Of a stretch of 64,000 nucleotides of DNA, positions 1 to 64,000 are shown in pieces. Under the pieces are notes generated by a model. That model saw nothing but the letters and a program-made list of their open reading frames with translations, was not told where the DNA came from and did not search any database. The first letter of the stretch is position 1; each line of letters opens with the position of its first letter. Source of the stretch: Odiellus spinosus (lineage: Eukaryota > Arthropoda > Arachnida > Opiliones > Phalangiidae); contig CAWUCO010000228.1 in NCBI GenBank assembly GCA_963920705.1, positions 674,001 through 738,000 of the forward strand. The letters are read 5' to 3'. The translations under genes were made by a program, and so were the position numbers.

Positions 1-802
1 GATCCACAAATTTTCCAAGTAGAGATCCACAAATTTTCCAAGTATAGATCTACAAATTTTCCAAGTATAGATTAAAAATTTTCCAAGTATACATTTACAA
101 ATTTTCCAAGTATATACTTACAAATTTTCCAAGTATAGATTTACAAATTTTCCAAGTATAGATTTACAAATTTTCCAAGTATAGATTTACAAATTTTCCA
201 GTATAGATTTACAAATTTTCCAAGTATAGATCCACAAATTTTCCAAGTATAGATCCACAAATTTTCCAAGTATAGATCCACAAATTTTCCAAGTATAGAT
301 CCACAAATTTTCCAAGTATAGATCCACAAATTTTCCAAGTATAGATCCACAAATTTTCCAAGTATAGATCCACAAATTTTCCAAGTATAGATTTACAAAT
401 TTTCCAAGTATAGATTTACAAATTTTCCAGTATAGATTTACAAATTTTCCAAGTATAGATCCACAAATTTTCCAAGTATAGATCCACAAATTTTCCAAGT
501 ATAGATCCACAAATTTTCCAAGTATAGATCCACAAATTTTCCAAGTATAGATCCACAAATTTTCCAAGTATAGATCCACAAATTTTCCAAGTATAGATCC
601 ACAAATTTTCCAAGTATAGATTTACAAATTTTCCAAGTATAGATTTACAAATTTTCCAAGTATAGATTTACAAATTTTCCAAGTATAGAATTACAAATTT
701 TCCAAGTATAGATTTACAAATTTTCCAAGTATATATTTACAAATTTTCCGTGTATAGATTCACAAATTTTCCAAGTATAGATTTACAATTTTTCCAAGTA
801 TA

Positions 803-3800
803 GATTTACTTTATGTCATTTAAAATTCACGATAGATTTACAAATTTTACAAGTATAGATTTACAAATTTTCCAAGTATAGATTTACAAATTTTCCAAGT
901 ATAGATTTACAAGTTTTCCAAGTATAGATTTACAAATTTTCCAAGTATAGATTTACAAATTTTCCAAGTATAGATCCACAAATTTTCCAAGTATAGATCC
1001 ACTAATTTTCCAAATATAGATCCACAAATTTTCCAAGTATAGATCCACAAATTTTCCAAGTATAGATCCACAAATTTTCCAAGTATAGATCCACAAATTT
1101 TCCAAGTATAGATCCACAAATTTTCCAAGTATAGATCCACAAATTTTCCAAGTATAGATCCACAAATTTTCCAAGTATAGATACACAAATTTTCCAAGTA
1201 TAGATCCACAAATTTTCCAAGTATAGATTTACAAATTTTCCAAGTATAGATTTACAAATTTTCCAGTATAGATTTACAAATTTTCCAAGTATAGATCCAC
1301 AAATTTTCCAAGTATAGATCCACAAATTTTCCAAGTATAGATCCACAAATTTTCCAAGTATAGATCCACAAATTTTCCAAGTATAGATCCACAAATTTTC
1401 CAAGTATAGATCCATAAATTTTCCAAGTATAGATCCACAAATTTTCCAAGTATAGATTTACAAATTTTCCAAGTATAGATTTACAAATTTTCCAAGTATA
1501 GAATTACAAATTTTCCAAGTATAGAATTACAAATTTTCCAAGTATAGATTTACAAATTTTCCAAGTATATATTTACAAATTTTCCGTGTATAGATTCACA
1601 AATTTTCCAAGTATAGATTTACAATTTTTCCAAGTATAGATTTACTTTATGTCATTTAAAATTCACGATAGATTTACAAATTTTACAAGTATAGATTTAC
1701 AAATTTTCCAAGTATAGATTTACAAATTTTCCAAGTATAGATTTACAAGTTTTCCAAGTATAGATTTACAAATTTTCCAAGTATAGATTTACAAATTTTC
1801 CAAGTATAGATCCACAAATTTTCCAAGTATAGATCCACTAATTTTCCAAATATAGATCCACAAATTTTCCAAGTATAGATCCACAAATTTTCCAAGTATA
1901 GATCCACAAATTTTCCAAGTATAGATTAAAAAATTTCCAAGAATAGATTTACAAATTTTCCAAGTTCAGATCCACAAATTTTCCAAGTACAGATCCACAA
2001 ATTTTCCAAGTACAAATCTAGAAATTTTCCAGGTAGAGATCCACAAATTTTCCAAGTAGAGATCCACAAATTTTCCAAGTATAGATCTACAAATTTTCCA
2101 AGTATAGATTAAAAATTTTCCAAGTATACATTTACAAATTTTCCAAATATAGATTTACAAATTTTAAAAGTATAGATTTACAAATTTTCCAGTATAGATT
2201 TACAAATTTTCCAAGTATAGATTTACAAATTTTAAAAGTATAGATTTACAAATTTTCCAAGTATAGATCCACAAATTTTCCAAGTATAGATCCACAAATT
2301 TTCCAAGTATAGATCCACAAATTTTCCAAGTATAGATTTACAAATTTTCCAAGTATAGATTTTCAAATTTTCCAAGTATGGATATACAAATTTTCCATGT
2401 ATAGATTTACAAATTTTCCAAGTATAGATTTACAAATTTTCCAAGTATAGATTTACAAATTTTCCAAGTATAGATTTACAAATTTTCCGAGTATAGATTC
2501 ACAAATTTTCCAAGTATAGATTTACAATTTTTCCAAGTATAGATTTACTTTATGTCATTTAAAATTCACGATAGATTTACAAATTTTACAAGTATAGATT
2601 TACAAATTTTCCAAGTATAGATTTACAAATTTTCCAAGTATAGATTTACAAATTTTCCAAGTATAGATCCACAAATTTTCCAAGTATAGATCCACAAATT
2701 TTCCAAGTATAGATTTACAAATTTTCCAAGTATAGATTTACAAATTTTCCAAGTATAGATTTACAAATTTTCCAAGTATAGATCCACAAATTTTCCAAGT
2801 ATAGATCCACAAATTTTCCAAGTATAGATTTACAAATTTTCCAAGTATAGATTTACAAATTTTCCAAGTTCAGATCCACAAATTTTCCAAGTACAGATCC
2901 ACAAATTTTCCAAGTAGAGATCCACAAATTTTCCAAGAACAGATCCACAAATTTTCCAAGTACAAATCCAGAAATTTTCCAGGTAGAGATCCACAAATTT
3001 TCCAAGGAGAGATCCACAAATTTTCCAAGTATAGATCTACAAATTTTCCAAGTATAGATTAAAAATTTTCCAAGTATACATTTACAAATTTTCCAAGTAT
3101 AGACTTACAAATTTTCCAAGTACAGATTTACAAATTTTCCAAGTATAGTTTTACAAATTTTCCAAGTTCAGATCCACAAATTTTCCAAGTACAGATCCAC
3201 AAATTTTCCAGGTAGAGATCCACAAATTTTCCAAGAACAGATCCACAAATTTTCCAAGTACAAATCCAGAAATTTTCCAGGTAGAGATCCACAAATTTTC
3301 CAAGTAGAGATCCACAAATTTTCCAAGTATAGATCTACAAATTTTCCAAGTATAGATTAAAAATTTTCCAAGTATACATTTACAAATTTTCCGAGTATAT
3401 ACTTACAAATTTTCCAAGTATAGATTTACAAATTTTCCAAGTATAGATTTACAAATTTTCCAAGTATAGATTTACAAATTTTCCAGTATAGATTTACAAA
3501 TTTTCCAAGTATAGATCCACAAATTTTCCAAGTATAGATCCACAAATTTTCCAAGTATAGATCCACAAATTTTCCAAGTATAGATCCACAAATTTTCCAA
3601 GTATATATCCACAAATTTTCCAAGTATAGATCCACAAATTTTCCAAGTATAGATCCACAAATTTTCCAAGTATAGATTTAAAAATTTTCCAAGTATAGAT
3701 TTACAAATTTTCCAAGTATAGATTTACAAATTTTCCAAGTATAGAATTACAAATTTTCCAAGTATAGATTTACAAATTTTCCAAGTATATATTTACAAAG

Positions 3801-6800
3801 TTTCCGTGTATAGATTCACAAATTTTCCAAGTATAGATTTACAATTTTTTCAAGTATAGATTTACTTTATGTCATTTAAAATTCACGATAGATTTACAAA
3901 TTTTACAAGTATAGATTTACAAATTTTCCAAGTATAGATCTACAAATTTTCCAAGTATAGATTAAAAATTTTCCAAGTATACATTTACAAATTTTCCAAG
4001 TATAGACTTACAAATTTTCCAAGTATAGATTTACAAATTTTCCAAGTATAGTTTTACAAATTTTCCAAGTTCAGATCCACAAATTTTCCAAGTACAGATC
4101 CACAAATTTTCCAGGTAGAGATCCACAAATTTTCCAAGAACAGATCCACAAATTTTCCAAGTACAAATCCAGAAATTTTCCAGGTAGAGATCCACAAATT
4201 TTCCAAGTAGAGATCCACAAATTTTCCAAGTATAGATCTACAAATTTTCCAAGTATAGATTAAAAATTTTCCAAGTATACATTTACAAATTTTCCGAGTA
4301 TATACTTACAAATTTTCCAAGTATAGATTTACAAATTTTCCAAGTATAGATTTACAAATTTTCCAAGTATAGATTTACAAATTTTCCAGTATAGATTTAC
4401 AAATTTTCCAAGTATAGATCCACAAATTTTCCAAGTATAGATCCACAAATTTTCCAAGTATAGATCCACAAATTTTCCAAGTATAGATCCACAAATTTTC
4501 CAAGTATATATCCACAAATTTTCCAAGTATAGATCCACAAATTTTCCAAGTATAGATCCACAAATTTTCCAAGTATAGATTTAAAAATTTTCCAAGTATA
4601 GATTTACAAATTTTCCAAGTATAGATTTACAAATTTTCCAAGTATAGAATTACAAATTTTCCAAGTATAGATTTACAAATTTTCCAAGTATATATTTACA
4701 AAGTTTCCGTGTATAGATTCACAAATTTTCCAAGTATAGATTTACAATTTTTTCAAGTATAGATTTACTTTATGTCATTTAAAATTCACGATAGATTTAC
4801 AAATTTTACAAGTATAGATTTACAAATTTTCCAAGTATAGATTTACAAATTTTCCAAGTATAGATTTACAAGTTTTCCAAGTATAGATTTACAAATTTTC
4901 CAAGTATAGATTTACAAATTTTCCAAGTATAGATCCACAAATTTTCCAAGTATAGATCCACTAATTTTGCAAATATAGATCCACAAATTTTCCAAGTATA
5001 GATCCACAAATTTTCCAAGTATAGATCCACAAATTATCCAAGTATAGATTTACAAATTTTCCAAGTATAGATTTACAAATTTTCCAAGTTCAGATCCACA
5101 AATTTTCCAAGTACAGATCCACAAATTTTCCAAGTAGAGATCCACAAATTTTCCAAGTACAGATCCACAAATTTTCCAAGTACAAATCTAGAAATTTTCC
5201 AGGTAGAGATCCACAAATTTTCCAAGTAGAGATCCACAAATTTTCCAAGTATAGATCTACAAATTTTCCAAGTATAGATTAAAAATTTTCCAAGTATACA
5301 TTTACAAATTTTCCAAATATAGATTTACAAATTTTAAAAGTATAGATTTACAAATTTTCCAGTATAGATTTACAAATTTTCCAAGTATAGATTTACAAAT
5401 TTTAAAAGTATAGATTTACAAATTTTCCAAGTATAGATCCACAAATTTTCCAAGTATAGATCCACAAATTTTCCAAGTATAGATCCACAAATTTTCCAAG
5501 TATAGATTTACAAATTTTCCAAGTATAGATTTTAAAATTTTCCAAGTATGGATATACAAATTTTCCATGAATAGATTTACAAATTTTCCAAGTATAGATT
5601 TACAAATTTTCCAAGTATAGATTTACAAATTTTCCAAGTATAGATTAAAAAATTTCCAAGAATAGATTTACAAATTTTCCAAGTTCAGATCCACAAATTT
5701 TCCAAGTACAGATCCACAAATTTTCCAATAGAGATCCACAAATTTTATAAGTAGAGATCCACAAATTTTCCAAGTATAGATCCACAAATTTTCCAAGTAT
5801 AGATTTACAAATTTTCCAAGTATAGATTTACAAATTTTCCGAGTATAGATTCACAAATTTTCCAAGTATAGATTTACAATTTTTCCAAGTATAGATTTAC
5901 TTTATGTCATTTAAAATTCACGATAGATTTACAAATTTTACAAGTATAGATTTACAAATTTTCCAAGTATAGATTTACAAATTTTCCAAGTATAGATTTA
6001 CAAATTTTCCAAGTATAGATCCACAAATTTTCCAAGTATAGATTTACAAATTTTCCAAGTATAGATTTACAAATTTTCCAAGTATAGATTTACAAATTTT
6101 CCAGTATAGATTTACAAATTTTCCAAGTATAGATCCACAAATTTTCCAAGTATAGATCCACAAATTTTCCAAGTATAGATCCACAAATTTTCCAAATATA
6201 GATCCACAAATTTTCCAAGTATAGATCCACAAATTTTCCAAGTATAGATCCACAAATTTTCCAAGTATAGATCCACAAATTTTCCAAGTATAGATTTACA
6301 AATTTTCCAAGTATAGATTTACAAATTTTCCAAGTTCAGATCCACAAATTTTCCAAGTACAGATCCACAAATTTTCCAAGTAGAGATCCACAAATTTTCC
6401 AAGCACAGATCCACAAATTTTCCAAGTACAAATCCAGAAATTTTCCAGGTAGAGATCCACAAATTTTCCAAGTAGAGATCCACAAATTTTCCAAGTATAG
6501 ATCTACAAATTTTCCAAGTATAGATTAAAAATTTTCCAAGTACACATTTACAAATTTTCCAAGTATAAACTTACAAATTTTCCAAGTATAGATTTACAAA
6601 TTTTCCAAGTATAGATTTTCAAATTTTCCAAGTATGGATATACAAATTTTCCAAGTATAGATTTACAAATTTTCCAAGTATAGATTTACAAATTTTCCAA
6701 GTATAGATTTACAAATTTTCCAAGTATAGATTTACAAATTTTCCAAGTATAGATTATAAAATTTTCCAAGAATAGATTTACAAATTTTCCAAGTTCAGAT

Positions 6801-8738
6801 CCACAAATTTTCCAAGTACAGATAAACAAATTTTCCAATAGAGATCCACAAATTTTCCAAGTATAGATCCACAAATTTTCCAAGTATAGATCCACAAATT
6901 TTCCAAGTATAGATTTACAAATTTTCCAAGTATAGATTAACAAATTTTCCAAGTTCAGATCCACAAATTTCCCAAGTACAGATCCACAAATTTTCCAATA
7001 GAGATCCACAAATTTTCCAAGTAGAGATCCACAAATTTTCCAAGTATAGATTCACAAATTTTCCAAGTATAGTTTTAAAATTTTCCAAGTATAGATTTAC
7101 AAATTTTCCAAGTATAGATTTACAAATTTTCCAAGTATAGATTTACAAATTTTCCAAGTATAGATTTACAAATTTTCCAAGTATAGATTTACAAATTTTC
7201 CAAGTTCAGATCCACAAATTTTCCAAGTACAGATCCACAAATTTTCCAAGTAGAGATCCACAAATTTTCCAAGCACAGATCCACAAATTTTCCAAGTACA
7301 AATCCAGAAATTTTCCAGGTAGAGATCCACAAATTTTCCAAGTAGAGATCCACAAATTTTCCAAGTATAGATCTACAAATTTTCCAAGTATAGATTAAAA
7401 ATTTTCCAAGTACACATTTACAAATTTTCCAAGTATAAACTTACAAATTTTCCAAGTATAGATTTACAAATTTTCCAAGTATAGATTTACAAATTTTCCA
7501 AGTATAGATTCACAAATTTTCCAAGTATAGTTTTAAAATTTTCCAAGTATAGATTTACAAATTTTCCAAGTATAGATTTACAAATTTTCCAAGTATAGAT
7601 TTACAAATTTTCCAAGTATAGATTTACAAATTTTCCAAGTATAGATCTACAAATTTTCCAAGTATAGATTATAAATTTTCCAAGTATACATTTACAAATT
7701 TTCCAAGTATAGACTTACAAATTTTCCAAGTATAGATTTACAAATTTTCCAAGTATAGATTTACAAATTTTAAAAGTATAGATTTACAAATTTTCCAGTA
7801 TAGATTTACAAATTTTCCAAGTATAGATCCACAAATTTTCCAAGTATAGATCCACAAATTTTCCAAGTATAGATCCACAAATTTTCCAAGTATAGATCCA
7901 CAAATTTTCCAAGTATAGATTTACAAATTTTCCAAGTATAGATTTTCAAATTTTCCAAGTATGGATATACAAATTTTAAAAGTATAGATTTACAAATTTT
8001 CCAAGTATAGATTTACAAATTTTCCAAGTATAGATTTACAAATTTTCCAAATATAGATTAAAAAATTTTCCAAGAATAGATTTACAAATTTTCCAAGTTC
8101 AGATCCACAAATTTTCCAAGTACAGATGCACAAATTTTCCAATAGAGATCCAAAAATTTTCCAAGTAGAGATCCACAAATTTTCCAAGTATAGATCCACA
8201 AATTTTCAAAGTATAGATTTACAAATTTTCCAAGTATAGATTCACAAATTTTCCGTGTATAGATTCACAAATTTTCCAAGTATAGATTTACAATTTTTCC
8301 AAGTATAGATTTACTTTATGTCATTTAAAATTCACGATAGATTTACAAATTTTACAAGTATAGATTTACAAATTTTCCAAGTATAGATTTACAAATTTTC
8401 CAAGTATAGATTTACAAATTTTCCAAGTATAGTTTTACAAATTTTCCAAGTATAGATCCAAAAATTTTCCAAGTATAGATCCACAAATTTCCAAGTATAG
8501 ATCCACAATTTTTTCAAGTATAGATCCACAAATTTTACAAGTATAGATCCACAAATTTTCCAAGTATAGATCCACAAATTTTCCAAGTATAGATTTACAA
8601 ATTTTCCAAGTATAGATTTACAAATTTTCCAAGTATAGATTTACAAATTTTCCGTGTATAGATTCACAAATTTTCCAAGTATAGATTTACAATTTTTCCA
8701 AGTATAGATTTACTTTATGTCATTTAAAATTCACGATA
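803..8738 (+). repeat. 32-bp variant monomer, eight copies
   Basis: An aberrant monomer replaces most of the normal unit with unrelated sequence: GATTTAC is followed by TTTATGTCATTTAAAATTC, then AC and GATA. It is 32 bp long, nine more than usual. Copies lie at 803-834, 1639-1670, 2542-2573, 3859-3890, 4762-4793, 5894-5925, 8308-8339 and 8707-8738. Spacings are 836, 903, 1317, 903, 1132, 2414 and 399 bp. I see none after 8,738, so it marks a distinct left-hand domain of family A. In most copies the next monomer has ACAAG instead of CCAAG, so a composite unit was amplified together. Confidence 0.9.
3031..4836 (+). repeat. 903-bp tandem duplication in family A
   Basis: Two adjacent copies, about 3031-3933 and 3934-4836, match at an offset of 903 bp. 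Anchors are an AGATCTAC variant at about 3033 and 3936, an unusual GTATATCC variant in the same relative place, and the 32-bp variant at 3859 and 4762. The copies differ by a few substitutions, for example TACAGATT against TATAGATT soon after the start. This is a higher-order repeat of roughly 39 monomers. The exact borders could shift by a few monomers. Confidence 0.85.
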
Positions 8739-11700
8739 GATTTACAAATTTTCCAAGTATAGATTTACAAATTTTCCAAGTATAGATTTACAAATTTTAC
8801 AAGTATAGATTTACAAATTTTCCAAGTATAGATTTACAAATTTTCCAAGTATAGGTTTACAAATTTTCCAAGTATAGATCCACAAATTTTCCAAGATTAG
8901 ATCCACTAATTTTCCAAGTATAGATCCACAAATTTTCCAAGTATAGATCCACAAATTTTCCAAGTTCAGATCCACAAATTTTCCAAGTACAGATCCGCAA
9001 ATTTTTCCATACAGATCCACAAATTTTCCAAGTATAGATCCACAAATTTTCCAAGTATAGATCCACAAATTTTCCAATTATAGATTAAAAAATTTCCAAG
9101 TATAGATTCACAATTTTTTCAAGTATAGATTTACAATTTTTCCAAGTATAGATTTACAAATTTTACAAGTATAGATTTACAAATTTTCCAAGTATAGATT
9201 TACAAATTTTCCAAGTATAGATTTACAAATTTTCCAAGTATAGATTTACAAATTTTCCAAGTATAGATCCACAAATTTTCCAAGTATAGATCCACTAATT
9301 TTCCAAGTATAGATCCACAAATTTTCCAAGTATAGATCCACAAATTTTCCAAGTTCAGATCCACAAATTTTCCAAGTACAGATCCGCAAATTTTCCCATA
9401 GAGATCCACAAATTTTCTAAGTATAGATCCACAAATTTTCCAAGTATAGATTAAAAAATTTCCAAGTATAGATTCACAATTTTTCCAAGTATAGATTTAC
9501 AAATTTTACAAGTATAGATTTACAAATTTTCCAAGTATAGATTTACAAATTTTACAAGTATAGATTTACAAATTTTCCAAGTATAGATTTACAAATTTTC
9601 CAAGTATAGATTTACAGATTTTCCAAGCATAGATTTACAAATTTTCCAAGTATAGATTTACAAATTTTCCAAGTATAGATTTACAAATTTTACAAGTATA
9701 GATTTACAAATTTTACAAGTATAGATTTACAAATTTTACAAGTATAGATTTACAAATTTTCCAAGTATAGATTTACAAATTTTCCGTGTATAGATTCACA
9801 AATTTTCCAAGTATAGATTTACAATTTTTCCAAGTATAGATTTACAGATTTTACAAGTATATATTTACAAATTTTCCAAGTATAGATTTACAAATTTTCC
9901 AAGCATAGATTTACAAATTTTCCAAGTATAGATTTACAAATTTTCCAAGTATAGGTATACAAATTTTCCAAGTATAGATTTATAAATTTTCCAAGTATAG
10001 ATTTACAAATTTTCCAAGTATAGATTTACAAATTTTCCAAGTATAGATTTACAAATTTTCCGTGTATAGATTCACAAATTTTCCAAGTATAGATTTACAA
10101 TTTTTCCAAGTATAGATTTACAAATTTTACAAGTATAGATTTACAAATTTTCCAAGTATAGATTTACAAATTTTCCAAGTATAGATTTACAAATTTTCCA
10201 ATCATAGATCCACAAATTTTCCAAGTATAGATCCACTAATTTTACAAGTATAGATCCACAAATTTTCCAAGTATAGATCCACAAATTTTCCAAGTTCAGA
10301 TCCACAAATTTTCCAAGTACAGATCCGCAAATTTTCCCATAGAGATCCACAAATTTTCCAAGTATAGATCCACAAATTTTCCAATTATAGATTAAAAAAT
10401 TTCCAAGTATAGATTTACAAATTTTCCAAGTATAGATTTACAAATTTTCCAAGTATAAATTTACAAATTTTCCAAGTATAGATTTACAAATTTTCCAAGT
10501 ATAGATTTACAAAATTTCCAAGTATAGATTTACAAATTTTCCAAGTTCAGATCCACAAATTTTCCAAGTTTAGATCCACAAATTTTCCAAGTACAGATCC
10601 ACAAATTTTCCAATAGAGATCCACAAATTTTCCAAGTAGAGATCCACAAATTTTCCAAGTATAGATCCACAAATTTTCCAAGTATAGATCCACAAATTTT
10701 CCAAGTATAGATCCACAAATTTTACAAGTATAGATTTACAAATTTTACAAGTATAGATTTACAAATTTTACAAGTATAGATTTACAAATTTTCCAAGCAT
10801 AGATTTACAAATTTTCCAAGTATAGATTTACAAATTTTCCAAGTATAGATTTACAAATTTTACAAGTATAGATTTACAAATTTTACAAGTATAGATTTAC
10901 AAATTTTCCGTGTATAGATTTACAATTTTTCCAAGTATAGATTTACAAATTTTCCAAGTATAGATTTACAAATTTTACAAGTATAGATTTACAAATTTTC
11001 CAAGCATAGATTTACAAATTTTCCAAGTATAGATTTACAAATTTTCCAAGTATAGGTATACAAATTTTCCAAGTATAGATTTACAAATTTTCCAAGTTCA
11101 GATCCACAAATTTTCCAAGTACAGATCCGCAAATTTTCCCATAGCGATCCACAAATTTTCCAAGTATAGATCCACAAATTTTCCAAGTATAGATTAAAAA
11201 ATTTCCAAGTATAGATTCACAATTTTTCCAAGTATAGATTTACAAATTTTCCAAGTATAGATTTACAATTTTTCCAAGTATAGATTTACAAATTTTCCAA
11301 GTATAGATTTACAAATTTTCCAAGTATAGATTTACAAATTTTCCAAGCATAGATTTACAAATTTTCCAAGTATAGATTTACAAATTTTCCAAGTATAGGT
11401 ATACAAATTTTCCAAGTATAGATTTACAAATTTTCCAAGTACAGATCCACAAATTTTCCAATAGAGATCCACAAATTTTCCAAGTAGAGATCCACAAATT
11501 TTCCAAGTATAGATCCACAAATTTTCCAAGTATAGATTAAAAATTTTCCAAGTATAGATTTACAAATTTTCCAAGTATAGATTTACAAATTTTCCAAGTA
11601 TAGATTTACAAATTTTCCAAGTATAGATTTACAAATTTTCCAAGTATAGATTTACAAATTTTCCGTGTATAGATTCACAAATTTTCCAAGTATAGATTTC

Positions 11701-12590
11701 CAATTTTTCCAATTATAGATTTACAAATTTTACAAGTATAGATTTACAAATTTTACAAGTATAGATTTACAAATTTTCCAAGTATAGATTTACAAATTTT
11801 CCAAGTATAGATTTACAAATTTTCCAAGTATAGATCCACAAATTTTCCAAGTATAGATCCACTAATTTTCCAAGATTAGATCCACAAATTTTCCAAGTAT
11901 AGATCCACAAATTTTCCAAGTTCAGATCCACAAATTTTCCAAGTACAGATCCGCAAATTTTCCCATAGAGATCCACAAATTTTCCAAGTATAGATAAACA
12001 AATTTTCCAAGTATAGATTAAAAAATTTCCAAGTATAGATTCACAATTTTTCCAAGTATAGATTTACAAATTTTCCAAGTATAGATTTACAATTTTTCCA
12101 AGTATAGATTTACAAATTTTCCAAGTATAGATTTACAAATTTTCCAAGTATAGATTTACAAATTTTCCAAGCATAGATGTACAAATTTTCCAAGTATAGA
12201 TTTACAAATTTTCCAAGTATAGGTATACAAATATTCCAAGTATAGATTTACAAATTTTCCAAGTACAGATCCACAAATTTTCCAATAGAGATCCACAAAT
12301 TTTCCAAGTAGAGATCCACAAATTTTCCAAGTATAGATCCACAAATTTTCCAAGTATAGATTAAAAATTTTCCAAGTATAGATTTACAAATTTTCCAAGT
12401 ATAGATTTACAAATTTTCCAAGTATAGATTTACAAATTTTCCAAGTATAGATTTACAAATTTTCCAAGTATAGATTTACAAATTTTCCGTGTATAGATTC
12501 ACAAATTTTCCAAGTATAGATTTACAATTTTTCCAAGTATAGATTTACAAATTTTACAAGTATAGATTTCCAAATTTTCCAAATATAGAT

Positions 12591-13322
12591 TTACAAATTT
12601 TCCAAGTATAGATTTACAAATTTTACAAGTATAGATTTACAAATTTTCCAAGTATAGATCCACAAATTTTCCAAGTATAGATCCACTAATTTTCCAAGTA
12701 TAGATCCACAAATTTTCCAAGTAAAGATCCACAAATTTTCCAAGTTCAGATCCACAAATTTTCCAAGTACAGATCCGCAAATTTTCCCATAGAGATCCAC
12801 AAATTTTCCAAGTATAGATCCACAAATTTTCCAAGTATAGATTAAAAAATTTCCAAGTATAGATTCACAATTTTTCCAAGTATAGATTTACAATTTTTCC
12901 AAGTATAGATTTACAAATTTTACAAGTATAGATTTACAAATTTTCCAAGTATAGATTTACAAATTTTCCAAGTATAGATTTACAAATTTTCCAAGTATAG
13001 ATTTACAAATTTTCCAAGTATAGATCCACAAATTTTCCAAGTATAGATCCACTAATTTTCCAAGTATAGATCCACAAATTTTCCAAGTAAAGATCCACAA
13101 ATTTTCCAAGTTCAGATCCACAAATTTTCCAAGTACAGATCCGCAAATTTTCCCATAGAGATCCACAAATTTTCCAAGTGTAGATCCACAAATTTTCCAA
13201 GTATAGATTAAAAAATTTCCAAGTATAGATTCACAATTTTTCCAAGTATAGATTTACAAATTTTACAAGTATAGATTTACAAATTTTACAAGTATATATT
13301 TACAAATTTTCCAAGTATAGAT
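12591..13322 (+). repeat. 366-bp tandem duplication in family A
   Basis: Two neighbouring blocks, about 12591-12956 and 12957-13322, carry the same ordered set of variant monomers (CACTAATT, AGTAAAGATCC, AAGTTCAG, TCCGCAAA with CCCATA, then GATTAAAAAATTTCC) at an offset of 366 bp, about 16 monomers. The same composite recurs at 38,275 and 38,641, again 366 bp apart, so this unit amplified at more than one place. Borders are approximate. Confidence 0.75.
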
Positions 13323-16300
13323 TTACAAATTTTCCAATTATAGGTTTACAAATTTTCCAAGTATAGATTTACAAATTTTCCAAGAATAGATCCACAAATT
13401 TTCCCAGATTAGATCCACTAATTTTCCAAGTATAGATCCACAAATTTTCCAAGTATAGATCCACAAATTTTCCAAGTTCAGATCCACAAATTTTCCAAGT
13501 ACAGATCCGCAAATTTTCCCATAGAGATCCACAAATTTTCCAAGTATAGATCCACAAATTTTCCAAGTATAGATCCACAAATTTTCCAATTATAGATTAA
13601 AAAATTTCCAAGTATAGATTCACAATTTTTCCAAGTATAGATTTACAATTTTTCCAAGTATAGATTTACAAATTTTACAAGTATAGATTTACAAATTTTC
13701 CAAGTATAGATTTACAAATTTTCCAAGTATAGATTTACAAATTTTCCAAGTATAGATTTACAAATTTTCCAAGTATAGATCCACAAATTTTCCAAGTATA
13801 GATCCACAAATTTTCCAAGTATAGATCCACAAATTTTCCAAGTATAGATCCACAAATTTTCCAAGTTCAGATCCACAAATTTTCCAAGTACAGATCCGCA
13901 AATTTTCCCATAGAGATCCACAAATTTTCCAAGTATAGATCCACAAATTTTCCAAGTATAGATTAAAAAATTTCCAAGTATAGATTTACAAATTTTACAA
14001 GTATAGATTTACAAATTTTCCAAGTATAGATTTACAAATTTTACAAGTATAGATTTACAAATTTTCCAAGTATAGATTTACAAATTTTCCAAGTATAGAT
14101 TTACAGATTTTCCAAGCATAGATTTACAAATTTTCCAAGTATAGATTTACAAATTTTCCAAGTATAGATTTACAAATTTTACAAGTATAGATTTACAAAT
14201 TTTCCAAGTATAGATTTACAAATTTTCCGTGTATAGATTCACAAATTTTCCAAGTATAGATTTACAATTTTTCCAAGTATAGATTTACAAATTTTACAAG
14301 TATAAATTTACAAATTTTCCAAGTATAGATTTACAAATTTTCCAAGCATAGATTTACAAATTTTCCAAGTATAGATTTACAAATTTTCCAAGTATAGGTA
14401 TACAAATTTTCCAAGTATAGATTTACAAATTTTCCAAGTATAGATTTACAAATTTTCCAAGTATAGATTTACAAATTTTCCAAGTATAGATTTACAAATT
14501 TTCCGTGTATAGATTCACAAATTTTCCAAGTATAGATTTACAATTTTTCCAAGTATAGATTTACAAATTTTACAAGTATAGATTTACAAATTTTCCAACT
14601 ATAGATTTACAAATTTTCCAAGTATAGATTTACAAATTTTCCAAGTATAGATCCACAAATTTTCCAAGTATAGATCCACTAATTTTCCAAGTATAGATCC
14701 ACAAATTTTCCAAGTATAGATCCACAAATTTTCCAAGTTCAGATCCACAAATTTTCCAAGTACAGATCCGCAAATTTTCCCATAGAGATCCACAAATTTT
14801 CCAAGTATAGATCCACAAATTTTCCAATTATAGATTAAAAAATTTCCAAGTATAGATTTACAAATTTTCCAAGTATAGATTTACAAATTTTCCAAGTATA
14901 AATTTACAAATTTTCCAAGTATAGATTTACAAATTTTCCAAGTATAGATTTAAAAATTTCCAAGTATAGATTTACAAATTTTCCAAGTTCAGATCCACAA
15001 ATTTTCCAAGTACAGATCCACAAATTTTCCAAGTACAGATCCACAAATTTTCCAATAGAGATCCACAAATTTTCCAAGTAGAGATCCACAAATTTTCCAA
15101 GTATAGATCCACAAATTTTCCAAGTATAGATCCACAAATTTTCCAAGTATAGATCCACAAATTTTCCAAGTATAGATTTACAAATTTTACAAGTATAGAT
15201 TTACAAATTTTACAAGTATAGATTTACAAATTTTCCAAGCATAGATTTACAAATTTTCCAAGTATAGATTTACAAATTTTCCAAGTATAGATTTACAAAT
15301 TTTACAAGTATAGATTTACAAATTTTCCAAGTATAGATTTACAAATTTTCCAAGTATAGATTTACAAATTTTCCAAGTATAGATTTACAAATTTTCCGTG
15401 TATAGATTTACAAATTTTCCAAGTATAGATCCACAAATTTTCCAAGTATAGATCCACTAATTTTCCAAGTATAGATCCACAAATTTTCCAAGTATAGATC
15501 CACAAATTTTCCAAGTTCAGATCCACAAATTTTCCAAGTACAGATCCGCAAATTTTCCCATAGAGATCCACAAATTTTCCAAGTATAGATCCACAAATTT
15601 TCCAATTATAGATTAAAAAATTTCCAAGTATAGATTTACAAATTTTCCAAGTATAGATTTACAAATTTTCCAAGTATAAATTTACAAATTTTCCAAGTAT
15701 AGATTTACAAATTTTCCAAGTATAGATTTACAAAATTTCCAAGTATAGATTTACAAATTTTCCAAGTTCAGATCCACAAATTTTCCAAGTACAGATCCAC
15801 AAATTTTCCAAGTACAGATCCACAAATTTTCCAATAGAGATCCACAAATTTTCCAAGTAGAGATCCACAAATTTTCCAAGTATAGATCCACAAATTTTCC
15901 AAGTATAGATCCACAAATTTTCCAAGTATAGATCCACAAATTTTACAAGTATAGATTTACAAATTTTACAAGTATAGATTTACAAATTTTACAAGTATAG
16001 ATTTACAAATTTTCCAAGCATAGATTTACAAATTTTCCAAGTATAGATTTACAAATTTTCCAAGTATAGATTTACAAATTTTACAAGTATAGATTTACAA
16101 ATTTTCCAAGTATAGATTTACAAATTTTCCAAGTATAGATTTACAAATTTTCCAAGTATAGATTTACAAATTTTCCGTGTATAGATTTACAATTTTTCCA
16201 AGTATAGATTTACAAATTTTCCAAGTATAGATTTACAAATTTTCCAAGTATAGATTTACAAATTTTCCAAGCATAGATTTACAAATTTTCCAAGTATAGA

Positions 16301-18523
16301 TTTACAAATTTTCCAAGTATAGTTTAACAAATTTTCCAAGAATAGATTTACAAATTTTCCAAGTTCAGATCCACAAATTTTCCAAGTACAGATCCACAAA
16401 TTTTCCAATAGAGATCCACAAATTTTCCAAGTAGAGATCCACAAATTTTCCAAGTATAGAACCACAAATTTTCCAAGTATAGATTTACAAATTTTCCAAG
16501 TATAGATTTACAAATTTTCCAAGTATAGATTTACAAATTTTCCAAGTATAGATCCACAAATTTTCCAAGTATAGATTTACAAATTTTCCAAGTATAGATT
16601 TACAAATTTTCCAAGTATAGATTTACAAATTTTCCAAGTATAGATCCACAAATTTTCCAAGTATAGATCCACTAATTTTCCAAGTATAGATCCACAAATT
16701 TTCCAAGTAAAGATCCAAAAATTTTCCAAGTTCAGATCCACAAATTTTCCAAGTACAGATCCGCAAATTTTCCCATAGAGATCCACAAATTTTCCAAGTA
16801 TAGATCCACAAATTTTCCAAGTATAGATTAAAAAATTTCCAAGTATAGATTCACAATTTTTCCAAGTATAGATTTTCAAATTTTACAAGTATAGATTTAC
16901 AAATTTTCCAAGTATAGATTTACAAATTTTACAAGTATAGATTTACAAATTTTCCAAGTATAGATTTACAAATTTTCCAAGTATAGATTTACAAATTTCC
17001 ACGTATAGATTCACAATTTTTCCAAGTATAGATTTACAAATTTTCCAAGTATAGAATTACAAATTTTCCAAGTATAGGTTTACAAATTTTCCAAGTATAG
17101 ATTTACAAATTTTCCAAGTATAGATCCACAAATTTTCCAAGATTAGATCCACTAATTTTCCAAGTATAGATCCACAAATTTTCCAAGTATAGATTCACAA
17201 ATTTTCCAAGTTCAGATCCACAAATTTTCCAAGTACAGATCCGCAAATTTTCCCATAGAGATCCACAAATTTTCCAAGTATAGATCCACAAATTTTCCAA
17301 GTATAGATCCACAAATTTTCCAAGTATAGATCCACAAATTTTCCAATTATAGATTAAAAAATTTCCAAGTATAGATTCACAATTTTTCCAAGTATAGATT
17401 TACAATTTTTCCAAGTATAGATTTACAAATTTTACAATTATAGATTTACAAATTTTCCAAGTATAGATTTACAAATTTTCCAAGTATAGATTTACAAATT
17501 TTCCAAGATTAGATCCGCAAATTTTCCCATAGAGATCCACAAATTTTCCAAGTATAGATCCACAAATTTTCCAAGTTCAGATCCACAAATTTTCCAATTA
17601 TAGATTAAAAAATTTCCAAGTATAGATTCACAATTTTTCCAAGTATAGATTTACAATTTTTCCAAGTATAGATTTACAAATTTTACAATTATAGATTTAC
17701 AAATTTTCCAAGTATAGATTTACAAATTTTCCAAGTATAGATTTACAAATTTTCCAAGTATATATTTACAAATTTTCCAAGTATAGATCCACAAATTTTC
17801 CAAGTATAGATCCACTAATTTTCCAAGTATAGATCCACAAATTTTCCAAGTATAGATCCACAAATTTCCCAAGTTCAGATCCACAAATTTTCCAAGTACA
17901 GATCCGCAAATTTTCCCATAGAGATCCACAAATTTTCCAAGTATAGATTCACAATTTTTCCAAGTATAGATTTACAAATTTTACAAGTATAGATTTACAA
18001 ATTTTCCAAGTATAGATTTACAAATTTTACAAGTATAGATTTACAAATTTTACAAGTATAGATTTACAAATTTTCCAAGTATAGATTTACAAATTTTCCA
18101 AGCATAGATTTACAAATTTTCCAAGAATAGATTTACAAATTTTCCAAGTATAGATTTACAAATTTTACAAGTATAGATTTACAAATTTTCCAAGCATAGA
18201 TTTACAAATTTTCCAAGTATAGATTTACAAATTTTCCAAGTATAGATTTACAAATTTTCCGTGTATAGATTCACAAATTTTCCAAGTATAGATTTACAAA
18301 TTTTCCAAGTATAGGTATACAAATTTTCCAAGTATAGATTTACAAATTTTCCAAGTATAGATTTACAAATTTTCCAAGTATAGATTTACAAATTTTCCAA
18401 GTATAGATTTACAAATTTTCCGTGTATAGATTCACAAATTTTCCAAGTATAGATTTACAATTTTTCCAAGTATAGATTTACAAATTTTACAAGTATAGAT
18501 TTACAAATTTTCCAAGTATAGAT

Positions 18524-21500
18524 TTACAAATTTTCCAAGTATAGGTTTACAAATTTTCCAAGTATAGATTTACAAATTTTCCAAGTATAGATCCACAAAT
18601 TTTCCAAGATTAGATCCACTAATTTTCCAAGTATAGATCCACAAATTTTCCAAGTATAGATCCACAAATTTTCCAAGTTCAGATTCACAAATTTTCCAAG
18701 TACAGATCCGCAAATTTTCCCATAGAGATCCACAAATTTTCCAAGTATAGATCCACAAATTTTCCAAGTATAGATCCACAAATTTTCCAATTATAGATTA
18801 AAAAATTTCCAAGTATAGATTCACAATTTTTCCAAGTATAGATTTAAAATTTTTCCAAGTATAGATTTACAAATTTTACAATTATAGATTTACAAATTTT
18901 CCAAGTATAGATTTACAAATTTTCCAAGTATAGATTTACAAATTTTCCAAGTATAGATTTACAAATTTTCCAAGTATAGATCCACAAATTTTCCAAGTAT
19001 AGATCCACTAATTTTCCAAGTATAGATCCACAAATTTTCCAAGTATAGATCCACAAATTTCCCAAGTTCAGATCCATCAATTTTCCAAGTACAGATCCGC
19101 AAATTTTCCCATAGAGATCCACAAATTTTCCAAGTATAGATCCACAAATTTTCCAAGTATAGATTAAAAAATTTCCAAGTATAGATTCACAATTTTTCCA
19201 AGTATAGATTTACAAATTTTACAAGTATAGATTTACAAATTTTCCAAGTATAGATTTACAAATTTTACAAGTATAGATTTACAAATTTTCCAAGTATAGA
19301 TTTACAAATTTTCCAAGCATAGATTTACAAATTTTCCAAGTATAGATTTACAAATTTTCCAAGTATAGATTTACAAATTTTTCGTGTATAGATTCACAAA
19401 TTTTCCAAGTATAGATTTACAAATTTTCCAAGTATAGATTTACAAATTTTCCAAGTATAGATTTACAAATTTTCCGTGTATAGATTCACAAATTTTCCAA
19501 GTATAGATTTACAATTTTTCCAAGTATAGATTTACAAATTTTACAAGTATAGATTTACAAATTTTCCAAGTATAGATTCACAATTTTTCCAAGTGTAGAT
19601 TTACAATTTTTCCAAGTATAGATTTACAAATTTTACAATTATAGATTTACAAATTTTCCAAGTATAGATTTACAAATTTTCCAAGTATAGATTTACAAAT
19701 TTTCCAAGTATAGATTTACAAATTTTCCAAGTATAGATCCACAAATTTTCCAAGTATAGATCCACTAATTTTCCAAGTATAGATCCACAAATTTTCCAAG
19801 TATAGATCCACAAATTTCCCAAGTTCAGATCCACAAATTTTCCAAGTACAGATCCGCAAATTTTCCCATAGAGATCCACAAATTTTCCAAGTATAGATCC
19901 ACAAATTTTCCAAGTATAGATTAAAAAATTTCCAAGTATAGATTCACAATTTTTCCAAGTATAGATTTACAAATTTTACAAGTATAGATTTACAAATTTT
20001 ACAAGTATAGATTTACAAATTTTACAAGTATAGATTTACAAATTTTACAAGTATAGATTTACAAATTTTCCAAGTATAGATTTAAAAATTTTCCAAGCAT
20101 AGATTTACAAATTTTCCAAGTATAGATTTACAAATTTTCCAAGTATAGATTTACAAATTTTACAAGTATAGATTTACAAATTTTCCAAGTATAGATTTAC
20201 AAATTTTCCAAGTATAGGTATACAAATTTTCCAAGTATAGATTTACAAATTTTCCAAGTATAGATTTACAAATTTTCCAAGTATAGATTTACAAATTTTC
20301 CAAGTATAGATTTACAAATTTTCCGTGTATAGATTCACAAATTTTCCAAGTATAGATTTACAATTTTTCCAAGTATAGATTTACAAATTTTACAAGTATA
20401 GATTTACAAATTTTCCAAGTATAGATTTACAAATTTTCCAAGTATAGGTTTACAAATTTTCCAAGTATAGATTTACAAATTTTCCAAGTATAGATCCACA
20501 AATTTTCCAAGATTAGATCCACTAATTTTCCAAGTATAGATCCACAAATTTTCCAAGTATAGATCCACAAATTTTCCAAGTTCAGATCCAAAAATTTTCC
20601 AAGTACAGATCCGCAAATTTTCCCATAGAGATCCACAAATTTTCCAAGTATAGATCCACAAATTTTCCAAGTATAGATCCACAAATTTTCCAATTATAGA
20701 TTAAAAAATTTCCAAGTGTAGTTTCACAATTTTTCCAAGTATAGATTTACAATTTTTCCAAGTATAGATTTACAAATTTTACAATTATAGATTTACAAAT
20801 TTTCCAAGTATAGATTTACAAATTTTCCAAGTATAGATTTACAAATTTTCCAAGTATAGATTTACAAATTTTCCAAGTATAGATCCACAAATTTTCCAAG
20901 TATAGATCCACTAATTTTCCAAGTATAGATCCACAAATTTTCCAAGTATAGATCCACAAATTTCCCAAGTTCAGATCCACAAATTTTCCAAGTACAGATC
21001 CGCAAATTTTCCCATAGAGATCCACAAATTTTCCAAGTATAGATCCACAAATTTTCCTAGTATAGATTAAAAAATTTCCAAGTATAGATTCACAATTTTT
21101 CCAAGTATAGATTTACAAATTTTACAAGTATAGATTTACAAATTTTCCAAGTATAGATATACAAATTTTACAAGTATAGATTTACAAATTTTACAAGTAT
21201 AGATTTACAAATTTTCCAAGTATAGATTTACAAATTTTCCAAGCATAGATTTACAAATTTTCCAAGTATAGATTTACAAATTTTCCAAGTATAGATTTAC
21301 AAATTTTCCGTGTATAGATTCACAAATTTTCCAAGTATAGATTTACAAATTTTCCAAGTATAGATTTACAAATTTTCCAAGTATAGATTTACAAATTTTC
21401 CGTGTATAGATTCACAAATTTTCCAAGTATAGATTTACAATTTTTCCAAGTATAGATTTACAAATTTTACAAGTATAGATTTACAAATTTTCCAAGTATA

Positions 21501-22330
21501 GATTCACAATTTTTCCAAGTATAGATTTACAATTTTTCCAATTATAGATTTACAAATTTTACAATTATAGATTTACAAATTTTCCAAGTATAGATTTACA
21601 AATTTTCCAAGTATAGATTTACAAATTTTCCAAGTATAGATTTACAAATTTTCCAAGTATAGATCCACAAATTTTCCAAGTATAGATCCACTAATTTTCC
21701 AAGTATAGATCCACAAATTTTCCAAGTATAGATCCACAAATTTCCCAAGTTCAGATCCACAAATTTTCCAAGTACAGATCCGCAAATTTTCCCATAGAGA
21801 TCCACAAATTTTCCAAGTATAGATCCACAAATTTTCCAAGTATAGATTAAAAAATTTCCAAGTATAGATTCACAATTTTTCCAAGTATAGATTCACAATT
21901 TTTCCAAGTATAGATTTACAAATTTTCCAAGTATAGATTTACAAATTTTACAAGTATAGATTTACAAATTTTACAAGTATAGATTTACAAATTTTCCAAG
22001 TATAGATTTACAAATTTTCCAAGCATAGATTTACAAATTTTCCAAGTATAGATTTACAAATTTTCCAAGTATAGATTTACAAATTTTACAAGTATAGATT
22101 TACAAATTTTCCAAGTATAGATTTACAAATTTTCCAAGTATAGATTTACAAATTTTCCAAGTATAGATTTACAAATTTTCCGTGTATAGATTCACAAATT
22201 TTCCAAGTATAGATTTACAATTTTTCCAAGTATAGATTTACAAATTTTCCAAGTATAGGTATACAAATTTTCCAAGTATAGATTTACAAATTTTCCAAGT
22301 ATAGATTTACAAATTTTCCAAGTATAGATT
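18524..22330 (+). repeat. 1,903-bp tandem duplication in family A
   Basis: Marker monomers at 18,524, 18,570 and 18,913 reappear at 20,427, 20,473 and 20,816, each 1,903 bp later. Markers in the second copy reappear again 2,500 bp further on, at 22,973 and 23,316. The region is thus a stack of overlapping duplications of unequal length, as expected from repeated unequal exchange. Borders are approximate. Confidence 0.75.
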
Positions 22331-23590
22331 TTCAAATTTTCCAAGTATAGATTTACAAATTTTCCGTGTATAGATTCACAAATTTTCCAAGTATAGATTT
22401 ACAATTTTTCCAAGTATAGATTTACAAATTTTACAGTATAGATTTACAAATTTTCCAAGTATAGATTTACAAATTTTCCAAGTATAGATTTACAAATTTT
22501 CCAAGTTCAGATCCACAAATTTTCCAAGTAGAGATCCACAAATTTTCCAAGTATAGATCCACAAATTTTCCAAGTATAGATCCACAAATTTTCCAAGTAT
22601 AGATCCACAAATTTTACAAGTATAGATTTACAAATTTTACAAGTATAGATTTAAAAATATTCCAATCATAGATTTACAAATTTTCCAAGCATAGATTTAC
22701 AAATTTTCCAAGTATAGATTTACAAATTTTCCAAGTATAGAGTTACAAATTTTACAAGTATAGATTTACAAATTTTCCAAGTATAGATTTACAAATTTTC
22801 CAAGTATAGATTTACAAATTTTCCAAGTATAGATTTACAAATTTTCCGTGTATAGATTCACAAATTTTCCGTGTATAGATTCACAAATTTTCCAAGTATA
22901 GATTTACAATTTTTCCAAGTATAGATTTACAAATTTTACAAGTATAGATTTAAAAATTTTCCAAGTATAGATTTACAAATTTTCCAAGAATAGATCCACA
23001 AATTTTCCAAGATTAGATCCACTAATTTTCCAAGTATAGATCCACAAATTTTCCAAGTATAGATCCACAAATTTTCCAAGTTCAGATCCACAAATTTTCC
23101 AAGTACAGATCCGCAAATTTTCCCATAGAGATCCACAAATTTTCCAAGTATAGATCCACAAATTTTCCAAGTATAGATCCACAAATTTTCCAATTATAGA
23201 TTAAAAAATTTCCAAGTGTAGATTCACAATTTTTCCAAGTATAGATTTACAATTTTTCCAAGTATAGATTTACAAATTTTACAATTATAGATTTACAAAT
23301 TTTCCAAGTATAGATTTACAAATTTTCCAAGTATAGATTTACAAATTTTCCAAGTATAGATTTACAAATTTTCCAAGTATAGATCCACAAATTTTCCAAG
23401 TATAGATCCACTAATTTTCCAAGTATAGATCCATAAATTTTCCAAGTATAGATCCACAAATTTCCCAAGTTCAGATCCACAAATTTTCCAAGTACAGATC
23501 CGCAAATTTTCCCATAGAGATCCACAAATTTTCCAAGTATAGATCCACAAATTTTCCAAGTATAGATTAAAAAATTTCCAAGTATAGATT

Positions 23591-25570
23591 CACAATTTTT
23601 CCAAGTATAGATTTACAAATTTTACAAGTATAGATTTACAAATTTTCCAAGTATAGATTTACAAATTTTACAAGTATAGATTTACAAATTTTACAAGTAT
23701 AGATTTACAAATTTTCCAAGTATAGATTTACAAATTTTCCAAGCATAGATTTACAAATTTTCCAAGTATAGATTTACAAATTTTCCAAGTATAGATTTAC
23801 AAATTTTCCGTGTATAGATTCACAAATTTTCCAAGTATAGATTTACAAATTTTCCAAGTATAGATTTACAAATTTTACAAGTATAGATTTACAAATTTTC
23901 CGTGTATAGATTCACAAATTTTCCAAGTATAGATTTACAATTTTTCCAAGTATAGATTTACAAATTTTACAAGTATAGATTTACAAATTTTCCAAGTATA
24001 GATTCACAATATTTCCAAGTATAGATTTACAATTTTTCCAAGTATAGATTTACAAATTTTACAATTATAGATTTACAAATTTTCCAAGTATAGATTTACA
24101 AATTTTCCAAGTATAGATTTACAAATTTTCCAAGTATAGATTTACAAATTTTCCAAGCATAGATTTACAAATTTTCCAAGTATAGATTTACAAATTTTCC
24201 AAGTATAGATTTACAAATTTTACAAGTATAGATTTACAAATTTTACAAGTATAGATTTACAAATTTTCCAAGTATAGATTTACAAATTTTCCAAGTATAG
24301 ATTTACAAATTTTCCGTGTATAGATTCACAAATTTTCCAAGTATAGATTTACAATTTTTCCAAGTATAGATTTACAAATTTTCCAAGTATAGGTATACAA
24401 ATTTTCCAAGTATAGATTTACAAATTTTCCAAGTATAGATTTACAAATTTTCCAAGTATAGATTTTCAAATTTTCCAAGTATAGATTTACAAATTTTCCG
24501 TGTATAGATTCACAAATTTTCCAAGTATAGATTTACAATTTTTCCAAGTATAGATTTACTAATTTTACAAGTATAGATTTACAAATTTTCCAAGTATAGA
24601 TTTACAAATTTTCCAAGTATAGATTTACAAATTTTCCAAGTATAGATTTACAAATTTTACAAGTATAGATTTACAAATTTTACAAGTATAGATTTACAAA
24701 TTTTCCAAGTATAGATTTACAAATTTTCCAAGCATAGATTTACAAATTTTCCAAGTATAGATTTACAAATTTTCCAAGTATAGATTTACAAATTTTCCGT
24801 GTATAGATTCACAAATTTTCCAAGTATAGATTTACAAATTTTCCAAGTATAGATTTACAAATTTTACAAGTATAGATTTACAAATTTTCCGTGTATAGAT
24901 TCACAAATTTTCCAAGTATAGATTTACAATTTTTCCAAGTATAGATTTACAAATTTTACAAGTATAGATTTACAAATTTTCCAAGTATAGATTCACAATA
25001 TTTCCAAGTATAGATTTACAATTTTTCCAAGTATAGATTTACAAATTTTACAATTATAGATTTACAAATTTTCCAAGTATAGATTTACAAATTTTCCAAG
25101 TATAGATTTACAAATTTTCCAAGTATAGATTTACAAATTTTCCAAGCATAGATTTACAAATTTTCCAAGTATAGATTTACAAATTTTCCAAGTATAGATT
25201 TACAAATTTTACAAGTATAGATTTACAAATTTTACAAGTATAGATTTACAAATTTTCCAAGTATAGATTTACAAATTTTCCAAGTATAGATTTACAAATT
25301 TTCCGTGTATAGATTCACAAATTTTCCAAGTATAGATTTACAATTTTTCCAAGTATAGATTTACAAATTTTCCAAGTATAGGTATACAAATTTTCCAAGT
25401 ATAGATTTACAAATTTTCCAAGTATAGATTTACAAATTTTCCAAGTATAGATCTTCAAATTTTCCAAGTATAGATTTACAAATTTTCCGTGTATAGATTC
25501 ACAAATTTTCCAAGTATAGATTTACAATTTTTCCAAGTATAGATTTACAAATTTTACAAGTATAGATTTA
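23591..25570 (+). repeat. 989-bp tandem duplication in family A
   Basis: An offset of 989 bp, exactly 43 monomers of 23 bp, links CCGTGTATAG markers at about 23,811 and 24,800, a CACAATATTTCC variant at 24,001 and 24,990, and AGGTATAC markers at 24,391 and 25,380. Two near-identical copies lie side by side. The outer limits were judged by eye. Confidence 0.82.
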
Positions 25571-26345
25571 CAAATTTTCCAAGTATAGATTTACAAATTT
25601 TCCAAGTATAGATTTACAAATTTTCCAAGTATAGATCCACTAATTTTCCAAGTATAGATCCACTAATTTTCCAAGTATAGATCCACAAATTTTCCAAGTA
25701 TAGATCCACAAATTTTCCAAGTTCAGATCCACAAATTTTCCAAGTAGAGATCCACAAATTTTCCAAGTATAGATCCACAAATTTTCCAAGTATAGATCCA
25801 CAAATTTTCCAAGTATAGATCCACAAATTTTACAAGTATAGATTTACAAATTTTACAAGTATAGATTTAAAAATATTCCAATCATAGATTTACAAATTTT
25901 CCAAGCATAGATTTACAAATTTTCCAAGTATAGATTTACAAATTTTCCAAGTATAGAGTTACAAATTTTACAAGTATAGATTTACAAATTTTCCAAGTAT
26001 AGATTTACAAATTTTCCAAGTATAGATTTACAAATTTTCCAAGTATAGATTTACAAATTTTCCGTGTATAGATTCACAAATTTTCCAAGTATAGATTTAC
26101 AATTTCTCCAAGTATAGATTTACAAATTTTACAAGTATAGATTTACAAATTTTACAAGTATAGATTTACAAATTTTCCAAGCATAGATTTACAAATTTTC
26201 CAAGTATAGATTTACAAATTTTCCAAGTATAGGTATACAAATTTTCCAAGTATAGATTTACAAATTTTCCAAGTACAGATCCACAAATTTTCCAATAGAG
26301 ATCCACAAATTTTCCTAGTAGAGATCCACAAATTTTCCAAGTATA

Positions 26346-26966
26346 GATCCAAAAATTTCCCAAGTATAGATCGAAAAATTTCCCAAGTAAAGATCCAAAA
26401 ATTTCCCAAGTAAAGATCCAAAAATTTCCCAAGTATAGATGCAAAAATTTTCCACGTATAGATCGAAAAATTTCCCAAGTATAGATCGAAAAATTTCCCA
26501 AGTATAGATCCAAAAATTTCCCAAGTATAGATACAAAAATTTCCCAAGTATAGATCCAAAAATGATCCAGGTATAGATCCAAAAATTTCCCAAGTATAGA
26601 TCCAAAAATTTCCCAAGTATAGATCCAAAAATTTCCCAAGTATAGATCGAAAAATTACCCAAGTATAGAACGAAAAATTTCCCAAGTATAGATCCAAAAA
26701 TTTCCCAAGTATAGATCCAAAAATTTCCCAAGTATAGATCCAAAAATTTCCGAAGTATAGATCCAAAAATTTCCCAAGTAAAGATCCAAAAATTTCCCAA
26801 GTATAGATCGAAAAATTTCCCAAGTATAGATCGAAAAATTTCCCAAGTATAGATCGAAAAATTTCCCAAGTATAGATCGAAAAATTTCCCAAGTATAGAT
26901 AAAAAAATTTCCCAAGAATAGATCGAAAAATTTCCCAAGTATAGATCCAAAAATTTCCCAAGTATA
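26346..26966 (+). repeat. Satellite family B, isolated 27-monomer block
   Basis: A block of family B monomers sits inside family A. It begins immediately after an A monomer and returns to A at 26,967. It is 621 bp, exactly 27 x 23, so the register is unbroken. Monomers show A at position 7 and C at position 14, with CC or CG at positions 4-5. Two variants, one ending CCACGTATA (about 26,452) and one with AATGATCCAGG (about 26,561), have counterparts exactly 16,532 bp downstream. The block is therefore related to the start of the large B array and is not a random patch. Confidence 0.93.
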
Positions 26967-27069
26967 GATTTACAAATTTTCCAAGTATAGATTTACAAAT
27001 TTTCCAAGAATAGATCCACAAATTTTCCAAGTATAGATCCACTAATTTTCCAAGTATAGATCCACAAAT

Positions 27070-30000
27070 TTTCCAAGTATAGATCCACAAATTTTCCAAG
27101 TTCAGATCCACAAATTTTCCAAGTACAGATCCGCAAATTTTCCCATAGAGATCCACAAATTTTCCAAGTATAGATCCACAAATTTTCCAATTATAGATTA
27201 AAAAATTTCCAAGTATAGATTTACAAATTTTCCAAGTATAGATTTACAAATTTTCCAAGTATAAATTAACAAATTTTCCAAGTATAGATTTTCAAATTTT
27301 CCAAGTATAGATTTACAAAATTTCCAAGTATAGATTTACAAATTTTCCAAGTTCAGATCCACAAATTTTCCAAGTACAGATCCACAAATTTTCCAAGTAC
27401 AGATCCACAATTTTTCCAATAGAGATCCACAAATTTTCCAAGTAGAGATCCACAAATTTTCCAAGTATAGATCCACAAATTTTCCAAGTATAGATACACA
27501 AATTTTCCAAGTATAGATCCACAAATTTTACAAGTATAGATTTACAAATTTTACAAGCATAGATTTACAAATTTTCCAAGTATAGATTTACAAATTTTCC
27601 AAGCATAGATTTACAAATTTTCCAAGTATAGATTTACAAATTTTCCAAGTATAGATTTACAAATTTTCCAAGTATAGATTTACAAATTTTCCAAGTATAG
27701 ATTTACAAATTTTCCAAGTATAGATTTACAAATTTTCCAAGTATAGATTTACAAATTTTCCGTGTATAGATTTACAATTTTTCCAAGTATAGATTTACAA
27801 ATTTTCCAAGTATAGATTTACAAATTTTCCAAGTATAGATTTACAAATTTTCCAAGCATAGATTTACAAATTTTCCAAGTATAGATTTACAAATTTTCCA
27901 AGTATAGGTATACAAATTTTCCAAGTATAGATTTACAAATTTTCCAAGTTCAGATCCACAAATTTTCCAAGTACAGATCCACAAATTTTCCAAGTACAGA
28001 TCCACAATTTTTCCAATAGAGATCCACAAATTTTCCAAGTAGAGATCCACAAATTTTCCAAGTATAGATCCACAAATTTTCCAAGTATAGATCCACAAAT
28101 TTTCCAAGTATAGATCCACAAATTTTACAAGTATAGATTTACAAATTTTACAAGTATAGATTTACAAATTTTCCAAGTATAGATTTACAAATTTTCCAAG
28201 CATAGATTTACAAATTTTCCAAGTATAGATTTACAAATTTTCCAAGTATAGATTTACAAATTTTCCAAGTATAGATTTACAAATTTTCCAAGTATAGATT
28301 TACAAATTTTCCAAGTATAGATTTACAAATTTTCCAAGTATAGATTTACAAATTTTCCGTGTATAGATTTACAATTTTTCCAAGTATAGATTTACAAATT
28401 TTCCAAGTATAGATTTACAAATTTTCCAAGTATAGATTTACAAATTTTCCAAGCATAGATTTACAAATTTTCCAAGTATAGATTTACAAATTTTCCAAGT
28501 ATAGGTATACAAATTTTCCAAGTATAGATTTACAAATTTTCCAAGTTCAGATCCACAAATTTTCCAAGTACAGATCCACAAATTTTCCCATAGAGATCCA
28601 CAAATTTTCCAAGTATAGATCCACAAATTTTCCAAGTATAGATTAAAAAATTTCCAAGTATAGATTCACAATTTTTCCAAGTATAGATTTACAAATTTTC
28701 CAAGTATAGATTTACAATTTTTCCAAGTATAGATTTACAAATTTTCCAAGTATAGATTTAAAAATTTTCCAAGTAGAGATTTACAAATTTTCCAAGCATA
28801 GATTTACAAATTTTCCAAGTATAGATTTACAAATTTTCCAAGTATAGGTATACAAATTTTCCAAGTATAGATTTACAAATTTTCCAAGTACAGATCCACA
28901 AATTTTCCAATAGAGATCCACAAATTTTCCAAGTAGAGATCCACAAATTTTCCAAGTATAGATCCACAAATTTTCCAAGTATAGATTAAAAATTTTCCAA
29001 GTATAGATTTACAAATTTTCCAAGTATAGATTTACAAATTTTCCAAGTATAGATTTACAAATTTTCCAAGTATAGATTTACAAATTTTCCAAGTATAGAT
29101 TTACAAATTTTCCGTGTATAGATTCACAAATTTTCCAAGTATAGATTTACAATTTTTCCAAGTATAGATTTACAAATTTTACAAGTATAGATTTACAAAT
29201 TTTCCAAGTATAGATTTACAAATTTTCCAAGTATAGATTTACAAATTTTCCAAGTATAGATTTACAAATTTTCCAAGTATAGATCCACAAATTTTCCAAG
29301 TATAGATCCACTAATTTTCCAAGATTAGATCCACAAATTTTCCAAGTATAGATCCACAAATTTTCCAAGTTCAGATCCACAAATTTTCCAAGTACAGATC
29401 CGCAAATTTTCCCATAGAGATCCACAAATTTTCCAAGTATAGATCCACAAATTTTCCAAGTATAGATTAAAAAATTTCCAAGTATAGGTTCACAATTTTT
29501 CCAAGTATAGATTTACAAATTTTCCAAGTAAAGATCCACAAATTTTCCAAGTATAGATCCACAAATTTTCCAAGAATAGATCCAAAAATTTTCCAAGTAT
29601 AGATTTACAAATTTTCCAAGTATAGATTTTCAAATTTTCCAAGTATAGATTTACAAATTTTCCAAGTATAGATTTACAAATTTTTCAAGTATAGATTTAC
29701 AAATTTTCCAAGTATAGATTAAAAATTTTTCCAAGAATAGATTTACAAATTTTCCAAGTTCAGATCCACAAATTTTCCAAGTACAGATCCACAAATTTTC
29801 CAATAGAGATCCACAAATTTTCCAAGTAGAGATCCACAAATTTTCTAAGTATAGATCCACAAATTTTCCAAGTATAGATTAAAAATTTTCCAAGTATAGA
29901 TTTACAAATTTTCCAAGTATAGATTTACAAATTTTCCAAGTATAGATTTACAAATTTTCCAAGTATAGATTTACAAATTTTCCAAGTATAGATTTACAAA

Positions 30001-30125
30001 TTTTCCGTGTATAGATTCACAAATTTTCCAAGTATAGATTTACAAATTTTCCAAGTACAGATCCACAAATTTTCCAATAGAGATCCACAAATTTTCCAAG
30101 TAGAGATCCACAAATTTTCCAAGTA
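27070..30125 (+). repeat. Long duplicated block, copy 1 (offset 4,761 bp)
   Basis: About 3 kb of family A, with its specific order of variants, is repeated at an offset of 4,761 bp in 31,831-34,886. Anchors include AAGTTCAG at about 27,101 and 31,862, and TTATAGATTA at about 27,191 and 31,952. Marker monomers at 27,841, 28,438, 28,781, 29,216 and 29,651 have partners at 32,602, 33,199, 33,542, 33,977 and 34,412. A few point differences separate the copies, for example an AGTATTGATT variant found only in the second. The match fades near 30,125, where an additional monomer is present in the second copy. Confidence 0.85.
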
Positions 30126-31800
30126 TAGATTAAAAAATTTCCAAGTATAGGTTCACAATTTTTCCAAGTATAGATTTACAAATTTTCCAAGTAAAGATCC
30201 ACAAATTTTCCAAGTATAGATCCACAAATTTTCCAAGTATAGACCCAAAAATTTTCCAAGTATAGATTTACAAATTTTCCAAGTATAGATTTTCAAATTT
30301 TCCAAGTATAGATTTACAAATTTTCCAAGTATAGATTTACAAATTTTTCAAGTATAGATTTACAAATTTTCCAAGTATAGATTAAAAATTTTTCCAAGAA
30401 TAGATTTACAAATTTTCCAAGTTCAGATCCACAAATTTTCCAAGTACAGATCCACAAATTTTCCAATAGAGATCCACAAATTTTCCAAGTAGAGATCCAC
30501 AAATTTTCTAAGTATAGATCCACAAATTTTCCAAGTATAGATTAAAAAATTTCCAAGTATAGGTTCACAATTTTTCCAAGTATAGATTTACAAATTTTCC
30601 AAGTAAAGATCCACAAATTTTCCAAGTATAGATCCACAAATTTTCCAAGTATAGATCCAAAAATTTTCCAAGTATAGATTTACAAATTTTCCAAGTATAG
30701 ATTTTCAAATTTTCCAAGTATAGATTTACAAATTTTCCAAGTATAGATTTACAAATTTTTCAAGTATAGATTTACAAATTTTCCAAGTATAGATTAAAAA
30801 TTTTTCCAAGAATAGATTTACAAATTTTCCAAGTTCAGATCCACAAATTTTCCAAGTACAGATCCACAAATTTTCCAATAGAGATCCACAAATTTTCCAA
30901 GTAGAGATCCACAAATTTTCTAAGTATAGATCCACAAATTTTCCAAGTATAGATTAAAAATTTTCCAAGTATAGATTTACAAATTTTCCAAGTATAGATT
31001 TACAAATTTTCCAAGTATAGATTTACAAATTTTCCAAGTATAGATTTACAAATTTTCCAAGTATAGATTTACAAATTTTCCGTGTATAGATTCACAAATT
31101 TTCCAAGTATAGATTTACAAATTTTCCAAGTACAGATCCACAAATTTTCCAATAGAGATCCACAAATTTTCCAAGTAGAGATCCACAAATTTTCCAAGTA
31201 TAGATTAAAAAATTTCCAAGTATAGGTTCACAATTTTTCCAAGTATAGATTTACAAATTTTCCAAGTAAAGATCCACAAATTTTCCAAGTATAGATCCAC
31301 AAATTTTCCAAGTATAGATCCAAAAATTTTCCAAGTATAGATTTACAAATTTTCCAAGTATAGATTTTCAAATTTTCCAAGTATAGATTTACAAATTTTC
31401 CAAGTATAGATTTACAAATTTTTCAAGTATAGATTTACAAATTTTCCAAGTATAGATTAAAAATTTTTCCAAGAATAGATTTACAAATTTTCCAAGTTCA
31501 GATCCACAAATTTTCCAAGTACAGATCCACAAATTTTCCAATAGAGATCCACAAATTTTCCAAGTAGAGATCCACAAATTTTCTAAGTATAGATCCACAA
31601 ATTTTCCAAGTATAGATTAAAAATTTTCCAAGTATAGATTTACAAATTTTCCAAGTATAGATTTACAAATTTTCCAAGTATAGATTTACAAATTTTCCAA
31701 GTATAGATTTACAAATTTTCCAAGTATAGATTTACAAATTTTCCGTGTATATATTCACAAATTTTCCAAGTATAGATTTACAAATTTTCCAAGTACAGAT
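29486..31800 (+). repeat. Nested 663/412-bp higher-order repeat (1,075-bp period)
   Basis: The marker AGGTTCAC occurs at 29,486, 30,149, 30,561 and about 31,224, giving spacings 663, 412 and 663. Other marker monomers at 29,651, 30,314, 30,726 and 31,389 show the same alternation. The combined unit of 1,075 bp is present twice, and each contains a long and a short version of one sub-block. The copies are nearly identical, which suggests recent amplification. A single-base exception is AGACCC against AGATCC near 30,243. Confidence 0.87.
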
Positions 31801-31830
31801 CCACAAATTTTCCAATAGAGATCCACAAAT

Positions 31831-34800
31831 TTTCCAAGTATAGATCCACAAATTTTCCAAGTTCAGATCCACAAATTTTCCAAGTACAGATCCGCAAATT
31901 TTCCCATAGAGATCCACAAATTTTCCAAGTATAGATCCACAAATTTTCCAATTATAGATTAAAAAATTTCCAAGTAAAGATTTACAAATTTTCCAAGTAT
32001 AGATTTACAAATTTTCCAAGTATAAATTAACAAATTTTCCAAGTATAGATTTACAAATTTTCCAAGTATAGATTTACAAAATTTCCAAGTATAGATTTAC
32101 AAATTTTCCAAGTTCAGATCCACAAATTTTCCAAGTACAGATCCACAAATTTTCCAAGTACAGATCCACAATTTTTCCAATAGAGATCCACAAATTTTCC
32201 AAGTAGAGATCCACAAATTTTCCAAGTATAGATCCACAAATTTTCCAAGTATAGATCCACAAATTTTCCAAGTATAGATCCACAAATTTTACAAGTATAG
32301 ATTTACAAATTTTACAAGTATAGATTTACAAATTTTCCAAGTATAGATTTACAAATTTTCCAAGCATAGATTTACAAATTTTCCAAGTATAGATTTACAA
32401 ATTTTCCAAGTATAGATTTACAAATTTTCCAAGTATAGATTTACAAATTTTCCAAGTATAGATTTACAAATTTTCCAAGTATAGATTTACAAATTTTCCA
32501 AGTATAGATTTACAAATTTTCCGTGTATAGATTTACAATTTTTCCAAGTATAGATTTACAAATTTTCCAAGTATAGATTTACAAATTTTCCAAGTATAGA
32601 TTTACAAATTTTCCAAGCATAGATTTACAAATTTTCCAAGTATAGATTTACAAATTTTCCAAGTATAGGTATACAAATTTTCCAAGTATAGATTTACAAA
32701 TTTTCCAAGTTCAGATCCACAAATTTTCCAAGTACAGATCCACAAATTTTCCAAGTACAGATCCACAATTTTTCCAATAGAGATCCACAAATTTTCCAAG
32801 TAGAGATCCACAAATTTTCCAAGTATAGATCCACAAATTTTCCAAGTATAGATCCACAAATTTTCCAAGTATAGATCCACAAATTTTACAAGTATAGATT
32901 TACAAATTTTACAAGTATAGATTTACAAATTTTCCAAGTATAGATTTACAAATTTTCCAAGCATAGATTTACAAATTTTCCAAGTATTGATTTACAAATT
33001 TTCCAAGTATAGATTTACAAATTTTCCAAGTATAGATTTACAAATTTTCCAAGTATAGATTTACAAATTTTCCAAGTATAGATTTACAAATTTTCCAAGT
33101 ATAGATTTACAAATTTTCCGTGTATAGATTTACAATTTTTCCAAGTATAGATTTACAAATTTTCCAAGTATAGATTTACAAATTTTCTAAGTATAGATTT
33201 ACAAATTTTCCAAGCATAGATTTACAAATTTTCCAAGTATAGATTTACAAATTTTCCAAGTATAGGTATACAAATTTTCCAAGTATAGATTTACAAATTT
33301 TCCAAGTTCAGATCCACAAATTTTCCAAGTACAGATCCGCAAATTTTCCCATAGAGATCCACAAATTTTCCAAGTATAGATCCACAAATTTTCCAAGTAT
33401 AGATTAAAAAATTTCCAAGTATAGATTCACAATTTTTCCAAGTATAGATTTACAAATTTTCCAAGTATAGATTTACAATTTTTCCAAGTATAGATTTACA
33501 AATTTTCCAAGTATAGATTTAAAAATTTTCCAAGTATAGATTTACAAATTTTCCAAGCATAGATTTACAAATTTTCCAAGTATAGATTTACAAATTTTCC
33601 AAGTATAGGTATACAAATTTTCCAAGTATAGATTTACAAATTTTCCAAGTAAAGATCCACAAATTTTCCAATAGAGATCCACAAATTTTCCAAGTAGAGA
33701 TCCACAAATTTTCCAAGTATAGATCCACAAATTTTCCAAGTATAGATTAAAAATTTTCCAAGTATAGATTTACAAATTTTCCAAGTATAGATTTACAAAT
33801 TTTCCAAGTATAGATTTACAAATTTTCCAAGTATAGATTTACAAATTTTCCAAGTATAGATTTACAAATTTTCCGTGTATAGATTCACAAATTTTCCAAG
33901 TATAGATTTACAATTTTTCCAAGTATAGATTTACAAATTTTCCAAGTATAGATTTACAAATTTTCCAAGTATAGATTTACAAATTTTCCAAGTATAGATT
34001 TACAAATTTTCCAAGTATAGATTTACAAATTTTCCAAGTATAGATCCACAAATTTTCCAAGTATAGATCCACTAATTTTCCAAGATTAGATCCACAAATT
34101 TTCCAAGTATAGATCCACAAATTTTCCAAGTTCAGATCCACAAATTTTCCAAGTACAGATCCGCAAATTTTCCCATAGAGATCCACAAATTTTCCAAGTA
34201 TAGATCCACAAATTTTCCAAGTATAGATTAAAAAATTTCCAAGTATAGGTTCACAATTTTTCCAAGTATAGATTTACAAATTTTCCAAGTAAAGATCCAC
34301 AAATTTTCCAAGTATAGATCCACAAATTTTCCAAGTATAGATCCAAAAATTTTCCAAGTATAGATTTACAAATTTTCCAAGTATAGATTTTCAAATTTTC
34401 CAAGTATAGATTTACAAATTTTCCAAGTATAGATTTACAAATTTTTCAAGTATAGATTTACAAATTTTCCAAGTATAGATTAAAAATTTTTCCAAGAATA
34501 GATTTACAAATTTTCCAAGTTCAGATCCACAAATTTTCCAAGTACAGATCCACAAATTTTCCAATAGAGATCCACAAATTTTCCAAGTAGAGATCCACAA
34601 ATTTTCTAAGTATAGATCCACAAATTTTCCAAGTATAGATTAAAAATTTTCCAAGTATAGATTTACAAATTTTCCAAGTATAGATTTACAAATTTTCCAA
34701 GTATAGATTTACAAATTTTCCAAGTATAGATTTACAAATTTTCCAAGTATAGATTTACAAATTTTCCGTGTATAGATTCACAAATTTTCCAAGTATAGAT

Positions 34801-34886
34801 TTACAAATTTTCCAAGTACAGATCCACAAATTTTCCAATAGAGATCCACAAATTTTCCAAGTAGAGATCCACAAATTTTCCAAGTA
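31831..34886 (+). repeat. Long duplicated block, copy 2 (offset 4,761 bp)
   Basis: This is the second copy of the block at about 27,070-30,125, in the same orientation. The two copies are separated by the nested 663/412-bp units. Such a layout is what unequal exchange between misaligned arrays produces. Borders are approximate. Confidence 0.85.
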
Positions 34887-37800
34887 TAGATCCACAAATT
34901 TTCCAAGTATAGATTAAAAATTTTCCAAGTATAGATTAAAAATTTTCCAAGTATAGATTTACAAATTTTCCAAGTATAGATTTACAAATTTTCCAAGTAT
35001 AGATTTACAAATTTTCCAAGTATAGATTTACAAATTTTCCGTGTATAGATTCACAAATTTTCCAAGTATAGATTTACAATTTTTCCAAGTATAGATTTAC
35101 AAATTTTCCAAGTATAGGTATACAAATTTTCCAAGTATAGATTTACAAATTTTCCAAGTATAGATTTACAAATTTTCCAAGTATAGATTTACAAATTTTC
35201 CAAGTATAGATTTACAAATTTTCCGTGTATAGATTCACAAATTTTCCAAGTATAGATTTACAATTTTTCCAAGTATAGATTTACAAATTTTCCAAGTATA
35301 GATTTACAAATTTTCCAAGTATAGATTTACAAATTTTCCAAGTATAGATTTACAAATTTTCCAAGTATAGATCCACAAATTTTCCAAGTATAGATCCACT
35401 AATTTTCCAAGTATAGATCCACAAATTTTCCAAGTAAATATCCACAAATTTTCCAAGTTCAGATCCACAAATTTTCCAAGTACAGATCCGCAAATTTTCC
35501 CATAGAGATCCACAAATTTTCCTAGTATAGATCCACAAATTTTCCAAGATTAGATCCACAAATTTTCCAAGTATAGATCCACAAATTTTCCAAGTTCAGA
35601 TCCACAAATTTTCCAAGTACAGATCCGCAAATTTTCCCATAGAGATCCACAAATTTTCCAAGTATAGATCCACAAATTTTCCAAGTATAGATTAAAAAAT
35701 TTCCAAGTATAGGTTCACAATTTTTCCAAGTATAGATTTACAAATTTTCCAGTATAGATTTACAAATTTTCCAAGTATAGATCCACAAATTTTCCAAGTA
35801 TAGATCCACAAATTTTCCAAGTATAGATCCACAAATTTTCCAAGTATAGATCCACAAATTTTCCAAGTATAGATTTACAAATTTTCCAAGTATAGATTTT
35901 CAAATTTTCCAAGTATGGATATACAAATTTTCCAAGTATAGATTTACAAATTTTTCAAGTATAGTTTTACAAATTTTCCAAGTATAGATTAAAAATTTTT
36001 CCAAGAATAGAATTACAAATTTTCCAAGTTCAGATCCACAAATTTTCCAAGTACAGATCCACAAATTTTCCAATAGAGATCCACAAATTTTCCAAGTATA
36101 GATCCACTAATTTTCCAAGTATAGATCCACAAATTTTCCAAGTAAAGATCCACAAATTTTCCAAGTTCAGATCCACAAATTTTCCAAGTACAGATCCGCA
36201 AATTTTCCCATAGAGATCCACAAATTTTCCAAGTATAGATCCACAAATTTTCCAAGTATAGATTAAAAAATTTCCAAGTATAGATTCACAATTTTTCCAA
36301 GTATAGATTTACAATTTTTCCAAGTATAGATTTACAAATTTTCCAAGTATAGATTTACAAATTTTCCAAGTATAGATTTACAAATTTTCCAAGTATAGAT
36401 TTACAAATTTTCCAAGTATAGATCCACAAATTTTCCAAGTATAGATCCACTAATTTTCCAAGTATAGATCCACAAATTTTCCAAGTAAAGATCCACAAAT
36501 TTTCCAAGTTCAGATCCACAAATTTTCCAAGTACAGATCCGCAAATTTTCCCATAGAGATCCACAAATTTTCCTAGTATAGATCCACAAATTTTCCAAGT
36601 ATAGATTAAAAAATTTCCAAGTATAGATTCACAATTTTTCCAAGTATAGATTTACAAATTTTACAAGTATAGATTTACAAAATTTCCAAGTATAGATTAA
36701 AAATTTTTCCAAGAATAGATTTACAAATTTTCCAAGTTCAGATCCACAAATTTTCCAAGTACAGATCCACAAATTTTCCAATAGAGATCCACAAATTTTC
36801 CAAGTAGAGATCCACAAATTTTCTAAGTATAGATCCACAAATTTTCCAAGTATAGATTAAAAATTTTCCAAGTATAGATTTACAAATTTTCCAAGTATAG
36901 ATTTACAAATTTTCCAAGTATAGATTTACAAATTTTCCAAGTATAGATTTACAAATTTTCCAAGTATAGATTTACAAATTTTCCGTGTATAGATTCACAA
37001 ATTTTCCAAGTATAGATTTACAAATTTTCCAAGTACAGATCCACAAATTTTCCAATAGAGATCCACAAATTTTCCAAGTAGAGATCCACAAATTTTCCAA
37101 GTATAGATCCACAAATTTTCCAAGTATAAATTAAAAATTTTCCAAGTATAGATTTACAAATTTTCCAAGTATAGATTTACAAATTTTCCAACTATAGATT
37201 TACAAATTTTCCAAGTATAGATTTACAAATTTTCCAAGTATAGATTTACAAATTTTCCGTGTATAGATTCACAAATTTTCCAAGTATAGATTTACAATTT
37301 TTCCAAGTATAGATTTACAAATTTTACAAGTATAGATTTACAAATTTTCCAAGTATAGATTTACAAATTTTCCAAGTATAGATTTACAAATTTTCCAAGT
37401 ATAGATTTACAAATTTTCCAAGTATAGATCCACAAATTTTCCAAGTATAGATCCACTAATTTTCCAAGATTAGATCCACAAATTTTCCAAGTATAGATCC
37501 ACAAATTTTCCAAGTTCAGATCCACAAATTTTCCAAGTACAGATCCGCAAATTTTCCCATAGAGATCCACAAATTTTCCAAGTATAGATCCACAAATTTT
37601 CCAAGTATAGATTAAAAAATTTCCAAGTATAAGTTCAAAATTTTTCCAAGTATAGATTTACAAATTTTCCAGTATAGATTTACAAATTTTCCAAGTATAG
37701 ATCCACAAATTTTCCAAGTATAGATCCACAAATTTTCCAAGTATAGATCCACAAATTTTCCAAGTATAGATCCACAAATTTTCCAAGTATAGATTTACAA

Positions 37801-38589
37801 ATTTTCCAAGTATAGATTTTCAAATTTTCCAAGTATGGATATACAAATTTTCCAAGTATAGATTTACAAATTTTTCAAGTATAGATTTACAAATTTTCCA
37901 ACTATAGATTAAAAATTTTTCCAAGAATAGATTTACAAATTTTCCAAGTTCAGATCCACAAATTTTCCAAGTACAGATCCACAAATTTTCCAATAGAGAT
38001 CCACAAATTTTCCAAGTATAGATTTACAAATTTTCCAAGTATAGTTTAACAAATTTTCCAAGTTCAGATCCACAAATTTTCCAAGTACAGATCCACAAAT
38101 TTTCCAATAGAGATCCACAAATTTTCCTAGTAGAGATCCACAAATTTTTCAAGTATAGATCCACAAATTTTCCAAGTAAAGATTAAAAATTTTCCAAGTA
38201 TAGATTTACAAATTTTCCAAGTATAGATTTACAAATTTTCTAAGTATAGATTTACAAATTTTCCAAGTATAGATTTACAAATTTTCCAAGTATAGATTTA
38301 CAAATTTTCCAAGTATAGATTTACAAATTTTCCAAGTATAGATCCACAAATTTTCCAAGTATAGATCCACTAATTTTCCAAGTATAGATCCACAAATTTT
38401 CCAAGTAAAGATCCACAAATTTTCCAAGTTCAGATCCACAAATTTTCCAAGTACAGATCCGCAAATTTTCCCATAGAGATCCACAAATTTTCCAAGTATA
38501 GATCCACAAATTTTCCAAGTATAGAAAAAAAAATTTCCAAGTATAGATTCACAATTTTTCCAAGTATAGATTTACAATTTTTCCAAGTA

Positions 38590-41500
38590 TAGATTTACAA
38601 ATTTTACAAGTATAGATTTACAAATTTTCCAAGTATAGATTTACAAATTTTCCAAGTATAGATTTACAAATTTTCCAAGTATAGATTTACAAATTTTCCA
38701 AGTATAGATCCACAAATTTTCCAAGTATAGATCCACTAATTTTCCAAGTATAGATCCACAAATTTTCCAAGTAAATATCCACAAATTTTCCAAGTTCAGA
38801 TCCACAAATTTTCCAAGTACAGATCCGCAAATTTTCCCATAGAGATCCACAAATTTTCCTAGTATAGATCCACAAATTTTCCAAGTATAGATTAAAAAAT
38901 TTCCAAGTATAGATTCACAATTTTTCCAAGTATAGATTTACAAATTTTACAAGTATAGATTTACAAATTTTACAAGTATAGATTTATAAATTTTCCAAGT
39001 ATAGATTTACAAATTTTCCAAGTATAGATCCACAAATTTTCCAAGTATAGATTAAAAAATTTCCAAGTATAGATTCACAATTTTTCCAAGTATAGATTTA
39101 CAAATTTTCCAAGTATAGATTTACAAATTGTCCAAGTATAGATTTACAAATTTTCCAAGTATAGATCCACAAATTTTCCAAGTATAGATCCACTAATTTT
39201 CCAAGTATAGATCCACAAATTTTCCAAGTAAAGATCCAAAAATTTTCCAAGTTCAGATCCACAAATTTTCCAAGTAGAGATCCGCAAATTTTCCCATAGA
39301 GATCCACAAATTTTCCAAGTACAGATCCACAAATTTTCCAAGTATAGATTAAAAAATTTCCAAGTATAGATTCACAATTTTTCCAAGTATAGATTTACAA
39401 ATTTTACAAGTATAGATTTACAAATTTTCCAAGTATAGATTTACAAATTTTCCAAGTATAGATTTACAAATTTTCCGTGTATAGATTCACAAATTTTCCA
39501 AGTATAGATTTACAATTTTTCCAAGTATAGATTTACAAATTTTACAAGTATAGATTTACAAATTTTCCAAGTATAGATTTACAAATTTTCCAAGTATAGG
39601 TTTACAAATTTTCCAAGTATAGATTTACAAATTTTCCAAGTATAGATCCACAAATTTTCCAAGATAGATCCACTAATTTTCCAAGTATAGATCCACAAAT
39701 TTTCCAAGTATAGATTCACATATTTTCCAAGTTCAGATCCACAAATTTTCCAAGTACAGATCCGCAAATTTTCCCATAGAGATCCACAAATTTTCCAAGT
39801 ATAGATCCACAAATTTTCCAAGTATAGATCCACAAATTTTCCAAGTATAGATTCACAATTTTTCCAAGTATAGATTTACAAATTTTACAAGTATAGATTT
39901 ACAAATTTTCCAAGTATAGATTTACAAATTTTACAAGTATAGATTTACAAATTTTACAAGTATAGATTTACAAATTTTCCAAGTATAGATTTACAAATTT
40001 TCCAAGCATAGATTTACAAATTTTCCAAGTATAGATTTACAAATTTTCCAAGTATAGATTTACAAATTTTCCAAGTATAGATTTACAAATTTTCCAAGTA
40101 TAGATTTACAAATTTTCCAAGTATAGATTTACAAATTTTCCAAGTATAGATTTACAAATTTTCCGTGTATAGATTCACAAATTTTCCAAGTATAGATTTA
40201 CAATTTTTCCAAGTATAGATTTACAAATTTTCCAAGTATAGGTATACAAATTTTCCAAGTATAGATTTACAAATTTTCCAAGTATAGATTTACAAATTTT
40301 CCAAGTATAGATTTACAAATTTTCCAAGTATAGATTTACAAATTTTCCGTGTATAGATTCACAAATTTTCCAAGTATAGATTTACAATTTTTCCAAGTAT
40401 AGATTTACAAATTTTCCAAGTATAGATTTACAAATTTTCCAAGTATAGATTTACAAATTTTCCAAGTATAGATTTACAAATTTTCCAAGTATAGATCCAC
40501 AAATTTTCCAAGTATAGATCCACTAATTTTCCAAGTATAGATCCACAAATTTTCCAAGTAAATATCCACAAATTTTCCAAGTTCAGATCCACAAATTTTC
40601 CAAGTACAGATCCGCAAATTTTCCCATAGAGATCCACAAATTTTCCTAGTATAGATCCACAAATTTTCCAAGTATAGATTAAAAAATTTCCAAGTATAGA
40701 TTCACAATTTTTCCAAGTATAGATTTACAAATTTTACAAGTATAGATTTACAAATTTTACAAGTATAGATTTATAAATTTTCCAAGTATAGATTTACAAA
40801 TTTTCCAAGTATAGATCCACAAATTTTCCAAGTATAGATTAAAAAATTTCCAAGTATAGATTCACAATTTTTCCAAGTATAGATTTACAAATTTTCCAAA
40901 TATAGATTTACAAATTGTCCAAGTATAGATTTACAAATTTTCCAAGTATAGATCCACAAATTTTCCAAGTATAGATCCACTAATTTTCCAAGTATAGATC
41001 CACAAATTTTCCAAGTAAAGATCCAAAAATTTTCCAAGTTCAGATCCACAAATTTTCCAAGTAGAGATCCGCAAATTTTCCCATAGAGATCCACAAATTT
41101 TCCAAGTATAGATCCACAAATTTTGCAAGTATAGATTAAAAAATTTCCAAGTATAGATTCACAATTTTTCCAAGTATAGATTTACAAATTTTACAAGTAT
41201 AGATTTACAAATTTTCCAAGTATAGATTTACAAATTTTCCAAGTATAGATTTACAAATTTTCCGTGTATAGATTCACAAATTTTCCAAGTATAGATTTAC
41301 AATTTTTCCAAGTATAGATTTACAAATTTTACAAGTATAGATTTACAAATTTTCCAAGTATAGATTTACAAATTTTCCAAGTATAGGTTTACAAATTTTC
41401 CAAGTATAGATTTACAAATTTTCCAAGTATAGATCCACAAATTTTCCAAGATAGATCCACTAATTTTCCAAGTATAGATCCACAAATTTTCCAAGTATAG

Positions 41501-42165
41501 ATTCACATATTTTCCAAGTTCAGATCCACAAATTTTCCAAGTACAGATCCGCAAATTTTCCCATAGAGATCCACAAATTTTCCAAGTATAGATCCACAAA
41601 TTTTCCAAGTATAGATCCACAAATTTTCCAAGTATAGTTTCACAATTTTTCCAAGTATAGATTTACAAATTTTCCAAGTATAGATTTACAAATTTTCCAA
41701 GTATAGATTTACAAATTTTACAAGTATAGATTTACAAATTTTACAAGTATAGATTTACAAATTTTCCAAGTATAGATTTACAAATTTTCCAAGCATAGAT
41801 TTACAAATTTTCCAAGTATAGATTTACAAATTTTCCAAGTATAGATTTACAAATTTTCCAAGTATAGATTTACAAATTTTCCAAGTATAGATTTACAAAT
41901 TTTCCAAGTATAGATTTACAAATTTTCCAAGTATAGATTTACAAATTTTCCGTGTATAGATTCACAAATTTTCCAAGTATAGATTTACAATTTTTCCAAG
42001 TATAGATTTACAAATTTTCCAAGTATAGGTATACAAATTTTCCAAGTATAGATTTACAAATTTTCCAAGTATAGATTTACAAATTTTCCAAGTATAGATT
42101 TACAAATTTTCCAAGTATAGATTTACAAATTTTCCGTGTATAGATTCACAAATTTTCCAAGTATA
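38590..42165 (+). repeat. 1,787-bp tandem duplication in family A
   Basis: Two copies, about 38,590-40,376 and 40,377-42,165, match at an offset of 1,787 bp. Anchors are AAATTGTCC variants at about 39,126 and 40,913, CCGTGTATAG variants at about 40,161 and 41,948, and AGGTATAC at 40,240 and 42,027. Marker monomers at 38,687, 39,098 and 39,579 recur at 40,474, 40,885 and 41,366. Similarity ends just before the A-to-B switch. Confidence 0.85.
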
Positions 42166-44199
42166 GATTTACAAATTTTCCAAGTATAGATCCACTAATT
42201 TTCCAAGTATAGATCCACAAATTTTCCAAGTATAGATCCACAAATTTTCCAAGTTCAGATCCACAAATTTTCCAAGTAGAGATCCACAAATTTTCCAAGT
42301 ATAGATCCACAAATTTTCCAAGTATAGATCCACAAATTTTACAAGTATAGATCCACAAATTTTACAAGTATAGATTTACAAATTTTACAAGTATAGATTT
42401 ACAAATATTCCAAGTATAGATTTACAAATTTTCCAAGCATAGATTTACAAATTTTCCAACTATAGATTTACAAATTTTCCAAGTCTAGAGTTACAAATTT
42501 TACAAGTATAGATTTACAAATTTTCCAAGTATGGATTTACAAATTTTCCAAGTATAGATTTACAAATTTTCCAAGTATAGATTTACAAATTTTCCGTGTA
42601 TAGATTCACAAATTTTCCAAGTATAGATTTACAATTTCTCCAAGTATAGATTTACAAATTTTACAAGTATAGATTTACAAATTTTCCAAGTATAGATTTA
42701 CAAATTTTCCAAGCATAGATTTACAAATTTTCCAAGTATAGATTTACAAATTTTCCAAGTATAGGTATACAAATTTTCCAAGTATAGATTTACAAATTTT
42801 CCAAGTACAGATCCACAAATTTTCCAATAGAGAACCACAAATTTTCCTAGTAGAGATCCACAAATTTTCCAAGTATAGATCCAAAAATTTCCCAAGTATA
42901 GATCGAAAAATTTCCCAAGTATAGATCCAAAAATTTCCCAAGTATAGATCCAAAAATTTCCCAAGTATAGATGCAAAAATTTTCCACGTATAGATCGAAA
43001 AATTTCCCAAGTATAGATCGAAAAACTTCCCAAGTATAGATCCAAAAATTTCCCAAGTATAGATACAAAAATTTCCCAAGTATAGATCCAAAAATGTTCC
43101 AGGTATAGATCCAAAAATTTCCCAAGTATAGATCCAAAAATTTCCCAAGTATAGATCCAAAAATTTCCCAAGTATAGATCGAAAAATTACCCAAGTATAG
43201 ATCGAAAAATTTCCCAAGTATAGATCCAAAAATTTCCCAAGTATAGATCCAAAAATTTCCCAAGTATAGATTAAAAATTTCAAAAGTATAGATCCAAAAA
43301 TTTCCCAAGTATAGATCCAAAAATTTCCCTAGTATAGATCCAAATATTTCCCAAGTATAGATCCAAAAACTTCCCAAGTATAGATCCATAAATTTCCCAA
43401 GTATAGATCGAAAAATTTCCCAAGTATAGATCGAAAAATTTCCCAAGAATAGATCCAAAAATTTTCCAGGTATAGATCCAAAAATTTCCCAAGTATAGAT
43501 CCAAAAATTTTCCAGGTATAGATCCAAAAATTTCCCAAGTATAGATCCAAAAATTTCCCAAGTATAGATCCAAAAATTTTCCAGGTATAGATCCAAAAAT
43601 TTCCCAAGTATAGATCCAAAAATTTCCCAAGTATAGATCGAAAAGTTACCCAAGTATAGATCGAAAAATTTCCCCCAAGTATAGATCGAAAAATTTCCCA
43701 AGTATAGATCCAAAAATTTCCCAAGTATAAATCCAAAAATTTCCCAAGTATAGATCGAAAAATTACCCAAGTATAGATCGAAAAATTTCCCAAGTATAGA
43801 TCTAAATATTTCCCAAGTTTAGATCCAAAAATTTCCCAAGAATAGATCGAAAAATTTCCCAAGTATAGATCGAAAAATTTCCCAAGTATAGATCGAAAAA
43901 TTTCCCAAGTATAGATCGAAAAATTTCCCAAGTATAGATCGAAAAATTTCCCAAGTATAGATCGAAAAATTTCCCAAGTATAGATCGAAAAATTTCCCAA
44001 GTATAGATCGAAAAATTTCCCAAGTATAGATTCAAAAATTTCCCAAGTATAGATCGAAAAATTTCCCAAGTATAGATCGAAAAATTTCCCAAGTATAGAT
44101 CGAAAAATTTCCCAAGTATAGATCGAAAAATTTCCCAAGTATAGATCGAAAAATTTCCCAAGTATAGATCCAAAAATTTCCCAAGTATAGATCGAAAAA

Positions 44200-47100
44200 T
44201 TTCCCAAATATAGATCCAAAAATTTCCCAAGTAAAGATCCAAAAATTTCCCAAGTATAGATGCAAAAATTTTCCAGGTATAGATCGAAAAATTTCCCAAG
44301 TATAGATCGAAAAATTTCCCAAGTATAGATCGAAAAATTTCCCAAGTATAGATCTAAATATTTCCCAAGTATAGATCCAAAAATTTCCCAAGAATAGATA
44401 GAAAAATTTCCCAAGTATAGATCGAAAAATTTCCCAAGTATAGATCGAAAAATTTCCCAAGTATAGATCGAAAAATTTCCCAAGTATAGATCGAAAAATA
44501 TCCCAAGTATACATCGAAAAATTTCCCAAGTATAGATCGAAAAATTTCCCAAGTATAGATCGAAAAATTTCCCAAGTATAGATCGAAAAATTTCCCAAGT
44601 ATAGATCGAAAAATTTCCCAAGTATAGATCGAAAAATTTCCCAAGTATAGATCCTAAAATTTCCAAGTATAGATCGAAAAATTTCCCAAGTATAGATCCA
44701 AAAATTTCCCAAGTAAAGATCCAAAAATTTCCCAAGTATAGATGCAAAAATTTTCCAGGTATAGATCGAAAAATTTCCCAAGTATAGATCGAAAAATTTC
44801 CCAAGTATAGATCGAAAAATTTCCCAAGTATAGATCGAAAATTTCCCAAGTATAGATCCAAAAATCTCCCAAGAATAGATCGAAAAATTTCCCAAGTATA
44901 GATCCAAAAATTTCCCAAGTATAGATACAAAAATATCCCAAGTATAGATCCAAAAATTTTCCAGGTATAGATCCAAAATTTTCCCAAGTATAGATCCAAA
45001 AATTTCCCAAGTATAGATCCAAAAATTTCCCAAGTATAGATCCAAAAATTTCCCAAGTATAGATCCAAAAATTTCAAAAGTATAGATCGAAATATTTCCC
45101 AAGTATAGATCGAAAAATTTCCCAAGTATAGATCGAAAAATTTCCCAAGTATAGATCGAAAAATTTCCCAAGTATAGATCGAAAAATTTCCCAAGTATAG
45201 ATCCAAAAATTTCCCAAGTATAGATCGAAAAATTTCCCAAGTATAGATCCAAAAATTTCCCAAGTAAAGATCCAAAAATTTCCCAAGTATAGATGCAAAA
45301 ATTTTCCAGGTATAGATCGAAAAATTTCCCAAGTATAGATCGAAAAATTTCCCAAGTATAGATCGAAAAATTTCCCAAGTATAGATCTAAATATTTCCCA
45401 AGTATAGATCCAAAAATTTCCCAAGAATAGATAGAAAAATTTCCCAAGTATAGATCGAAAAATTTCCCAAGTATAGATCGAAAAATTTCCCAAGTATAGA
45501 TCGAAAAATTTCCCAAGTATAGATCGAAAAATATCCCAAGTATACATCGAAAAATTTCCCAAGTATAGATCGAAAAATTTCCCAAGTATAGATCGAAAAA
45601 TTTCCCAAGTATAGATCGAAAAATTTCCCAAGTATAGATCGAAAAATTTCCCAAGTATAGATCGAAAAATTTCCCAAGTATAGATCCTAAAATTTCCAAG
45701 TATAGATCGAAAAATTTCCCAAGTATAGATCCAAAAATTTCCCAAGTAAAGATCCAAAAATTTCCCAAGTATAGATGCAAAAATTTTCCAGGTATAGATC
45801 GAAAAATTTCCCAAGTATAGATCGAAAAATTTCCCAAGTATAGATCGAAAAATTTCCCAAGTATAGATCGAAAATTTCCCAAGTATAGATCCAAAAATCT
45901 CCCAAGAATAGATCGAAAAATTTCCCAAGTATAGATCCAAAAATTTCCCAAGTATAGATACAAAAATATCCCAAGTATAGATCCAAAAATTTTCCAGGTA
46001 TAGATCCAAAATTTTCCCAAGTATAGATCCAAAAATTTCCCAAGTATAGATCCAAAAATTTCCCAAGTATAGATCCAAAAATTTCCCAAGTATAGATCCA
46101 AAAATTTCAAAAGTATAGATCGAAATATTTCCCAAGTATAGATCGAAAAATTTCCCAAGTATAGATCGAAAAATTTCCCAAGTATAGATCGAAAAATTTC
46201 CCAAGTATAGATCGAAAAATTTCCCAAGTATAGATCCAAAAATTTCCCAAGTATAGATCGAAAAATTTCCCAAGTATAGATCCAAAAATTTCCCAAGTAA
46301 AGATTCAAAAATTTCCCAAGTATAGATGCAAAAATTTTCCAGGTATAGATCGAAAAATTTCCCAAGTATAGATCGAAAAATTTCCCAAGTATAGATCGAA
46401 AAATTTCCCAAGTATAGATCTAAATATTTCCCAAGTATAGATCCAAAAATTTCCCAAGAATAGATAGAAAAATTTCCCAAGTATAGATCGAAAAATTTCC
46501 CAAGTATAGATCGAAAAATTTCCCAAGTATAGATCGAAAAATTTCCCAAGTATAGATCGAAAAATATCCCAAGTATACATCGAAAAATTTCCCAAGTATA
46601 GATCGAAAAATTTCCCAAGTATAGATCGAAAAATTTCCCAAGTATAGATCGAAAAATTTCCCAAGTATAGATCGAAAAATTTCCCAAGTATAGATCGAAA
46701 AATTTCCCAAGTATAGATCCTAAAATTTCCAAGTATAGATCGAAAAATTTCCCAAGTATAGATCCAAAAATTTCCCAAGTAAAGATCCAAAAATTTCCCA
46801 AGTATAGATGCAAAAATTTTCCAGGTATAGATCGAAAAATTTCCCAAGTATAGATCGAAAAATTTCCCAAGTATAGATCCAAAAATCTCCCAAGAATAGA
46901 TCGAAAAATTTCCCAAGTATAGATCCAAAAATTTCCCAAGTATAGATACAAAAATATCCCAAGTATAGATCCAAAAATTTTCCAGGTATAGATCCAAAAT
47001 TTTCCCAAGTATAGATCCAAAAATTTCCCAAGTATAGATCCAAAAATTTCCCAAGTATAGATCCAAAAATTTCCCAAGTATAGATCCAAAAATTTCAAAA
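44200..47100 (+). repeat. 1,033-bp higher-order repeat, about three copies
   Basis: Marker monomers at 44,354, 45,387 and 46,420, and again at 44,654, 45,687 and 46,720, are spaced by 1,033 bp. The unit is about 45 monomers, two of them 22 bp long (GATCCTAAAATTTCC and GATCGAAAATTTCCC), which accounts for 45 x 23 minus 2. The third copy lacks the 22-bp GATCGAAAATTT segment and its surroundings, so it is slightly shorter internally. This is the clearest multi-copy higher-order repeat in the window. Borders are approximate. Confidence 0.87.
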
Positions 47101-48189
47101 GTATAGATCGAAATATTACCCAAGTATAGATCGAAAAATTTCCCAAGTATAGATCGAAAAATTTCCCAAGTATAGATCCAAAAATTTCCCAAGTATAGAT
47201 CCAAAAATTTCCCAAGAATAGATCGAAAAATTTCCCAAGTATAGATCGAAAAATTTCCCAAGTATAGATCCAAAAATTTCCCAAGTATAGATCCAAAAAT
47301 TTCCCAAGTATAGATCCAAAAATTTCAAAAGTATAGATCCAAAAATTTCCCAAGTATAGATCCAAAAATTTCCCTAGTATAGATCGAAAAATTTCCCAAG
47401 TATAGATCCAAAAACTTCCCAAGTATAGATCCAAAAATTTCCCAAGTATAGATCGAAAAATTTCCCAAGTATAGATCGAAAAATTTCCCAAGTATAGATC
47501 CAAAAATTTTCCAGGTATAGATCCAAATATTTCCCGCGTATAGATCCAAAAATTTCCCAAGTATAGATCCAAAAATTTTCCAGGTATAGATCCAAAAATT
47601 TCCCAAGTGTAGATCCAAAAATTTCCCAAGTATAGATCCAAAAATTTCCCAAGTATAGATCGAAAAGTTACCCAAGTATAGATCGAAAAATTTCCCCCAA
47701 GTATAGATCGAAAAATTTCCCAAGTATAGATCCAAAAATTTCCCAAGTATAAATCCAAAAATTTCCCAAGTATAGATCGAAAAATTACCCAAGTATAGAT
47801 CGAAAAATTTCCCAAGTATAGATCGAAAAATTTCCCAAGTATAGATCGAAAAATTTCCCAAGTATAGATCCAAATATTTCCCAAAAATAGATCGAAAAAT
47901 TTCCCAAGTATAGATCGAAAAATTTCCCAAGTATAGATCGAAAAATTTCCCAAGTATAGATCGAAAAATTTCCCAAGTATAGATCGAAAAATTTCCCAAG
48001 TATAGATCGAAAAATTTCCCAAGTATAGATCGAAAAATTTCCCAAGTATAGATCGAAAAATCTCCCAAGTATAGATCGAAAAATTTCCCAAGTATAGATC
48101 GAAAAATTTCCCAAGTATAGATCGAAAAATTTCCCAAGTATAGATCGAAAAATTTCCCAAGTATAGATCGAAAAATTTCCCAAGTATAG

Positions 48190-51100
48190 ATCCAAAAAAT
48201 TCCCAAGTAAAGATCCAAAAATTTCCCAAGTATAGATGCAAAAATTTCGCAAGTATAGATCGAAAAATTTCCCAAGTATAGATCGAAAAATTTCTCAAGT
48301 ATAGATCTAAATATTTCCCAAGTATGGATCCAAAAATTTCCCAAGAATAGATCGAAAAATTTCCCAAGTATAAATCGAAAAATTTCCCAAGTATAGATCG
48401 AAAAATTTCCCAAGTATAGATCGAAAAATTTCCCAAGTATAGATCGAAAAATTTCCCAAGTATACATCGAAAAATTTCCCAAGTATAGATCGAAAAATTT
48501 ACCAAGTATAGATCGAAAAATTTCCCAAGTATAGATCGAAAAATTTCCCAAGTATAGATCGAAAAATTTCCCAAGTATAGATCGAAAAATTTCCCAAGTA
48601 TAGATCCAAAAATTTCCCAAGTAAAGATCCAAAAATTTCCCAAGTATAGATGCAAAAATTTTCCAGGTATAGATCGAAAAATTTCCCAAGTATAGATCGA
48701 AAAATTTCCCAAGTATAGATCGAAAAATTTCCCAAGTATAGATCGAAAATTTCCCAAGTATAGATCTAAAAATCTCCCAAGAATAGATCGAAAAATTTCC
48801 CAAGTATAGATCCAAAAATTTCCCAAGTATAGATACAAAAATATCCCAAGTATAGATCCAAAAATTTCCCAAGTAAAGATCCAAAAATTTCCCAAGTATA
48901 GATGCAAAAATTTTCCAGGTATAGATCGAAAAATTTCCCAAGTATAGATCGAAAAATTTCCCAAGTATAGAACGAAAAATTTCCCAAGTATAGATCGAAA
49001 AATTTCCCAAGTATAGATCGAAAAATTTCCCAAGTATAGATCGAAAAATTTCAAAAGTATAGATCCAAAAATTTCCCAAGTAAAGATCCAAAAATTTCCC
49101 AAGTATAGATGCAAAAATTTTCCAGGTATAGATCGAAAAATTTCCCAAGTATAGATCGAAAAATTTCCCAAGTATAGATCGAAAAATTTCCCAAGTATAG
49201 ATCGAAAATTTCCCAAGTATAGATCTAAAAATCTCCCAAGAATAGATCGAAAAATTTCCCAAGTATAGATCCAAAAATTTCCCAAGTATAGATACAAAAA
49301 TATCCCAAGTATAGATCCAAAAATTTCCCAAGTAAAGATCCAAAAATTTCCCAAGTATAGATGCAAAAATTTTCCAGGTATAGATCGAAAAATTTCCCAA
49401 GTATAGATCGAAAAATTTCCCAAGTATAGAACGAAAAATTTCCCAAGTATAGATCGAAAAATTTCCCAAGTATAGATCGAAAAATTTCCCAAGTATAGAT
49501 CGAAAAATTTCCCAAGTATAGATCGAAAAATTTCCCAAGTATAGATCGAAAAATTTCCATGGTATAGATCGAAAAATTTCCCAAGTATAGATCCAAAAAT
49601 TTCCCAAGTATAGATCCAAAAATTTCCCAAGTATAGATCCAAAAATTTCCCAAGTATAGATCCAAAAATTTCCCAAGTATAGATCCAAAAATTTCCCAAG
49701 TATAGATCGAAAAGTTACCCAAGTATAGATCGAAAAATTTCCCCCAAGTATAGATCGAAAAATTTCCCAAGTATAGATCCAAAAATTTCCCAAGTATAAA
49801 TCCAAAAATTTCCCAAGTATAGATCGAAAAATTACCCAAGTATAGATCGAAAAATTTCCCAAGTATAGATCTAAATATTTCCCAAGTATAGATCCAAAAA
49901 TTTCCCAAGAATAGATCGAAAAATTTCCCAAGTATAGATCGAAAAATTTCCCAAGTATAGATCGAAAAATTTCCCAAGTATAGATCGAAAAATTTCCCAA
50001 GTATAGATCGAAAAATTTCCCAAGTATACATCGAAAAATTTCCCAAGTATAGATCGAAAAATTTCCCAAGTATAGATCGAAAAATTTCCCAAGTATAGAT
50101 CGAAAAATTTCCCAAGTATAGATCGAAAAATTTCCCAAGTATAGATCGAAAAATTTCCCAAGTATAGATCGAAAAATTTCCCAAGTATAGATCGAAAAAT
50201 TTCCCAAGTATAGATCCAAAAATTTCCCAAGTAAAGATCCAAAAATTTCCCAAGTATAGATGCAAAAATTTTCCAGGTATAGATCGAAAAATTTCCCAAG
50301 TATAGATCGAAAAATTTCCCAAGTATAGATCGAAAAATTTCCCAAGTATAGATCGAAAAATTTCCCAAGTATAGATCGAAAATTTCCCAAGTAAAGATCC
50401 AAAAATTTCCCAAGTATAGATGCAAAAATTTTCCAGGTATAGATCGAAAAATTTCCCAAGTATAGATCGAAAAATTTCCCAAGTATAGATCGAAAAATTT
50501 CCCAAGTATAGATCCAAAAAATTCCCAAGTAAAGATCCAAAAATTTCCCAAGTATAGATGCAAAAATTTCGCAAGTATAGATCGAAAAATTTCCCAAGTA
50601 TAGATCGAAAAATTTCTCAAGTATAGATCTAAATATTTCCCAAGTATAGATCCAAAAATTTCCCAAGAATAGATCGAAAAATTTCCCAAGTATAAATCGA
50701 AAAATTTCCCAAGTATAGATCGAAAAATTTCCCAAGTATAGATCGAAAAATTTCCCAAGTATAGATCGAAAAATTTCCCAAGTATACATCGAAAAATTTC
50801 CCAAGTATAGATCGAAAAATTTACCAAGTATAGATCGAAAAATTTCCCAAGTATAGATCGAAAAATTTCCCAAGTATAGATCGAAAAATTTCCCAAGTAT
50901 AGATCGAAAAATTTCCCAAGTATAGATCCAAAAATTTCCCAAGTAAAGATCCAAAAATTTCCCAAGTATAGATGCAAAAATTTTCCAGGTATAGATCGAA
51001 AAATTTCCCAAGTATAGATCGAAAAATTTCCCAAGTATAGATCGAAAAATTTCCCAAGTATAGATCGAAAATTTCCCAAGTATAGATCTAAAAATCTCCC

Positions 51101-52830
51101 AAGAATAGATCGAAAAATTTCCCAAGTATAGATCCAAAAATTTCCCAAGTATAGATACAAAAATATCCCAAGTATAGATCCAAAAATTTCCCAAGTAAAG
51201 ATCCAAAAATTTCCCAAGTATAGATGCAAAAATTTTCCAGGTATAGATCGAAAAATTTCCCAAGTATAGATCGAAAAATTTCCCAAGTATAGAACGAAAA
51301 ATTTCCCAAGTATAGATCGAAAAATTTCCCAAGTATAGATCGAAAAATTTCCCAAGTATAGATCGAAAAATTTCAAAAGTATAGATCCAAAAATTTCCCA
51401 AGTAAAGATCCAAAAATTTCCCAAGTATAGATGCAAAAATTTTCCAGGTATAGATCGAAAAATTTCCCAAGTATAGATCGAAAAATTTCCCAAGTATAGA
51501 TCGAAAAATTTCCCAAGTATAGATCGAAAATTTCCCAAGTATAGATCTAAAAATCTCCCAAGAATAGATCGAAAAATTTCCCAAGTATAGATCCAAAAAT
51601 TTCCCAAGTATAGATACAAAAATATCCCAAGTATAGATCCAAAAATTTCCCAAGTAAAGATCCAAAAATTTCCCAAGTATAGATGCAAAAATTTTCCAGG
51701 TATAGATCGAAAAATTTCCCAAGTATAGATCGAAAAATTTCCCAAGTATAGAACGAAAAATTTCCCAAGTATAGATCGAAAAATTTCCCAAGTATAGATC
51801 GAAAAATTTCCCAAGTATAGATCGAAAAATTTCCCAAGTATAGATCGAAAAATTTCCCAAGTATAGATCGAAAAATTTCCATGGTATAGATCGAAAAATT
51901 TCCCAAGTATAGATCCAAAAATTTCCCAAGTATAGATCCAAAAATTTCCCAAGTATAGATCCAAAAATTTCCCAAGTATAGATCCAAAAATTTCCCAAGT
52001 ATAGATCCAAAAATTTCCCAAGTATAGATCGAAAAGTTACCCAAGTATAGATCGAAAAATTTCCCCCAAGTATAGATCGAAAAATTTCCCAAGTATAGAT
52101 CCAAAAATTTCCCAAGTATAAATCCAAAAATTTCCCAAGTATAGATCGAAAAATTACCCAAGTATAGATCGAAAAATTTCCCAAGTATAGATCTAAATAT
52201 TTCCCAAGTATAGATCCAAAAATTTCCCAAGAATAGATCGAAAAATTTCCCAAGTATAGATCGAAAAATTTCCCAAGTATAGATCGAAAAATTTCCCAAG
52301 TATAGATCGAAAAATTTCCCAAGTATAGATCGAAAAATTTCCCAAGTATACATCGAAAAATTTCCCAAGTATAGATCGAAAAATTTCCCAAGTATAGATC
52401 GAAAAATTTCCCAAGTATAGATCGAAAAATTTCCCAAGTATAGATCGAAAAATTTCCCAAGTATAGATCGAAAAATTTCCCAAGTATAGATCGAAAAATT
52501 TCCCAAGTATAGATCGAAAAATTTCCCAAGTATAGATCCAAAAATTTCCCAAGTAAAGATCCAAAAATTTCCCAAGTATAGATGCAAAAATTTTCCAGGT
52601 ATAGATCGAAAAATTTCCCAAGTATAGATCGAAAAATTTCCCAAGTATAGATCGAAAAATTTCCCAAGTATAGATCGAAAAATTTCCCAAGTATAGATCG
52701 AAAATTTCCCAAGTAAAGATCCAAAAATTTCCCAAGTATAGATGCAAAAATTTTCCAGGTATAGATCGAAAAATTTCCCAAGTATAGATCGAAAAATTTC
52801 CCAAGTATAGATCGAAAAATTTCCCAAGTA
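48190..52830 (+). repeat. 2,322-bp tandem duplication in family B
   Basis: Anchors at 48,191 and 50,513 (AAAAAATTCCC variant), 48,499 and 50,821, 48,766 and 51,088, and TTTCCATGG at about 49,558 and 51,880 all share an offset of 2,322 bp, about 101 monomers minus 1 bp. The two copies are nearly identical by eye. Similarity continues past the second copy at a few sites, for example another CCATGG variant at 53,283, which is 1,403 bp (61 x 23) further on. Confidence 0.85.
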
Positions 52831-53929
52831 TAGATCGAAAATTTCCCAAGTATAGATCTAAAAATCTCCCAAGAATAGATCGAAAAATTTCCCAAGTATA
52901 GATCCAAAAATTTCCCAAGTATAGATACAAAAATATCCCAAGTATAGATCCAAAAATTTCCCAAGTATAGATACAAAAATATCCCTAGTATAGATCCAAA
53001 AATTTTCCAGGTATAGATCGAAAAATTTCCCAAGTATAGATCCAAAAATTTCCCAAGTAAAGATCCAAAAATTTCCCAAGTATAGATGCAAAAATTTTCC
53101 AGGTATAGATCGAAAAATTTCCCAAGTATAGATCGAAAAATTTCCCAAGTATAGAACGAAAAATTTCCCAAGTATAGATCGAAAAATTTCCCAAGTATAG
53201 ATCGAAAAATTTCCCAAGTATAGATCGAAAAATTTCCCAAGTATAGATCGAAAAATTTCCCAAGTATAGATCGAAAAATTTCCATGGTATAGATCGAAAA
53301 ATTTCCCAAGTATAGATCCAAAAATTTCCCAAGTATAGATCCAAAAATTTCCCAAGTATAGATCCAAAAATTTCCCAAGTATAGATCCAAAAATTTCCCA
53401 AGTATAGATCCAAAAATTTCCCAAGTATAGATCGAAAAGTTACCCAAGTATAGATCGAAAAATTTCCCCCAAGTATAGATCGAAAAATTTCCCAAGTATA
53501 GATCGAAAAATTTCCCAAGTATCAATCCAAAAATTTCCCAAGTATAGATCGAAAAATTACCCAAGTATAGATCGAAAAATTTCCCAAGTATAGATCTAAA
53601 TATTTCCCAAGTATAGATCCAAAAATTTCCCAAGAATAGATCGAAAAATTTCCCAAGTATAGATCGAAAAATTTCCCAAGTATAGATCGAAAAATTTCCC
53701 AAGTATAGATCGAAAAATTTCCCAAGTATAGATCGAAAAATTTCCCAAGTATACATCGAAAAATTTCCCAAGTATAGATCGAAAAATTTCCCAAGTATAG
53801 ATCGAAAAATTTCCCAAGTATAGATCGAAAAATTTCCCAAGTATAGATCGAAAAATTTCCCAAGTATAGATCGAAAAATTTCCCAAGTATAGATCCAAAA
53901 ATTTCCCAAGTATAGATCGAAAAATTTCC

Positions 53930-55480
53930 CAAGTATAGATCCAAAAATTTCCCAAGTAAAGATCCAAAAATTTCACAAGTATAGATGCAAAAATTTTCCA
54001 GGTATAGATCGAAAAATTTCCCAAGTATAGATCGAAAAATTTCCCAAGTATAGATCGAAAAATTTCCCAAGTATAGATCGAAAAATTTCCCAATTATAGA
54101 TCGAAAATTTCCCAAGTATAGATACAAAAATATCCCAAGTATAGATCCAAAAATTTTCCAGGTATAGATCCAAAAATTTCCCATGTATAGATCCAAAAAT
54201 TTCCCAAGTATAGATCCAAAAATTTCCCAAGTATAGATCGAACAATTTCCCAAGTATACATCGAAAAATTTCCCAAGTATAGATCGAAAAATTTCCCAAG
54301 TATAGATCGAAAAATTTCCCAAGTATAGATCGAAAAATTTCCCAAGTATAGATCGAAAAATTTCCCAAGTATAGATCCAAAAATTTCCCAAGTATAGATC
54401 CAAAAATTTCCCAAGTATAGATCCAAAAATTTCCCAAGTATAGATCCAAAAATTTCAAAAGTATAAATCCAAAAATTTCCCAAGTATAGATCGAAAAATT
54501 ACCCAAGTATAGATCGAAAAATTTCCCAAGTATAGATCGTAAAATTTCCCAAGTATAGATCGAAAAATTTCCCAAGTATAGATCTAAATATTTCCCAAGT
54601 ATAGATCCAAAAATTTCCCAAGTATAGATCGAAAAATTTCCCAAGTATAGATCGAAAAATTTCCCAAGTATAGATCCAAAAATTTCCCAAGTATAGATCG
54701 AAAAATTTCCCAAGTATAGATCCAAAAATTTCCCAAGTAAAGATCCAAAAATTTCCCAAGTATAGATGCAAAAATTTTCCAGGTATAGATCGAAAAATTT
54801 CCCAAGTATAGATCGAAAAATTTCCCAAGTATAGATCGAAAAATTTCCCAAGTATAGATCGAAAAATTTCCCAAGTATAGATCGAAAATTTCCCAAGTAT
54901 AGATACAAAAATATCCCAAGTATAGATCCAAAAATTTTCCAGGTATAGATCCAAAAATTTCCCATGTATAGATCCAAAAATTTCCCAAGTATAGATCCAA
55001 AAATTTCCCAAGTATAGATCGAACAATTTCCCAAGTATACATCGAAAAATTTCCCAAGTATAGATCGAAAAATTTCCCAAGTATAGATCGAAAAATTTCC
55101 CAAGTATAGATCGAAAAATTTCCCAAGTATAGATCGAAAAATTTCCCAAGTATAGATCCAAAAATTTCCCAAGTATAGATCCAAAAATTTCCCAAGTATA
55201 GATCCAAAAATTTCCCAAGTATAGATCCAAAAATTTCAAAAGTATAAATCCAAAAATTTCCCAAGTATAGATCGAAAAATTACACAAGTATAGATCGAAA
55301 AATTTCCCAAGTATAGATCGAAAAATTTCCCAAGTATAGATCGAAAAATTTCCCAAGTATAGATCTAAATATTTCCCAAGTATAGATCCAAAAATTTCCC
55401 AAGAATAGATAGAAAAATTTCCCAAGTATAGATCGAAAAATTTCCCAAGTATAGATCGAAAAATTTCCCAAGTATACATC
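53930..55480 (+). repeat. 781-bp tandem duplication in family B
   Basis: The rare variant GATCGAACAATTTCC followed by a TATACATCG monomer occurs at about 54,240 and 55,021, 781 bp apart. Flanking markers such as CCATGTATAG and TTTCAAAAGTATAAATCC keep the same spacing. The unit is 34 monomers minus 1 bp, explained by one 22-bp monomer. Borders are approximate. Confidence 0.78.
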
Positions 55481-56399
55481 GAAAAATTTCCCAAGTATAG
55501 ATCGAAAAATTTCCCAAGTATAGATCGAAAAATTTCCCAAGTATAGATCGAAAAATTTCCCAAGTATAGATCGAAAAATTTCCCAAGTATAGATCGAAAA
55601 ATTTCCCAAGTATAGATCCAAAAATTTCCAAGTATAGATCGAAAAATTTCCCAAGTATAGATCCAAAAATTTCCCAAGTAAAGTTCCAAAAATTTCCCAA
55701 GTATAGATGCAAAAATTTTCCAGGTATAGATCGAAAAATTTCCCAAGTATAGATCGAAAAATTTCCCAAGTATAGATCGAAAAATTTCCCAAGTATAGAT
55801 CGAAAATTTCCCAAGTATAGATCCAAAAATCTCCCAAGAATAGATCGAAAAATTTCCCAGGTATAGATCCAAAAATTTCCCAAGTATAGATACAAAAATA
55901 TCCCAAGTATAGATCCAAAAATTTTCCAGGTATAGATCCAAAATTTTCCCAAGTATAGATCCAAAAATTTCCCAAGTATAGATCCAAATATTTCCCAAGT
56001 ATAGATCCAAAAATTTCCCAAGTATAGATCCAAAAATTTCAAAAGTATAGATCGAAATATTACCCAAGTATAGATCCAAAAATTTCCCAAGTATAGATCC
56101 AAAAATTTCCCAAGAATAGATCGAAAAATTTCCCAAGTATAGATCGAAAAATTTCCCAAGTATAGATCCAAAAATTTCCCAAGTATAGATCCAAAAATTT
56201 CCCAAGTATAGATCCAAAAATTTCAAAAGTATAGATCCAAAAATTTCCCAAGTATAGATCCAAAAATTTCCCTAGTATAGATCGAAAAATTTCCCAAGTA
56301 TAGATCCAAAAACTTCCCAAGTATAGATCCAAAAATTTCCCAAGTATAGATCCAAAAATTTCCCAAGTATAGATCGAAAAATTTCCCAAGTATAGATCG

Positions 56400-57875
56400 A
56401 AAAATTTCCCAAGTATAGATCCAAAAATTTTCCAGGTATAGATCCAAATATTTCCCGCGTATAGATCCAAAAATTTCCCAAGTATAGATCCAAAAATTTT
56501 CCAGGTATAGATCCAAAAATTTCACAAGTGTAGATCCAAAAATTTCCCAAGTATAGATCCAAAAATTTCCCAAGTATAGATCGAAAAGTTACCCAAGTAT
56601 AGATCGAATAATTTCCCCCAAGTATAGATCGAAAAATTTCCCAAGTATAGATCCAAAAATTTCCCAAGTATAAATCCAAAAATTTCCCAAGTATAGATCG
56701 AAAAATTACCCAAGTATAGATCGAAAAATTTCCCAAGTATAGATCGAAAAATTTCCCAAGTATAGATCGAAAAATTTCCCAAGTATAGATCCAAATATTT
56801 CCCAAGAATAGATCGAAAAATTTCCCAAGTATAGATCGAAAAATTTCCCAAGTATAGATCGAAAAATTTCCCAAGTATAGATCGAAAAATTTCCCAAGTA
56901 TAGATACAAAAATATCCCAAGTATAGATCCAAAAATTTTCCAGGTATAGATCCAAAATTTTCCCAAGTATAGATCCAAAAATTTCCCAAGTATAGATCCA
57001 AAAATTTCCCAAGTATAGATCGAAAAATTTCCCAAGTATAGATCCAAAAATTTCAAAAGTATAGATCGAAATATTACCCAAGTATAGATCCAAAAATTTC
57101 CCAAGTATAGATCCAAAAATTTCCCAAGAATAGATCGAAAAATTTCCCAAGTATAGATCCAAAAATTTTCCAGGTATAGATCCAAATATTTCCCGCGTAT
57201 AGATCCAAAAATTTCCCAAGTATAGATCCAAAAATTTTCCAGGTATAGATCCAAAAATTTCCCAAGTGTAGATCCAAAAATTTCCCAAGTATAGATCCAA
57301 AAATTTCCCAAGTATAGATCGAAAAGTTACCCAAGTATAGATCGAATAATTTCCCCCAAGTATAGATCGAAAAATTTCCCAAGTATAGATCCAAAAATTT
57401 CCCAAGTATAAATCCAAAAATTTCCCAAGTATAGATCGAAAAATTACCCAAGTATAGATCGAAAAATTTCCCAAGTATAGATCGAAAAATTTCCCAAGTA
57501 TAGATCGAAAAATTTCCCAAGTATAGATCCAAATATTTCCCAAGAATAGATCGAAAAATTTCCCAAGTATAGATCGAAAAATTTCCCAAGTATAGATCGA
57601 AAAATTTCCCAAGTATAGATCGAAAAATTTCCCAAGTATAGATCGAAAAATTTCCCAAGTATAGATCGAAAAATTTCCCAAGTATAGATCGAAAAATTTC
57701 CCAAGTATAGATCGAAAAATCTCCCAAGTATAGATCGAAAAATTTCCCAAGTATAGATCGAAAAATTTCCCAAGTATAGATCGAAAAATTTCCCAAGTAT
57801 AGATCGAAAAATTTCCCAAGTATAGATCCAAAAAATTCCCAAGTAAAGATCCAAAAATTTCCCAAGTATAGATGC
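56400..57875 (+). repeat. 738-bp tandem duplication in family B
   Basis: The variant with TTTCCCGCGT ends at 56,460 and again at 57,198, 738 bp apart. Matching neighbours include the CCCCCAAG 25-bp monomer and a CAAGTGTAGATCC variant. The unit equals 32 x 23 plus 2, where the extra 2 bp come from the 25-bp monomer. A third, more distant copy of the GCGT variant ends near 47,539. Confidence 0.78.
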
Positions 57876-58440
57876 AAAAATTTCCCAAGTATAGATCGAA
57901 AAATTTCCCAAGTATAGATCGAAAAATTTCTCAAGTATAGATCTAAATATTTCCCAAGTATAGATCCAAAAATTTCCCAAGAATAGATCGAAAAATTTCC
58001 CAAGTATAAATCGAAAAATTTCCCAAGTATAGATCGAAAAATTTCCCAAGTATAGATCGAAAAATTTCCCAAGTATAGATCGAAAAATTTCCCAAGTATA
58101 GATCGAAAAATTTCCCAGGTATAGATCGAAAAATCTCCCAAGTATAGATCGAAAAATTTCCCAAGTATAGATCGAAAAATTTCCCAAGTATAGATCGAAA
58201 AATTTCCCAAGTATAGATCGAAAAATTTCCCAAGTATAGATCCAAAAAATTCCCAAGTAAAGATCCAAAAATTTCCCAAGTATAGATGCAAAAATTTCCC
58301 AAGTATAGATCGAAAAATTTCCCAAGTATAGATCGAAAAATTTCTCAAGTATAGATCTAAATATTTCCCAAGTATAGATCCAAAAATTTCCCAAGAATAG
58401 ATCGAAAAATTTCCCAAGTATAAATCGAAAAATTTCCCAA
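57600..58440 (+). repeat. 414-bp tandem duplication in family B
   Basis: A CTCCCAAG variant at 57,721 reappears at 58,135, and AAAAAATTCCC, GATGCAAAAATTTCCC and TTTCTCAAG variants follow each at the same distances. The 414-bp offset is exactly 18 monomers. Borders are approximate. Confidence 0.75.
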
Positions 58441-59705
58441 GTATAGATCGAAAAATTTCCCAAGTATAGATCGAAAAATTTCCCAAGTATAGATCGAAAA
58501 ATTTCCCAAGTATACATCGAAAAATTTACCAAGTATAGATCGAAAAATTTCCCAAGTATAGATCGAAAAATTTCCCAAGTATAGATCGAAAAATTTCCCA
58601 AGTATAGATCGAAAAATTTCCCAAGTATAGATGCAAAAATTTTCCAGGTATAGATCGAAAAATTTCCCAAGTATAGATACAAAAATATCCCTAGTATAGA
58701 TCCAAAAATTTTCCAGGTATAGATCGAAAAATTTCCCAAGTATAGATCCAAAAATTTCCCAAGTAAAGATCCAAAAATTTCCCAAGTATAGATGCAAAAA
58801 TTTTCCAGGTATAGATCGAAAAATTTCCCAAGTATAGATCGAAAAATTTCCCAAGTATAGAACGAAAAATTTCCCAAGTATAGATCGAAAAATTTACCAA
58901 GTATAGATCGAAAAATTTACCAAGTATAGATCGAAAAATTTCCCAAGTATAGATCGAAAAATTTCCCAAGTATAGATCGAAAAATTTCCCAAGTATAGAT
59001 GCAAAAATTTTCCAGGTATAGATCGAAAAATTTCCCAAGTATAGATCGAAAAATTTCCCAAGTATAGATCGAAAAATTTCCCAAGTATAGATCGAAAAAT
59101 TTCCCAAGTATACATCGAAAAATTTACCAAGTATAGATCGAAAAATTTACCAAGTATAGATCGAAAAATTTCCCAAGTATAGATCGAAAAATTTCCCAAG
59201 TATAGATCGAAAAATTTCCCAAGTATAGATGCAAAAATTTTCCAGGTATAGATCGAAAAATTTCCCAAGTATAGATCGAAAAATTTCCCAAGTATAGATC
59301 GAAAAATTTCCCAAGTATAGATCGAAAATTTCCCAAGTATAGATCTAAAAATCTCCCAAGAATAGATCGAAAAATTTCCCAAGTATAGATCGAAAAATTT
59401 ACCAAGTATAGATCGAAAAATTTCCCAAGTATAGATCGAAAAATTTCCCAAGTATAGATCGAAAAATTTCCCAAGTATAGATGCAAAAATTTTCCAGGTA
59501 TAGATCGAAAAATTTCCCAAGTATAAATCGAAAAATTTCCCAAGTATAGATCGAAAAATTTCCCAAGTATAGATCGAAAAATTTCCCAAGTATAGATCGA
59601 AAAATTTCCCAAGTATACATCGAAAAATTTACCAAGTATAGATCGAAAAATTTACCAAGTATAGATCGAAAAATTTCCCAAGTATAGATCGAAAAATTTC
59701 CCAAG

Positions 59706-59707
59706 TA
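59706..59707. repeat. TA target-site duplication, left copy
   Basis: The satellite reads CCCAAG then TA, followed directly by the island. On the far side the sequence resumes with TA then TAGATCG. Removing the island and one TA restores a perfect family B junction, so TA is the duplicated target. Confidence 0.88.
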
Positions 59708-59729
59708 CCCAGCAAACACTAAACATCCC
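59708..59729 (+). repeat. Left terminal inverted repeat
   Basis: The first 12 bases, CCCAGCAAACAC, are the perfect reverse complement of 61,834-61,845. The next ten bases match at eight positions, with mismatches at 59,720 and 59,724. A further 10-bp inverted pair, GAGATATTCC at 59,731-59,740 and GGAATATCTC at 59,790-59,799, lies just inside. Confidence 0.9.
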
Positions 59730-59880
59730 AGAGATATTCCATTCTAGCCCAAACCTCCCTACATAATCCGGTACAGAGTGGATATTACTGGAATATCTCT
59801 GGAATACCCAAAAAATCCATCCTATTCGGCACTTCTAACATCCAAAATGTAATGTACCGGAGATGTCCATTTGATATCCA
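59720..59880. other. Left subterminal repeat zone
   Basis: This non-coding stretch carries small inverted pairs: GAGATATTCC at 59,731-59,740 with GGAATATCTC at 59,790-59,799, and TCCGGTACA at 59,767-59,775 with TGTACCGGA at 59,853-59,861. Additional GGAATA and GATATCC-like words are interspersed. Short frames crossing it on either strand have no gene-like features. Its likely role is transposase binding, inferred from position only. Confidence 0.6.
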
Positions 59881-59924
59881 AAAATCGTTTTGTTTTTTAA
59901 ATTTTTTTAAACGGCCGGGCGCGG

Positions 59925-59966
59925 ATAAATATATTATTATATATTTATATATATATATTATATACA
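59925..59966. repeat. AT-only low-complexity tract
   Basis: About 40 bases of A and T, mainly TA dinucleotides, follow a T-rich run (59,888-59,908) and a short GC-rich patch (59,911-59,924). It is a simple repeat inside the element. From 59,967 to about 60,210 I see no supported feature. Confidence 0.8.
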
Positions 59967-60211
59967 CGTCAAGAAAAAGAATGGCGCTAGTGGGCCATTT
60001 TCTCTCTCTGAAAACTTTCGAAGACGGAATTTTGTTAATAGCTTTTGTCATGTGCTATATTTTAATGAAATTACAATATATATGTAAGGCTGTACTATAT
60101 TTCAATAATTTTCGAATTTTATCCAAAGCCCAATTTCGAAATGCTCGCAGTCATGTTCAGCCCTGGCTCTTAGTTTTCATTTTCTTATCTGGCAACGCTG
60201 TCTCCAGACGC

Positions 60212-60217
60212 TCAGTC
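60212..60217 (+). promoter_or_regulatory. Possible initiator (TCAGTC) for the spliced gene
   Basis: TCAGTC matches the arthropod initiator consensus TCAKTY. If used, transcription would begin near the A at 60,214 and yield a first exon ending at the donor at 60,427. There is no convincing TATA box 30 bp upstream and no clear downstream element, so this is only a weak suggestion. A six-base match is expected often by chance. Confidence 0.2.
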
Positions 60218-60426
60218 TCTCTTAGTCGTCTTCCCGAGCTAGCTACTAGCAGTCTTGATCTTGCTTTTGTAAATGCACGTTTCTTTATTCGACGCCATCT
60301 TTTAAAACGCGTTCTTATTAGATAATTTCTCAAATCGGCTACGGTAACGGTATTAAATTATCGGTTCTTAACGTGTTTGGATCTTCACGTTAAGGTTAAT
60401 TGGAATCCATGAATAAGGAAATTCAG
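60214..60426 (+). other. Possible non-coding first exon
   Basis: The stretch ends AATTCAG followed by GTAAAA, a good donor at 60,427, and the 108-bp intron 60,427-60,534 ends TACTTTTAG. The small frame from the ATG at 60,409 reads six codons to the donor but enters the next exon in a frame that soon stops, so this exon is best treated as untranslated leader. The 5' limit is unknown. Alternatively the element carries only the downstream part of a gene and this donor is fortuitous. Confidence 0.35.
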
Positions 60427-60581
60427 GTAAAACATTTTTTATTATTCATTTTTAATCGCGCTACCTAATTCAAAAGTCATAAATTTTAATTTTTTAGTTT
60501 GAAATTTAAGCTAAAATTAAATTTATACTTTTAGACCTACATAATGCGAAAATATCTTCTAATGCTGACAAAAACAAGAGT

Positions 60582-61286
60582 ATGGTCTCTTCAAGGGAAA
60601 GAGATACATCAAATAAGCCTATTGGTACCACAATTTTATCAAGCTCTCTAAATATCTCACGGAATTTGAATAGTCGTTTAACTCAAAACAATAATTATCT
60701 GACAAAATTGCCTTCGACTACCCAAAGTAAGTAATATTAATTTCATTCTTATATTAAAAATTTTCCACTGAGTTTGAGCTGCATGAGCACCAAATGAAAT
60801 TAAATCTAGAACTTAATATAATGAAATTGTAAATTTAGGTGAAGCTACAAACAAAAATGTAATGGGAACAATTTCCATCAGCGAATGTACGTATTATAGT
60901 TTTAAAATTTAATTTACGTTTGCCAATTGGCTAAAAATTTAATTTTACTTTTTACTCGTTTTAATAGACCGCAATATAATTTGGCAAGAGAATACAGTTG
61001 GAAAGGCCTTTAAGCAACCTAAGACTTATGAAAATAATAATTGGCAAGTTAATAGTAACTTTTAAATTTAATTTCTGTTTCCCAATATTTATAGGCAACT
61101 TTAGATTTTATTTGTTGTTTAATTGCTTTCTTTCTAACAATCAAAACAGAATCTGTCAGAGGCTTGAAGAGCTTTAAAGAATCAACTATAGCTGATATTG
61201 AAAAAAATATCAAGTCCTGGTTCACTCATGCTTCTGATAGAATAAAATCAAAAGAATTGACTGCGGCTAAGAAACAGAAAATATGA
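60582..61286 (+). CDS. Unrecognised spliced gene inside the transposon (join of four coding exons)
   Basis: I do not recognise the product. Coding exons are 60,582-60,726, 60,839-60,886, 60,968-61,054 and 61,150-61,286, giving 138 residues plus a TGA stop. Introns of 112, 81 and 95 bp start GTAAGT, GTACGT and GTAACT and end TTTAG, AATAG and AACAG. Every junction has phase 1, and the same frame stays open throughout. The start ATG has A at -3 and G at +4. The frame is also open upstream of it to the acceptor at 60,535, so the true start could lie in a missing exon. The first 65 residues are rich in Ser, Thr and Asn and look disordered (start MVSSRERDTS). The middle contains WQENTVGKAF. The last 45 are Lys-rich and probably helical, with DIEKNIKSWF, ending KKQKI. 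No transposase motif is present. Exon 4 could instead run on to TAA at 61,061-61,063 if its weak donor is unused. Confidence 0.5.
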
Positions 61287-61364
61287 CGGGCGTCTATATG
61301 ATTTTAAATTTAGGAACAATTTTTTTCTCTCTTAATTAACTTAGTTTTGTAAAAACTTAAGGTT

Positions 61365-61370
61365 ATTAAA
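61365..61370 (+). promoter_or_regulatory. Possible poly(A) signal (ATTAAA)
   Basis: ATTAAA, the commonest variant of AATAAA, lies 79 bp after the TGA at 61,284-61,286. It fits the end of the spliced gene, but the region is AT-rich and such hexamers occur by chance. Confidence 0.35.
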
Positions 61371-61499
61371 ACTATTTAATTGCAATACCAGCCTTATTGG
61401 ACTAAATTTAAAAATTAAGCGGAAGGGCTATGTTTAAAATTGTGTACGTACGTACACAAATTTGAATGTATACCTTTAATTAGCAGCTAGTGCATGATA

Positions 61500-61833
61500 T
61501 ACGAACATCATTCTAAGCATCTCGTGTGAATATCATTTGGCTCTACCCAGAATGTTTCTAGGATGTTCTTAGAATATTTTCAATTACCTTGAACGGATGT
61601 TCATGGAATATTACGTGAATCAAATTAAGACGTTTGGAACATAATGAGTATATCTATGGAATATTCGACGAATCTCTTTAAGGATATTGTTGGAACGTTA
61701 TAGGAATATAGATAACTGTGACATTTGGTTACCCTCAGAACATCCAAGGTTGGACATTCTTGATTATTTGGATATCATGAGGACGTTTCCAATATCCTAC
61801 ATGGATATTTCCTGAATGTCATGGGGATATTTC
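61500..61833. other. Right subterminal repeat zone
   Basis: This gene-free stretch has repeated short words: GGATGTTC at 61,561-61,568 and 61,595-61,602, ATGGAATATT at 61,603-61,612 and 61,656-61,665, and several looser GGATAT or GGAACGTT-like copies up to the terminal repeat. Spacing is roughly 20-55 bp. It is longer than the left zone, so the element is asymmetric. Repeated subterminal motifs usually serve as transposase-binding sites; here that is inference. Confidence 0.6.
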
Positions 61834-61845
61834 GTGTTTGCTGGG
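61824..61845 (-). repeat. Right terminal inverted repeat
   Basis: The last 12 bases, GTGTTTGCTGGG, are the exact reverse complement of the left end. With the preceding ten bases, 20 of 22 positions pair with 59,708-59,729. Confidence 0.9.
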
Positions 61846-61847
61846 TA
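61846..61847. repeat. TA target-site duplication, right copy
   Basis: TA follows the final GGG and precedes TAGATCG of the resumed satellite. It pairs with the TA at 59,706-59,707. Confidence 0.88.
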
Positions 61848-64000
61848 TAGATCGAAAAATTTCCCAAGTATAGATGCAAAAATTTTCCAGGTATAGATCG
61901 AAAAATTTCCCAAGTATAGATCGAAAAATTTCCCAAGTATAGATCGAAAAATTTCCCAAGTATAGATCGAAAATTTCCCAAGTATAGATCTAAAAATCTC
62001 CCAAGAATAGATCGAAAAATTTCCCAAGTATAGATCCAAAAATTTCCCAAGTATAGATACAAAAATATCCCAAGTATAGATCCAAAAATTTCCCAAGTAT
62101 AGATACAAAAATATCCCTAGTATAGATCCAAAAATTTTCCAGGTATAGATCGAAAAATTTCCCAAGTATAGATCCAAAAATTTCCCAAGTAAAGATCCAA
62201 AAATTTCCCAAGTATAGATGCAAAAATTTTCCAGGTATAGATCGAAAAATTTCCCAAGTATAGATCGAAAAATTTCCCAAGTATAGAACGAAAAATTTCC
62301 CAAGTATAGATCGAAAAATTTCCCAAGTATAGATCGAAAAATTTCCCAAGTATAGATCGAAAAATTTCCCAAGTATAGATCGAAAAATTTCCCAAGTATA
62401 GATCGAAAAATTTCCATGGTATAGATCAAAAAATTTCCCAAGTATAGATCCAAAAATTTCCCAAGTATAGATCCAAAAATTTCCCAAGTATAGATCCAAA
62501 AATTTCCCAAGTATAGATCCAAAAATTTCCCAAGTATAGATCCAAAAATTTCCCAAGTATAGATCCAAAAATTTCCCAAGTATAGATCCAAACATTTCCC
62601 AAGTATAGATCCAAAAATTTCCCAAGTATAGATCCAAAAATTTCAAAAGTATAGATCCAAAATTTTCCCAAGTATAGATCCAAAAATTTCCCTAGTATAG
62701 ATCCAAAAATTTCCCAAGTATAGATCCAAAAACTTCCCAAGTATAGATCCCAAAATTCCTCATTTATAGATCCAAAAATTTCCCAAGTATAGATCCAAAA
62801 ATTTCCCAAGTATAGATCCAAAAATTTCAAATGTATAGATCCAAAATTTTCCCAAGTATAGATCCAAAAATTTCCCTAGTATAGATCCAAAAATTTCCCA
62901 AGTATAGATCCAAAAACTTCCCAAGTATAGATCGAAAAATTTCCAGAGTATAGATAGAAAAATTTCCCAAGTATAGATCGAAAAACTTCCCAAGTATAGA
63001 TCCCAAAATTCCCCATTTATAGATCCAAAAATTTCCCAAGTATAGATCCAAAAATTTCCCAAGTATAGATCCAAAAATTTCAAAAGTATAGATCCAAAAT
63101 TTTCCCAAGTATAGATCCAAAAATTTCCCTAGTATAGATCCAAAAATTTCCCAAGTATAGATCCAAAAATTTCCCAAGTATAGATCCCAAAATTCCCCAA
63201 GTATAGATCCAAAAATTTCCCAAGTATAGATCCAAAAATTTCCCAAGTATAAATCGAAAAATTTCCCAAGTATAGATCGAAAAATTTCCAAGTATAGATC
63301 GAAAAATTTCCCAAGTATACATCGAAAAATTTCCCAAGTATAGATCGAAATATTTCCCAAGTATAGATCGAAAAATTTCCCAAGTATAGATCGAAAAATT
63401 TCCCAAGTATAGATCGAAAAATTTCCCAAGTATAGAAGGAAAAATTTCCCAAGTATAGATCGAAAAATTTCCCAAGTATAGATCCAAAAATTTTCCTGGT
63501 ATAGATCCAAAAATATCCCAAGTATAGATCCAAAAATTTTACAGGTATAGATCCAAAAATTTCCCAAGTATAGAGCCAAAAATTTCCCAAGTATAGATCG
63601 AAAAATTACCCAAATATAGATCGAAAAATTTCCCAAGTATAGATCGAAAAATTTCCCAAGTATAGATCGAAAAATTTCCCAAGTATAGATCGAAAAATTT
63701 CCATGGTATAGATCAAAAAATTTCCCAAGTATAGATCCAAAAATTTCCCAAGTATAGATCCAAAAATTTCCCAAGTATAGATCCAAAAATTTCCCAAGTA
63801 TAGATCCAAAAATTTCCCAAGTATAGATCCAAAAATTTCCCAAGTATAGATCCAAAAATTTCCCAAGTATAGATCCAAACATTTCCCAAGTATAGATCCA
63901 AAAATTTCCCAAGTATAGATCCAAAAATTTCAAAAGTATAGATCCAAAATTTTCCCAAGTATAGATCCAAAAATTTCCCTAGTATAGATCCAAAAATTTC
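61846..64000 (+). repeat. Satellite family B, continuation after the insertion
   Basis: About 94 monomers of family B in unchanged orientation run to the end of the window. The same variants occur as left of the island, including GATGCAAAAA-CCAGG, CCATGG, the 22-bp monomer and TTTCAAAAG. The CCATGG variant followed by GATCAAAAAA appears at about 62,415 and 63,702, marking a 1,287-bp repeat (about 56 monomers) cut off by the window end. Some monomers here are more divergent, for example CCCAAAATTCC followed by CATTTATAG near 62,755 and 63,010. No gene is seen. Confidence 0.96.

Follow-up and report, generated by a model that had tools for sequence, protein, structure and literature searches.

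The element located at positions 59708-61845 of the window (i.e., the whole stretch of 64,000 nucleotides of Odiellus spinosus DNA that was analysed) is very probably a non-autonomous, internally deleted member of the animal-type CACTA (En/Spm, TRC) transposons, carrying a decayed second gene that is native to its own family. It has been inserted into a satellite, it belongs to a family flanked by 2-bp target site duplications and dispersed in the genome as near-identical copies, and one relative with the same tips harbors two genes. The window element is a recently amplified deletion derivative, that is, an ordinary object of a kind already known; the part worth following is the second gene, which contains a DUF4806 domain. 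The tracing of the cargo ties this domain of unknown function to the place of the CACTA second gene in this genome.

Structure of the Element and of Its Insertion Site

The element is 2,138 bp long and its tips (CCCAGCAAACAC on the left and GTGTTTGCTGGG on the right) are perfect inverted repeats of 12 bp, matching at 20 of 22 positions when extended. Its ends are organized as follows:

59706..59707, no strand: left copy (TA) of the 2-bp target site duplication
59708..59719, + strand: left terminal inverted repeat, extended to 59729 with 2 mismatches
59720..59934, + strand: left subterminal region, containing repeats of the GAATAT/GGATAT type and sharing 93-100% identity with the corresponding ends of sibling copies
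61357..61833, + strand: right subterminal region with GAATAT/GGATAT-type repeats
61834..61845, + strand: right terminal inverted repeat, extended from 61824 with 2 mismatches
61846..61847, no strand: right copy (TA) of the 2-bp target site duplication

The motifs GAATAT, ATATTC, GGATAT and ATATCC, picked after inspection of the sequence, have four occurrences in the left 227 bp and 11, two of which overlap, in the right 489 bp, whereas none is found in the middle 1,250 bp of the element (59958-61207); although chosen post hoc, they agree with the subterminal repeats typical of CACTA/EnSpm elements. The remainder of the window (1-59707 and 61845-64000) is a satellite with a unit of 23 bp, present in about 2,600 copies on one side and 94 on the other. 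If the two flanks are joined with the loss of one TA, a satellite unit is obtained, and the 30-mer spanning the join is found 255 times in positions 1-59600 of the window; since the removal of the element and of one TA restores the satellite, the insertion must have occurred into a pre-existing satellite. The initial annotation had described an intact-ended element, flanked by TA on both sides, provided with subterminal repeats and nested in satellite, and all these traits are borne out, the empty site being exact. It had also noticed the lack of a transposase signature; accordingly, nine CACTA-type transposases of the same genome gave no match, at E up to 1, to the window element, to 16 siblings or to the tip-sharing L037.

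Among the stop-to-stop frames of the element, the longest (200 codons, approximately 59730-60330, + strand) is located in the left subterminal and leader part, outside the cargo exons, and may be due to chance; it matched none of the sequences with which it was compared.

Copies across the Genome

The search for the element in its own genome (443 Mb, 286 contigs) disclosed 59 matches, 40 of the 42 candidates being scored. Seven copies, including that of the window, are full-length, with zero to five pairwise differences over 2,138 bp; the other six differ from the window copy at one to five positions, and their flanks are different and do not match. In this way, the further copies that the initial annotation had proposed to look for were found, each in a different context. 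The same finding disposes of the idea that a satellite might have expanded around an ancestral gene. The tip sequence itself has 108 exact sites in the genome, versus 10 for a backwards control.

Seven other copies (L017-L023) are 2,567-2,582 bp long and, when aligned with the window copy, differ from it at 47-48 positions, and further forms (L015, L016 and L024) range from 2,216 to 2,394 bp. All of L017-L023 contain a nested insertion (345 bp in L017, positions 983-1327, C12) with 30-bp inverted ends, which lies inside an exon of the accessory gene, is flanked by a CATCAAA repeat and is absent from L015, L016 and L024.

As regards the autonomous relative that had been suggested as a further check, a two-gene element with the same tips (L038, see below) was found, whereas the genome search (40 of 42 candidates scored) revealed none within the subfamily to which the window element belongs. 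L025 and L026 each contain one end, and no frame was recognized as a transposase in them. The right-end relatives L027-L033 have extensive flanking sequence in common, as expected from copies of one insertion within a larger repeat, and yielded no parent element. These large repeats, which are about 92-99% alike and located on several contigs, have in common an old right-end piece of the window family; in L027, a nearby frame resembles, by eye, a reverse transcriptase.

A Two-Gene Relative and the Decay of the Cargo

L038 (C8:6300802-6308548) is 7.7 kb long, has the same 12-bp tips and an AA duplication, and contains an uninterrupted frame of 718 aa (L038:2378-4465). A second gene with its own ATG is located downstream on the same strand and consists of nine exons, chosen by eye at GT-AG borders, that give an uninterrupted protein of 459 aa in which Pfam recognizes DUF4806 (33.5 bits versus a cut-off of 25, E 5.3e-8). 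Apart from the 12-bp tip, no subterminal sequence common to L038 and the window element was detected; since the ends are alike only in the tip, L038 is to be regarded as a relative rather than as a demonstrated helper.

The comparison with L038 leads to the following interpretation of the cargo of the window element:

60000..60426, + strand: possible 5' leader, with an arbitrary start, a donor-like CAG/gtaaaa at its end and a putative role
60535..60726, + strand: putative exon 2, with a single frame open over its whole length
60839..60886, + strand: exon 3, probably corresponding to exon 6 in the accessory gene of L038
60968..61043, + strand: exon 4, in which a deletion has joined the beginning of the L038 exon 7 counterpart to the 3' portion of exon 8
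61150..61286, + strand: exon 5, counterpart of L038 exon 9 (the last one), with 70-74% protein identity

When the whole 459-aa protein was compared with the window element, two stretches were matched, corresponding to exons 4 and 5 (E 1e-16), while the leader and exon 2 have no match to L038. The last exon shares about 74% protein identity with that of L038 (E about 5e-16); the genome search gave 70% for 44 residues. Exon 3 and L038 exon 6 are both 48 nt long, with the same frame offset and the same donor (gtacgtat); at the DNA level they match weakly over 39 bases (E 0.013), and they were not brought together in the MAFFT alignment. The exon 8 portion of exon 4 belongs to the DUF4806 region, and the donor of exon 4 is gcaagt in the window element versus gtaaga in L038; the stretch that this exon lacks is kept in part by L024, pieces of which match two further exons of the L038 accessory gene. 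The Pfam scan of a pieced window frame and of the pieced L024 sequence gave no match at all, including to DUF4806 (PF16064). L034, L035, L036, L039, L041, L042 and L043, all with the same tip (a single one in the fetched stretch in the case of L043), also contain a last exon with weak similarity (46-50%, E about 0.001 to 0.003).

If the splice sites shared with L038 are used, the frame of the window element runs into a TGA at the junction between exons 4 and 5, and exon 5 is out of frame with exons 2-4. Since the frame stops before the last exon, the accessory gene of the window element is, to judge from its sequence, decayed. The multi-exon reading frame described by the initial annotation is thus real by homology as far as its 3' exons are concerned, whereas it is not intact.

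It might be argued that the window-type element still expresses its accessory gene as a short protein or RNA that regulates its helper, by analogy with the shortened products known from some transposons. The seven window-type copies have an open last exon (a TAA is present in the 2.58-kb group and in L015), and an alternative donor (GT at 61048), together with an acceptor before 61095, would leave the frame open from exon 2 to the last exon. However, besides the stop found with the splice sites of L038, the core of DUF4806 is mostly deleted, and the groups of siblings bear differing frameshifts, a stop or the nested insertion, so that no sign of selection on a product can be seen. Such a functional derivative is therefore considered improbable.

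Origin of the Cargo

Pack-TIR elements (Pack-MULE, Pack-CACTA) consist of non-autonomous ends enclosing exon-intron sequence. The window element is organized in the same manner, and the initial annotation had accordingly proposed a Pack-type element, i.e., a non-autonomous transposon mobilising a captured, spliced host gene or gene fragment. The spliced exon structure, the lack of an internal transposase match and the presence of the cargo in several copies are all in agreement with this idea. In order to trace the cargo, as the initial annotation had recommended, its last exon (48 residues) was used as a query on the genome, and 20 matches with E of 0.001 or less were retrieved, all 38 candidates being scored. 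Sixteen of these belong to the element's own copies and siblings (seven window-type copies, seven of the 2.58-kb type, L015 and L016), and the other four are L038, its tip-sharing relative L037, and L057 and L058. The latter are 834-bp pieces with about 97% identity to the right part of L038, that is, truncated relatives of it, in which no tip fitting their position was found within the fetched stretches, even with up to two substitutions allowed. No parent gene of the host emerged either from the last-exon search or from the search with the element DNA (40 of 42 candidates scored).

Since all the last-exon matches are embedded in transposons or in their truncated relatives, the cargo is the family's own second gene, as far as its exons can be traced; this sets the window element apart from Pack-TIR elements. 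Moreover, the gene to which the cargo corresponds is itself part of an element with identical tips, where it follows a transposase-like frame in the same orientation; three of five other transposase loci have a DUF4806 gene in this position too. The capture of a host gene is contradicted for exon 5 and for the part of exon 4 derived from exon 8, and is very unlikely for the element as a whole; since exon 2 has no match in L038, capture could still account for that piece. The other origin that had been suggested, an accessory gene native to an undescribed element family, holds as regards the native origin, whereas the family belongs to the animal CACTA/TRC elements already known and the gene is broken here.

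Target Site Duplications

The existence of target site duplications was checked in the 25 fetched copies having both exact tips (L009-L024 and L034-L042), i.e., 16 copies of the window family and nine from other families with the same tips. The count did not include the window copy (TA), L025, L026 and L043 (one exact tip fetched) and L027-L033 (no exact tip). A 2-bp duplication was found in 24 of the 25 copies, the only exception being L036, versus 4.2 on average and at most 12 when the flanks were shuffled 10,000 times; in the case of L040, whose flanks are palindromic, the duplication may mean nothing. The short (2-3 bp) target duplication of CACTA/EnSpm elements is thus present, as 2 bp, in these 24 copies and in the window copy.

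With the strands merged, the 24 dinucleotides are TA (seven), AA (six), AC (five), AT (three), GA (two) and AG (one). The TA duplication noticed by the initial annotation does exist at the window copy and would fit a TA-specific element (Tc1/mariner/pogo or similar), whereas 17 of the 24 duplicated copies are not TA, so that the TA of the window is no sign of such specificity and this assignment can be dismissed with near certainty. Tc1/mariner, in particular, was rejected on its TA-only insertion, given that TA accounts for just seven of the 24 duplications.

Assignment to the CACTA Superfamily

At least 64 sequences of the genome match the 718-aa protein of L038 (of 159 candidates, 64 were scored), and the protein was aligned with eight relatives, one of which is partial. 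When the nine members of the family were scanned singly, seven of them contained DUF4218 (best E 3.9e-6), which we take to be a mark of CACTA/EnSpm transposases. Transposase_21 (tnp2), described in PMC1636069 as a mark of these transposases, was recognized in one of the nine (E 8.7e-5). The L038 protein itself matched no Pfam family at E up to 10, and the assignment to CACTA therefore rests on relatives that are 32-58% identical to it; the Transposase_21/DUF4218 regions are found through these relatives, the window copy being devoid of a transposase.

The structure model of the 718-aa protein (mean pLDDT 59.7, pTM 0.50) matched seven PDB entries at E up to 0.001, six of them RAG1 (best 1.3e-6) and one Transib (6e-4), with a poor superposition in all seven cases (for the best, RAG1, TM 0.32-0.36 and rmsd above 12); as far as the model can be trusted, this would be consistent with an RNase-H-type transposase. 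A sequence search of the PDB with the transposase alignment yielded no match. After RAG1 and Transib, the model also matches the BAH domains of BAHCC1 and TNRC18 (E 2.4e-3 to 2.5e-2). It might be guessed that this match falls in the beta-rich C-terminal part of the model, which would place a chromatin-reading domain on a CACTA transposase.

DeMarco et al. 2006 (PMC1636069) describe animal CACTA elements with CCC tips, 2-bp duplications and short deleted copies, the Aedes tip being CCCAGTCAAC; the CCC-type tip of the window family is comparable with it. As in these TRC elements (SmTRC1 of Schistosoma, Aedes, Tribolium), CCC tips and 2-bp duplications are accompanied here by a CACTA-type transposase (in the relatives) and by short deleted copies beside full ones. 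Unlike them, the window copy lacks a transposase, and its perfect tip is 12 bp long versus 54 bp in SmTRC1, 27 bp in Tribolium and 10 bp in Aedes, as reported in the same paper. A further difference concerns the second gene, which here contains DUF4806, whereas the second proteins of SmTRC1 are described there as having no detectable relatives. A literature search with the first ten bases of the tip returned no transposon work by title, among the matches listed.

It is known that deleted copies of En/Spm keep their ends and subterminal repeats and are moved in trans. The window element resembles them in its ends and subterminal repeats, and also in the movement that is proposed here. It would have arisen by internal deletion, and its tips and subterminal repeats would be recognized by the transposase; a CACTA transposase encoded elsewhere in the genome would then have moved it in trans, making 2-bp staggered insertions with little sequence preference, one of which would have landed in the 23-bp satellite. 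In addition, the intact DUF4806 (BEN-type) protein may bind the subterminal repeats, playing the role of plant TnpA; to our knowledge, plant TnpA is not known as a DUF4806/BEN protein. The maize En/Spm element also has two products, one transposase-like and one other, which derive from the alternative splicing of one unit according to PMC1636069, whereas in L038 the second gene is provided with a separate ATG, downstream of the transposase frame.

DUF4806 Genes Downstream of Other Transposases

Eight other transposase loci were fetched, and the downstream region was inspected in five of them (L052-L056). A DUF4806 gene follows the transposase in L038 and in three of these five loci, with weaker signs in the other two. 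In the three cases, the domain scores above the cut-off on the same strand (30.8 bits in L053, 25.4 in L055 and 30.6 in L056), the scanned pieces of the five loci being exon frames joined by eye with X. L052 has a similar-looking frame without a Pfam match, and L054 only an N-terminal-type frame followed by repeated frames. When the L038 protein was compared with the five downstream stretches by tblastn (E up to 1), only L055 (7e-4) and L056 (5e-4) were matched. The DUF4806 profile found no match over the genome; since the controls were silent too and the domain is split by exons, this negative result carries no weight.

According to PMC11075544, DUF4806 is a subtype of BEN, and PMC7642931 lists it among the expanded domains of Hydra, beside zf-BED and HTH_Tnp types. 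No such link between DUF4806 and CACTA elements was found in the consulted portions of the open PMC literature on DUF4806/BEN. The placement of the gene suggests that DUF4806 may be an end-binding partner of the transposase. The odds are even that animal CACTA are two-gene elements, in which a RAG1/Transib-like transposase is accompanied by a DUF4806 (BEN-type) protein that binds the subterminal repeats and takes the part of plant TnpA. If so, many lineage-expanded DUF4806 "genes" of animal genomes would be transposon genes, which might help to explain the expanded DUF4806 families of animals.

Other Elements with the Same Tips

Two further kinds of elements sharing these tips were observed. 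L034, L035, L036, L039, L041 and L042 represent another family, 3-6 kb long, with long internal tandem repeats whose periods, judged from offsets, are near 70 and 33 bp. L040 (C13:17166957-17172933) is a 4.6-kb element in which the first 60 bases of both ends are identical and which is 62% self-complementary overall (ungapped comparison); its immediate flanks, AACCATAT and ATATGGTT, are inverted copies of each other, pointing to either a palindromic arrangement or an assembly artefact.
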